From NCBI GenBank assembly GCA_028753945.1, contig JAPNXP010000011.1, positions 4,278,001 through 4,342,000 of the forward strand: a stretch of 64,000 nucleotides of DNA. The letters run 5' to 3'. This DNA comes from Hexactinellida sp. DTS-2022. Its lineage: Eukaryota > Porifera > Hexactinellida. The notes beneath the pieces were generated by a model, which did not search any database, had not been told where the DNA came from, and worked only from the letters and a program-made list of their open reading frames with translations. This document shows, one piece after another, positions 1-64,000 of the stretch (the stretch's first letter is position 1; each line of letters starts with the position of its first letter). Both the position numbers and the translations under genes were made by a program.

Positions 1-2
1 GC

Positions 3-2357
3 AACCAAATACTATTATTAGCTTCTCTACTGAAAGCTCCAGAAAACACCACGTTAAGTACATGGGATAAATTCGTGAACAAAATATTTACATCAGTTCA
101 TGAATTCATCGACAAAGATCCCAATATTTCTCAAGGAACTGTGAAAGAAATAGTTAACTTCCTCTATTCTCTATACAAGATTGTTAATTATGAAATCGAA
201 TATATTGAAGCGAGATTGAGTAATACAGCAGAGAGAACCATCTCAGTGTTTGTCTTCGCGATTGCCTTCGCGTCTCTTTGGGAAACAAAAACAAAAAAGC
301 GATTAGAAAACAAATCAAAGACAGAAACTAAAAAGCTAAACTTGCTCCAGTACTTTTTGCAAAAAATTGAAAACAGAAAAATGGTCCGAGGTAAGTGGGA
401 TCGTAACAAAATGAGAGATAGTGATCAAAATATCTCAAAGAAATTTGCCAAAGACTTCTTGGGTGGCGTAGAGCGAAGAGTGGTAACAGGTCAACAGCAA
501 ACCATTGAAAATTATTTCAAAATGCGAAGAGGGGGATTATCACATGAGAGCATTTTCTTATCAGCAGATGATATCATAACAAAAGGACTCAGTACTTCAG
601 TCGGAGATTCAGAAATATTAAACAGCAGCAACTTCGTTGTTCAATTCATCTGTAATAGAAACGAATTAATAAGGAATATGTTCCAAAAACAATGGACTAT
701 ATTAGAAGATGAAATCTACACAGTAACTGCAAAAGAGATGAAGGATAAATTCACAAAACAAGTAGCAACTCTCAAAAATGTACTCGAAAAGTTAATTGAA
801 AATCTTTTAGAGAGGTGCTCTAAATCTGGGAGCGATTGCAGCGAGAGGAAGGCATTAGACTCAGATAGTAACTTTGAGTTAGCTGAAATGGGAAAATCTA
901 GAGAAGTTTGCAGAGAAAGTCCTTTCAAGGCAATGCTAACTTATTTACGGATGTACTTGGATCCCACAGTAAGCTCACAGGAATTTGAAACCTTTTTCAG
1001 CAAAATCTTCTTGGTGGATGAAATGAATATCAAAATTTCTGATACTTACATATTATGTGAAAAACAAATTGACCCATATAATGTCCTGGATGAAGATACC
1101 TTCAAGAAGTTATCAAATACCAAGATGTTTCATTCCGAAAACATATTCAATATCCATGAATACATTGCAAACTTTATTTCAGTTTTAACTGAGTACCAGT
1201 TCAACCTGGAAAGAGATAAGTTTGCAGAAATTATTATACCAATAAAAGAGGAATACGAAAAAGATGCCATCGGTTGTCCCTCTCAATGTCCCAGTTGTGG
1301 TAAACTCTGTGAAAGGGAGCTTCATCCAAACGATGGAAATTGTCAGATCAAAACAGGTCACCAAATTTGCTCTATGGGTGGTACAGTGTGGAATAGTGAT
1401 AAAGACAAAACTGCTGTACTGTTCATGTGTGACGACTATACGGATAACACTAGAGTTCTAATCCCCGGACAGACCATGAATTGGGGTGAGTTTAAAGAGA
1501 AGTGTGGCAACGAATGGGACTGGACCCTCCCCAAAGATGAGAAATACTTGGCGAAGCAACGGAACAATAGAGATAAAATGAAAAATATTTGGAACAAATT
1601 CGGGAAAGGAATCTTAAAATATTACTGGGATAAATTTGGAACAGAAATTAAATACATTCCTTATACTTCAGTTGAAGATGTTTACACAACTCAATTTTCA
1701 GTTAAATATAACATTTGCTTTGTTATCGATGGGACTGGTTCCATGCGTAGGGAGATTGAAAAAGCTCGAATTTCTGTTGGTCAGTTCATCAGCAAGTACA
1801 AGGAGAGAGGAACCGAATCTGAATTTAAAGTTGTTATCTATCGTGACCACTGCGATACGAATGTCATTGAAATGTTTCCAAATAACAACCAATTTACTCC
1901 ACAACACGAGACCATACAAACATTTCTTGAGGGAGTTAGAGCAGAAGGAGGAGGGGATTACCCAGAAGCTGTGTTAGACGGGTTAGCAACTGCAGTCACT
2001 CGCTGCAATTGGGAAAATATCTTGGGTACAAGAAATGTAATTATTCACATATATGATGCTCCCCCACATGGGAATTTTCCTAATTATGAATCACATAGCC
2101 CCCATAGCAATGAAGGAAACTGTTGCTGTTGCAATTATGGGAATCTGTGCCAATTTAATTGGGAAAGAGATGTATGGAGTAATTTTCAAAAGTTTGCAGT
2201 TCAGTATCATGGAATAAATACTGGAAGAAGTCTACCTGAGTTTGAAGAGACAATGAAATCCAAACTTGGAGAACTTTGTGGGGATTTTCAGAAGGTAGGC
2301 AGTGAAATAGTTAATGATGCAATTCTCCAGATCTTCATTGACTACGAAACTAAATAA
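3..2357 (+). CDS. vWA-domain protein with Cys-rich module, copy A (5' partial)
   Basis: The frame is open from base 3 to the stop at 2357 (784 codons). Comparison with copies B and C says about 184 more codons lie to the left, giving about 970 aa. Order: a long helical, charged N-terminal region; a Cys-rich module near 1,270-1,400 (CPSQCPSCGKLCE, then further Cys and His), which looks metal-binding; a von Willebrand A domain from about 1,705. The MIDAS motif DGTGS is at 1,728-1,742, followed by GGGDYPEAVLDGL and the IYDAPPHG strand, so all three metal-site loops are present. A Cys/His module directly before a vWA domain recalls the C-terminal halves of some large eukaryotic GTPase-related vWA proteins; that link is inference. 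No signal peptide is visible, so a cytosolic place is likely. Copy A is the only copy without a visible lesion. Its function is unknown. Confidence 0.85.
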   Translation, partial: NQILLLASLLKAPENTTLSTWDKFVNKIFTSVHEFIDKDPNISQGTVKEIVNFLYSLYKIVNYEIEYIEARLSNTAERTISVFVFAIAFASLWETKTKKRLENKSKTETKKLNLLQYFLQKIENRKMVRGKWDRNKMRDSDQNISKKFAKDFLGGVERRVVTGQQQTIENYFKMRRGGLSHESIFLSADDIITKGLSTSVGDSEILNSSNFVVQFICNRNELIRNMFQKQWTILEDEIYTVTAKEMKDKFTKQVATLKNVLEKLIENLLERCSKSGSDCSERKALDSDSNFELAEMGKSREVCRESPFKAMLTYLRMYLDPTVSSQEFETFFSKIFLVDEMNIKISDTYILCEKQIDPYNVLDEDTFKKLSNTKMFHSENIFNIHEYIANFISVLTEYQFNLERDKFAEIIIPIKEEYEKDAIGCPSQCPSCGKLCERELHPNDGNCQIKTGHQICSMGGTVWNSDKDKTAVLFMCDDYTDNTRVLIPGQTMNWGEFKEKCGNEWDWTLPKDEKYLAKQRNNRDKMKNIWNKFGKGILKYYWDKFGTEIKYIPYTSVEDVYTTQFSVKYNICFVIDGTGSMRREIEKARISVGQFISKYKERGTESEFKVVIYRDHCDTNVIEMFPNNNQFTPQHETIQTFLEGVRAEGGGDYPEAVLDGLATAVTRCNWENILGTRNVIIHIYDAPPHGNFPNYESHSPHSNEGNCCCCNYGNLCQFNWERDVWSNFQKFAVQYHGINTGRSLPEFEETMKSKLGELCGDFQKVGSEIVNDAILQIFIDYETK

Positions 2358-2535
2358 TTTTACTAAATCTATAGGTTAGAAAGTATTTAGGCACTAGGGT
2401 CAGATAACGTAGTATTTATTAATCGCTATATTCGATAGTAATTGAATTGAATAATTTTCGGGCTCTTTTGAGCTAATTACATAGATAAGTGGTGTATATT
2501 TCTATTTTTATATCTCCTTTATAGTTCCATATGTT

Positions 2536-2772
2536 TTATAGTTTTGGGTTGGGAATTCTGGAGTCGAAATTGCAGTCCAATTTAATCGACTTTGATTTGT
2601 ATATCAATGGTTTAGGAAAGTTGAAAACATAGGTATTAAACATGGTCTGACCATATTTGTGTGTTCTCCCAATGCAATAGACATCCGAGTTGGTATAAGA
2701 ACTTCGTAAATTAGCTCTCGTTAAGGCACTGGTTAATGCTGTAGAGTCTACCGCACAGATTGATTTCTTCAA
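2536..2772 (-). CDS. Conserved 78-codon ORF of unknown status (block A copy)
   Basis: A 78-aa ORF (MKKSICAVDSTALTSALTRA..., ending NPKL) faces the vWA gene tail to tail. It is present unbroken in blocks A, B (12,113-12,349) and C (26,659-26,895) with almost no change. This may only reflect recent duplication. An in-frame upstream reading and a possible acceptor (cctaataatgggccggattgaag side) would allow it to be a terminal exon. No domain recognised. Confidence 0.25.
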   Translation of the reverse strand: MKKSICAVDSTALTSALTRANLRSSYTNSDVYCIGRTHKYGQTMFNTYVFNFPKPLIYKSKSIKLDCNFDSRIPNPKL

Positions 2773-3490
2773 TCCGGCCCATTATTAGGAAATGTGAATT
2801 TTATATTGATGCGGTAATGAGTGTCGTACTTCTTTAGTTTACTCTCTTCTAACATTTCTGGCAATATCCAGCCCCCACCACGACTACATATCTGCTAATC
2901 ACGGTGTTAGGGCCAATAGGAATGAGAAGTTGCAGTAGTCGATTGTCTGCAAACATTCCTAGCTGATTATGTCGCTGCAGAGATTGTACCTTGAAGCATT
3001 GAAGAATCAGGCCAGAAAGAGCGTTTACATTTCACAAAGATGTAATAACTAGATGAAACTAGGTTGTGTTTGTATCTGATGATTATGTTACAATATACCA
3101 GGTAGAGTATGGAATTATGGGGAGGTGGCAGGTAAGGCGATAATTGTACCACTTGTTAATTGGTCCCTAAATATACTAGGTTTTTATACAATACTAATGA
3201 CATAGGCGTCGAACTTTCCAATTTTTCTGAAAATCTGGGGGGGGCAGCCAGAGAACAATTAAAAGACATTTATTTTATTTTGCAATTAATACGCAAAAAT
3301 CACGTATAAATAGTAAATAAATAACGTAAGTGAGATGTAAATTTACTGAGAAAGCTTTACTATGCAACTTGAAATTTTTGGCAAATTAAAAAGCTGTTTT
3401 CCTCCACTGTTTCAACTAATTTTCAACAGAAACGCCAGCTGAGGGGACGAAATCATACTTCCCAAACCTACAGGGATTTAAACATTTTTT

Positions 3491-3620
3491 TTAAATCCGG
3501 CCCTGGTCCCATTTGTTCCTATGTGTCCCTGAAGAGGGTTAGGAGATGGACTCTTCTCTGCTCGAGAGAGAGCATCAACCTATCTTTTGATTGGTTTATT
3601 GCTGTGGCTACGGGTTCGAC
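3491..3620 (-). pseudogene. TRIM coiled-coil fragment (block A)
   Basis: On the minus strand this reads the same short stretch (LSLEQRRVHLLTLFRDT then a stop) that begins the TRIM/NHL pseudogene at 18,420. It ends at a CAGGGCCGGATT terminus of a hAT-like element. The same fragment is in block B near 13,100-13,230. It is a piece of a TRIM/NHL locus carried in the duplicated unit, in the opposite orientation to the parent. Confidence 0.55.
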
Positions 3621-5011
3621 GAGTGGCACTGGGATTGGCTCAGGGAATTGCGTCGCCTTTTCAGATTATTAGAATTTTATTTGTGTTGGATGGATTATTT
3701 TAATTAGTTAGTTTCAGTTCTAAAATGCATCCTATTTATAGTTTCCATTGTATTACTAATCTCAATGCAAACTGCTTAGCGACCCAGTTAATATAAATAT
3801 AATCAAATGTCTCAGTGGTTTGTGTCGTGTCTCCTCTTCTATGAACTCTGATAGTGTGACACAATATTGGTTGTTGTCTGTTCGTGATGTTACAGTTCTG
3901 TGTACTTATGTCATACACGAGATTATTTGTAGATGTGAGGTGTTGTTGTTAATGTTTACTCGTTATATTATAGTTCACTGAAATTTCACTTTAGATGATG
4001 AATATGTGATGATATGTGTTATTTTCTCGTTCTATTTTTATCCTGGACACATTTTTCGAAAAGATAAAAATGTTTCTTAAAAAGTGTTCGGGCGGACAGT
4101 CTCTAAGCCTGGACGTTTTTTCCCGAAAATTTTATCACTAATCTGTCCCCTTGACGCTAATCACAGTCACTTGCGTGGATTTCATAGACTAGATGAATAC
4201 ACATTAGGGCATTTACACATGATAATGTAATCTTTATATGGAAGTGAAGTAAGAGATTGTGTTACCGGGAATTATATATGTTTTAACTTTCTATTCAATT
4301 CGAGCATACATCCATTGTCCAGTTCTCATTACTGAGTATTACAATGGATATAATTCGCTTTGGCTGTATTATACGTTCTCAAGTTATTAAGTACCATAGG
4401 CGTAAATTACCTGTGGAAATTTTTAATTCAATTTCGAACGTCAGCCAGTGGCAGTGGCGGCGCGAAGGAGGGGCCCCAAATCAATAAATTTCTACCAGAA
4501 TTTATACTTCTTGCATTTTAGAAGGGTGAAAATCCTCTTAATCACTTTTCCAGTAATCTGTAATCTGAACTCTCATGGAAAAATAAATTTCGTCGAATTA
4601 GCGAATGATCGTTTCTAGAGGACGAAAGTCTAACTGACCCATCCAGATCTAAATATATAAATGTACTTGTCTTGTGAGATATTTTGTTTAAATTTGGATA
4701 GTAGGCATTAAGATTTGAGTTTACAATTAAGTAAGTGCTGCTTATCTTTAAATTTATGCTGATAATTCTCAGGCCAAAAACAATCAAAACTAAATGTAAG
4801 GAACAATTATATTACACATCTGACCAGTTTAATTATACATACATATCTATTAGGTTGAGATCCTAAATAAAGTACTACGATTATACACAAAATAAAATAA
4901 TATACGTATATGTAGAGACATAAAATAGGCATCTATTTGTATCCTTTCAGGAGAGGCTGTTGTATATTATCGTAGTTGAATCTGTACACTAAATGGCGGC
5001 TGCGATACCTC

Positions 5012-6064
5012 TTAACACAGGCTACTATGAGTGGAGCTACAGTTGCACAAAATAGTGGGAGACTGTTTGAAATGGAATAGATAGCGACTGCAACTAAATC
5101 TATTGTTACCTTCGAACTTGAGATAATGCAAGAGAGAAATATTCGGGAGTGGGATATACTTGAATCCGTAAGTGTAGTCTAGCAAGCAGAATGAGTCGAA
5201 AAGCAGTGCAAATAATTGCAGAAAACAGAAGAGTGTTATAACAGCGATGAGAAGGAAAAGTGAAAGAAGTAGAAATTTATGGAAGATTCTGTAACATTCG
5301 AAGGCAGTGAATTGCTCCTTGTACAGAACTTTATTTGTAGAATGCAACTTAATCTCTCTCAAATTTGATCTCAGCACACGAGAGAGTATCCGGCTGTCTC
5401 TTAGCAGAACAAACCAGTCCGCAATAAGGAGAATTGGGAGTAGCAGTAACGAGAAGATGTAAGTGTAGATGGTGGAACATAAAGCGATTATTATACTCTG
5501 TACAGCTAGCCATATTAAATAGCTGAACAGAGTCCGTTTGAATGAATGATTGAGATACCTAGCGGCTAGATAGCGGGTTAGTATGCACATCAAGGAAAAT
5601 TGAAGCAAAATAAACAAAAATTCTACGTTATACATCATGATGTATATAAAGTTAAAGTACAAGTGTGCCAAATGATGATGAATATAGCAGTTTGTATATA
5701 GGGCTTGAATTTTGTTTCGTTTTGCATAGAACTTTGCATCCGAGTGAGGAAAAAGCAGAATATATATTCCCAACCAAACAAAAGTGCTGATCTCAACGCA
5801 AAGATACAATATTATTAGAACATACTTAACGATGTGAGTTTTCATGTTATAGAGTTTCCTCTGACGAGACAGGAACTGTACATCGCTGTAGATAGGATGG
5901 AGATCGGGTGCTCGCTTACAAACTCTGTAACTTAACACATACAACCATAAATATCTAATGGAATATCCCAGCCAGCCTAAATTCAAACAGATGGTAGTTG
6001 TGTAATTCGCAATTGTAATAAACTCTATTACAGTTTGAATGTATTCTTGACTAACTGTATGCAT
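5012..6064 (-). pseudogene. Multi-pass membrane protein, copy A, C-terminally frameshifted
   Basis: 350 codons from ATG at 6,064. It matches the intact copies at 33,738 and 35,647 up to the residues LHYLKFEG. There a short deletion (8 nt relative to copy D) shifts the frame, so the last membrane segment and the conserved tail (ending LLRGYK in the intact copies) are replaced by about 30 unrelated residues ending HSSLC. Copy B has the same lesion, so it predates the A/B duplication. The first six or so hydrophobic segments are kept and the promoter region is unchanged, so a truncated protein might still be made. Confidence 0.75.
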
Positions 6065-6094
6065 GGATTATTATAGTGAGTTATACAACCCCAA

Positions 6095-6102
6095 CTTATA
6101 TA
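6095..6102 (-). promoter_or_regulatory. TATA-like box of membrane gene copy A
   Basis: TATATAAG on the minus strand, about 31 bp before the ATG. The same octamer occurs at the same distance in all four copies, which suggests a very short 5' leader or a start slightly further downstream. Confidence 0.45.
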
Positions 6103-7071
6103 GCTTTGATTTGTATTGAGTGAGCTATATGATCTGTTCTAAATTAATCATATGGGTTTAGCAAGGATAATCTGGCTTAATATAAATACAATTTACTATT
6201 CAAATGACCTCAATCTTTATTATATTTAGCAGTAAGCAGAAGTTGTTAATTTATCCTCTGATATAATGTGAAATCAAAAGTGGAGAGAAACAGGATAATT
6301 ATGTTTGTACATCTCGTATTATCTTATTTATTCAGGAATGCACACGGCCAAATAATATTAGATATTTCATATATACAATGAAATGGGAGTTATTTCAAAG
6401 TAATAAATAGGAAAGCTAAACAGCATGTTGCATCATAATTGACAGGTATTTAATTAGCGGATTATTAGCAAGAAGCTCCATAATGGTAAAATATATAATA
6501 TAACTTCGAAATAGATAAACAGATATAATACATTCTTAGTTATTGCAATAAATTGAAGTAAACAATAGAGTGATACAACTCAATTAAAACAAAAAAGTTG
6601 TACGTTTAATTCATGAATAACTATGTATTATAGACTCAAAAGTGTGGAACCCTGGGTAAAAGCTGAAATTTTGACATTGCTAAAATGGAATGCGTGAATT
6701 TCATCCTCAATATTATAAACCTAGAAAGATATTTTTATCAGCAAAAGTTAAAGAAGCGATTAAGTTAATCTTCACGCTCTAAAAACGTGAGTAGGAATTT
6801 TGGTCCAAAAACTTGATGAGTGCCGAAAATTTGGTTTAAAACCTTCCATTCTCTTCAATCAATTCGGAACATACAAACGAATATACACACACAACATTGT
6901 GTTAAATATACTCATATCGAATCACATCTGAGGAGCTAAAATACCTGTTTATAGAATAACCCACTTAAAATAGTAATTTTATGCCTCTGAGCATCTTATT
7001 AAACGCATAACTATCACAATTATTGTAATATAGCATACAAACTTTACACCTACATATAATATGCACTAATG
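6103..7071. other. Intergenic DNA between membrane gene and galactosyltransferase, block A
   Basis: AT-rich, no gene seen. The stretch is shared with blocks C and D and, up to about 6,640, with block B. The site where the ribozyme-bearing element inserted in block B is empty here, at about 6,451-6,454 (TTAA). Confidence 0.7.
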
Positions 7072-8489
7072 TTAAGGCTTGAATTTGTCAAGTTTCGGTC
7101 CCTTCAGAAGATTTACCGGTTCTTCATGAAGCAGATCATTCAGTTCGATGTTTTCATTCTCATTCATGTAGTGAAATGATATTACATCTTCCGCACAGCA
7201 ATCTACACCTTCCATCACTGGGTATTTAGACATTTCGTAAGTCCAATCAGGCAGTTGTCCTTTGGGTGTTTGATAATGGTATCGGAATGAAAAGCAGTTG
7301 AAACGAAAACGCCCATTTTCATCTCTACTGTCTTCAGGATAAATCCCCATTCTATTTAGACACCGTCCGAATTCGTAATCCTCGACAATTCCATTCATTT
7401 GATCCTTGCATTTATCATCTAAACCTTCTATCAATATTTTAAGCGCTGCTCTACTAACGACGTAACCACCTCCTCCAGAGCAATAAATTTGATTGTTTAA
7501 CTTCCAAATTCGGCCGAAATAATGAGGCTCTGAGGAATTGTAATTAGACAGAAATTTGTACAAATTCTCAGTAACTACAAACGAATCATCATCTGCCTTC
7601 ATAAACCAGTCATAACTATCTCCGTACTCTGTGTACATATGACGAAATGCAAACATTGTTTTCTTCCAGAGTTGTTCACGAGATTCCTTTTCAACAGGAA
7701 AGATTAGAGTTGAGAAAGGCTGCAATTGAGAATCATTGCTTGTCACGTAAATAGTTTACCAAAATATTGACCCCATAACTCGTTTGCTAAAATAACCGAC
7801 CTTTTAATTTCTGGGTGTGTACAAACTCTATGGTTTGTACCATAGACTCCTTTAGATAAGGACTGGAACGTCGCGATCTCGGGGTTTTTAACTAGAGTCT
7901 GAGAGGCTCCAATTATAAAAATTGAAAAAGCATTAGGTTTCCGGTTTCCAAATGTGATTTTTGGCATATAGAGGTAACTTTTGGCACCCGTCAGCAAATT
8001 TTAGGTTTTCACTCAAAATTTCTCACACCTCGATAAGTTATGACGTCATTGTCACATTTCGAGAACCCTGAAAAGTCACTTAATCGCACATAATTCGCGC
8101 ACTCTAAGAGTTAAATATCTGAAAATTTAATAGAACATGCACTTTAATGATGCGGACACTTTGGTCACACCAGATCGCCACTATGCTAACTCATTATCGC
8201 ATGATGACGTAATCACTAAAATTTCACATTTTTAAATTTGACTATTTAGGCCTATTTACGCTTTATAATCATTGTTAGAAGTGTATAAACCATACACCAA
8301 CCGCATAACGGTTGGTGTGTGGTTGGGTTCTGCCGAAAAGCGACCTAGCAAGCGAGGCGCCCTAGTCTATATTGATATACTGTAGCATCAATCTATATAG
8401 ATACTAGCGTGCTTGCAAGGAATATTGTTGATTATAAGAATGACGAAGTTGAGGAGAAGCTTTGTGATGAAATCTTTCTTAACTTCCAT
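7072..8489 (-). pseudogene. C1GALT1-like galactosyltransferase, copy A, pseudogene
   Basis: The catalytic part (7,072-7,746) matches the intact copy at 37,815-38,807 nearly residue for residue, including the ADDDSF metal motif and the CCAEDVISFHY region. The start (ATG at 8,489, MEVKKDF...) is also kept. In between, the coding DNA for the membrane anchor and stem (about 160 bp in copy D) is replaced by about 585 bp of unrelated sequence (about 7,835-8,418), and one base is lost near 7,755 (FDKTIYVTSN in D becomes FGKLFT and a stop). Copy C has both lesions in the same form, so A and C share an ancestor that was already broken. Confidence 0.85.
7835..8418. repeat. Foreign segment inside galactosyltransferase copy A, hairpin-bearing repeat
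   Basis: Absent from intact copy D, present in C (about 31,391-31,975). It carries an imperfect hairpin (CTAGTCTATATTGAT against ATCAATCTATATAGATACTAG), a second hairpin CACCAACCG-CATAA-CGGTTGGTG (8,295-8,317), and GACGTCA motifs. A diverged relative lies at 24,150-24,560, with the same order of GCTTGCT(A/C)GGTCGCTT, a C/A-rich palindrome, and blocks such as AATGTGACAATGACGTC. It behaves as a dispersed repeat family of unknown class. Confidence 0.6.
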
Positions 8490-8531
8490 ACAGCTGAAAT
8501 TCCAAATATAATATATTGAATTATGGAATTA

Positions 8532-8637
8532 CAGTCAGCTCTGCTTAATTAATAGAGCCACCGGTTAACTTATTTCTCCGCTTAATCGGATCAAAGCAAC
8601 CTGGTCCCGAGGTGACTCTATTAAGCGGAGTTGACTG
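8532..8637. mobile_element. MITE, CAGTCAGCTC family (block A)
   Basis: A 106-bp element with terminal inverted repeats CAGTCAGCTCTGCTTAAT and ATTAAGCGGAGTTGACTG, inserted after TA. It is identical in place in block C (31,160-31,265) and absent at the matching position of block D (about 38,848), which gives a presence/absence marker. Confidence 0.75.
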
Positions 8638-8949
8638 CATTTAATTAATATAGACCAACCCCTTTTCTATTGTAATCTTCAGGCACTGGAAAGGATATTC
8701 TTTAACATCAAAATTCACTCTTAGAAAAACAGGTTTCTATATTGAAAGGTGTTGGCCGATTTATAGTACCTAGCCCTACCTAGTTAGAATAATTTAGATC
8801 CTAATTTAATTGAGGAAAATAAGTGCACTACTAATCATTTATCTATGGGTACTCACATAAGACCATTGACATCGGAAAATGACTTCGATATAAGCTGAAT
8901 TTTATAATGTAATTACATTGTGATAAAATTTTAACAAATATAAATACTA
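8638..8949. other. Spacer upstream of the vWA gene
   Basis: AT-rich DNA without a gene, shared with 30,848-31,159 and with about 38,860-39,160. Nothing else seen. Confidence 0.6.
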
Positions 8950-9062
8950 CAGTAGAATCTCGTTAGTACGAACAGGGTTAATACGAATTCCCGGATAAGA
9001 CGAACAAACAGTTCCACAAAAACAGTACCTACAATGACTATTCATTGCGTATTAATCCGGTT
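8950..9062. mobile_element. Half of a pogo/Tigger-like MITE overlapping the vWA gene start
   Basis: CAGTAGAATCTCGTTAGTACG begins the segment. It stays alignable to the complete MITE at 51,846-52,027 through GACGAACAAACAGTTCCACA and ATTC.A..G.GTATTA.TCCGGTTA, then stops. The ATG of the vWA reading frame (9,034) lies inside the MITE-like part. Copy C has the same structure (30,735-30,847). Confidence 0.7.
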
Positions 9063-11934
9063 ATATGTTGAAGATCAAAAAAAGGCTTTTGAAGAAACTT
9101 GGATAGAATCCTTTGGTGCCGAAGATCGAAAAGAAGAAGAATACGAGCGTGATGAGATATTTGAAGACTTGTACTCCATATTCAAAATGGAGTAGAGAAC
9201 TATGGAAAATATGTCGACAATATATGAACTATTTAGGAATTTAAACTTCATAATGGGGGATATAATTAATTCTATTCATTCTGAATTGTTTTCAAGATTT
9301 CAGAATGATCCTAAATCTTTTAAAGGTACAGATCAGTTCATCTATCTTTGCTATTGGAATAATGCCCCGATCAAAGATATGGTATCTTTTTCGGGAAAAG
9401 GAAAATATGAGTGTTTGGTAGAATACTCGTTATTTGAATATTGTGAAGTTAAACGCCTCTATGTATTTTCTAGATATGAGGAACAAATTAGCAAGTGGAT
9501 CTCTAAGGAATGCCATCCCCTTGTCAAATATTGCTCAGGTTATATCAATCACCCTGACATAACCTTGGGGAAACTGGGCAAGAGCAACCAAATACTATTA
9601 TTAGCTTCTCTACTGAAAGCTCCAGAAAATCCCACGTTAAGTACATGGGAAAAATTCGTGAACAAAATATTTACATCTGTTCATGAATTCATCGACAGAG
9701 ATCCCAATAAATCTCAAGGAACTGTGAAAGAAACAGTTAACTTCCTCTATTCTCTATACAAGATTGTTAATTATGAAATCGGATATATTGAAGCGAGATT
9801 GAGTAATACAGCAGAGAGAACCATCTCAACGTTTGTCTTCGCAATTGCCTTTGCGTCTCTTTGGGAAACAAAAACTAAAATCGATTAGAAAACAAATTAA
9901 AGACAGAAACTAAAAAGCTAAACTTGCTCCAGTACTTTTTGCAAAAAATTGAAAACAGAAAAATGGTCAGAGGTAAGTGGGATCGTAACAAAATGAGAGA
10001 TAGTGATCAAAATATCTCAAAGAAATTTGCCAAAGACTTCTTGGGAGGCATAGAGCGAGGAGTGGTAACAGGTCAACAGCAAACCATTGAAAATTATTTC
10101 AAAATGCGAAGAGGAGGATTATCACATGAGAGCATTTTCTTATCAGCAGATGATATCATAACAAAAGGACTCAGTACTTCAGTCGGAGATTCAGAAATAT
10201 TAAACAGCAGCAACTTCGTTGTTCAATTCATCTGTAATAGAAACGAATTAATAAGGAATATGTTCCAAAAACAATGGACTTTATTAGAAGATGAAATCTA
10301 CACAGTAACTGCAAAAGAGATGAAGGATAAATTCACAAAACAAGTAGCAACTCTCAAAAATGTACTCGAAAAGTTAATTGAAAATCTTTTAGAGAGGTGC
10401 TATAAACCTGGGAGCGATTGCAGCGAGAGAAGGCATTAGACTCAGATAGTAACTTTGAGTTAGCTGAAATGGGAAAATCTAGAGAAGTTTGCAGAGAAAG
10501 TCCTTTCAAGGCTATGCTAACTTATTTACGGATGTACTTGGATCCAACAGTGAGCTCACAAGAATTTGAAACCTTTTTCAGCAATATCTTCTCGGTAGAT
10601 GAAGTGAATATCAAAATATCTGATACTTACATATTATGTGAAAAACATAATGACCCATATAATGTCCTGGATGAACCTTCAAGAAATTATCAAATACCAA
10701 GATGTTTCATTCCGAGAACATATTCAATATCCATGAATACATTACAAACTTTATTTCAGTTTTAAATGAGTACGAGTACAACCTGGAAAGAGATAAGTTT
10801 GCAGAAATTATAAAACCAATAAAAGAGGAATACGAAAAAGATGCCATCGGTTGTCCCTCTCAATGTCCCAGTTGTGGTAAACTCTGTGAAAGGGAGCTTC
10901 ATCCAAACGATGGAAATTGTCAGATTAAAACAGGTCACCAAATTTGCTCTATGGGTGGTACAGTGTGGAATAGTGATAAAGACAAAACTGCAGTATTGTT
11001 CATGTGTGACGACTATACGGATAATACTAGAGTTCTAATCCCCGGTCAGACCATGAATTGGGGTGAGTTTAAAGAGAAGTGTGGCAACGAATGGGACTGG
11101 ACCCTCCCCAAAGATGAGAAATACTTGGCGAAGCAACGGAACAATAGAGATAAAATGAAAAATATTTGGAACAAATTCGGGAAAGGAATCTTAAAATATT
11201 ACTGGGATAAATTTGGAACAGAAATTAAATACATTCCTTATACTTCAGTTGAAGATGTTTACAAAACTCAATTTTCAGTTAAATTTAATATTTGCTTTGT
11301 TATCGATGGCACTGGTTCCATGTATAGGGAGATTGAAAAAGCTCGAATTTCTGTTGGTCAGTTCATCAGCAAGTACAAGGAGAGAGGAACCGAATCTGAA
11401 TTTAAAGTTGTTATCTATCGTGACCACTGCGATACGAATGTCATTGAAATGTTTCCAAATAACAACCAATTTACTCCACAACACGAGACCATACAAACAT
11501 TTCTTGAGGGAGTTAGAGCAGAAGGAGGAGGGGATTACCCAGAGGCTGTGTTAGACGGGTTAGCAACTGCAGTCACTCGCTGCAATTGGGAAAATATCTT
11601 GGGTACAAGAAATGTAATTATTCACATATATGATGCTCCCCCACATGGGAATTTTCCTAATTATGAATCAAATAGCCACCATAGCAATGAAGGAAACTGT
11701 TGCTGTTGCAATTATGGGAATCTGTGCCAATTTAATTGGGAAAGAGATGTATGGAGTAATTTTCATAAGTTTGCAGTTCAGTATCATGGAATAAATACTG
11801 GGAGAAGTCTACCTGAATTTGAAGAGACAATGAAATCCAAACTTGGAGAACTTTGTGGGGATTTTCAGAAGGTAGGCAGTGAAATAGTTAATGATGCAAT
11901 TCTCCAGATCTTCATTGACTACGAAACTAAATAA
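9034..11934 (+). pseudogene. vWA-domain protein, copy B, pseudogene
   Basis: Same gene as 3-2,357 with its 5' end included (MTIHCVLIRLYVEDQKK...). Lesions seen: a TAG at 9,193-9,195 where copy C has TCG; a one-base loss near 9,875 (ETKTKID then stop); a one-base loss near 10,429; a four-base loss near 10,675 (GATGAACCTTC where A has GATGAAGATACCTTC). The Cys-rich module and the whole vWA domain (MIDAS DGTGS at about 11,308) remain open from 10,702 to 11,934. This copy shows what the N-terminus looks like: acidic, helical, with no signal peptide. Confidence 0.85.
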
Positions 11935-14608
11935 TTTTACTAAATCTATAGGTTAGAAAGTATTTAGGCACTAGGGTCAGATAACGTAGTATTTATTAAT
12001 CGCTATATTCGATAGTAATTGAATTGAATAATTTTCGGGCTCTTTTGAGCTAATTACATAGATAAGTGGTGTATATTTCTATTTTTATATCTCCTTTATA
12101 GTTCCATATGTTTTATAGTTTTGGGTTGGGAATTCTGGAGTCGAAATTGCAGTCCAATTTAATCGACTTTGATTTGTATATCAATGGTTTAGGAAAGTTG
12201 AAAACATAGGTATTAAACATGGTCTGACCATATTTGTGTGTTCTCCCAATGCAATAGACATCCGAGTTGGTATAAGAACTTCGTAAATTAGCTCTCGTTA
12301 AGGCACTGGTTAATGCTGTAGAGTCTACCGCACAGATTGATTTCTTCAATCCGGCCCATTATTAGGAAATGTGAATTTTATATTGATGCGGTAATGAGTG
12401 TCGTACTTCTTTAGTTTACTCTCTTCTAACATGTCTGGCATTATCCAGCCCCCACCACGACTACATATCTGCTAATCACGGTATTAGGGCCAATAGGAAT
12501 GAGAAGTTGCAGTAGTCGATTGTCTGCAAACATTCCTAGCTGATTATGTCGCTGCAGAGATTGTACCTTGAAGCATTGAAGAATCAGGCCAGAAAGAGCG
12601 TTTTACATTTCACAAAGATGTAATAACTAGATGAAACTAGGTTGTGTTTGTATCTGATGATTATGTTACAATATACCAGGTAGAGTATGGAATTATGGGG
12701 AGGTGGCAGGTAAGGCGATAGTTGTACCACTTGTTAATTGGTCCCTAAATATACTAGGTTTTTATACAATACTAATGACATAGGCGTCGAACTTTCCAAT
12801 TTTTCTGAAAATCTGGGGGGGGGCAGCCAGAGAACAATTAAAAGACATTTATTTTATTTTGCAATTAATACGCAAAAATCACGTATAAATAGTAAATAAA
12901 TAACGTAAGTGAGATGTAAATTTACTGAGAAAGCTTTACTATGCAACTTGAAATTTTTGGCAAATTAAAAAGCTGTTTTCCTCCACTGTTTCAACTAATT
13001 TTCAACAGAAACGCCAGCTGAGGGGACGAAATCATACTTCCCAAACCTACAGGGATTCCCTGTACAGTACAGGGATTTAAACATTTTTTTTAATCCGGCC
13101 CTGGTCCCATTTGTTCCTATGTGTCCCTGAAGAGGGTTAGGAGATGGACTCTTCTCTGCTCGAGAGAGAGCATCAACCTATCTTTTGATTGGTTTATTGC
13201 TGTGGCTACGGGTTCGACGAGTGGCACTGGGATTGGCTCAGGGAATTGCGTCGCCTTTTAGATTATTAGAATTTTATTTGTGTTGGATGGATTATTTTAA
13301 TTAGTTAGTTTCAGTTCTAAAATGCATCCTATTTATAGTTTCCATTGTATTACTAATCTCAATGCAAACTGCTTAGCGACCCAGTTAATATAAATATAAT
13401 CAAATGTCTCAGTGGTTTGTGTCGTGTCTCCTCTTCTATGAACTCTGATAGTGTGACACAATATTGGTTGTTGTCTGTTCGTGATGTTACAGTTCTGTGT
13501 ACTTATGTCATACACGAGATTATTTGTAGATGTGAGGTGTTGTTGTTAATGTTTACTCGTTATATTATAGTTCACTGAAATTTCACTTTAGATGATGAAT
13601 ATGTGATGATATGTGTTATTTTCTCGTTCTATTTTTATCCTGGACACATTTTTCGAAAAGATAAAAATGTTTCTTAAAAAGTGTTCGGGCGGACAGTCTC
13701 TAAGCCTGGACGTTTTTTCCCGAAAATTTTATCACTAATCTGTCCCCTTGACGCTAATCACAGTCACTTGCGTGGATTTCATAGACTAGATGAATACACA
13801 TTAGGGCATTTACACATGATAATGTAATCTTTATATGGAAGTGAAGTAAGAGATTGTGTTACCGGGAATTATATATGTTTTAACTTTCTATTCAATTCGA
13901 GCATACATCCATTGTCCAGTTCTCATTACTGAGTATTACAATGGATATAATTCGCTTTGGCTGTATTATACGTTCTCAAGTTATTAAGTACCATAGGCGT
14001 AAATTACCTGTGGAAATTTTTAATTCAATTTCGAACGTCAGCCAGTGGCAGTGGCGGCGCGAAGGAGGGGCCCCAAATCAATAAATTTCTACCAGAATTT
14101 ATACTTCTTGCATTTTAGAAGGGTGAAAATCCTCTTAATCACTTTTCCAGTAATCTGTAATCTGAACTCTCATGGAAAAATAAATTTCGTCGAATTAGCG
14201 AATGATCGTTTCTAGAGGACGAAAGTCTAACTGACCCATCCAGATCTAAATATATAAATGTACTTGTCTTGTGAGATATTTTGTTTAAATTTGGATAGTA
14301 GGCATTAAGATTTGAGTTTACAATTAAGTAAGTGCTGCTTATCTTTAAATTTATGCTGATAATTCTCAGGCCAAAAACAATCAAAACTAAATGTAAGGAA
14401 CAATTATATTACACATCTGACCAGTTTAATTATACATACATATCTATTAGGTTGAGATCCTAAATAAAGTACTACGATTATACACAAAATAAAATAATAT
14501 ACGTATATGTAGAGACATAAAATAGGCATCTATTTGTATCCTTTCAGGAGAGGCTGTTGTATATTATCGTAGTTGAATCTGTACACTAAATGGCGGCTGC
14601 GATACCTC
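11935..14608. other. Intergenic segment of block B
   Basis: Near-identical to 2,358-5,011, including the 78-codon ORF (12,113-12,349, -), the TRIM fragment (about 13,100-13,230) and the hAT-like terminus near 14,053. One small difference: an extra GGGATTCCCTGTACAGTACA unit around 13,053-13,075. No other gene seen. Confidence 0.6.
12113..12349 (-). CDS. Conserved 78-codon ORF of unknown status (block B copy)
   Basis: Same peptide as 2,536-2,772, unbroken. See that entry for the alternatives. Confidence 0.25.
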   Translation of the reverse strand: MKKSICAVDSTALTSALTRANLRSSYTNSDVYCIGRTHKYGQTMFNTYVFNFPKPLIYKSKSIKLDCNFDSRIPNPKL

Positions 14609-15664
14609 TTAACACAGGCTACTATGAGTGGAGCTACAGTTGCACAAAATAGTGGGAGACTGTTTGAAATGGAATAGATAGCGACTGCAACTAAATCTAT
14701 TGTTACCTTCGAACTTGAGATAATGCAAGAGAGAAATATTCGGGAGTGGGATATACTTGAATCCGTAAGTGTAGTCTAGCAAGCAGAATGAGTCGAAAAG
14801 CAGTGCAAATAATTGCAGAAAACAGAAGAGTGTTATAACAGCGATGAGAAGGAAAAGTGAAAGAAGTAGAAATTTATGGAAGATTCTGTAACATTCGAAG
14901 GCAGTGAATTGCTCCTTGTACAGAACTTTATTTGTAGAATGCAACTTAATCTCTCTCAAATTTGATCTCAGCACACGAGAGAGTATCCGGCTGTCTCTTA
15001 GCAGAACAAACCAGTCCGCAATAAGGAGAATTGGGAGTAGCAGTAACGAGAAGATGTAAGTGTAGATGGTGGAACATAAAGCGAATATTATACTCAGTAC
15101 AACTAGCCATATTAAATAGCTGAACAGGGTCCGTTTGAATGAATGATTGAGATACCTAGCGGCTAGATAGCGGGTTAGTATGCACAGCAAGGAAAATTGA
15201 AGCGATATAAACAAAAATTCTACGTTAATCATCATGATGTATATAAAATTAAAGTACATGTGTGCCAAATGTTTATAAATATAGCAGTTTGTATATAGGG
15301 CTTGAATTTGAATTCGTTTTGCATAGAACTTTGCATCCGAGTGAGGAAAAAGCAGAATATATATTCCCAACCAAACAAAAGTACTGATCTCAACGCAAAG
15401 ATACAATATTATTAAAACATACTTAACGATGTGAGTTTTCATGTTATAGAGTTTCCTCTGACGAGACAGGAACTGTACATCGCTGTAGATAGGATGGAGA
15501 TCGGGTGCTCGCTTACAAACTCTGTATCTTAACACATACAACCATAAATATCTAATGGGATATCCCAGCCAGCCTAAATTCAAACAGAAGGTAGTTGTGT
15601 AATTAGCAATTGTAATAAACCCTATTACACTTCGAATTATATGTTCTTGACTAACTGGATGCAT
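14609..15664 (-). pseudogene. Multi-pass membrane protein, copy B, C-terminally frameshifted
   Basis: 351 codons, with the same deletion after LHYLKFEG as copy A, so it loses the last membrane segment and the conserved tail. The N-terminus differs slightly from copy A (MHPVSQEHIIRSVIGF). The hydrophobic core is otherwise intact. The shared lesion shows that A and B descend from one frameshifted ancestor, while C and D kept the full frame. Confidence 0.75.
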
Positions 15665-15694
15665 GGATGATTATAGTGAGTTATACAACCCCAA

Positions 15695-15702
15695 CTTATA
15701 TA
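15695..15702 (-). promoter_or_regulatory. TATA-like box of membrane gene copy B
   Basis: TATATAAG on the minus strand, about 31 bp before the ATG, as in the other three copies. Confidence 0.4.
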
Positions 15703-16043
15703 GCTTTGGTTTGTATTGAGTGAGCTATGATCTATTCTAAATTAATCAAATGGGTTTAGCAAGGATAATCTGGCTTAATATAAATACAATTTACTATTCA
15801 AATGACCTCAATCTTTATTATATTTAGCAGTAAGCAGAAGTGGTTAATTTATCCTCTGATATAATGTGAAATCAAAAGTGGAGAGAAACAGGATAAACTC
15901 GTATTTTCTTGAACTTATGTTGAATATAAATTGGTGACCAATTAATATTAAATATTTCAAAAATACAAAGAAATGGGAAATATTTTAAGGTAATAATTAG
16001 GAAAGCTAAACAGCATGTTGTATCATAATTGACAGGTATTTAA
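15703..16043. other. Block B flank before the inserted element
   Basis: AT-rich, homologous to 6,103-6,450 of block A. It ends in the TTAA at 16,040-16,043, the target of the insertion. No gene seen. Confidence 0.6.
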
Positions 16044-16703
16044 GGCCACTGTTAATGATAATATTGTTTCAGCTCCACACGAAGTCTATCTAAGGATGCG
16101 GGCGGGCGGCATCTCATTATCATTATCTCATTATTTGATGACGACATAGTTAATAATTATATGAACAAATAGTCTAATTTGTGAGTGCTTATTGATAAAA
16201 AGTTGCAATCGTTGGGTAATAATGCTTATGTCATGAGATGAGGCCACGCACTAGTATGAAGACTAGGCGCTCTAGCTGGCCCCAACTTATGGGGATGTCA
16301 AGTCAGTGGTTTCGTCCTATCTCAAGGACTCATCAGGAGGGTAACCCTCGACCACTCTTATTGCACCTCGCGCAAACCTAATACCGCTACTAGGTTACCA
16401 GTCGTACTGCAGGACTTATGCTAGCAGAGTTACTCATGCAGTATCCCGTACTTCCACCTACCGCCTTTCCCATGGACAGTACTCCTGAGGATCAGTCACA
16501 CTTGTCATAGTTCCTGATTTTGTTAATGGCTAATTATGGCTATTTTAGAGTGTGGTAATAGTTAATCCTACCATAAAATTGGCAACGAACAGTGACCTTA
16601 ATTTGAAATGTAGGTGTAATAATGGGAACAATGACAATATTCGTGCGGGTGTGATATCTGACGCGGGCGGTCGAGCTGAAACAAGATTCCAACCAACAGT
16701 GGC
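16044..16703. mobile_element. 660-bp TIR element carrying a hammerhead ribozyme
   Basis: Blocks A, C and D read ...GGTATTTAATTAGCGG without interruption. Block B has 660 extra bases between TTAA (16,040-16,043) and TTGA (16,704-16,707), consistent with a 4-bp TTAA duplication with one later change, or a 3-bp TAA duplication if the ends are set one base over. The ends are inverted repeats of about 32 bp with some mismatches: GGCCACTGTT...TTGTTTCAGCTC against AGCCACTGTT...TTGTTTCAGCTC. No ORF of useful size, so it is non-autonomous. TTAA and TAA targets suggest piggyBac-like or PIF/Harbinger-like mobilisation respectively; I cannot decide. The outer parts are AT-rich. The centre (about 16,245-16,500) is GC-richer, rich in short hairpins, and holds the ribozyme. 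Confidence 0.8.
16305..16356 (-). ncRNA. Type III hammerhead ribozyme
   Basis: Read on the minus strand from 16,356 down. Stem III 5' strand AGTGGT, then C17 (complement of 16,350), giving the GUC cleavage triplet; stem I GAGGG-TTA-CCCTC; core box CTGATGA; stem II GTCC-TTGAGATA-GGAC; core GAA; stem III 3' strand ACCACT. Every invariant core position of the family (CUGAUGA, GAA, A15.1-U16.1, G10.1-C11.1, H17) is present, and all stems are perfectly paired (6, 5 and 4 bp). Cleavage is expected after C17, between 16,350 and 16,349. The open helix is stem III, which defines the type III topology. Possible loop I/loop II contacts cannot be judged from sequence alone. Downstream in the same RNA are small hairpins (CCCC-ATAAGTT-GGGG; CTAGT/ACTAG). 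Confidence 0.9.
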
Positions 16704-16707
16704 TTGA

Positions 16708-17519
16708 TTAGCGGATTATTAACAAGAAGCTCCATAATGGTAAAATATATAATACAGCTTCGAAATACAAGTTAAACTGATCTAATTAATACATTCTTTG
16801 TTATTGCAATAAATTAAAGTAAACAGATGAAGTGAGACAACTCAAAAAACAAAAACTAGTATGTTTCACAAATAACGATGTATGAGAAGGCCATATAAAA
16901 TAAATAACTTGTTTATCAACCCCACCGTCCCAAATTTTACCCCCCGTCCGGATATATTTTATAATTATCTTATGAACATAATCGTACAGATATTAGCTAT
17001 AGACTTGTGTAAAGTACTTCTAATGTATCAATTTTTAATTAGTCTTGTATTTTAGGGCATTATTTGTGCATTGTTATGTGATTTTCTAATTAAATAAAAT
17101 ATTAATATTTATTGTTTGGCATAGCATTATGTTAGAATGCTATGCATAATGTTATTTTCATATTAATGGAAATAAAAAATAAACTAAAATCCCATCAGCC
17201 GTCCGTATTTTCTGAAAAACCCGGATGATAAACAATTAATTTATTTTACCTGGCCTAAACTCGCTTTATGTACATTTGGGATATTCGCGATTTGTTATTA
17301 ACATAGACGTAATCTTTTTCAATTTTTCAGAAAACCCCACAGTTGTAAATGATTCAATAAATGCAAATTTCAGTGGTGAATCAGTACAAAATCATACAAT
17401 TTTATAAACAACATCGATAAATAGTATGCGGTCCCACTTATCGGCGAAACGCCTGATTATCGACCTCTGTCCAATCACTAACTCATGGACTCAGTTCTAT
17501 GGACTTGTAATGAATATAT
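16708..17519. other. End of block B and AT-rich spacer
   Basis: Block B homology continues to about 16,890. After that the sequence is AT-rich with transposon-like phrases (CCGTCC...CCGG and TTTTCTGAAAAACCC) near 16,925-17,340, resembling the TE-like tract near 3,210. No gene seen. Confidence 0.5.
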
Positions 17520-18513
17520 TTTCTGTAGAAATTTATTGATGTGGGACCCTCCTTCGCGCCGCCACTGCCACTGGCTGACGTTCGAAATTAAATTAAAAAT
17601 TTCCACAGGTAATTTACGCCTATGGTACTTAATAACTTGAGAACGTATAATACAGCCAAAGCGAATTATATCCATTGTAATACTCAGTAATGAGAACTGG
17701 ACAATGGATGTATGCTCGAATTGAATAGAAAGTTAAAACATATATAATTCCCGGTAACACAATCTCTTACTTCACTTCCATATAAAGATTACATTATCAT
17801 GTGTAAATGCCCTAATGTGTATTCATCTAGTCTATGAAATCCACGCAAGTGACTGTGATTAGCGTCAAGGGGACAGATTAGTGATAAAATTTTCGGGAAA
17901 AAACGTCCAGGCTTAGAGACTGTCCGCCCGAACACTTTTTAAGAAACATTTTTATCTTTTCGAAAAATGTGTCCAGGATAAAAATAGAACGAGAAAATAA
18001 CACATATCATCACATATTCATCATCTAAAGTGAAATTTCAGTGAACTATAATATAACGAGTAAACATTAACAACAACACCTCACATCTACAAATAATCTC
18101 GTGTATGACATAAGTACACAGAACTGTAACATCACGAACAGACAACAACCAATATTGTGTCACACTATCAGAGTTCATAGAAGAGGAGACACGACACAAA
18201 CCACTGAGACATTTGATTATATTTATATTAACTGGGTCGCTAAGCAGTTTGCATTGAGATTAGTAATACAATGGAAACTATAAATAGGATGCATTTTAGA
18301 ACTGAAACTAACTAATTAAAATAATCCATCCAACACAAATAAAATTCTAATAATCTGAAAAGGCGACGCAATTCCCTGAGCCAATCCCAGTGCCACTCGT
18401 CGAACCCGTAGCCACAGCAATAAACCAATCAAAAGATAGGTTGATGCTCTCTCTCGAGCAGAGAAGAGTCCATCTCCTAACCCTCTTCAGGGACACATAG
18501 GAACAAATGGGAC
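17520..18513. repeat. Inverted copy of the block A/B intergenic segment
   Basis: Matches about 3,490-4,485 and 13,090-14,085 on the opposite strand. It joins directly to the TRIM/NHL pseudogene and is therefore probably the native context of the TRIM fragment found in blocks A and B. It includes the hAT-like terminus near 17,570 (CAGTGGCGGCGCGAAGG on the minus strand). Confidence 0.8.
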
Positions 18514-19590
18514 CAGGGCCGGATTAACCCATGGACAATCGGGGAAACTGCTCCGGGATCTCCACCTCTGTTAATCTGGCCCTGAATGGGACACACTCAG
18601 GTGGCACGCCAACAGATGGAGGAGCAGCTAGTCGAGTCCCGCCGAATGCTTGAAGACGTAATGATCCAAAATGACCTCTCCTCCATGCAGGACAAAATAG
18701 TGTCAGAATTGGAATCCAAACGGGCAGAACTACAAGCCTGCACCACCACCTCTCCGATCTGGGAAAGATTGTTTGCCTCGAGATTCCTCCTCCTATGCCA
18801 GCAATATCAGACTACATCGCATTCCAACAACCTATTGTTGCTGTTGGGAAACATGGATTAGCTCCTGGAGAGTTAAACCTTCCACAAGGTGTCTCAATCG
18901 AACTTGAATCAGGACACTAAGAGCAACACCAAATCCAGATATTCTCCAGACAGGAGACTATCTAAACCAATTCGGCCATCATCATCTGAAGTCTCCGTAT
19001 GTCATATTAATCCATCCTAGATAATATTTATGTCACGGACATATACCTATACCAGTTAAGTGCCAGATCTCAATGGTAAAGCGATAAGGGTAGGAGAGAT
19101 CTAGAAATACAGTTTAAATCGTCCGACAACTCGCCATCTCTCCCACTCAACACCTCTATGTGGCAGATTCAGGCAACAACATACTCCAAATCCTGTCTGC
19201 AAATCTAGCTTGCAAGGCTCGCTACGAGACCAATCTATGACTCGACCTGTTGATGTTAAATTCTCAAATAATTAAGTGTTTGTGACTTTGTGTTAAGCTG
19301 CGAAGACAATCCTAGTTACAAATCCTAGAAATCCTAGACAATTCTAGCTCACTAGTTATGAGAGGATAGATAGGAATGCAAGTTGCTGTACCATACTTTT
19401 CCTGTTTGGACGGACACAATAACATAATGTCATTGTCATTAGCGACTGGGTAGCTCACGATATCAAAGTATTCTCTCCAGAAGGACACTATCTACGCATC
19501 ATAGGACAACAAGGACAAGCTGGAATGTTTAACTACCCTACTGGGTACTTGCATCAACAACAAACTTGTTGTTTGTCTCGTAACTGTAAC
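18420..19590 (+). pseudogene. TRIM/NHL-repeat protein, pseudogene
   Basis: Recognisable pieces in shifting frames: a coiled-coil start (LSLEQRRVHLLTLFRDT, then TAG); a long coiled-coil (QVARQQMEEQLVESRRMLED..., about 18,596-18,740); then AFQQPIVAVGKHGLAPGELN and LPQGVSIE near 18,815-18,910, the entry to an NHL beta-propeller; and later IVISDWVAHDIKVFSPEGHY with LRIIGQQGQAGMFNYPTG near 19,430-19,550, another NHL blade. Stops and frameshifts separate them. A 71-bp transposon interrupts the coiled-coil. RING and B-box parts are not seen. NHL proteins with this layout are TRIM-type ubiquitin ligases; this one cannot be functional as read. Confidence 0.75.
18514..18584. mobile_element. 71-bp hAT-like MITE with 8-bp target duplication
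   Basis: Termini CAGGGCCGGATTAAC and GTTAATCTGGCCCTG are a 15-bp inverted repeat with one mismatch. AATGGGAC stands directly on both sides (18,506-18,513 and 18,585-18,592). An 8-bp duplication and CAG/CTG ends are the hAT signature. Removing it rejoins the TRIM coiled-coil reading (EQMG then HTQVARQQ). Confidence 0.85.
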
Positions 19591-19949
19591 GCTGGTCTCC
19601 AAACATATTCTACAAGTTTACTGCTAAATTGCCAAATTAATTTAATTAACTAGCCAGGTAAACTTGAACTTTGGACCAGATTTCCTCATGATTATTTATT
19701 ATGCAAGGAAAAATCATTCACAGTAGATTTAATAATTAAGTGTTTGTTTACATAGCTATTTCGATATCAGAGTTCCACAAAGCATTTTATTAGTTGATGG
19801 AAATCACGTCATAACTTTTCACGTTGAACCTTTTAGATTTGATAATTTTCTATAATTAAAATAATATTCAAGGATAAAAAGGATAAATGGTTAATTATCT
19901 TCCGATAATTGATGGTTATGTCAATGAAATAGAAAATAAAGAAATGGTA
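19591..19949. other. Spacer between NHL pseudogene and DGLUCY
   Basis: AT-rich; nothing beyond fading NHL similarity at its left end. It must contain the 3' untranslated region of the minus-strand DGLUCY gene. Confidence 0.5.
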
Positions 19950-21758
19950 TCAAATATTATCGCTATGAAGTAAACATTTCGCAATCTGATCGATGACGTT
20001 ATCATGCACTCCTATGTCCAGGCCATCTACACGTAGTCCCAGTTCCTTACTCATCCCATCACGAATTCCTAACTCACACATCAGAGTTAGTAAATCTCTC
20101 TGTTCAGTTGTGGAAAACAGAATACCTTCAGTATGTTTCCAGGACTGGTACCCGATCCCATACATTGCATACCTCCTATGCACTTCACAGTTCCTAGCTG
20201 CCAACACGCCTGCAGCTATTGCGTAACCTCCCCAGTTGGAAACACCAGCTGACACCAAGAAATCAGCTGCATCTGCACTGGCTATAATGCCTCCCTTATC
20301 AACGTGCTTAATAACTTTATCCATAACTTTACCCATTCCCCATTCATTGCCACCGTCTCCAACAGAAACTGTCTGATCAAACAGCTTAATCCCATTAACC
20401 ACAGTAGCTATTCTGGTGCAGTACTGAGATATATCATGTGCATGCATAGTGTAGAAATTCCCATCTCTAGCTGGTCCAGAATGTTCTATAGTTAATAAGC
20501 AGTCGAATAGAGCTCTGTTACTATCGCTACTAGGCATTAAGGCCTCTATCGAAGCAAGAGACTTCAGTTCAATAGTATTACCTGCTTTGCTCCACTCAAA
20601 CAGATCCATACATTTATGTAGAATATTCCTCATTTGCTCTCCACTGTGCAAGAGAGTTATTTTCTTGCCGAGATAAGATAATACCTTGGCAACAGCAAAC
20701 ACACCTGGAATGCCATCTGTCTCAAAAGGCACATCAAATTCGTAGTTGCAAGGAAACTCGCTTATAATTGCTACAGTGTCACAATGGGATAGGTAGAGAC
20801 AGGATTTCAAGAGATCGCCTTTTACAATCAAATTCCTAATCCCGCGCATATTCAGGTCTTGAGATATAACAGTCTCTAAGCTATTGATGACGTCACAAGC
20901 TCGTTTCGATAAGAAGGACACAAACACATCAGGTGGTTCTCTCAGTGCTACAATCTCAATAGGAGCTATTAACTCTGGTTTCGCTTCTAGGTCACTGATG
21001 AACATGTGTCCCGGGTAGTGAGTGAATACTCTCCCCAGCTTAGCAGAGACTAGTGCCTGCTGTGTGGTGACTCCGCAGCCCCAGAACACAGGGACGTCTC
21101 CCTCAGAGGGAGCTGTGTGCTCTCCGAAGTCTGGTGCAGATATCTCACGGATTCCTATTCTAGTCGGGCTCCCAATCCAAACAGGCGCGCCATGGCTACC
21201 AGGAAAAGAAGCGCTCACTTCATGAGCCAATCTTAGAAACTCGAATGGGATATAACGCATTGATACAACCATGTTGCACTCAAAAGGAGGCACAGATACA
21301 CATTGGATATTGGATATGTACATTGCCACACTGTTGTTAAGCTGTATATGTCTCTGTGGAATGCCTGAGTTAATTAGCGCATGCTCAAATGTATACGAAC
21401 AGCCTAGATAGAATGCAACGTAATTCCTAACATCTTCACCCATCAGAGTAGATACAGTACCGGTCTGTTCTCCATCCTCTAAGACTCGGTACTTACTGAC
21501 GTCTGTTCTCACGTCTGAGTCAGGGCATAGAGGGCCAGCTGATACCTCATTGGGAGCAGAGACATAATGACATGGACAAGGTACTGGGTTAGATTCACAG
21601 AATAGTTTGAATCTGTTAGAGAAGGAGGCCTCTAGGAGTACTACATTGAATTGAATCTTGTTAGCGCAGAGACCGGCCGTGTCTCCAGTGTACTTGCATG
21701 CTCGAATCAAATGACGTAGTTGTGTTGCTGACAGACTGGCGAGCTTAGATGAACTCAT
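19950..21758 (-). CDS. DGLUCY: D-glutamate cyclase, single exon
   Basis: 602 aa, close to the length of vertebrate DGLUCY (C14orf159), which converts D-glutamate to 5-oxo-D-proline in mitochondria. The N-terminal half (about 1-270) is a DUF1445/hydro-lyase-like domain: PVFWGCGVTTQQAL (about residue 224) and HYPGHMFISDL (about 248) are its typical phrases. The C-terminal half (about 275-600) is the DUF4392 cyclase-like domain: ARDGNFYTMHAHDISQY, GDGGNEWGMGKV (about residue 473) and SADAADFLVSAGVSNWGGYA. The frame is uninterrupted, with the start at MSSSKLASLS. A classical mitochondrial presequence is not obvious, though the first 30 residues have basic and few acidic residues. The next gene upstream on the same strand is 284 bp away, and no functional link is evident. 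Family assignment is firm; the exact reaction is inferred from family. Confidence 0.9.
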   Translation of the reverse strand: MSSSKLASLSATQLRHLIRACKYTGDTAGLCANKIQFNVVLLEASFSNRFKLFCESNPVPCPCHYVSAPNEVSAGPLCPDSDVRTDVSKYRVLEDGEQTGTVSTLMGEDVRNYVAFYLGCSYTFEHALINSGIPQRHIQLNNSVAMYISNIQCVSVPPFECNMVVSMRYIPFEFLRLAHEVSASFPGSHGAPVWIGSPTRIGIREISAPDFGEHTAPSEGDVPVFWGCGVTTQQALVSAKLGRVFTHYPGHMFISDLEAKPELIAPIEIVALREPPDVFVSFLSKRACDVINSLETVISQDLNMRGIRNLIVKGDLLKSCLYLSHCDTVAIISEFPCNYEFDVPFETDGIPGVFAVAKVLSYLGKKITLLHSGEQMRNILHKCMDLFEWSKAGNTIELKSLASIEALMPSSDSNRALFDCLLTIEHSGPARDGNFYTMHAHDISQYCTRIATVVNGIKLFDQTVSVGDGGNEWGMGKVMDKVIKHVDKGGIIASADAADFLVSAGVSNWGGYAIAAGVLAARNCEVHRRYAMYGIGYQSWKHTEGILFSTTEQRDLLTLMCELGIRDGMSKELGLRVDGLDIGVHDNVIDQIAKCLLHSDNI

Positions 21759-22042
21759 TTCTAGAGGAAATTATAAAACGATAAGGGATGCTTCAGGGAA
21801 ATTATAGTGAATTCAGTGTAAATTAATTGTTTTTCCCGGACTGACATAATTAGTAATAATGATTATCGTGGTTCTTTAATAATGCAAAAATTCATAGTCT
21901 GTCTAATTTACGTAATTAGCAGTCGTAATTCATATTAAATTTGTTTGCTAATAGGCGAACTTGCTATTAGAGCTCACTAGAGCTAACTAACTAGAGCTAA
22001 TCTAATAAACAACTAACATAAATCTATTAAAGTTAGTATAAA

Positions 22043-24013
22043 TTAAAATATTTTAGTGAAAGGTTGAAAGGAGAACGTAGGAATTACTTCTGGTATCTTG
22101 ATATCGTGTTTTTTCTCTGATAAATCAATGTTTTGAAAATTAACTTCGCTCTCCAAAGTGCCTTCCCGATAGCAGTCATTTGCATTCCAATTCAGGATGG
22201 TCATTCTTGTTTTCGGTGCTAACGATCCCCTCTTATCAAAAATGTACACTATATCTTGCTGCTCAGGAGTGAGTAAGTTCAAGTAATACCAGTACCAGCT
22301 CGCCCATACACTGCGTTCCCAATTACTCCAGTTGCCTCTGTTGTCCAGATAAGATACAGGAGATTTCGAAAACGCATAATAAGGAACATTTCTGGATTCC
22401 TCCTTGTACCATTTCAAAAATGAAACCCATTTGCTGAGTTCAGGGACGAAACTCCTCACCCAACGGATATTACCCAACATGACTGAGCTATGCTCCGGGT
22501 AAGATTGCCCTGGGTAGGGTGCCTCTAAACTCCATCCAGCTATTCTCTCGTGAAGTTGACTTGATTTACTCTTAATCAACACCGCTTTCAAGTATTCATA
22601 CCAAAAGGGAGAAAGCATAAGACTATCTTCAAGAATGAGAATGGGAGAAATATTTTCAGTGTCAACACTGCTGTAAGCTTCTAGCCATTGATTTAGTTGA
22701 CCTCTGTGTTCATTCTTCAAGACCAGTTTTAATTTACCATGTGGCCATAATAGTTTTTTGATAAGGATTAAAGTAGGCAGATCATAGAATCCTAGATATC
22801 CAATGTCTAACGAAATGACAAGGTCGATCCTATCCCCTTCATATTCAACATTTAGTAATGAGTCCAAAAGTCGGTTCAAAGAATCTGGTTTATTGCATGC
22901 AAGCACTACAACTACTAAGTCAGGTTCGGTTTTGTAGGTAACATTTGTATTTACTGCGTTAAAATCAATCCAATACTTGTGTTCCTTGAAAAAAGTATCG
23001 TCTTCTCCTGATAAAGTATTTAAAACTAATTTAGATTTTTTGTCAAATATATTGACTGTATTGTTGATCCCAAATTCTGTTGAGTATCTTGCACATGTAG
23101 TGGAATAATGATCTCTCAACCCCTCTGTCACATAATGGTTCCATTTATGTTCCCCAGTGTTTATATGCTCATTGTCGTATTTTTGATTATAGTCGTTTTG
23201 GTGCACAAGATGAATTGAATGAGAAGCATCAAATGACTCCACTTCATTATGGACTCCAAAGTCCACCATCGCATTGTCAGATCTTACCCTACCGAAGAGT
23301 ATCTCTGAAAATAGATCAAACTCGATAGTTTCTTTTGTAAGAATAGCATAGTCTTGTGCATCAGGGCGAAATTCCTCAGCTTTTTTAAAGTATTCCAAAA
23401 CTTTAAACTCATCTTCTACTGGCTCTTTAACATCAATATTAAATCTGTTACCAAAAATAATTATCTTTTGCCTTATAAAACCCTTCATCCATAATTGTTT
23501 GATAGCCTTGAGTGTTTGTATAAGAGAAGTCTCAAATAGATCACATGCATTAGCTTGCATATAAAATAATGATTTACTGAGGTTCATTGCAATTATATGT
23601 GTGTCCTTATACGTGGGTGTAATAAATACAGGATAGAGAGGGGTTGGTTGGGCAATGACATTTGGATAGTGTTTTTTTATGAGGTCTGTAGTTACTTCAC
23701 TGTTTGTCAATACTACAAATTTCACAATTCCACGGAAACACAAAAAGTTACTCATTTTTAAAAAGTTTGTTTGAACACGAACCCTGTTTTCATTTTCAGG
23801 ATCATCAACAAAAGTAGTATGAATTGTCAACAAATACATGTCATTTTTGTATGTTGTTTTTGGTTGAAATGTTATCCTTTTAGGATCAGATTGTAATAAT
23901 ATTGAATATTCCGTAAGTTGATCCAATGTAAGATTCCCACGATATATGAAAAATAACAGAACTATAAGTATTCCTAGCAAGCCAATCTTCTTTACGCGAT
24001 TTAAATGAACCAT
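22043..24013 (-). CDS. Type II membrane glycosyltransferase-like protein
   Basis: 656 aa, uninterrupted. A short basic cytosolic tail (MVHLNRVKK) precedes one hydrophobic segment (about 10-25), the layout of a Golgi type II protein. Residues about 60-320 look like one nucleotide-sugar transferase-like domain (FCFRGIVKFVVLT..., YAILTKETIEF..., EILFGRVRSDNAMVDFGVHNEVESFD). From about 368 a second GT-A-like domain begins: PDLVVVVLACNKPDSLNRLLDSL, DLVISLDIG, then ILILEDSLMLSPFWYEYL (about 468), where many relatives have an ED-D acidic pair; here the second position is Ser-Leu. W-rich stretches follow (GNWSNWERSVWASWYWYYL). Donor and acceptor are unknown. It lies near DGLUCY on the same strand with its own spacer. 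Confidence 0.75.
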   Translation of the reverse strand: MVHLNRVKKIGLLGILIVLLFFIYRGNLTLDQLTEYSILLQSDPKRITFQPKTTYKNDMYLLTIHTTFVDDPENENRVRVQTNFLKMSNFLCFRGIVKFVVLTNSEVTTDLIKKHYPNVIAQPTPLYPVFITPTYKDTHIIAMNLSKSLFYMQANACDLFETSLIQTLKAIKQLWMKGFIRQKIIIFGNRFNIDVKEPVEDEFKVLEYFKKAEEFRPDAQDYAILTKETIEFDLFSEILFGRVRSDNAMVDFGVHNEVESFDASHSIHLVHQNDYNQKYDNEHINTGEHKWNHYVTEGLRDHYSTTCARYSTEFGINNTVNIFDKKSKLVLNTLSGEDDTFFKEHKYWIDFNAVNTNVTYKTEPDLVVVVLACNKPDSLNRLLDSLLNVEYEGDRIDLVISLDIGYLGFYDLPTLILIKKLLWPHGKLKLVLKNEHRGQLNQWLEAYSSVDTENISPILILEDSLMLSPFWYEYLKAVLIKSKSSQLHERIAGWSLEAPYPGQSYPEHSSVMLGNIRWVRSFVPELSKWVSFLKWYKEESRNVPYYAFSKSPVSYLDNRGNWSNWERSVWASWYWYYLNLLTPEQQDIVYIFDKRGSLAPKTRMTILNWNANDCYREGTLESEVNFQNIDLSEKKHDIKIPEVIPTFSFQPFTKIF

Positions 24014-24149
24014 CTCTAGAATTCCTAGATGAAATTATACATTAAATTAACTAATTACATAAATCATACGAGTACGTATTCGGTGTTTCTACAATATAAA
24101 ACACGCGACTCCCAATAATTACATTATTGCCCAAATGGTTTGCATTTAA

Positions 24150-24560
24150 TGTCTACTAATGCGCTACGCTTGCTCGGTCGCTTCGCCACGTGTTGCACTC
24201 CACACAACAACCGCTTAGCGGTTGTTGTGTGTTGGACTCGGCACTTCGTGCCTCGCGAAGGAGAAAACTGTTAATTTTTCAGGATAAAAATATTTTGTAA
24301 TTTTGTATTATAATGAAGACGTCATATTTTGACAATGAGTCAGCATATTAATGATTTTGGGTGGGAGACATATTGGTACTATTAATTTTTCACCTTTCTA
24401 TCTCTCATGGAGTGTGAGTTATTAGGTGCATTTTCACAATATCAAAAAATGTGACAATTACGTCTTAATTCCATGGTAGGTGTGAATTTTCGTTCAAGAT
24501 TGGAACTTTTTCCGTGCCAGATTCAAAATACTTCTGCATGGAAAAAATCTTCCCTGTGGG
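24150..24560. repeat. Hairpin-bearing repeat, diverged relative of the segment in the broken galactosyltransferases
   Basis: Contains a perfect 14-bp inverted repeat CACACAACAACCGC (24,201-24,214) with loop TTA and GCGGTTGTTGTGTG (24,218-24,231), a second small hairpin GGCAC-TTC-GTGCC, and flanking CTTCGC/GCGAAG. Downstream phrases (GACGTCAT, GACAATGAGT.AGCATA, AATGTGACAATTACGTC) align in order with 31,560-31,765. Class unknown. Confidence 0.6.
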
Positions 24561-26038
24561 CTTCTTGAATCAATTCTGTACATGCAAACAAACATATACA
24601 TACATCCTGTGATTGTCCTTGTATCCAATAATTATCCCTAGATGTAGGGCTTTAAGGACAAAATTGTCCTTAGATCGTGGGCTTTAAGGACATCGACATG
24701 GATACATACATATGTACATAATACGTATAAAGATTAATTGTGTTTTAATAGCATAGATATGAGCACGAAAACCTTATTTTTGATAAGATCATCAAAATTA
24801 TTACATAGATCCAAAATTGCAACCTGTACCGACGCCTTTCCCTTTGGAGGCACTACATTTGGTGGTTGGGTAACTAGTAGTGGCTCCAAAGCGAAATACT
24901 TTCGGCACAGGCTGCAATTTGGGATTTTGTCGCAATGTCATGAACACCTCATGGTGTTTACGCTCATTTACAAGTTGTTACGGGACAAAGGAACGATTGA
25001 TGAATTTGAAGTTTGTTTCTATCTTAAACCGTCATGAATTTATTGCCATTCATTAATTATGTATAGATAATAAATTTAATAAATAGGTAATTATTTTAGC
25101 AATGTTATCCACAGTGAGTTGAGTTAAGTCAACAAATTCCTTATTTTATTTTATTTTATTTTATCCATTGTATAGTAATATACTACAATTACATAGAAAC
25201 TAGCTGAATTAACAAGTATCAACTTGTATTGAATAAATCCTTCAACTGGTGTGCGTACTCGCAATATATTAGATAGATCGAAAAATTATATGAAAATTTT
25301 AAATTTTAAATGGATTAAAGTTTGATACAATATATTACTTTTATATGAAGGTGTTTATGCATACTCCAATAGGACAAACAAATATGCTTTGTTTTGGAAC
25401 AATAGACTCTGGAATTATGGAATTCTATAATCACAACACACAACGATATCGCCGATAAGTCATACGATAATTTTATAGATTATTAATTAAAGCCGTATAT
25501 ATTTATGCTTTAATTTAAGTCTCTTGGATTATCACTTATTTACAACTGTTATTTGCGTGCAGAGGTAATTTACACGCTGACAACGATCTATTGGTTTTCT
25601 AAACGGAATAACGGGGTATGACGTCTAACTTAAAAGTACGTATTTTTCATTAACTCTTTCAGCTTTTTCCGATCCTCCCACAATTTTTGATGCCAATACA
25701 ACATAAAATCTGACACATGTTTAAGGATTTTTGGGTTGATTACGTCACGTTAGGTAAGAATTACTAATTGGGATTCAGTACTTACAATTTTGATTCGGCC
25801 GACACAAATTTAATCACACTATAAAATATTGTATTGCATTAGCACGTACATAAAAGTGTTAACCAACTCTTGTATCGTAACATCCATCAATACTATATTC
25901 TGATTGAATAATTGAGGATATTTTCTCCATGATTTTTCTACAGGGCAGCTAACAGAGCATTTCAGAATTGAAATCTGTTTTATATCATCTTAGTTACATT
26001 CCACTGCCAGTATTATCATCCATCGTAGCTGGAGCATC
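24561..26038. other. AT-rich spacer, no clear gene
   Basis: Holds two imperfect tandem copies of a unit around GTAGGGCTTTAAGGACA (about 24,640-24,690), a (TTTTA) microsatellite at about 25,141-25,165, and a 99-codon frame (24,738-25,037) with no recognised domain that I do not call as a gene. Confidence 0.5.
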
Positions 26039-26207
26039 CTTATATGTAGACCGTCTAGAAATAGACGGTCTATAAAAGCCCATACAAATAAGCCAAAAAT
26101 TTGTAGACCGTCTATAAATTCTGTAGACCACTTGCTCTGCTTTTTATGGGTAATACTAATGCATAGGGAATAAAACCTGGTCTATTTCTAGACGGTCTAC
26201 ATATAAG
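26039..26207. mobile_element. Foldback MITE with GTAGACCGTCTA repeats, copy 1
   Basis: Ends CTTATATGTAGACCGTCT and AGACGGTCTACATATAAG are perfect inverted repeats extending to about 28 bp. The motif GTAGACCGTCTA recurs inside near 26,105. A diverged member in the opposite orientation is at 55,331-55,502. Confidence 0.75.
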
Positions 26208-26236
26208 ATATCTCATCGTAGCTGAGTCTTTTCATT

Positions 26237-27073
26237 AGTATTGTATAAAAACCTAGTATATTAGGGACCAATTAACAAGTGGTACAATTATCGCCTTACC
26301 TGCCACCTCCCCATAATTCCGTACTCTACCTGGTATATTGCAACATAATCATCAGATACAAACACAACCTAGTTTCATCTAGTTATTACATCTTTGTGAA
26401 ATGTAAACGCTCTTTCTGGCCTGATTCTTCAATGCTTCAAGGTACAATCTCTGCAGCGACATAATCAGCTAGGAATGTTTGCAGACAATCGACTACTGCA
26501 ACTTCTCATTCCTATTGGCCCTAACACCGTGATTAGCAGATATGTAGTCGTGGTGGGGGCTGGATATTGCCAGAAATGTTAGAAGAGAGTAAACTAAAGA
26601 AGTACGACACTCATTACCGCATCAATATAAAATTCACATTTCCTAATAATGGGCCGGATTGAAGAAATCAATCTGTGCGGTAGACTCTACAGCATTAACC
26701 AGTGCCTTAACGAGAGCTAATTTACGAAGTTCTTATACCAATTCGGATGTCTATTGCATTGGGAGAACACGCAAATATGGTCAGACCATGTTTAATACCT
26801 ATGTTTTCAACTTTCCTAAACCATTGATATACAAATCAAAGTCGATTAAATTGGACTGCAATTTCGACTCCAGAATTCCCAACCCAAAACTATAAAACAT
26901 ATGGAACTATAAAGGATATATAAAAATAGAAATATACACCACTTATCTATGTAATTAGCTCAAAAGAGCCCGAAAATTATTCAATTCAATTACTATCGAA
27001 TATAGCGATTAATAAATACTACGTTATCTGACCCTAGTGCCTAAATACCTTCTAACCTATAGATTCAGTAAAA
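26237..27073. other. Intergenic segment of block C
   Basis: Reverse complement of 2,358-3,206. It contains the plus-strand copy of the 78-codon ORF (26,659-26,895). No other gene seen. Confidence 0.6.
26659..26895 (+). CDS. Conserved 78-codon ORF of unknown status (block C copy)
   Basis: Differs from the block A copy by one visible residue (GRTRKYG for GRTHKYG). Upstream an open reading (LLIPIGPNTVISRYVVVVGA..., about 26,500-26,580) could be part of the same degraded or spliced gene. Confidence 0.25.
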   Translation: MKKSICAVDSTALTSALTRANLRSSYTNSDVYCIGRTRKYGQTMFNTYVFNFPKPLIYKSKSIKLDCNFDSRIPNPKL

Positions 27074-30000
27074 TTATTTAGTTTCGTAGTCAATGAAGAT
27101 CTGGAGAATTGCATCATTAACTATTTCACTGCCTACCTTCTGAAAATCCCCACAAAGTTCTCCAAGTTTGGATTTCATTGTCTCTTCAAACTCAGGTAGA
27201 CTTCTTCCAGTATTTATTCCATGATACTGAACTGCAAACTTTTGAAAATTACTCCATACATCTCTTTCCCAATTAAATTGGCACAGATTCCCATAATTGC
27301 AACAGCAACAGTTTCCTTCATTGCTATGGGGGCTATGTGATTCATAATTAGGAAAATTCCCATGTGGGGGAGCATCATATATGTGAATAATTACATTTCT
27401 TGTACCCAAGATATTTTCCCAATTGCAGCGAGTGACTGCAGTTGCTAACCCGTCTAACACAGCTTCTGGGTAATCCCCTCCTCCATCTGCTTCAACTCCC
27501 TCAAGAAATGTTTGTATGGTCTCGTGTTGTGGAGTAAATTGGTTGTTATTTGGAAACATTTCAATGACATTCGTATCGCAGTGGTCACGATAGATAACAA
27601 CTTTAAATTCAGATTCGGTTCCTCTCTCCTTGTACTTGCTGATGAACTGACCAACATAAATTCGAGCTTTTTCAATCTCCCTATACATGGAACCAGTCCC
27701 ATCAATAACAAAGCAAATGTTATATTTAACTGAAAATTGAGTTTTGTAAACATCTTCAACTGAAGTATAAGGAATGTATTTAATTTCTGTTCCAAATTTA
27801 TCCCAGTAATATTTTAAGATTCCTTTCCCGAATTTGTTCCAAATATTTTTCATTTTATCTCTATTGTTCCGTTGCTTCGCCAAGTATTTCTCATCTTTGG
27901 GGAGGGTCCAGTCCCATTCGTTGCCACACTTCTCTTTAAACTCACCCCAATTCATGGTCTGTCCGGGGATTAGAACTCTAGTGTTATCCGTATAGTCGTC
28001 ACACATGAACAGTACTGCAGTTTTGTCTTTATCACTATTCCACACTGTACCACCCATAGAGCAAATTTGGTGACCTGTTTTAATCTGACAATTTCAATCG
28101 TTTGGATGAAGCTCCCTTTCACAGAGTTTACCACAACTGGGACATTGGGAGGGACAACCGATGACATCTTTTTCGTATTCCTCTTTTATTGGTTTTATAA
28201 TTTCTGCAAACTTATCTCTTTCCAGGTTGTACTCGTACTCATTTAAAACTGAAATAAAGTTTGTAATGTATTCATGGATATTGAATATGTTCTCGGAATG
28301 AAACATCTTGGTATTTGATAATTTCTTGAAGGTATCTTCATCCAGGACATTATATGGGTCAATTTGTTTTTCACATAATATGTAAGTATCAGATAATTTA
28401 ATCTTCACATCATCTACCGAAAAGATTTTGCTGAAGAAGGATTCAAATTCCTGTGAGCTCACTGTTGGATCCAAGTACATCCGTAAATAAGTTAGCATAG
28501 CCTTGAAAGGACTTTCTCTGCAAACTTCTCTAGATTTTCCCATTTCAGCTAACTCAAAGTTACTATCTGAGTCTAATGCCTTCCTCTCGCTGCAATCGCT
28601 CCCAGATTTAGAGCACCTCTCTAAAAGATTTTCAATTAACTTTTCGAGTACCTTTTTGAGAGTTGCTACTTGTTTTGTGAATTTATCCTTCATCTCTTTT
28701 GCAGTTACTGTGTAGATTTCATCTTCTAATAAAGTCCATTGTTTTTGGAACATATTCCTTATTAATTCGTTTCTATTACAGATGAATTGAACAACGAAGT
28801 TGCTGCTGTTTAATATTTCTGAATCTCCGACTGAAGTACTGAGTCCTTTTGTTATGACATCATCTGCTGACAGGAAAATGCTCTCATGTGATAATCAGAG
28901 ACGGATTAAGGGTATATTGGGCCCCGGGCGGACATCAACCACGGGCATCAGGAGTTTCTTTGAGGACACCACAGAATATTATCCTCAGGATCCTTACTAT
29001 TGTTTCTACAATCTTCATTACCTTTTGCTGTCCAACGATTTCGTAAGTCTTCTGATATATCGTCCCACAACCCAATGTTGTTCACAAGTTGTATTTCTTT
29101 CTGAGTTAAAAGCGTGTTGCTCTTCTACAACCTCTGGAAATTGATATTCTGACTCGATAAAACTGGAGTCACATACTGCAACTATTCGTTTGAATTATAT
29201 ACAAATGGATCGCCAAGAGGTACAAAGGAAGATGTTGAAGTAGAAAGCTCATCGTCTTCGGCTGACAATTCTTGGGATTGTGATTGTAAGTTATAGAATG
29301 TGTCTAGTTTAGGAAGTTTAGACGTTTCTTGTTTAGCTGGTTTTCGCGAAGGTGACTTTCTTTTCTTTTAGTTACCTGCGACTTGGGAATAGAATGCGTT
29401 ACTGAGAAGTGGAGAATATATTTAGACTCTAAAAATTCAATGAAAAAGTAGATCAGGACTTGTTACTTTTAAGGTGTGCTGTCTATTAATTGTATCATTG
29501 TTATTGGTTCACTGTTATAAATTAATTAACCTTATCATGTTATTGCTTCACTACTCAAACACTTCATGCAACACATTTCTCAATACAAATATTGCGCTTT
29601 GTATTGGGCCCCCTTTAGGCTCGGGCCCCGGGCGACCGCCCCATCCGACCCCCCCTTTATCCACCACTGGTGATAATCCCCCTCTTCGCATTTTGAAATA
29701 ATTTTCAATAGTTGGCTGTTGACCTGTTACCACTCCTCGCTCTACGCCACCCAAGAAGACTTTGGCAAATTTCTTTGAGATATTTTGATCACTATCTCTC
29801 ATTTTGTTACGATCCCACTTACCTCTGACCATTTTTCTGTTTTCAATTTTTTGCAAAAAGTACTGGAGCAAGTTTAGCTTTTTAGTTTCTGTCTTTGATT
29901 TGTTTTCTAATCGCTTTTTAGTTTTTGTTTTTCCAGAGAGACGCGAAGGCAATCGCGAAGACAAACACTGAGATGGTTCTCTCTGCTGTATTACTCAATC

Positions 30001-30763
30001 TCGCTTCAATATATCCGATTTCATAATTAACAATCTTTATAATGAGAATAGAGGAAGTTAACTATTTCTTTCACAGTTCCTTGAGAAATATTGGGATCTC
30101 TGTAGATTAATTCATGAACAGATGTAAATATTTTGTCACGAATTTATCCCATGTACTTAACGTGGTGTTTTCTGGAGCTTTCAGTAGAGAAGCTAATAAT
30201 AGTATTTGGTTGCTCTTGTCCATTTTTCCCCAGATTATGTCAGGGTGATTGATATAACCTGAGCAATATTTGACAAGGGGATGGCATTCCTTAGGGATCC
30301 ACTTGCTAATTTTTAGATCAAATCTAGAAAATACATAGAGGCGTTTAACTTCACAATATTCAAATAACGAGTATTCTCCCAAACACTCATATTTTCCTTC
30401 TCCCGAAAAAGATACCATATCTTTGATCGGGGCATTATTCCAATAGCAAGGATAGATGAACTGATCTGTACCTTTAAAAGATTTATGATCATTCTGAAAT
30501 CTTGAAAACAATTCAGAATGAATAGAATTAATTATATCCCCCATTATGAAGTTTAAATTCCAAAATAGTTCATATACTGTCGACATATTTTCCATAGTTC
30601 TCGACTCCATTTTGAATATGGAGTACAAGTCTTCAAATATCTCATCACGCTCGTATTCTTCTTCTTTTCGATCTTCGGCACCAAAGGATTCTATCCAAGT
30701 TTCTTCAAAAGCCTTTTTTTGATCTTCAACATATAACCGGAGTAATACGCAATGAATAGTCAT
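27074..30763 (-). pseudogene. vWA-domain protein, copy C, pseudogene split by a hAT insertion
   Basis: Starts at ATG 30,763 as in copy B, with TCG (Ser) where copy B has its early stop. Lesions: a one-base loss near 30,137; a one-base gain near 29,945; a 774-bp hAT insertion (28,896-29,669); a TGA at 28,094-28,096 just before the second half of the Cys-rich module (GAT-GGA in copy A is GAT-TGA here). The last 327 codons with the complete vWA domain and MIDAS are intact. The lesions differ from those of copy B, so B and C decayed independently. Confidence 0.85.
28896..29669. mobile_element. 774-bp hAT element with transposase N-terminal remnant
   Basis: GTGATAAT stands on both sides (28,888-28,895 and 29,670-29,677) and occurs once in copies A and B. 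Ends are CAGAGACGGATTAAGGG and CAGTGGTGGATAAAGGG read inward, followed by GC-rich subterminal blocks with GGGCCCCGGGCG on both sides. On the minus strand broken frames read KKRKSPSRKPAKQETSKLP and VNNIGLWDDISEDLRN, the kind of N-terminus seen in hAT transposases related to ZMYM-type proteins. No catalytic region is present, so it is an internally deleted, non-autonomous copy. Confidence 0.85.
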
Positions 30764-30847
30764 TGTAGGTACTGTTTTTGTGGAACTGTTTGTTCGTCTT
30801 ATCCGGAAATTCGTATTAACCCTGTTCGTACTAACGAGATTCTACTG
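30735..30847. mobile_element. Half MITE at the start of vWA copy C
   Basis: Reverse complement of 8,950-9,062. The start codon at 30,763 lies within it. Confidence 0.65.
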
Positions 30848-31159
30848 TAGTATTTATATTTGTTAAAATTTTATCACAATCTAATTACATTATAAAATTC
30901 AGCTTATATCGAAGTCATTTTCCGATGTCAATGGTCTTATGTGAGTACCCATAGATAAATGATTAGTAGTGCATTTATTTTCCTCAATTAAATTAGGATC
31001 TAAATTATTCTAACTAGGTAGGGCTAGGTACTATAAATCGGCCAACACCTTTCAATATAGAAACCTGTTTTTCTAAGAGTGAATTTTGATGTTAAAGAAT
31101 ATCCTTTCCAGTGCCTGAAGATTACAATAGAAAAGGGGTTGGTCTATATTAATTAAATG

Positions 31160-31265
31160 CAGTCAACTCCGCTTAATAGAGTCACCTCGGGACCAGGTTG
31201 CTTTGATCCGATTAAGCGGAGAAATAAGTTAACCGGTGGCTCTATTAATTAAGCAGAGCTGACTG
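31160..31265. mobile_element. MITE, CAGTCAGCTC family (block C)
   Basis: Same insertion as 8,532-8,637, in inverted orientation. Absent from block D. Confidence 0.75.
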
Positions 31266-31307
31266 TAATTCCATAATTCAATATATTATATTTGGAATTT
31301 CAGCTGT

Positions 31308-32725
31308 ATGGAAGTTAAGAAAGATTTCATCACAAAGCTTCTCCTCAACTTCGTCATTCTTATAATCATAACAATATTCCTTGCAAGCACGCTAGTATCT
31401 ATATAGATTGATGCTACAGTATATCAATATAGACTAGGGCGCCTCGCTTGCTAGGTCGCTTTTCGGCAGAACCCAACCACACACCAACCGTTATGCGGTT
31501 GGTGCATGGTTTATACACTTCTAACAATGATTATAAAGCGTAAATAGGCCTAAATAGTCAAATTTAAAAATGTGAAATTTTAGTGATTACGTCATCATGC
31601 GATAATGAGTTAGCATAGTGGCGATCTGGTGTGACCAAAGTGTCCGCATCATTAAAGTGCATGTTCTATTAAATTTTCAGATATTTATCTCTTAGAGTGC
31701 GAGAATTATGTGCGATTAAGTGACTTTTCAGGGTTCTCGAAATGTGACAATGACGTCATAACTTGTCGAGGATGAGAAATTTTGAGTGAAAACCTAAAAT
31801 TGTTGACGGGTGCCAAAAGTCACCTCTATATGCCAAAAATCACATTTGGAAACCGGAAACCTAATGCTTTTTCAATTTTTATAATTGGAGCCTCTCAGAC
31901 TCAAGTTAAAAACCCCGAGATCGCGACGTTCCAGTCCTTATCTAAAGGAGTCTATGGTACAAACCATAGAGTTTGTACAAAACCAGAAACTAAAAGGTCG
32001 GTTATTTTAGCAAACGAGTTATGGGGTCAATATTTTGGTAAACTATTTACGTGACAAGCAATGATTCTCAATTGCAGCCTTTCTCAACTCTAATCTTTCC
32101 TTTTGAAAAGGAATCTCGTGAACAACTCTGGAAGAAAACAATGTATGCATTTCGTCATTTGTACACAGAGTACGGATATAGTTATGACTGGTTTATGAAG
32201 GCAGATGATGATTCGCTTGTAGTTACTGAGAATTTGTACAAATTTCTGTCTAATTACAATTCCTCAGAGCCACATTATTTCGGCCGAATTTGGAAGTTAA
32301 ACAATCAAATTTATTGCTCTGGAGGAGGTGGTTACGTGGTTAGTAGAGCAGCGCTTAAAATATTGATAGAAGGTTTAGATGATAAATGCAAGGATCAAAT
32401 GAATGGAATTGTCGAGGATTACGAGTTCGGACGGTGTCTAAATAGAATGGGGATTTATCCTGAAGACAGTAGAGATGAAAATGGGCGTTTTCGTTTCAAC
32501 TGCTTTTCATTCCGTTACCATTATCAAACACCCAAAGGACAACTGCCTGATTGGACTTACGAGATGTCTAAATACCCAGTGATGGAAGGCGTAGATTGCT
32601 GTGCGGAAGATGTAATATCATTTCACTACATGAATGAGAAGGAAAACATCGAACTGAATGATCTGCTTCACGAAGAACCGGTAAATCTTCTGAAGGGACC
32701 GAAACTTGACAAATTCAAGCCTTAA
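31308..32725 (+). pseudogene. C1GALT1-like galactosyltransferase, copy C, pseudogene
   Basis: Start MEVKKDFITKLLLNF (31,308) is kept. The anchor/stem coding DNA is replaced by the same hairpin-bearing segment as in copy A (about 31,391-31,975), and the same one-base loss follows WGQYF near 32,036. The catalytic part from 32,051 is open (ADDDSL where D has VDDDSF). It cannot make a membrane-anchored enzyme as read. Confidence 0.85.
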
Positions 32726-33699
32726 CATTAGTGCATATTATATGTAGGTGTAAAGTTTGTATGCTATATTTCAATAATTGTAATAGTTATGCGTTTAATA
32801 AGATGCTCAGAGGCATAAAATTACTATTTTAAGTGGGTTATTCTATAAACAGGTATTTTAGTTCCTCAGATGTGATTCGATATGAGTATATTTAACACAA
32901 TGTTGTGTGTATATTTTCGTTTGTATGTTCCGAATTGATTGAAGAGAATGGAAGGTTTAGGCCTGATTTTTGGCACTCAACAACGAGTTTAAGTTTTGGA
33001 CCAGAATTCCTTCTCACGTTTTAGAGCGTGAAGATTAACTTAATCGCTTCTTTAACTTTTGCTGATAAATATCTTTCTAGGTTTTTAATATTGTAAGATC
33101 AAATGCACGCTTTCAATTTTAGCAATGTCAAAATTTCAGCTTTTACCCAGGATTCCACACTTTTGGGTCACTAATACATAGTTATTCATGAATTAAACGT
33201 ACTACTTTTTTGTTTTAATTGAGTTGTATCACTCTATTGTTTACTTCAATTTATTGCAATAACTAAGAATGTATTACATCTGTTTAACTTCTATTTCGAA
33301 GTTATATTATAAATTTACCATTATGGAGCTTCTTGCTAATAATCCGCTAATTAAATACCTGTCAATTATGATACAACATGCTGTTTAGCTTTCCTATTTA
33401 TTACTTTGAAATAACTCCCATTTCATTGTATATATGAAATATCTAATATTATTTGGCCGTGTGCATTCCTGAATAAATAAGATAATACGAGATGTACAAA
33501 CATAATTATCCTGTTTATCTCCACTTTTGATTTCAAATTATATCAGAGGATTAATTAACCACTTCTGCTTACTGCTAAATATAATAAAGTTTGAGGTCAT
33601 TTGAATAGTAAATTGTATTTATATTAAGCCAGATTATCCTTGCTAAACCCATATGATTAATTTAGAATAGATCATAGCTCACTCAATACAAACCAAAGC
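32726..33699. other. Intergenic DNA between galactosyltransferase and membrane gene, block C
   Basis: AT-rich, homologous to 6,103-7,071 and 36,830-37,814. The TTAA site near 33,350 is empty. No gene seen. The two genes lie head to tail on the same strand, about 1 kb apart. Confidence 0.6.
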
Positions 33700-33707
33700 T
33701 ATATAAG
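33700..33707 (+). promoter_or_regulatory. TATA-like box of membrane gene copy C
   Basis: TATATAAG, 31 bp before the ATG at 33,738; position and sequence conserved in all four copies. Confidence 0.5.
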
Positions 33708-33737
33708 TTGGGGTTGTATAACTCACTATAATAATCC

Positions 33738-34880
33738 ATGCATACAGTTAGTCAAGAATACATTCAAACTGTAATAGAGTTTATTACAATTGCGAATTAC
33801 ACAACTACCATCTGTTTGAATTTAGGCTGGCTGGGATATTCCATTAGATATCTATGGTTGTATGTGTTAAGTTACAGAGTTTGTAAGCGAGCACCCGATC
33901 TCCATCCTATCTACAGTGATGTACAGTTCCTGTCTCGTCAGAGGAAACTCTATAACATTAAAACTCACATCGTTAAGTATGTTCTAATAATATTGTATCT
34001 TTGCGTTGAGATCAGCACTTTTGTTTGGTTGGGAATATATATTCTGCTTTTTCCTCACTCGGATGCAAAGTTCTATGCAAAACGAAACAAAATTCAAGCC
34101 CTATATACAAACTGCTATATTCATCATCATTTGGCACACTTGTACTTTAACTTTATATACATCATGATGATTAACGTAGAATTTTTGTTTATTTTGCTTC
34201 AATTTTCCTTGATGTGCATACTAACCCGCTATCTAGCCGCTAGGTATCTCAATCATTCATTCAAACGGACCCTGTTCAGCTATTTAATATGGCTAGTTGT
34301 ACAGAGTATAATAATCGCTTTATGTTCCACCATCTACACTTACATCTTCTCGTTACTGCTACTCCCACTTCTCCTTATTGCGGACTGGTTTGTTCTGCTA
34401 AGAGACAGCCGGATACTCTCTCGTGTGCTGAGATCAAATTTGAGAGAGATTAAGTTGCATTCTACAAATAAAGTTCTGTACAAGGAGCAATTTACTGCCT
34501 ATAAATGCTACCGAATCTTCCATAAATTTATACTTCTTTCACTTTTCCTTCTCATCGCTGTTATAACACTCTTCTGTTTTCTGCAATTATTTGCACTGCT
34601 TTTCGACTCATTCTGCTTGCTAGACTACACTTACGGATTCAAGTATATCCCACTCCCGAATATTTCTCTCTCGCATTATCTCAAGTTCGATGGTCATCAC
34701 GATAGAACAATAGATTTAGTTGCATTCGCTATCTATTCCTTTTCAACCAGTCTCCCACTATTTTGTGCAACTGTAGCTCCACTCATAGTAGCCTGTGTTA
34801 AGAGGTATCGCAGCCGCCATTTAGTGTACAGATTCAACTACGATAATATCCAACAGCCTCTCCTGAGAGGATACAAATAG
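33738..34880 (+). CDS. Multi-pass membrane protein of unknown family, copy C, intact
   Basis: 380 aa. I see about seven hydrophobic segments: roughly residues 12-45, 82-110, 137-168, 183-205, 205-222, 266-297 and 330-358. A charged loop between segments 5 and 6 (RDSRILSRVLRSNLREIKLH) and basic stretches after segments 1 and 3 suggest cytosolic loops. Conserved Cys and several Tyr/Phe-rich faces. The tail ends VYRFNYDNIQQPLLRGYK. Size and topology would fit a seven-helix receptor, but I see no DRY or NPxxY motif and cannot assign a family. Its partner in every block is the galactosyltransferase upstream, with no evidence that they act together. Intact here and in copy D only. Confidence 0.75.
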   Translation: MHTVSQEYIQTVIEFITIANYTTTICLNLGWLGYSIRYLWLYVLSYRVCKRAPDLHPIYSDVQFLSRQRKLYNIKTHIVKYVLIILYLCVEISTFVWLGIYILLFPHSDAKFYAKRNKIQALYTNCYIHHHLAHLYFNFIYIMMINVEFLFILLQFSLMCILTRYLAARYLNHSFKRTLFSYLIWLVVQSIIIALCSTIYTYIFSLLLLPLLLIADWFVLLRDSRILSRVLRSNLREIKLHSTNKVLYKEQFTAYKCYRIFHKFILLSLFLLIAVITLFCFLQLFALLFDSFCLLDYTYGFKYIPLPNISLSHYLKFDGHHDRTIDLVAFAIYSFSTSLPLFCATVAPLIVACVKRYRSRHLVYRFNYDNIQQPLLRGYK

Positions 34881-35646
34881 ATGCCTATTTTATGTCTCTA
34901 AATATACGTATATTATTTTATTTTGTATATAGTCGTAGTGCCTTATTTAGTATCTTAGCCTGAGATATGCATGTATAATTTAACTGGTCAGATGTGTAAT
35001 ATAATTCTTGCTTGTATTCAGTTTTGAGTTTTTGGCCTGAGAATTATCAGCATAAAATTAAAAGATAAGCAGTATTTTAAACCTCAAGTCTTAATGTCTA
35101 CTATCCAAAAATTAAAAGAAATATATACAATGTCCCGGGATTTGTCTTGAATAAGTTGGCAGGTATGAGCAGGTCAACCGAGCCTCGTAGGTCCAGAATG
35201 CTATTTACGTTAAGTGACCAGAATTTATACTTCTTGCATTCTAGAAGGGTGAAAATCCTCTTAATCACTTTTCCAGTCATCTGTAATCTGAACTCTCAAT
35301 GGAAAAATAAATTTCGTCGAATTAGCGAATGATCGTTTCTAGAGGACCAAAGTCTAACTGACCCATCCAGATCTAAATATAATGTACTGGTCTTGTGAGA
35401 TATTTTGTTTAAAATTTGGATAGTAGGCATTAAGATTTGAGGTTTACAATTAAGTAAATGCTGCTTATCTTTAAATTTATGCTGATAATTCTCAGGTTAA
35501 AAACAACAAAAATGATAACAAGCAACAATTTACTACACATCTGACCAGTTTAATTATACATGCATATCTCTCAGGTTGAGATCCTAAATAAGGTACTACG
35601 ACTATACACAAAATAAATAATATTTGTAGAGACATAAAATAGGCCT
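34881..35646. other. Centre of the C/D palindrome
   Basis: 34,881-35,107 is the 3' flank of membrane gene C; 35,418-35,646 is the matching flank of copy D. Between them are about 110 bp of unrelated DNA (35,108-35,217) and about 200 bp (35,218-35,417) that match block A near 4,494-4,690 and belong to block D only. No gene seen. Confidence 0.7.
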
Positions 35647-36792
35647 CTATTTGTATCCTCTCAGGAGAGGCTGTTGGATATTATCGTAGTTGAATCTGTA
35701 CACTAAATGGCGGCTGCGATACCTCTTAACACAGGCTACTATGAGTGGAGCTATAGTTGCACAAAATAGAGGGAAACTGTTTGAAATGGAATAGATAGCG
35801 ACTGCAACTAAATTTATTGTTCTATCGTGACCTTCTAACTTGAGAAAGTAATGCGAGAGAGAAATATTCGGGTATGGGATATACTTGAATCCGTAAGTGT
35901 ACTCTAGCAAGCAGAATGAGTAGAAAAGCAGTGCAAATAGATGTAGAAAACAGAAGAGTGTTATAACAACAATGAGAAGGAAAAGTGAAAGAAGTAGAAA
36001 TTTATGGAAGATTCGGTAGCATTTGTAGGCAGTAAATTGCTCCTTGTACAGAACTTTATTTGTAGAATGCAACTTAATCTCTCTCAAATTTGATCTCAGC
36101 ACACGAGAGAGTATCCGGCTGTCTCTTAGCAGAACAAACCAGTCCGCAATAAGGAGAATTGGGAGTAGCAGTAACGAGAAGATGTAAGTGTAGATGGTGG
36201 AACATAAAGCGATTATTATACTCTGTACAGCTAGCCATATTAAATAGCTGAACAGAGTCCGTTTGAATGAATGATTGAGATACCTAGCGGCTAGATAGCG
36301 GGTTAGTATGCACAGCAGGGAAAATTGAAGCAAAATAAAGAAAAATTCTACGTTAATCATTATGATGTATATAAAGTTAGAGTACAAGTGTGCCAAGTGT
36401 GGATGAATATAGCAGTTTGTATATAGGGCTTGAATTTGGTTTCGTTTTGCTTTGAACTTTGCATCCGAGTGAGGAAAAAGCAGAATATATATTCCCAACC
36501 AAACAAAAGTGCTGATCTCAACGCAAAGATACAATATTATTAGAACATACTTAACAATGTGAGTGTTCATGTTATAGAGTTTCCTCTGACGAGACAGGAA
36601 CTGTACATCGCTGTAGATAGGATGGAGATCGGGTGCTCGCTTACAAACTCTGTATCTTAACACATACAACCATAGATATCTAATGGAATATCCCAACCAG
36701 CCTAAATTTAAACACAAGGTAGTTGTGTAATTCGCAATTGTAATAAACTCTATTACAGTTTGAATTATATGTTCTTGACTAACTGGATGCAT
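35647..36792 (-). CDS. Multi-pass membrane protein of unknown family, copy D, intact
   Basis: 381 aa, the same architecture as copy C with scattered substitutions (for example HYFLKLEGHDRTINLVAVAIYS where C has HYLKFDGHHDRTIDLVAFAIYS). It keeps the last membrane segment and the LLRGYK tail that copies A and B lost. The mix of substitutions without frame damage is compatible with selection on C and D; a dN/dS count would decide. Confidence 0.75.
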   Translation of the reverse strand: MHPVSQEHIIQTVIEFITIANYTTTLCLNLGWLGYSIRYLWLYVLRYRVCKRAPDLHPIYSDVQFLSRQRKLYNMNTHIVKYVLIILYLCVEISTFVWLGIYILLFPHSDAKFKAKRNQIQALYTNCYIHPHLAHLYSNFIYIIMINVEFFFILLQFSLLCILTRYLAARYLNHSFKRTLFSYLIWLAVQSIIIALCSTIYTYIFSLLLLPILLIADWFVLLRDSRILSRVLRSNLREIKLHSTNKVLYKEQFTAYKCYRIFHKFLLLSLFLLIVVITLFCFLHLFALLFYSFCLLEYTYGFKYIPYPNISLSHYFLKLEGHDRTINLVAVAIYSISNSFPLFCATIAPLIVACVKRYRSRHLVYRFNYDNIQQPLLRGYK

Positions 36793-36821
36793 GGAAGATT
36801 ATAGTGAGTTATACAAACCCA

Positions 36822-36829
36822 CTTATATA
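36822..36829 (-). promoter_or_regulatory. TATA-like box of membrane gene copy D
   Basis: TATATAAG on the minus strand, 30 bp before the ATG at 36,792. Confidence 0.45.
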
Positions 36830-37814
36830 GCTTTGGTTTGTATTGAGTGAGCTATATGATCTATTCTAAATTAATCAAATGGGTTTAGCAAGGATAATCT
36901 GGCTTAATTTAAATACAGTTTACTATTCAAATGACCTCGATCTTTATTATATTTAGCAGTAAGCAGAAGTGGTTAATTAATTAATCCTCTGATATATAAT
37001 GTGAAATCAAAAGTGGAGAGAAACAGGATAATTATGTTTGTACATCTCGTATTATCTTATTTATTCAGGAATGCACACGGCCAAATAATATTAGATATTT
37101 CATATATACAATGAAATGGGAGTTATTTCAAAGTAATAAATAGGAAAGCTAAACAGCATGTTGTATCATAATTGACAGGTATTTAATTAGCGGATTATTA
37201 GCAAGAAGCTCCATAATGGTAAATTTATAATATAACTTCGAAATAGAAGTTAAACAGATGTAATACATTCTTAGTTATTGCAATAAATTGAAGTAAACAA
37301 TAGAGTGATACAACTCAATTAAAACAAAAAAGTAGTACGTTTAACTCATGAATAACTATGTATTATAGACTCAAAAGTGTGGAAACCTGGGTAAAAGCTG
37401 AAATTTTGACATTGCTAAAATTGAATGCGTTCATTTGATCTTACAATATTAAAAACCTAGAAAGATAATATCAGCAAAAGTTAAAGAAGCGATTAAGTTA
37501 ATCTTCACGCTCTAAAAATGTGAGAAGTAGGAATTTTGGTCCAAAAACTTAAACTCGTTGTGAGTGCCGAAAATCAGGCCTAAACCTTCCATTCTCTTCA
37601 ATCAATTCGGAACATACAAACGAAAATATACACACAACATTGTGTTAAATATACTCATATCGAATCACATCTGAGGAACTAAAATACCTGTTTATAGAAT
37701 AACCCACTTAAAATAGTAATTTTATGCCTCTGAGCATCTTATTAAACGCATAACTATTACAATTATTGAAATATAGCATACAAACTTTACACCTACATAT
37801 AATATGCACTAATG
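36830..37814. other. Intergenic DNA between membrane gene and galactosyltransferase, block D
   Basis: AT-rich, homologous to 6,103-7,071 and 32,726-33,699. The TTAA target site is empty near 37,187. No gene seen. Confidence 0.6.
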
Positions 37815-38807
37815 TTAAGGCTTGAATTTGTCAAGTTTCGGTCCCTTCAGAAGATTTACGGGTTCTTCATGAAGCAGATCATTCAGTTCGATGTTTTCCT
37901 TCTCATTCATGTAGTGAAATGATATTACGTCTTCCGCACAGCAATCTACGCCTTCCATCACTGGGTATTTAGACATCTCGTAAGTCCAATCAGGCAGTTG
38001 TCCTTTGGGTGTTTGATAATGGTATCGGAATGAAAAGCAGTTGAAACGAAAACGCCCATTTTCATCTCTACTGTCTTCAGGATAAATTCCCATCCTATTT
38101 AGACACCGTCCGAATTCGTAATCCTCGACAATTCCATTCATTTGATCCTTGCATTTACCATCTAAACCTTCTATCAATATTTTAAGCGCTGCTCTACTAA
38201 CCACGTAACCACCTCCTCCGGAGCAATAAATTTGATTGTTTAGCTTCCAAATTCGGCCGAAATAATGAGGTTCTGAGGAATTGTAATTAGACAGAAATTT
38301 GTATAAATTCTCAGTGACTACAAACGAATCATCATCTACCTTCATAAACCAGTCATAACTATCTCCGTACTCTGTGTACAAATGACGAAATGCAAACATT
38401 GTTTTCTTCCAGAGTTGTTCACGAGATTCCTTTTCAACAGGAAAGATTAGAGTTGAGAAAGACTGCAATTGAGAATCATTGCTTGTCACGTAAATAGTTT
38501 TATCAAAATATTGACCCCATAACTCGTTTGCTAAAATAACCGACCTCTTAGTTTCTGGGTGTGTGCAAACCCAACATATTATTCGTGTTAGGTTCGTGTT
38601 TATTTGTTGTGTATGATTCTGTATTGTATTGTTCTGATGAAAATATGATTCATATTGTAATGAATTGGAAATTCTGTGAAATGCAATTTCGGAAAAATTA
38701 TAGTCAATTTTTGAAATAAAAAAGTAATGCAAAAGGAATATTGTTATGATTATAAGAATGAAGAAGTTGAGGAGAAGCTTTGTGATGAAATCTTTCTTAA
38801 CTTCCAT
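37815..38807 (-). CDS. C1GALT1: Core 1 beta-1,3-galactosyltransferase-like enzyme (GT31), intact
   Basis: 330 aa, the only unbroken copy. Short cytosolic tail, membrane anchor at about residues 10-31, then a stem with N-glycosylation sites (NHT, NLT). The catalytic domain starts near ICWVCTHPETKR (77-88). VDDDSF (157-162) is the metal-binding DDD; YFGRIWK (182-188), CSGGGGYVVSRAALK (195-209), EDYEFGRC (228-235), GIYPEDSRDE (240-249) and CCAEDVISFHY (289-299) follow in the order and spacing of C1GALT1. That family adds galactose to GalNAc-Ser/Thr in the Golgi (core 1 O-glycan). It is somewhat shorter than the human enzyme at the C-terminus. Substrate is inferred from family; a related beta-3-galactosyltransferase is possible. 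Confidence 0.85.
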   Translation of the reverse strand: MEVKKDFITKLLLNFFILIIITIFLLHYFFISKIDYNFSEIAFHRISNSLQYESYFHQNNTIQNHTQQINTNLTRIICWVCTHPETKRSVILANELWGQYFDKTIYVTSNDSQLQSFSTLIFPVEKESREQLWKKTMFAFRHLYTEYGDSYDWFMKVDDDSFVVTENLYKFLSNYNSSEPHYFGRIWKLNNQIYCSGGGGYVVSRAALKILIEGLDGKCKDQMNGIVEDYEFGRCLNRMGIYPEDSRDENGRFRFNCFSFRYHYQTPKGQLPDWTYEMSKYPVMEGVDCCAEDVISFHYMNEKENIELNDLLHEEPVNLLKGPKLDKFKP

Positions 38808-39163
38808 ACAGCTGAAATTCCAAATATAATATATTGAATTATGGAATTACTTAATTAATTATTAATAGGCCGACACCTTTTCTAATGTAATTTTCAGGCA
38901 CTGGAAAGGACATTCTTTAACATCAAAATTCACTCTTAGAAAAACAGGTTTCTATATTGAAAAGGTGTTGGCCGATTTATAGTAACTACGCCCTAGTTAG
39001 AAATTAGAATCATTTAGATACTAATAATTAAGGGAAATAAGTACACTACTAATATTTTATCTATGTGTACTCACACAATACCATTGACATCGGAAAGGAC
39101 TTGGATATAAGCGGAATTTTATGATGTGTTAGATTGTGATAAAAATTTTAATAAATATAAATA
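38808..39163. other. Block D right flank
   Basis: AT-rich, homologous to the region upstream of galactosyltransferase A (8,490-8,945) minus the MITE. No gene seen. Confidence 0.6.
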
Positions 39164-39385
39164 CAGTCAGGTCTGCTTGAACAGTTTTTCGCCTGTTTAA
39201 TATGAAGATTTTTTATTATGAACAAGCCCTATGATCCCATATTAACATAAATAGGGTTTGTATTAATTAACTCTATTTAATTAGATTGTGAATCTAATCT
39301 CATAATCTAATCTCTTATTATCAATTCTCTCTATTATAACACAATATTTAGTCCCTTGAATGTTCACAATAAAAGAACCTGACTG
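39164..39385. mobile_element. MITE, CAGTCAGGTCTGCTT family, copy 1
   Basis: CAGTCAGGTCTGCTTGAACA at one end and GAACCTGACTG at the other, TA-flanked. Internal phrases (TATGAACAAGCCCTATG, CATAGGGTTTGTATTA, GGTCCCTTGAATGTTCA) recur in 45,084-45,235. It marks the exact end of block D. Confidence 0.75.
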
Positions 39386-40149
39386 TACTATAATTAAAAC
39401 TCGACTACGTATATTTGAATGTCTGTTTATACGCATAAGTAATGCGAAAGTGCGTATAGACTTTCTATATTTTAGTTGTAAAAGTTTCGTTTGTCACTAT
39501 TTCTTAGCCTACGTGTTCAAAGAATAGTAAATAAATAAAAAATATAGTATTGGATGAACGTACTTCAATCTACCAGTTAGTTGTTCCAATAAATCATCAA
39601 CATTACAAAAGTATGTATATTTTCTAGAAAAATATTATAATCTATAATCGCATAGAAAATCTATATATGCAGTTGATTGAATATAGTTTGTGGTCTCTTT
39701 TAAAACTCAACCTACTATTTTATACAATCTTTATGGAGCAAAGTAAATGTGCAAAACTTATTCAAGAATGATCTGGAAATTCTACATTGTTCTTCCCATA
39801 CGGAAAGCCACAAATAGTATGTATATCGATTTTGGAGAGAATGTCTTTGGATATCAATTCTCTCCGAGATTGGTGCATAGAAAATCGTCTAATTAATAAA
39901 CAACTTTCCTATATAGCACCAGGAATGATCATGTCAGCTATTTATGGAGCTACAATAATCACAAGCGGGCTATTGAATTTCTTAGAATATATCCCAATAC
40001 TGCAATAAATTTATTCAATTCGTATTATACAGAGATCTAGTTAGAGGCTCTAAAACAATTATTATTGATAGAATGGCAACAAAATGATAACTTATGAGTC
40101 ATTTAGTTCAGACTCAATAGCGTAATAATTTTACTACATAAATCAATCA
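39386..40149. other. AT-rich spacer
   Basis: No gene I can support. A 73-codon frame (39,787-40,008) and an overlapping one starting MIWKFYIVLP have no recognisable domain. Confidence 0.5.
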
Positions 40150-41180
40150 ATCGATTGACAGGTTGATACTCTCTCTCGAGCAGAGAAGACTCCAGCTATT
40201 GAACTCTCTACGGGAAATGCGATTACATAATTGGCAGCCAGTAAGCTGATAACAGCTGGTATAAATACGCACAACCTTTGCATTCAATGCAGAATAGAAT
40301 AATGAAACAAATAAAAGCGAAACGAGCACAACAAGAACTGAGATTTGATTGTGACACACTTGATTTGGAAAAACAGATTTCCCGATTGGGAGATATTACC
40401 CAATTCCATGTAACCCCTCCAATCAAGCAATACCTGACTACGTACTATGCATTCCAACAACCCACTGTTGTTGTGCGGTACAAGGGTCTGCTCCTGGAGA
40501 GTTGAACTGGCCACAGGTATTTCGGTCATGCAACAATCAGAACACATTTACGTGGCATATAGCGACAACAACCGTATACAAATATTCTCCGATACAGGAG
40601 ACCATCTCACCCAATTCGGAGACCGACACTTGAAAAGCCACTTGGCATTCTTATCCACCAAAACAGTATCTATGTTACGGATACTTCTCGCCATGCTATT
40701 CTAATATTCGAGCTGCCGAGTCGAAAATTATTGAAGCGAGTCGGTCGAAAGGCTCCGGAAATTATGAATTCCATCAACCCTGTCAGGTTGCTATCTCTCC
40801 CAGCGAACTCATTTATGTGGCAGATGAGTACAACGATAGACTTCAAACTCTAACTACAAATCTAATATTCCAAGGATCATACGTCACACAACTATGACGC
40901 AACCGGTTGATGTAAATTCACAAATAGTGAAATGTTTGTAATAAGTTTTTGAGATAATCCATGCTTACATATGTTTACTCTGTCAGGTGATAAATCACGC
41001 TCCATAGTTACAAGAGGAACATTAGGAATGCAGGTTGAAGGAGCATTTTTTCTGTTTGGATGGACACGATAACATTGTTATTAGCGACAGCATAGCACAC
41101 TCAATCAAAAGTATTCTCAAAAGCAGGAAACCTCCTACGCACAATAGGACAACAGGGACAAACCTCGTGGAACGGAATGA
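40150..41180 (+). pseudogene. NHL-repeat (TRIM-type) protein, pseudogene 2
   Basis: Pieces in different frames: LILSLEQRRLQLLNSLREMR (from 40,163), the same coiled-coil start as at 18,434; a coiled-coil around 40,287-40,400 (KAKRAQQELRFDCDTLDLEK); the propeller entry AFQQPTVVV (about 40,450); then blades with EHIYVAYSDNNRIQIFS, GDHLTQFGD (about 40,540-40,630), IYVTDTSRHAILIFELPS (about 40,665-40,720), LIYVADEYNDRLQTLT (about 40,812-40,860) and NIVISDSIAHSIK (about 41,065-41,105). Stops and shifts separate them. It is a paralogue of 18,420-19,590, and a MITE fragment closes it at 41,286. Confidence 0.75.
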
Positions 41181-41189
41181 ATTTCCTAT

Positions 41190-41286
41190 ACATATAATAG
41201 TTAAGAACCAGACTCCGAGAAGCGGACATCTCTCTATCAGACAAAATCCATGTCCCCAATGTGTCCGTTATTCGGAGACTCCACTG
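41190..41286. mobile_element. Truncated MITE, CAGTGGAGCCTCC family
   Basis: The right end GTGTCCGTTATTCGGAGACT.CCACTG matches the right end of 41,535-41,703. The left part has weak similarity (AAGCGGACATCTCT). Likely a degraded copy. Confidence 0.55.
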
Positions 41287-41534
41287 TAGATAGACATCTT
41301 TGTATATTTAGCATATTTTGGTGCCTAGAAATGAAGGAGCGCAAAGTGACCGCGCTCCAAAAAGAGAGGAGCGCTTAATTAATGCTCTGTGTATGCTTCA
41401 GAAAGTATTTAATAAAAATGAATTGGTAACTGTATTTATAGATTATTTGGATAAACTGTTTCATTAAATAATTCTACAAACTTATCCATGGTATAAGTAT
41501 TCAACACTTGTATGAGGATATCTATCGATATATA

Positions 41535-41703
41535 CAGTGGAGCCTCCCATAACGGACACTCCAAATAGCGGACAACCTCTAAATAACGGACAACCCTCGT
41601 GGCAAGGATTTATTTATTTAGCATATGTCTAATAGAAAAGCAACCTCTAAATAACGGACAATGGTTCCGGTCCCAAGGTGTCCGTTGTTCAGAGGCTCTA
41701 CTG
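41535..41703. mobile_element. Tigger-like MITE, CAGTGGAGCCTCC family
   Basis: CAGTGGAGCCTCCCATAACG and its inverted end (GTCCGTTGTTCAGAGGCTCTACTG), TA on both sides. The motif ATAACGGACA is repeated four times inside, as in Tigger elements. No ORF. Confidence 0.8.
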
Positions 41704-43864
41704 TATAACTATCAGGGGCGACGAGCGCCGTACCACTTTTTAGTAAATACTAATAAGTAAATATTACCAGCTTTGCTATACCACCTCTATCTGTTCGAAA
41801 TTAACAATTCCTGATAATTTAGTGATTTTCATACCAATACACTGTACAATAGCGGACAGGTTGTAAGTGTAAATTATTCGCTTTTCGAAAGGCCGCCCCT
41901 GACTATGATGATATATAAAATGAAAATTAAATTAATTGGAATTGAATGTGAAATCCATACAATGGTGGTTTTCCTATTTATCTTCTGAAAATAGCTAATT
42001 ATTAACCATGAATGTTTATAGCCTAAATGCAATAATCCATGGTTCTTATTTCTCACTTTTATCCTAGGAATTACATCGTAAGTAGAGCTTACACTACGAA
42101 CCCATGGTATTCTATGTAGTAACTGAAGTGATGTCTAGCACCATGGATATTATAATAATAATAATTATAATTAGTGCAGGGTGATAAAGTACAGACGGTA
42201 ATGTATTCTACCTAATAAAAGGCCTGTTTCATTAATATTGACACGCATGATATAATGACCCGCTTAACATATTATACATACATACACCATGGATATGATA
42301 TTACCATGATATATTGACACGCATGATAGGAACATTGCATTATGCAAAATGTACAGGTATACAAAATCCGTTTGGAGTGTCACATGAGCAACTGGGCAGA
42401 TTTCTTTCATCAGTCCAGTGGTGGTCAATAGTATAAGAATATTTTAACTAAGGCAGTAAATCAATTACTTTTTTTTAATCCATGGCTTTTAAGAAGAGAT
42501 CAATTATTTAATTGTTTTTATCACTTCAAAAAAATAAACGTATATAAGAATTGATTTGTTAGGAATTATTGTTGTTAATACAATAACAATTGTCTTTCTT
42601 TAGATAACAACTATGAGCTCTACAGGATATCAGTCTAATTACAGATTTATGAAATACACCATGGATTATATCTAAACTGAGAACACAAAATATACTACAG
42701 TTCATGTCTAATGTGTGAGTAATTATGAATAATTAACTAATATCTAATTAACCATTCATATAACAAGTATTCTATGTAAATACACAAACATTGTTAGAAC
42801 AAGCATATCTTAATACATACCTCAACCAGGGTTGTTTGATTTAATCAAGTGATCTAAATTAAAAATCTTATTTAAATAAAAACAATCGGATTTTTATTTA
42901 TTTTTTTAATCATGATTTTTATCAACCCTGACCTCAACACAGTATAACTCGGTTAGTTAGTTTGTCACCAATTTACAACAAAATAAGAGAACAACTTATA
43001 CAGAACTCCGTTTTTTATAATCTAATTTAAGGCATGAAAAGGTCAGTTTTTAATAGATTAGAAAAATTTACTTTTAGAAAGTAAGACTGGCTATTTAATA
43101 TAAAAACTGAGCTCTATATAAATTACCAAAAGTATAATACCATTTCTTACGAAAGAATGCGCATTATCTAATTTCATTATTAGCAGATTATATTATTGTA
43201 TAATTTAACGAGAAAATCCCTTTTAAGCAAGACTTGAATATTATCCATGGTTATACTACACAGAAAACTTTTATATTTAATTATCCTTGCTTATCGCAAT
43301 TAGGTGAATTAACACAATTAATCTAATTAAGTTGAGTTGACTTTATAATATGCACTTTTAATCAGTCAGTTTTGTCAATGGAATTTTATAATTGAAAGTG
43401 TCCCTGTAAATTTTGTAACATTTCTGTTGTTGTTGTTGTTGTTTTGTTGTAGAAAATATGCAAACATTAATCTACACAAAATACCACAATTACCAAGGAG
43501 AAGATCTTTGATTTTCGACACAATTATTTGCTAATTCTTAAAGTAATCATTACTAATTCAATTTTCTTATGCAGTTTCGTAATATTTAACTAGAATTAGC
43601 ATTTTAATTAATAATAACCACATTAAAATATATAACATGTTGATTTCAATGCACAATTAATACTACGTATGTAATATTATATAAATTATTGCTTACGGTA
43701 CAGTAGTAGTTGATGCGTAATACTTGTCTGTTTGTGTTAACAAAATAATTTGTATAGTATTAACGGATGTGGGAATGTCCGACATTTGAAATTTTGCAAC
43801 GATTTTGACGTGTCATAGCTGTAAATTTAATCATTCTAACTTTGTTAAATAAGCAGAGTAAATA

Positions 43865-44048
43865 CAGTAGATTCTAGTTATTAGGAACACGGATAAGGCG
43901 AAATATTGGTTAAGGAATACAAGTTTAAATTACCCTAGCCTATACAAACGCATGCAAAATGTATCGGGTTAATACGAATTCCGAATTATACGAACAAATT
44001 TCGACGGTCCCCTGGTGTTCTTATTAATGAAATGAGAGTCTACTACTG
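43865..44048. mobile_element. pogo-like MITE, CAGTAGA-TACGAAC family
   Basis: TA-flanked, ends CAGTAGATTCTAGTTATTAG and GAGAGTCTACTACTG. Internal GGTTAATACGAATTCCG and ACGGTCCCCTGGTGTTC are family hallmarks. Confidence 0.7.
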
Positions 44049-44060
44049 TATTAGTTAATA

Positions 44061-44216
44061 CAGTAGAACTTCGTTAGTAGAAACACGGTTAATACGAACA
44101 CTTTTCAGTCCCTTTCAAAGCCTTTTCAATACAAATGATATTAGTTAATACGAATTCCGGATAAGGCGAACGCATTTGAACGGTCCCCTAGTGTTCATAC
44201 TAACGAGGTTCTACTG
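44061..44216. mobile_element. pogo-like MITE, CAGTAGA-TACGAAC family
   Basis: TA-flanked, ends CAGTAGAACTTCGTTAGTAG and CATACTAACGAGGTTCTACTG. It carries GTTAATACGAATTCCGGATA inside. Only 12 bp from the previous element. Confidence 0.8.
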
Positions 44217-45083
44217 AAATTTAAACATTCTTAACTTGTTAGTTAATAACTGAGTTTCAATAATTCCATAAATGTAGTATAGTAGAACGTTTGTTAAAGA
44301 CACAAGTGAATAGAATTAATTGAAGCACAGCTGTTATTCTTATCAAACAGGAATAATTAAACTCAGGAATTTACACGAACTATTCTAATTGGATTTGTAT
44401 TACATTATTCGATTGTTAATTAGATACAATATACTCGCTTGAGTGGGGAAATGTTAATCTGGAAATACTATAAACGGAATTTCAGATAATCAAGAGATAT
44501 ACTTTTTCTTAATTGGATAACTAGTGATGACATAATTGTAGTGGTTCCTTTTGTTACCAGTGTCTTATACAGACGCAGACATTTGTGAATACGCTCCTAA
44601 TCCCGATCTGATCAAATTTAATACGCCTAAATCACAAATTGATGTTACGGTATAAAAGAGAGGATTCCAAATTTTCGCGCTCCTAAATTCAAATTTTCCA
44701 AAAATCATGCTCCAAAAGGAGCGTCTCGCGCTCCTGGATAATTCCTTGTTTGTCACACAAGTCACTTTGAAAGATTGTGAATTACTGTATTCTGGACATT
44801 GTCACATATATTTACTAATAGATGAATTTATTTCCTAAATTCATAATAAAACTTCTTTTAACTTCTACAATACGTAAATTTATGTGCACGAAAAATCACC
44901 TAGTTATACACTTATGATTGAAATATTTCTGTAAAGATATTTCGACCCATTTATTTATTGCTGAATATTCTCGCAATTAAGCCGAGTTTACTGTATTTGA
45001 CAAATTCTCCCATAATTGAAAATAATATTTCAGCTCTTGTTATAACTGACTATAATTTTACATTTAATAACTTATTCAAAGTA

Positions 45084-45235
45084 CAGTCAGGTCTGCTTAT
45101 TATGAACAAGCCCTATGGTCTAAATTTAACACTTACATAGGGTTTGTATTAAGTGAGTTCGCTTATTATGAAGTCCACTCTATTATGAACACAATTTTTG
45201 GTCCCTTGAATGTTCATATAAAAATAACCTGACTG
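45084..45235. mobile_element. MITE, CAGTCAGGTCTGCTT family, copy 2
   Basis: CAGTCAGGTCTGCTTATTATG and AACCTGACTG ends with TA on both sides. Relative of 39,164-39,385. Confidence 0.8.
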
Positions 45236-45642
45236 TATACTATACTCTCGTTACTATATTCACAAGGGACATTATATTATAGCTATTATGTATTCTACGG
45301 TTATTCCGCCTAATTGGATTCCAAAAGCAATAGTGGGATTGGTTAACTGTTGTGGTTAAAACTAGAGCTTTAGTCGGTCAACAAAAAAAGATCGCGATCC
45401 AATTTATAACATTTTGCTTATTTACTCAATTATCATGGAAATAATATTATTACGAAAAATTGAATTAATCAATTAATATTCCAAATTACAAGTATTTCAG
45501 TGCAACCGCTAATAACACGTTTTAACGTTTTAACCTGTCATTAACATGTTTTGCCAATTACGAATTGACTGTAGCCTAAGCACCTTACTGATCCAACACA
45601 ATCTTATTTCCCTATTTTCTATATTTGATATTACAATATGTA

Positions 45643-45782
45643 TAGTAAACTCTCGCTATAACGAAGTGCTTGGACCTGTAAATTCCTTCGTTATATCCGG
45701 ATATTCGTTATATGCGGATAATAATTAATGCATTTAGTGCTCTGGGGGAAAATATCCATTTCGTTCTAACGGGAGTTCACTG
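45643..45782. mobile_element. MITE, CAGTGAACTC-TTATAACGAA family
   Basis: Left end changed to TAGTAAACTCTCGCTATAAC, right end AACGGGAGTTCACTG. The shared middle GGATAATAATTAATGCATTT identifies the family. Confidence 0.75.
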
Positions 45783-45873
45783 TAATTAATTTGATTTTAC
45801 AAAATTTATTATAAAAGCCAAGAGACCTGTCATTAATAAATTTACAAAAATATTTCATTCAACAATAATAAAG

Positions 45874-46920
45874 TTATATATTACCAAGCACTTCAAACCT
45901 TTTCTCAATCTTTTCAAAAATTCCTGATTTATATTCCACAGAATTCCCTCCCGATTTGCTCTTTATTTTCTCTCCTTTTAACTCTCTTACGCAGGATCGG
46001 AATTTAGTTGTGAGATTTAATTTATCTGTTTCAGTTAAGTAACGCGGAAAATAACTCGCGACTTTTATTTCGCATTCAGTTGCGGTTTTTCTCCAATCTT
46101 CGATTTCTTTCCCAGAGAGAGTATCGATTGAAGCTATCGCGAATTCTAACTCAGTTACGTTTTCGTTTAAAGCCCTCAAAGGAGATGCATTGACTCTCTT
46201 CTTTACTTCGTTAACGAGTTCTATCAACCAAAGTTTCATTGTAACATCCAATTCCGGATATGCGTTTACTCGGCGTACCGCCTCTCGACATAGGAATTCA
46301 CAATTGAAGATATAATTGCCATGGTAACCATTTGATTGCTTTATAATTTGCGTTAATTCTTGAGTTGGAATTTCTAGTTGGTTGAACGCCCAACGACTGG
46401 CTTTCTCTTGAAAACAAGCGATTATTTCCTGTTCACAGCTGATGCTGATTATAACATTAAACTGTATGACGGTTTCTATAATAGTGTTGACAATAGTGGA
46501 CATTCCTAGGATAGCTAGTTTGAATAATCTCTTTTCATTTTCTAAGAATGAGAAAATGAGTGCTGCTATCTCGAAATGGAAAGAAGTGCATTCGTTTAAT
46601 CGCGTTACACTGACTGGTTCGTAGAGACCAAGTTTTAAGCGCAGTTTGTCGCGTTTCCTACTGGTTGCATTTTGGAAATCCTTTTCAACTCTTTTGAATC
46701 CTTCAAATAAAAATATCTGTTTTTCTGTGTTCATTTTGCTTATAAACTCGCATTTTGTTAGTTTATTGGCGACTGAGAGAGATTCCTGTAGTTTTGTGTA
46801 TAAATCAGTTTGCTGGACAGATAGCACATCAATGGATTTAAATCCGTTGTATGATATTTGAAGCAAATCTAGTATTTTCCCAGAAATAAACTTTAAATGA
46901 TACATTTCGATGCTTTCCAT
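45874..46920 (-). CDS. Unrecognised 348-aa ORF
   Basis: An uninterrupted frame of 348 codons starting MESIEMYHLKF, predicted largely alpha-helical with heptad-like Leu/Ile spacing. One more hydrophobic helix (LAILGMSTIVNTIIETVIQF, about 133-152) could be a buried or membrane helix. Lys-rich C-terminus. It contains several Cys but no motif I recognise. Its codon use and GC are higher than the surrounding AT-rich DNA, which supports real coding. No neighbour offers a clue. It could be a whole single-exon gene or the large exon of one. Confidence 0.65.
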   Translation of the reverse strand: MESIEMYHLKFISGKILDLLQISYNGFKSIDVLSVQQTDLYTKLQESLSVANKLTKCEFISKMNTEKQIFLFEGFKRVEKDFQNATSRKRDKLRLKLGLYEPVSVTRLNECTSFHFEIAALIFSFLENEKRLFKLAILGMSTIVNTIIETVIQFNVIISISCEQEIIACFQEKASRWAFNQLEIPTQELTQIIKQSNGYHGNYIFNCEFLCREAVRRVNAYPELDVTMKLWLIELVNEVKKRVNASPLRALNENVTELEFAIASIDTLSGKEIEDWRKTATECEIKVASYFPRYLTETDKLNLTTKFRSCVRELKGEKIKSKSGGNSVEYKSGIFEKIEKRFEVLGNI

Positions 46921-48239
46921 TGTTTAATGAGTAAATATATGTATTTCTGCCACCATTAACCAGTGTATTGTGCCTATAATACTTAGTAATGATATTTGGA
47001 TTTACTTCATTATTAGTATTACACTTAGAAATATCATTTTTCAATGAATTTCATTTTAGTGGTATCGAGTACAATGGTGTTCATGAATAAAACCATTTTT
47101 GCATGTGATTGATCTATATTATGATATAATGTGATTATACAGGTTTTAATCTATTTATTATGGCTTTGTAGCTAGAATACTTTGGGTACAAATTGAGATC
47201 ATTATTATAGAAAGTTTTCAATGAATTTTCTAAATCTTTGAACCCACTTGACTTTAAAATCTCCATTTTTGGGATCAATAGTTATGGGTTGTACTATGTT
47301 CAGTTCGAATAATAACTATTATATTATATAACAGCAAATTACTTGAAATGTCAGATATTTGTTAGCTAACCAAATATCTTATGTAATTGATCATTATACC
47401 TTTAATGGCATTTACGTATACAATTATTATTAGCAAACTTAGTTGAGCTATTTCTTTTTATTCAAATCCATTGTATTTTTCTCAGAATTTTAATTAATAG
47501 TAAATATTTATACTTTATCAACCTATGTATAACAAAAAATCCTTTTTGTATTAAAAACAGGTCAAAAAGCGTGACATAGGGAGGGGTGTATAATTCCTGG
47601 GATTTTGCGTTACGTAATGTTTGAACGCCCTTTATAGAAACTACCGAAGTAACATAGTATATTATTTAACCATTGATAAGGCCACACTCCAAAATATTGT
47701 TTGTATGTGGTAGATATCGAAATACTTACCATGTTTATTTAGAAACGGTAAATGGTTCGTAGAGTTGTGATTTTTATTCAACTCGACACTATTGAGAGTA
47801 TACTAGGAACTATTTACTCAGACAACTTATCCATAGTACTTGTAAGCAATTCAAACCTTTCTAATGAACTGACATGAGTTTTACTCGATACGATTTCTAT
47901 AATAATCAAAACTATAAGTTTCTTATCTTATTTAATTTGTAAACTAATTTTTAAATATATTTCTGTGCATTTTAATATTCGCTTGTTTAGTCGCTATACA
48001 ATTTATGCTGTAATTAACTTTTTTGATAATAGAACATACGAGTATTTATTTTAAAGGCAGGCAAGATAAGTGAGATTGTTTTGCGGTCTTATTTTAGCAA
48101 ACCAGGGTCTAATTCTGAAACATGTCAATCCTAATTGCGCTCTAGAATTCGGATCATTCTAAGAAATATTTGAGAACTAGAGTTCAAGCAGAGTATTAAA
48201 CAGCCATTTGTAAATACGCTCCTAATCCTGTGTATAATA

Positions 48240-48346
48240 CAGGGGTTTATCTAGGTGCCTGGCCAGCACTTTTAAGTGCCAATCAGGAATCGGTTGAGGG
48301 ATGTCTGGCAGATTTTCTGGCCCAGAAATTGCAGGATAAACCCCTG
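48240..48346. mobile_element. Short TIR element, CAGGGGTTTATC ends
   Basis: 107 bp with perfect 12-bp inverted ends CAGGGGTTTATC/GATAAACCCCTG. CAG/CTG ends suggest hAT, but no 8-bp duplication is visible, so it may be old or part of a larger element. Confidence 0.5.
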
Positions 48347-48939
48347 TTTGGGTTCCGTACAAATTTCACCTACTTCAAATAAAGCCGCATCATTGAATTT
48401 AACCTATCATGTATTATGGCTAACACTTTTAGGGTGCCGTAAAATTTTACCTCCATAATTAAGTGTCGGCCAAGAAAATCCTATATAACCATGATGTCTA
48501 TACAGTGTACGTAATTTCTACATTCAAAACTTAGTAGATATTAGTTAACCTGATGATTACAATTCTATTTGGAAAGTAAACTTAGTACTGAAAGGGAAAT
48601 TCATCCAATCCTGCTAATTTTAGTATTTAGTTTAATACCTACTTTACCACAAGATTACTATGAGTCTGTCAGAAATATATTAACTTACATAAACTACTAT
48701 TTTCGAAATTGCGCTCTAACTATCATGATTCGATCATATAATTAGTCATAACCACATTGGGAATGAGATGAGATTAACATATTTTAATTAATCTATTTTC
48801 AACAAATAATTCTTACGAGCTCATCAATTTAATACTAATCACTTACTTTATATATTTGTGGTTATATTTCGAGTTGACCGCATACTAATTATCAAATAGT
48901 TAATTTATATAATCTGTAATATTAAGTTTTCTTTAATAC

Positions 48940-49030
48940 AGTAGACTCTCGTTAATTAATACGAACACCAGGGGACCGTCGAAATTTGTTCCTATTACCC
49001 GATAATTCGTATTAATCGGAGTTACTTGCA
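48940..49030. mobile_element. Half MITE, CAGTAGA-TACGAAC family
   Basis: Begins CAGTAGACTCTCGTTAATTA with ACGAACACCAGGGGACCGTC and runs to ATTCGTATTAATCGGAGT. The right inverted end is missing. A similar truncated form lies at 60,641-60,775. Confidence 0.6.
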
Positions 49031-49034
49031 TGTA

Positions 49035-49207
49035 CAGTTAACTCTCGTTATAACGAAGTGCTTGGGACCTGTAAATTCCTTCGTTATTTCGGATATTCAT
49101 TATAAGCGGATAATAATTAATGCATTTAGTGCTCTGGGGGAAATCTCCATTTCGTTATAAAGTGGGTATTTCATTATATCCGACTTGGTTTTAACGGGAG
49201 TTCACTG
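49035..49207. mobile_element. MITE, CAGTGAACTC-TTATAACGAA family
   Basis: CAGTTAACTCTCGTTATAACG to TTTTAACGGGAGTTCACTG, TA-flanked, with the family middle GGATAATAATTAATGCATTT. Confidence 0.8.
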
Positions 49208-49813
49208 TATTTGTATAAGCAAACAATAATTTTAATTAATTTATTCGAATTTTAAAGCTTTGGAGAATTTAATTTTGCCCAATTCACACAAAATGCAATA
49301 ATAGGATAGTATATATGCTAAATTATGTAAATGTAAGCACTATTTCTGTATACATGATTTTCTATTGTGTTTCCCACCTAATAATTAGTGAGGTTATTCG
49401 CTAACGGCGAACTGTATAAAAGCCAATATTTCCTCATTGAATTACGTATTTTTGCATTTCAATTGATCTATTCAAGAATGTACTTTGTGGTTTTTAGGTT
49501 TAGAGTCACAGTTTATTTTAATTCACTACAGTTTTTGTACTTTTTATCAGAGGTACGTATTTACCAGATTGTTTTAAATCTTTACAACGTGACTAGAGTT
49601 ACTACGTAATGTTCATGTTTGTATTAAGAGACAAAATATCGGACAAAAAGTGTCATGTAAATACGAACTAACAGCCATATATATCGAACTGTGATAACTG
49701 TTAAATTAGCTTGCTATTGCAATAATCAAACTTACTGTCTGAAAGATAATTAATTAATAAACTATTTCCCAATTTAACAGTCTCCCTTATAGAATAAATA
49801 TAATACACATATA

Positions 49814-49985
49814 CAGTGAACTCCCGTTATACCGAAGTCGGATATAACGAAATAACCGCTTATAACGAAATGGAGATTTCCCCCAGAGCACTAAATGCAT
49901 TGATTATTATCCGCTTATTACGAATATCCGAAATAAAGAAGGAATTTACAGGTCCCAAGCACTTCTCTATAACGAGAGTTGACGG
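49814..49985. mobile_element. MITE, CAGTGAACTC-TTATAACGAA family
   Basis: CAGTGAACTCCCGTTATACCG to ATAACGAGAGTTGACGG, inserted in the opposite orientation to 49,035-49,207. Shares the middle AAATGCATT.ATTATTATCCG. Confidence 0.8.
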
Positions 49986-50751
49986 TATAACTTTTGCAAT
50001 ATTTTGGGCTTTTTGATTACAAATCCTTAATTAACAATGTTACATGCGACTGTTGCATCAGTATGTTGAGCTTAATGAGACTGGTTATAAATCCATATTC
50101 AGGGAAACGATTCTATTAATTAATTATTTTAAAAGTATCGGAATAAGGACTTATTTCTCTACTCCCAATTATGTTCTTATAACCTTCTTTAACCTCTGAA
50201 TCTGAACCTTTTATACATTTATATACTTTGTCACTTTGACATTTATTAATAAATTCTTATAAAATGAACAAACAATGTTAACTTATTCGGTTTAGCTAAT
50301 CAAGTTGAATGACGTCATAGGGTCAAATACTTTAAGCAACATTATGACTTGACTATTAATTGATTTGATTAACAGTAAGGTGTATGCCTTATAAATGGAG
50401 TGTTTAAATATTAAACTTACTTACCACATTAGTAACTAATGTAGTGTTTGCATTTGATAAAAATGTAACTCGGTTATAATGTATTATTAATAATACAAAA
50501 GAAATTTACTTGAGTTTATTGTACGTATATGAAATAATAAATAATGTTTGAGAATTATTATTGTACTAGTATTTTGGATATTTCTAACTTCTTATTAAAT
50601 TTGATAATAAAACAGTGAACAAATTTATTAATATGTCACCTGTTGAGAATTTTCCATTTGTGTCGACTGGTTATTTAATATTAAATTATTACTTTCTGAT
50701 ATAATAAAGTAATTCTAATTATTTTATGCAACGATTACTTATTTAGATATA

Positions 50752-50898
50752 CAGTGGTGTTCGCGTAATAGCAAGTCACATTTTGTACAATTTTTGCTTG
50801 CTAATAGGCGACTTTAGAGGAACAGAATTAACCTTAATGCTCGCTTGGGGACTGAAAATAACTTGCTATTATAGCAATTGTTATTAAGCGAACACCAT
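50752..50898. mobile_element. MITE, CAGTGGTGTTCGC-TAATAGCAA family
   Basis: CAGTGGTGTTCGCGTAATAGC at the left and GTTATTAAGCGAACACCATT at the right. Subterminal GCTTGCTAATAGGCGA. Degraded relatives near 60,068 and at 62,893. Confidence 0.75.
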
Positions 50899-51845
50899 TT
50901 ATGTTATAAACATACGTTAGCATTTGTTGACAGTTAATACAAATTTTGGACTTAATTAATATAAAATTAGATTAGGTCCCATTATTATGTTATTAAGATT
51001 TGTTTTAACACTTCTGGCTGGATCATCTAATTTGTTGTTATTATGGTTTCAATAAGTGATAATATTTTCTTAAATTGATCTGAAATTCCACGCCCATTTA
51101 TTCAATTATAAAATCAGGATTCTCATTAGATAAGCCAGCATGTGAGGGTAGATAAGAATAGTATAGTAACAAAATCGTATTTGTATAAGTTTTCTCTTAA
51201 AAATGTATTTAACTCGGACTATATTAAATACTCTGAGCCAAGTGAAATATTTGATATTGTAAGAATGCATTTTTAGCTATTGTATGAACCTAAATAAGTG
51301 CAATTTAATATTTGATAATAGAATATTGATCTTTTTAATGAAATTATTGATTAAAAAATGTACTGTTGGTTTGTATTCTATACAATTAGAGCATCACTTG
51401 CTCGTGATATAATGCCAAACGATAAATTAAATTTCTTACATAACTAAAATTATATAGAAATTTCTGGAAATATCTTTATGTAGACAAGAGTGTTTTGAAT
51501 GAGCGTATTTATTAAAAATAAATCTAGAAATATATACAGTCTTTAACGGCTGTTAATCCTTTACATCAAAATTGGTAGTTAACTAACAACAATTTTTTCA
51601 ATTAAGAATGTTTATTAGCTAAGAAAAATAGCAACAATTATTTATACAGTATCTTAAACAGCTAAATATGTTTAGAAAAACTAAAATATCATTAAAAAAG
51701 CAATTGTTTTCTCAAAAGAATCCTTACTGGCGATAAAAAGCTGAGCTGACAGGATGGCTGTGGCTGCTAACGACCAAAAGCTGCTGTTAACATAATTTAT
51801 AACGGCTGAATATAATTTGAATCTTAATTGAGCATCCATTAAATA

Positions 51846-52027
51846 CTGTAGACTCTCGTTAGTACGAACACGGTTAATACGAATTTCCGGATAAGACGAA
51901 CAAACAGTTCCACAAAATCAGGTCTCTACAATGGCTATTCAATGGGTATTACTCCGGTTAATACGAACTCCGGATAAAGCGAACAAATTCTACTGTACGT
52001 TGGTGTTCGTATTAACGAGGTTTACTG
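51846..52027. mobile_element. pogo-like MITE, CAGTAGA-TACGAAC family, full length
   Basis: TA-flanked, ends CTGTAGACTCTCGTTAGTAC and CGTATTAACGAGGTTTACTG. This is the full-length reference for the half copies at the starts of vWA copies B and C: it includes the internal CTACAATGGCTATTCAATGG that supplies the ATG there. Confidence 0.8.
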
Positions 52028-52504
52028 TAATAAGTTATCACTAAATGCAATCAACAGTTTGTATTGGACATTCTAATTCTTGGTGTCTGAATTTTGTATA
52101 ATAATTTATATATTTTGTAATTTTTTTAATCTGAGTAAATTCGGAACGATCTAGTAGTTTTATATTTGAGTGTCAGTAAAAAGTCAATAAAAAAGTAGAT
52201 TTGGAAAAAAAATTAAACTTGAGTATTTTGGAATTTTCCCCTTACCTCTTAGATAAATCGATATGCAAAACTTAATGAAAGAATTGAGAGATCCCAAAGC
52301 ATATTGGTGAGAAAGAACTAGGTTGCCTCAAGGGTGGAATAGATTCACAAATGACATTATATAATAAATTTTCTGTCCAAGATCAATAGAACCTAACGAT
52401 TGAATATCCAGAGTGGGGCATGGTAATACTACCTAATATACCTTTGTGTTCCTAGTCCTAAATTCTAAAATTATTAAAGGAATTGTAATACAGTAGTCTA
52501 CGTA

Positions 52505-52660
52505 TAGTAGAACCTCGTTAATATGAACACCAGGGGATCGTCAAAATGTATTGGCTTTATCCGGAATTCGTATTTACCAATTTCATTTGTATTGGAAAGG
52601 CTTTGAGGGGACTGAAATAGTGTTCATATTAACTGTTTTCGTACTAACGAGGTTTTCTGA
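52505..52660. mobile_element. pogo-like MITE, CAGTAGA-TACGAAC family
   Basis: TAGTAGAACCTCGTTAATATG to TACTAACGAGGTTTTCTGA. Contains GTATTGGAAAGGCTTTGAGG as in 44,061-44,216 (reverse). Confidence 0.7.
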
Positions 52661-52916
52661 ACTTAGTTAATGTCATTTACCTTTCCATATATTCTGGATT
52701 ATTAATTAATATTCGAATAAATCTCCGAATTATAATATCGCTATCTATTTAATTTGGATTTATCTCTAAAATCAGATAAGATTTTCTTAACATCAGTGAT
52801 CCCAAATGTTATTTACAATAAAATAAATAAAACAAAATAAACTGAACTGAAGTCAACACTAGCTTAAATAAGGAATTAAGAATTATATAATTATACTTTT
52901 CAATGTAAATACAATG

Positions 52917-53072
52917 CAGTAGACTCCCGTTATAATGAACTCGGATATCACAAAATACCGCTTATAACAAAATTATGTATATTCCCCAGAAGGGATAAGT
53001 AATTGATTTACTCCGCTTATAACGAAGTAAATGAAAGGGTCCCTTGGACTTCCTTATTAGTGGAGTTCACTG
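52917..53072. mobile_element. MITE, CAGTGAACTC-TTATAACGAA family, variant
   Basis: CAGTAGACTCCCGTTATAATG to TTATTAGTGGAGTTCACTG. The middle CCGCTTATAAC and GGGTCCCTTGGACTTC mark a separate subfamily, also seen as the outer element at 54,529. Confidence 0.75.
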
Positions 53073-53146
53073 CACAATAAATGTATTTTATGTTGAAGTT
53101 CGATTTTCCTTACTCGATTTCTACTGTTCCAAATAATAAGTATATA

Positions 53147-53304
53147 CAGTGAACTCTCGTTATAACGAAGTGCTTGGGACCTGTAGATTCCTTAGTTATA
53201 TCCGGATATTCGTTATAAGGGGATAATAATTAATAATGCATTTAGTGCTCTGGGGTAAATCTCCATTTCGTTATTTCCCACTTCGTTATAACGGGAGTTC
53301 ACTG
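53147..53304. mobile_element. MITE, CAGTGAACTC-TTATAACGAA family
   Basis: CAGTGAACTCTCGTTATAACG to TATAACGGGAGTTCACTG, TA-flanked. Close to 49,035-49,207 and 45,643-45,782 in sequence. Confidence 0.8.
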
Positions 53305-53686
53305 TATATTATTTAACCCAATGGTGTCAACAATATAACTTGTCTACTATCAAAGGAAATTATTTATTGTTGTTAGCGTTGTTTGCAAAGAAAATAAATA
53401 CAAACAACTCATTTCTTTTACTTCAAAGTTGAACTTTGTCAATAATCATTAATAATTCTGCTTATTTACAATTAACCAATTTCAACATAATATTTAGTAA
53501 TTGTATATTTTTCCAGAAAATATTTACTATAAACTCCCACTATAACATTTGCTGGTTACTTTGCATTAATTTATTTATAAGATTAACCAACACTTAGTCT
53601 ATATAACTATTTTTATAAAACTGAATGCAAATTATTAATAATAATTATGGAAGTTATCTCAAGAACATAAAAATATATTTCAAATG

Positions 53687-53816
53687 CAGTAAAACCACAC
53701 TATTTCAGTCCCATTCAAATCCTTTTCAATACAAATGTTATTGTTTAATTTTAATTCCGGATAAGACGAACGCATTTTTACGATCCTCTGGTGTTCGTAC
53801 TAACGAGGTTATACTG
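53687..53816. mobile_element. pogo-like MITE, CAGTAGA-TACGAAC family, shortened
   Basis: Left end CAGTAAAACCACACTATTTC is shortened. The right end GTACTAACGAGGTTATACTG and middle CCGGATAAGACGAACGCATT are typical. Confidence 0.65.
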
Positions 53817-54528
53817 TATACTCAATTACAATGTGTTCACAAATCGGAAATTATTTGTCAAAAGTACAAGACTGTTCGGAATGCGAGGGTCTATTGAGAA
53901 ATATTTTGATAACTCGGAAATTTTTAATCACTAACTTTATAATTGACCAATAGTTATTTAATTTCACAAAATTTGAACTTTTGAGTAATGTTAGACTTTG
54001 CATATGTGAACTACCAACTAACAGAAATATTATATATTAATATGACTAATCATACTTAATATTTGTTATTCCTTGATAAAACTTATAATAAATTAGTTAT
54101 CTATTCTGATTTTGGAGATACGTTGATTACAGAACAATCATAGCAATAATTATTGCACAATATTATTACTCAGTATATGTAATTATTCTTTGTAGGGAAT
54201 TTAAAGCTATAGTTTGTTATGCATAAAATCTACAGTAACTGAGGTTGTATTTATTCAAATTGTAGAAAGTTATATGAACTTTAATTTACAGACAAAGATA
54301 AATTTTTGAAAATGAATTCGTATGAATTTGTTGCCATTTCTAATGAAATGCAGTCAAAATTGAATTCGTATTTCTATGTATTTTGTACAAATACAATATA
54401 CAATTTACAATAAGTTCTTTGGATCCAAGATCGACAAATGTAAAAAACAAACTTAAACTAATTTCGACGGACTCTGCTGTTCATAATATCGAAAGTTTAT
54501 AAATATTTATAATACAAACACCAATATT

Positions 54529-54858
54529 AGAGTGAACTCCCGTTTTAACGAAATCCAAGGGACCCCTTTCACTTACTTAGATATAAGCGGAGTAAAATCA
54601 ATTATTTAGAATATACATTATAAGTTATCCCCCTTAGTACGAACACCAGGGGACCGTCAAAAGTGTTCGCCTTATCCGCAATTCCTATTAACGAATATCA
54701 TTTTTATTGAAACGGCTTTGAAAGGGACTGAAATAGTTCTCATATTAAGCGGATTTTCCTATTAACCGTGTTCGTACTGACGAAAATCTACTGTGTATAA
54801 CTTCGATATAAGCGGATATTTAATTATATCCGAATATGTTATAACGGGAGTCACTGTA
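54529..54858. mobile_element. Nested MITEs: one family inserted in another
   Basis: The outer element begins AGTGAACTCCCGTTTTAACG (about 54,531) and ends ATAACGGGAGTCACTG (about 54,856). Between about 54,634 and 54,795 an inner CAGTAGA-TACGAAC element (GTACGAACACCAGGGGACCG ... GTACTGACGAAAATCTACTG) interrupts it. Confidence 0.7.
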
Positions 54859-55330
54859 TATTAAATACCTGTTTATTTCCATCCATTCTTTACAGTGAAG
54901 TTTGGTATAAAATAGATAGCTTTAGTTGAATAGTAACGTAGATTATGATGGTTTATAAACAGGGTTAATTAATTTTGTGTTATCTACATAGCTATTGCTC
55001 AATTGCATGGTTAATCATATGGTTAGTTTTACACAATTAGTTTTATGGGACACGATTCAGTGAGTACGCTCCATCATTATAGCATGATGAAGCCATATAA
55101 ATATAGCTATAGTATATTCAAGCTAATTTGGATATTTAGCTTAATTCCTCTTTGTTTATTCCAATTGTTATAGAGCGAATAATGAGCTAATTTTAATAAC
55201 AATAGGTAACAGGATTGTATTGTGTATTGACGGAATAAGTGAGTTATTGGCTTATTTCCTATCTGAGTCTTTTGAGTAAATAATAGTCGGTTGAACTTTC
55301 ATCTGATACATGGTTTAAATTAAGAAATAA

Positions 55331-55502
55331 CTTATATGTAGACTGTCTATTTCTAGACCAGGTTTTCTTACATATAGATATAGAACATTAGTATTACCCA
55401 TAGACGGCAGGGCTTTTGGTATACATAATTTATAGACGGTCTACAAATTTTTGGCTTATTTGTATGGACTTTTATAGAACGTCTATATACTGTATATATA
55501 AG
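55331..55502. mobile_element. Foldback MITE with GTAGACCGTCTA repeats, copy 2
   Basis: Opposite orientation to 26,039-26,207 and more diverged: CTTATATGTAGACTGTCTAT at the left, TTTTATAGAACGTCTATATA at the right, with shared middle TTATAGACGGTCTACAAATT and TGGCTTATTTGTATGGACTT. Confidence 0.7.
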
Positions 55503-57142
55503 GATGCTCATCAAGTAAATTATAATAAATATATTGTTTATAAAATATTTGAGAAATTGATAATTTGAGATTCTATAGTGTTATTATTAAAGCAACATTG
55601 ACTGTTATAAGTTATAACGAATAAGGATTTATTTTAAATATGAATTAGTTTTCATTTACTCTATAGCAGCTGTACAGTTAATATTGATTCAATAATCCCT
55701 GCTGCCTTATAATATGTAGATTGTGCATATATTTCTTAAGAATTCATCATTTGGGACAAGTAATTACTGATTTCTTAAAAATGCTGGTTTTTCCACTAAT
55801 TCAACTTTATACTTGCCAATTAATTAATTATATAATATTCTTTTGAATTAATTACTACACAAATAGCAACACAATGTTAAAACCTTAAGTTTGTTCCAAA
55901 ACTCAAACATTGGTGTATTAAATTCAAATATTTTTGATATTTTGAAATTAATTAATTGAAACTATGAAATTTATTATGAATTTTTTTTTTCTTGTACAAA
56001 CTAAAATTTGTTTTTATTGCATTTAAATGGCGCAATTATTAATCATTTCTAGTAACATTTCCTTTAAAATATATTTTATTTTTATGTATTAACAATTTAG
56101 TGATTGGATTAGAGTAATCAATTATTTTCAAAAGTAAATAAGTTAGCTTACATTCATAAATATATGATTTGATACCTGTGTTTGTGTGTTACTTCATATC
56201 ATGTAAACAGTATTATTATTACAAATTATAGGTATAATTGTCATAGAATTGCAATAAATTAATTTGTATTTAATTTTTTCCCTTTAATTATTTTCCAAAT
56301 GCTCTAAAAATGCAACTTGTATTTATTTTTTGCAATTTTATTCAATAAATTATGGATACAAGAAATTTACATAAAACAAGGACTGTTTTTGTTATTACAT
56401 ACATGGAATAGTCATGTGAATAAACAAGTACGTAATGAATTTCCCTTACATAATATTTATTATATATTATTATTGTTTTAATGTTTATGTTCTAAATAAT
56501 TATTCATTAATAATTTAAAGATGAGAGCTTGAAATTTCTTTTCCAACTCATTTGACCATTTCTTATGTAATTTCAGAATTTCCTGGAATTACTGAAGGGA
56601 ATTCCCAAACGCATATTATGTAAGCATTTGATACAGGAATATGAATCAAATCTCAATGCAAACCTTAGTATAAATAATCCATGGTTATATTCTAGTATAA
56701 CTATAAATGACAGTAGATTCATTGATTCTATATAAATATAAATCATAGCTGAATCTATCTAAAAACAACTGACGAATCTACAATTTTTCTTCATTCACTC
56801 TTACAATCTCCGAATTCCTCATCATATTACTTTCAATAGAGGTAATTACAAATATACACAAATAAGATTATAGTTGTAAAAATAAACTGAATCCTCTCCT
56901 AATATTTGCAATTTTATTTTCTGTAGTAAAACAGTTTAGTAAATATTTATAATTATATATGTCTGCTTGAATTACACAATGTACGTTTCTTGTTGGAAAT
57001 TTTTATAATTGGATGAAGTTGGCTGAAATTCGATCTACCACAGTTTTAGTTTATCCAAAAATTGCTTACATTTCTTATAACATTATCGCTTATAATTCAA
57101 TAATTTATGACTTTCAATATATAATAACTTTTCTCTCAACAG

Positions 57143-57484
57143 ATCAGATTACTCAATTCAGCTCAAATTACAACTGCAAATAATGCTACAATCTTCTGTA
57201 ATGAATAATTCTTATTTCCCTCACAAATTCCCTCAGGAGGATTACAAACCATTCTCGCCCTACCCCCTGACCCTGCCCCCCTATCCCGGTTCTTATCACG
57301 GTTATAATCCGTCGGCTTCGCGAGAAGATCTCACCAGTACTCCGAGCCCTCATGTGCCCAACACGCTTTCGCAGGTAATGCCTGTAACCGCTTCGAACTC
57401 TAATTTATTCGCGGATTATCCTGGACTCCCCTCTACACCTCCGGACTGTAGCACTTCCAATTGTGAATGCGAATTCGATTCCAA
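57143..57484 (+). CDS. glass: Glass-like zinc-finger transcription factor, exon with N-terminal coding region
   Basis: The acceptor TTCTCTCAACAG ends at 57,142 and a donor AA|GTGAGT follows 57,484. The first in-frame ATG is 57,183 (MLQSSVMNNSYF...), but the frame is open back to the acceptor, so an upstream coding exon is possible. The 100-odd codons are rich in Pro, Ser, Tyr and Asn (PYPLTLPPYPGSYHGYNPSA), a low-complexity activation-type region that shows no conserved domain. GC content rises sharply against the flanks. It ends in phase 2, which matches the exon at 60,315. Together with the exons at 61,667 and 62,537 it encodes one C2H2 factor; the family evidence is given at 62,537. Confidence 0.75.
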
Positions 57485-60314
57485 GTGAGTTGTAGAATAG
57501 ATTTATTCGTAATTTAGTAATAATTAGTATTTTTTATACATTCTTGAATGTTTTATTTTTTGATTTACTTTTCGCTAAATTCTTGGCTATTTTCTTGTTG
57601 TTGTTATGAGTAGTCTCCATTTATTTACAAGCCATATAATATCACATTTCGATTTATGCCAGATTGTTTACTATTTGATACATAGAGTGTACAATATTTC
57701 CACTGAATATTCAATAAACATTCAACACACATTGAATCGATAATTATAACGAAATTAGTGCGGTTTATTCGTATTCAAAAATATAAATTTAGCATATTAG
57801 TTTCTACTAGAATATTGTAACAAAGGTGTGATTATATTATTTGTATTGGAATATCTAATCTAAAAAATTTCACTAATTATTTGTAGTGAATTGACTCACC
57901 GTATTTATATATTTCGAATAAAAATAATTTGAAAATAACTTTATAAATATTTCTGTCTACACAAGCATACAGTAAGAGACTCTTAATTACAATTTATATC
58001 ATTTCCATGGAGTTTAACATATAACTGTTCTCATTTTAATGTTTCCTAATTGAAATGGGATGAATTTATGTCTTCATATTTTGTACAAAAAAGTTAAAAA
58101 ATTAAACCTTTCAAGTTTTGAAATTTCATTGTATGGTCTTGATTTTTAATAAGAGTAAAAATGGTTTCTCAATAATCTAAGTATTTTCACTTTGCTCTCT
58201 TAAATTTACGGGTTCTATAAACTTCTACAATTACACAAGCACTTTAGGAATTCCTTTACAATTGAACTTTTTTTTCAGCAACTATTCTCAAAATGATTGC
58301 ACAAATTTATTTGTTTAAATCTTCACAAAGTTTTTGAATCCAATGGCTTCATCTTTCAGCTTAGGTTTCAAAGCTAAAAGTGTGGCTTGTCAATTGAAAG
58401 TTAGAAATTTTATTTAAATTGTTTTCTGCCTGAAATTTAACAGAAATTCGCCGGTTTAATTTACTCCAACTTTGTCCCATAAGAACACCGGATGTTTGTC
58501 TCACTGAAGTCAACAACATTTTTAACATTCCACACAAATACTGTATAATACGACAGACAGTGCTTTTGCTACCTCACATCACGCTGGTGACTTGAATATG
58601 ACTCTAAATATTTCGAATTATTTCTTAACATTCTGTAAATAATCACACATACTACTTGCATATAAGCTTGTATATTTCTGACTCGAACTGACGAAGTATA
58701 AATATATTAATTAGTTAAATCATAGTTACCTTCACACATTAATTTATTAACTTAGCTTTTATGACGATTGCATTTCTCATCATTTTTATACTGCATTCTC
58801 TTAGCTAAAAATTCCATTTACATTGACCTTTTATGATACTAATGATAATACTCGTGTTTTTAGAATTTACCTATTTTACAGGACTTTATAATGGGAAGTT
58901 ATGTACTATCTTATAATAGAAATAATTCACATTAGATCTAATTGTTTTCGTCACATGGTATCCCTCGAGGCAAAGTGTATTCAATTCACTATTCGGTAAT
59001 TGAACGCAAATTTATTTTCTATTGATTACGCAACCAGCCAATTATCTGATTTATTTGTTCCCTCATGGGGTATTGTTGTATTGCCACAATATTTTTTCAC
59101 AATTTACGTATTTATGCTTATACCCCCACAAATTGAATGGAATTTTTTATATTTCCAGTGAATTCCACAAGATATTAGCTAATTAATTAATGGGAAAAAT
59201 TTTTATTTAAAATAATTGCTATTTTGTAAGTACACGTAATAATAATCCATTTAGCGTTGCATATTTTGTAACGATTAATAATCCATTCAATTAATGAAAG
59301 TTCACCTTTCGAACTCCGCTATAAAACAAACATTTGTCATACAGAATGCCTTTTGTATTACTAACAGGTATACGAGAATATCTATGTTACAATTGTGTAA
59401 GGATTTTCTCTTTCCTTGAACTTTGCGCCTATCATTCTACAGGCAAAGTTTATCTGTCTATTATTTAATACAATCTGTATGTGTGACCATATGTTATACC
59501 TGTCATTGAATTTTTCCTTCTTAAACAGGCCTTACCTATTCCATTTAATTTAAAATCAATAAACTTTAATTGCATAGAATCCTTATTAGAAATAGAAGCA
59601 TTATAAGTATCCGCGTCCATTAGCCCATAGTAGATTAACGGTTGTTTCTTTGAACTGAAAAATACCACTTTTGTTAACACCACTAAATAGGACATAAATT
59701 TCGCGTGGTTTATATTTGAAAATATTTCACTTTCGATAAAAGTCTAATGGTCACTATCAATTATATAATCTTGGAAGGTTACTTTTAATTAAAAGACTTG
59801 GACAACGATGGTTTCACGGCCTTTTGGCTTCGCTTTCGAATTCTCGGCTTCAGATGTTAACAATAACCGAGGGAAAGAAGCATTTTAAATTGGACTATTT
59901 CAGTGGCATTTTGAGAATTCATATACATAGGTTAACTAGATAAAAACTGAATTACACCAATTAGGAAGACCGAACAGTATTTAGGATAATACTGGACAAT
60001 TGCCTGACAATCTGTAGGGCTTTTCCTTGTCAGTGTGATATACAGAATTCCGAGTTAGTTGCTAATGTAGTGTTTGGTAATAGCGAATCGCATTTTGCAC
60101 TAAATAGCTTTCTAATTGCGAAATTTCCATTAACAAAGATCCATTTTAATGGGAATAGTAAATCTTTCTATTGGTCATTAGTTAATGTCTTAATGATTAT
60201 ATTAATTTGGTATAAAGCTTATAAAATAATTCTTAATTAAATGAAATTCAAATTTCATGAAATACTTAAAAAGACATTATATTTATTTCGGGGATTTAAT
60301 ATTGAATTTTCTAG
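57485..60314. other. Intron 1 of the Glass-like gene
   Basis: 2.83 kb, AT-rich, from GTGAGT to TTTTCTAG. A degraded element with AATAGCGAATCGCATTTTGC (near 60,075) resembles the CAGTGGTGTTCGC MITE family. Nothing else seen. Confidence 0.65.
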
Positions 60315-60551
60315 ACATCCAATGGTTCAAGAAAACTCTGTTGCGAATGCCTTATTAGCTCTGAACTCGACTCAATCTCCCGAATGCAAACCTCAAGACA
60401 TGTCGCCTCACAAAGACGAATATTCGCAAGATGTGCAACAACAGAACGATATCTCTATGCCGAGTATCAAACACGAACCTATGGTACCTCACAACTACGG
60501 AGTGTTGCATCCGCCAACTTCTAACGGGTTCTTCTCTAACCCTTTCGATGG
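60315..60551 (+). CDS. glass: Glass-like gene, second recognised exon
   Basis: Acceptor TTTTCTAG before 60,315; donor GG|GTAAGT after 60,551. The phase joins exactly: AA from the previous exon plus A gives Lys, then HPMVQENSVANALLALNS. The rest (MPSIKHEPMVPHNYGVLHPP) contains an IKHEP sequence that fits the sumoylation consensus (hydrophobic-K-x-E), a feature of many transcription factors. It ends in phase 2 within GlyGly. Confidence 0.75.
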
Positions 60552-61666
60552 GTAAGTTTATATAATTTATTTACAAAGTTAAATGTGGTTTATTTATAAT
60601 TATTTTAATTAATTACTTAGCTTAATAACAAGTTAATTACACTATCGAAATTTGTTCGTTTTATCTCGAAATTCGTATTAATCGGAGTCACTTGCATGTA
60701 TTTGTATAGGCTAAGGGAGTTAACCTAGTACTCCTTAACCGAAAACCGTGTTTGAAAGTCTACTGTAATTTGAAACTGAATTTGCACAAAAATCTGCAAT
60801 TGATTGTTATATATAACACTGCCCAAATAACTAATGTAATAACAAACAGACTTATATCTTATAACGAATTCATTTCCAGATATTTTAATATATTTTCCAA
60901 GACTTAAATATATTAATAATGAAATACACGAGATTATTCATAAATATCTTAAGAATTCCAATAATATTGCACTCAATATGGCAATTGAAACCGACTAAAA
61001 TCGCATATTAAATTACTCCCTGTGTAATCTAGCCGTCTGCAATTAAGAATCGTCTGTAAAAATGGAATTTCTAGGCACGTATGCTACATATGAATAGGTT
61101 AAATCAACAGATGGTGTATTGCGTATTTGGCAATTGCAAGTAAACTAAGTTAGTAGGCTTCGCTAATTTCTTGCCATGTATCGCTTTGTTTCTGCCAATC
61201 AAATTCAGTCTTGTATAACATAGTCGTATGTGTTTTGTTCCTAATCAAAAGCCATATGGCTGTCAACTATGTGATGACAATCAATTATTCCCGTACTTTC
61301 CTTCAACAGATTTTCTCGACTAAACATAACCAAATATATCTCTGATCGATATTTTGATTATACAGTATGTCACTTGTTGTGAAAAACAAACTACGTATGT
61401 TAATTGGGAAATAATCAATTAAGAATACTTAATTAAGAACAACAAGCTTAATTTCATTGATTGTTAAATACCTAATACGAATAGTAATAATTAAAACCTA
61501 TTTTGATGATATTTGTTATAAATTTAGAAAAACAGACATCTAAATTTAGTAGAATTTGCCTTTAACTGTAATTTAAAAAATTGTTTTGTTGAAAACAATG
61601 AACATTTATTAATACAACCCATACAATTAAGTCTGTATAAATTATTATTATCCATTTACTTTGTAG
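60552..61666. other. Intron 2 of the Glass-like gene
   Basis: 1.1 kb, AT-rich. A truncated CAGTAGA-TACGAAC MITE lies at about 60,641-60,775 (ATTCGTATTAATCGGAGT ... GAAAGTCTACTG). Confidence 0.65.
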
Positions 61667-61952
61667 TTATTTGAATGAACATCGCACTATTTACAAGAGT
61701 CCCTATTCGTGTTACAACCCAGGTTTTCCAGGTCTATTCTCTGCCGGTTCGTATCCTGGAAATTCCTCAAACCCATATATGTATCCAAGCAGCATGACCT
61801 TTGGACTTTCAGGGCCTTCGGCTCAACAATTCGATAGAGATTCGCCTGAATCTCTTTCAGATTATTCGAGAGATTTTGGGATGATGGTTGGGTTCCCAAA
61901 AATGAGACCTGGTGCAGGCGGAATTAAGCCAAAATCGAATTGCATTTGCCAA
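61667..61952 (+). CDS. glass: Glass-like gene, third recognised exon
   Basis: Acceptor ACTTTGTAG before 61,667; donor CAA|GTAAGC after 61,952; phases match on both sides. It encodes YLNEHRTIYKSPYSCYNPGF... rich in Ser, Pro, Gly and Tyr, then the basic run KMRPGAGGIKPKSNCICQ. The final CQ supplies the first Cys of zinc finger 1, whose remainder is in the next exon, so finger 1 is split by an intron. Confidence 0.75.
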
Positions 61953-62536
61953 GTAAGCACACCCTTTGATGTATTCTATACAATGTCTAGTTTGATTTGT
62001 TTATTATCAATAATTCTGGGAAAAAAGTCTAAATTCATTTCACCATCTATTGTAAATGAATTGTGTTAAAAACATAGAAATCATGTTATTGTTTCAAATT
62101 CATTTATCCCGATTAACCATTTGTTAAATTCCGTGATTATTGTTTGAGGCCATCATCTGATAGAATATATTCTATCTAGCTTTAGAAATCTTTCTAGGAA
62201 TTATTATTTCCCATCAATCCTATGCAACCCTATATTATAGCAAACTCCATTTCATTTTCAAAATCCTGAATTATGTATTAATCAATTGTATCAGCAATAA
62301 TATGGGTTTCTTAATACCATAAGTAATATAATATGATATTATGATGTAACACCAATATAAATTATTTAATATTATAATAACAAAGGAAACTCGTTTACTC
62401 TAATGCAATTTCAAGAAGTCTGGTTTTATATTGAAAGTGATTGACCCGATATACAAGTAAACCCCTAAAAACAAATTTATTTATCCATGAATATATACAA
62501 TAGTATAAATTGGAATTTATCAATTTTCCATTTTAG
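61953..62536. other. Intron 3 of the Glass-like gene
   Basis: 584 bp, AT-rich, from GTAAGC to TTCCATTTTAG. No inserted element recognised. Confidence 0.7.
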
Positions 62537-62830
62537 ATTTGTGGGAAAAGTTACGCGAGGCCTTCCACCCTGAAAACGCATATGCGGACACATTCGGGAG
62601 AGCGGCCCTTCAAGTGCCACTTGTGTCCCAAGGCGTTCACGCAGGCTGCCAACCTGACAGCTCACCTCAGAACGCACTCTGGCGAGAAACCTTTCAGTTG
62701 CAATATCTGCGGAAAGAGATTCTCGCAGAGCTCTTCCGTCACGACTCACATGCGCACGCACTCCGGCGAAAAGCCGTACAAGTGCGACTACTGCGGCAGG
62801 TGTTTCTCCGACACATCCACTCTCACAAAA
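62537..62830 (+). CDS. glass: Glass-like gene, zinc-finger exon (fingers 1-4)
   Basis: 98 codons between acceptor CATTTTAG and donor AAA|GTGAGT. Fingers: CQ+[77 protein letters not shown], cut before its first His. The linkers are HSGE(R/K)P(F/Y). The recognition-helix phrases [26 protein letters not shown] and FSDTSTLTK in this order are the signature of Drosophila Glass, where a fifth finger (QSGNLNRH) follows. Glass binds DNA as a photoreceptor-lineage factor in insects; the role here is unknown. The exon with the end of finger 4 and finger 5 is not found before 64,000, so it lies further right. Confidence 0.9.
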
Positions 62831-64000
62831 GTGAGTTTCATTCCCCCATTTATTCCCTTAGTTATTAATATTATGACTAGACTTATACACTACAGTGGGT
62901 CTCATGTAATAGCAATCACATTTTGCACAAAATTTTGCAATCTATAATAAGTGAACTTGCTATTAGAGTAAATTAATTATTCACCATTAGATGCTTGCTT
63001 GGAAATGAAAGTAATTTGCTAATATAGTAATATTAGGCCAATACTACGGTGAAACATTTGATACATAATCCCATCTAATAGTCGTTTACAAAATACAGTA
63101 TATTATCGTTAATACGAACACGGTTTAGACATACAATATTTTGATCCCTTAATTAAGAGGCATTTTATTACTTAGTGACATCTGTTAACACTAATTTCAG
63201 ATATAAGGCAAACGGTCCCAAATATTCCTACGAATTCGACTGTAATTTACTGGATTTAAGACAAATATTATGCGATTTTATTAAGATAATTAGATCACTC
63301 AATCTATATATTAAAATATTCCAATTTAATTATAATCACGCTTTATTCGATTTGAACAGACATTGAGCTTCTGTCACTTAAAGATTCCAGAGTCTATTTA
63401 ATTGTAATTAGTTAGATATGGCTCCGATATGGGATAATAGTGACTTTATTATTATCAAATTCAGTTATCAGTACCATCGCTAAACGTAATTATAATGTAA
63501 TTACTGACGTCATAAGATGATAAATTTGTTTTAAAATATTTTTAAAGGAATTTCGATGAAATAGTTTAATAGTAATTGTAGTATATACGTATTATAAAGT
63601 TCTACCATATAAAGTCACATTTGTAATATAATGGGTATATAGTTCTAATTCTAAATATAAATTAATTAATTAATTGAACTGTTATTATATTCGGTCTATT
63701 CTTTGGACAGATGGTAATAGCTATCAATAAGTTTTGTTATGTTGATAACATCAAAAACGCGTTACAAATTGTTAATCCGAGTTACATGTTCGTAATTGAT
63801 AGTGCACAATAGAAACCATTGTTTCGAGGGAAGTTATCATTTTTTGGATTTTCCGTTTGATTTATAGACAAATTGCTTGTGGTCTAATTATAATTTCATT
63901 TGAGTCGAATTATCTCACATTATTCTTCCTATCCTATCTTCCAAATATTATTACCGTTTATAAACCATCACTTTTGTTAACTCCATTGTGGTTTTTAATT
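62831..64000. other. Start of intron 4 of the Glass-like gene, to the window edge
   Basis: At least 1.17 kb of AT-rich DNA with no zinc-finger coding. A CAGTGGGTCTCATGTAATAGC MITE-like copy starts at 62,893 and a partial CAGTA-TACGAAC copy at about 63,096. Confidence 0.6.

Follow-up and report, generated by a model that had tools for sequence, protein, structure and literature searches.

A type III hammerhead ribozyme in a probable LTR retrozyme of a hexactinellid sponge, with a hairpin at the LTR end as candidate primer

Introduction

What kind of element carries a complete type III hammerhead ribozyme in an animal genome, and how could such an element begin its reverse transcription? The question is raised by a 64,000-nt stretch of DNA from Hexactinellida sp. 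DTS-2022 (contig JAPNXP010000011.1, positions 4,278,001 to 4,342,000), in the following referred to as the window. An initial annotation, made from the letters of this stretch, had reported a ribozyme of this type on the minus strand, placed it inside a TIR DNA element, regarded a type III form in such an element as unusual and suggested a circular-RNA or retrozyme-like step.

Type III hammerheads are a feature of LTR retrozymes in plants. According to the accessed parts of the respective publications, these elements carry the ribozyme in LTRs of ~300-400 bp, are flanked by 4-bp target site duplications (TSDs) and possess a polypurine tract (PPT), a PBS for tRNA-Met and ends resembling those of Ty3/gypsy elements (Cervera et al. 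2016, PMC4918200; PMC7761336). Here we describe the element around the ribozyme of the window, its copies in the genome, and a hairpin at its LTR end that may act as primer.

Results

A hammerhead nested in an LTR and in a MITE

The window was searched against Rfam using cmscan. Positions 16304-16357 of the minus strand match Hammerhead_3 (RF00008) with 63.9 bits (E 5.7e-12; gathering cut-off 48.5 bits) over 54 of the 54 model positions, and this is the sole Rfam match of gathering level in the 64 kb. Read directly from the sequence, stem III consists of AGUGG/CCACU and a closing U-A pair, stem I of GAGGG-UUA-CCCUC and stem II of GUCC/GGAC. The core comprises CUGAUGA, GAAA and the GUC cleavage triplet. 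Stems, core and cleavage site had thus been given correctly in the initial annotation, and the cut is expected between the bases opposite 16350 and 16349. The helices are compact, as in the Rfam consensus. By both the covariance model and direct reading, the complete type III hammerhead motif at this locus is confirmed.

The genome (112.4 Mb, 18 contigs) contains at least 68 matches to RF00008, 64 of them over the cut-off, whereby both counts are lower bounds from 68 scored of 12319 first-look candidates. In line with the initial annotation, this number speaks against a product of chance. A ribozyme pattern search of viral_contigs found none. That the DNA belongs to an animal is supported by Smad MH2 domains with five matches over the cut-off; to our knowledge the MH2 domain is specific to metazoans. 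The Wnt profile gave 0 candidates in the genome, with no control able to score.

The ribozyme is located in a unit of 272 bp (16229-16500, minus strand) that has the form of a solo LTR, running in ribozyme orientation from TGTGACTGATCC to CATCTCATGACA with TG...CA ends. Its borders are set by homology to other copies, which stops at both ends, and by the empty site. On the plus strand the unit is preceded by CTTA (16225-16228) and followed by CTTG (16501-16504), a TSD with one mismatch that was delimited using empty MITE copies. The host is a MITE-like repeat (16044-16703) of ~385 bp without the LTR, recognised by its genome copies, its inverted repeat and alignment breaks. The terminal inverted repeat has 34 bp at 79%. 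In a DNA search the query parts near 15-208 and 482-684 adjoin each other in the genome copies, and the repeat is absent from the paralogous cassettes in the window, where the alignments break at 16043/16704.

All eight fetched empty MITE copies show CTTG at the insertion site; considering loci on either strand, the empty-site sequence is AATAATGCTTGT(C/T)ATAG in seven of them and AATAATGCTTGATATAG in the eighth (L068). Because these copies lack the unit at the site, it represents a separate insertion in the MITE and not a part of it. The earlier placement inside a TIR DNA element therefore stands with respect to the nesting, but the ribozyme belongs to an LTR unit of its own: a mere piece of the MITE is ruled out by the empty sites together with the target duplication of the unit. 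Folding of the window solo LTR alone resulted in a z of 0.0 against 100 shuffles.

Another candidate for a transposon, with the 1-kb inverted repeat 13090-14103/17515-18527 as TIR, was rejected, as both a third copy at 3494-4506 and the self-comparison place this repeat in a duplicated cassette. This cassette is one of several large direct and inverted duplications in the window, the others being 1-6453/9584-16043 and 26232-39164, which are mostly 92-99% identical and carry copies of a VWA-domain gene, of a Fringe/galactosyltransferase-like gene and of a reading frame of ~350-380 aa. The GC content of the window is 33.6%, that of the first 66 loci 38.8%. For the glass sponge Oopsacas, the accessed parts of the literature give 36% GC, an existing TGF-beta pathway and absence of Wnt, so that the GC, Smad and Wnt results obtained here would fit a glass sponge.

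Copies across the genome

The 68 ribozyme copies were fetched with their flanks and compared. Members of the main family are homologous over ~140-200 bp preceding the ribozyme and ~130 bp following it, with sharp limits on both sides. In ribozyme orientation the units start with TGTGACG or TGTTATG/A and end with CTCATAACA or a variant of it. Both ends were recognised in 46 units, 22 of which are bordered by exact 4-bp TSDs (shuffled pairing: mean 0.89, maximum 5 in 2000) and a further 8 by a match in three of the four positions. In 16 units at most two of the four positions match. Thirteen of these border a hairpin or an internal piece, so that no TSD is to be expected there; H11, H24 and H46 lack a TSD and border neither. 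The count is based on 97 examined units, 51 without a recognised end, in a set with overlaps (H04 is also contained in L121). The window copy is among the 51 left out, as its start TGTGACT falls outside the pattern.

A complete element of 834 bp is present at C15:3147950-3148890 (L092). It is flanked by TACT on either side and consists of two LTRs of 330 bp, each with an intact hammerhead core, and an internal segment of 174 bp that includes the hairpin described below, ends with the PPT AAAAAGGGAAGGTGA and is judged to be non-coding from its length only. Among the loci read, L092 is the only whole LTR-internal-LTR copy with two full LTRs outside an array. H59/L055 has the TSD CTAC/CTAC and a shortened 5' LTR. 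At L035 (C1:7627723-7629910), five LTRs in both orientations form an array with a single outer TSD, CTAT/CTAT, which apparently integrated as one molecule. Full-length LTRs measure ~325-330 bp, and many copies are solo LTRs. A DNA search with the L035 LTR and internal segment listed 66 places; the 48 longer ones were compared, without the shorter pieces and a 116-bp one, and 28 of the 48 overlap none of the 68 ribozyme matches.

Taken together, we interpret the window unit as a solo LTR that derives from a non-autonomous, retrozyme-type LTR retrotransposon, with a probability of roughly 70%. The LTR unit, its TSDs and the full-length copies elsewhere in the genome also bear out the former suggestion that the hammerhead resides in a mobile element with a retrozyme-like logic.

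The hammerhead elements described for animals are non-LTR retrozymes and Penelope-like elements, and the present copies could be thought to belong to one of them. Both however carry type I ribozymes, the latter in pseudo-LTRs, and the ribozyme here is of type III. The type I hammerhead (RF00163) had 0 matches in the genome among 73 scored of 14702 candidates, with no control able to score. Metazoan retrozymes, as far as the accessed parts of PMC7229834 describe them, are tandem repeats of low GC without LTR, PBS or PPT and, when TSDs are present, with longer ones. They resemble the element described here in the hammerhead, the small circle-sized unit and the animal host, but are contradicted by its LTRs and 4-bp TSDs and differ from its unit GC of 52-54%. 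We thus regard such an assignment as hardly credible.

Some further observations concern the variety of the copies. A single LTR contains as many as three copies of the motif GCAGTACG (in the L092 slice at offsets 55, 98 and 142), the window copy one, and L099 shows a tandem expansion around it; possibly it is a repeated RNA module or a protein site. Nine divergent copies (H05, H08, H25, H49, H58 and H65-H68, i.e. L005, L008, L025, L045, L054 and L061-L064) have little in common with the main family beyond the hammerhead, and their element ends are not placeable from the flanks. Perhaps they represent further families. Eight ribozyme copies are clustered at C1:13.00-13.91 Mb (L049-L053 and L058-L060), several of them in segmental duplications, whereby L049 and L052 are 100% identical over 3 kb.

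Ends shared with Ty3/gypsy elements

A pattern combining PPT and LTR start has 32 matches in the genome, compared to 8 for the reversed pattern. Five of the 32 are ribozyme elements. Among the other 27 matches, 12 have an integrase domain 820-881 bp upstream of them on the same strand, taking the best 150 of 706 integrase candidates into account; the chance of such a spacing is ~0.0013 per match. Within 6 kb around the 68 ribozymes, none of these best 150 of 706 is present, and hence it is the shared ends that point to gypsy elements as helpers. The ribozyme elements and the gypsy elements have in common the sequences of PPT, LTR start, LTR end and the first PBS bases.

In the piece at L128, RNase H is followed by a zinc-binding domain and the integrase core, which is the order of gypsy elements, with Ty3 Gag-Pol as best PDB match (1.1e-29), and judged by these domains it is Ty3/gypsy. 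Where both ends are clear the gypsy LTRs have ~150-190 bp, and no hammerhead was seen in them by eye. In the gypsy element L105 the 5' LTR ends with AACA and is followed by TAAGTAC, the same as in L092; compared by eye, ACA followed by TAATAAC in L115 is the same as in the hairpins of L035 and L104.

In three gypsy families, stretches of the LTR (12, 11 and 14 nt) could pair with the PBS of the same element, one of these matches (TATTTGTATTT) being of low complexity. By script, a complementarity of 8 nt was found for L114 and none for L106, L112 and L115, where the LTR ends are uncertain or no internal region follows. The 5' LTR positions are guesses for 12 elements (L107-L118): a 5' LTR was recognised in none of L109, L111, L113, L117 and L118, and the LTR ends are uncertain in L112, L114 and L115.

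According to the accessed parts of PMC4600332 and PMC6317226, members of the Tf1/sushi group of Ty3/gypsy have a PBS complementary to their own RNA and use a 5' segment of the mRNA as primer. The 11-14-nt LTR/PBS matches in three families here would be the signature of self-priming of this type, and the likeness to this clade is one of complementarity. The gypsy elements thus appear, from their sequence, to use the 5' leader as primer.

A hairpin at the LTR end

Directly downstream of its LTR end and the bases following it, the ribozyme element has an arm that is perfectly complementary to them over 14-16 bp. Several variants of this hairpin are present: CGTAACA-TAAGTACT/AGTACTTA-TGTTACG, CATAACA-TAATAAC/GTTATTA-TGTTATG, CATGACA-TAATATCTC/GAGATATTA-TGTCATG and CATCACA-TTATAACCC/GGGTTATAA-TGTGATG, besides others. 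Hence the hairpin covaries, its pairing being preserved across differing sequences. The PBS, reading TAAGTAC, TAATAAC and the like, is situated within the hairpin. TGG, the primer site for the 3' end of a tRNA, follows in 0 of 70 recognised LTR ends with an upstream ribozyme, some copies being counted in two loci.

This arrangement suggests that the hairpin could be a primer in cis, whereby the 3' end for copying the LTR would come from a nick in its downstream arm. Such priming would suit a circle made by the ribozyme, because the leader on which the gypsy relatives seem to depend is gone in it. In contrast to the Tf1/sushi group, at least as described in the accessed parts of the publications above, the role of primer would here fall to the arm that adjoins the PBS on its downstream side. 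That this animal LTR retrozyme starts reverse transcription from the hairpin formed by its own LTR end, the PBS and the adjoining arm is a proposal to which we assign even odds.

Inverted LTR pairs

Three insertions consist of two LTRs in inverted orientation around the complete hairpin, with TSDs at their outer ends, namely L066 (CGTA), L119/L126 (ATAC) and L043 (TGAA). The L035 array contains the same palindromic junction internally, and L120 represents a truncated case. A different situation is found in H04/L121, where two LTRs are joined via a piece of ~45 nt and not at the hairpin; the simple form could not be fitted there. Since the 4-bp duplications are located at the outermost ends, each palindrome entered as a single molecule.

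L066 and the L035 junction have arms of 100% identity, and one L066 arm is 99.6% identical to L017. The arms of L119 show 89% identity, compared to 76% to the longest-matching other locus in the comparison. The arms of L043 are ~90-92% alike, and the match of one of them to L038 (92%) is at least as close.

The palindromes may have arisen at the DNA level, by fold-back replication or paired insertion, and not from a hairpin primer. The relation of the L043 arms to another copy is in favour of this view, as is the number of palindromes read, which comprises three simple ones with both outer ends and one junction in an array. Against it, the full hairpin with its loop is central in L066, L119/L126, L043 and the L035 junction, and the outermost duplications indicate entry as one molecule. 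An origin at the DNA level is in our opinion doubtful, albeit worth keeping in mind.

The palindromic copies with their TSDs would also agree with a ribozyme-bearing DNA transposon or MITE that is moved by a transposase and uses the inverted LTR ends as TIRs, as would the short inverted ends TGTTATGAG/CTCATAACA. Ginger elements, to which such an element might be similar, show TG...CA ends together with TSDs of 4 bp. A DNA transposon is however argued against by the direct pairs of LTRs, which enclose an internal segment with a PPT at its end, and by the PPT and LTR boxes common to the gypsy elements. We consider this explanation very improbable and retain the LTR retrotransposon.

Retention of the ribozyme

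The stems were compared in 44 distinct sequences out of the 68 ribozymes, whereby the following counts are sequences and not independent events. In stem III, changes on both sides with pairing kept are found for the pairs 3-52 and 4-51 in four sequences each and for 2-53 in two; in stem II the same holds for the pair 32-41 in two sequences. Non-standard pairs in stem III are most numerous at the outermost position 2-53 (25 of 44), followed by 3-52 (7), 4-51 (5) and 5-50 (4). The constancy of the core among the 44 sequences is a product of ascertainment. Less biased, yet not unbiased given that the queries contained the ribozyme, are the units from the DNA-similarity loci, in which the catalytic core is kept in 26 of 31 (30 by pattern and L125). 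L125, which the pattern did not pick up, carries an insertion close to stem I. This set includes the minus-strand unit of L121, which is H04 and already part of the RF00008 set, and the pattern tests the core but not every stem.

These data bear on whether the unit is just the LTR of an ordinary small non-autonomous (TRIM-like) element that uses a linear RNA as template, the hammerhead being a passenger or serving a regulatory role for the host. The LTR, the PPT and the 4-bp TSD can be explained without a circle, and that many copies are solo LTRs is in agreement with such an element. However, the ribozyme core is kept across copies with strongly differing flanks while the stems change on both sides, and it persists in most units of the DNA-similarity set despite the bias of the queries mentioned above. 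Moreover, in place of a leader-type self-primer as in the gypsy elements there is a primer site in a hairpin, which a linear RNA could do without. A TRIM-like element with an idle ribozyme thus seems unlikely to us, and the reading as a retrozyme is preferred.

The unit RNA was folded as a circle. The z values against 60 dinucleotide shuffles each are -5.6 for L092 (504 nt) and -8.4 for L035 (486 nt). A consensus fold of 20 LTRs, chosen from 44 distinct LTRs to be below 93% identity, has 42 pairs, nine of them with changes on both sides. As its covariation term is only -1.88, we put weight on the hammerhead and the primer hairpin and not on the rest of the LTR.

Discussion

Based on these findings we propose a cycle for the ribozyme element, in which cleavage, circular RNA and mobilisation are what we infer from its architecture. 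A full-length copy of the observed organisation would be transcribed, and cutting by both hammerheads would yield a unit RNA of 486-504 nt. By analogy to the retrozymes of plants and animals, this RNA would be closed to a circle, on which the enzymes of self-priming Ty3/gypsy elements may then act. The circle would have no 5' leader; instead, a nick in the arm of the covarying hairpin of LTR end and PBS could provide the primer. Copying for more than one round of the circle would lead to LTR-internal-LTR DNA without strand transfer. In a variant of this step, copying that runs out of the hairpin and then returns would generate palindromic LTR-hairpin-LTR DNA, which is the form of the insertions found. 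Finally, an integrase of the gypsy type would insert the DNA, and the 4-bp duplications seen at the copies would be made by it.

Compared to the accessed descriptions of plant LTR retrozymes (PMC4918200, PMC7761336), the element shares the type III hammerhead in the LTRs, a short non-coding internal region, the PPT and the 4-bp TSD, as well as solo LTRs, ends matching Ty3/gypsy and a self-paired unit RNA. In contrast, its host is an animal, the unit of 486-504 nt is smaller than the ~700 nt in plants, the PBS is part of a hairpin and not a tRNA-Met site, and palindromic copies are present. Because a tRNA primer site was looked for and not found at the LTR ends, we regard the ribozyme element as a variant and not as a plain member of the plant kind.

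Type III hammerheads as such have a precedent in animals. The accessed parts of PMC7936874 describe atypical ones, both from genomes of dipterans and from the delta-like RNAs of toad and termite; their helices are longer, and pseudoknots are present. These have the type III topology in common with the window ribozyme, but the helices of the latter are as compact as those of the Rfam consensus. In the accessed parts of the open-access literature searched, including PMC7936874, an LTR retrozyme in an animal was not found reported. New with respect to this literature is the plant-like LTR retrozyme architecture with a type III hammerhead in an animal, in which a hairpin is apparently the primer.

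A plant-like architecture in an animal would go back either to horizontal transfer or to a second, independent origin of the same design, and this question bears on the origin of viroid-like RNAs with type III hammerheads. If true, hairpin priming frees the element from tRNA and from the 5' end of the RNA. A circle made by the ribozyme could then serve an LTR retrotransposon as template, with no need for strand transfer and with the palindromic LTR-hairpin-LTR insertions as by-product. The hairpin primer would thereby give an answer to how an LTR element could begin reverse transcription on a circle that is devoid of the usual leader, and the palindromic insertions make this answer testable from sequence in other genomes.
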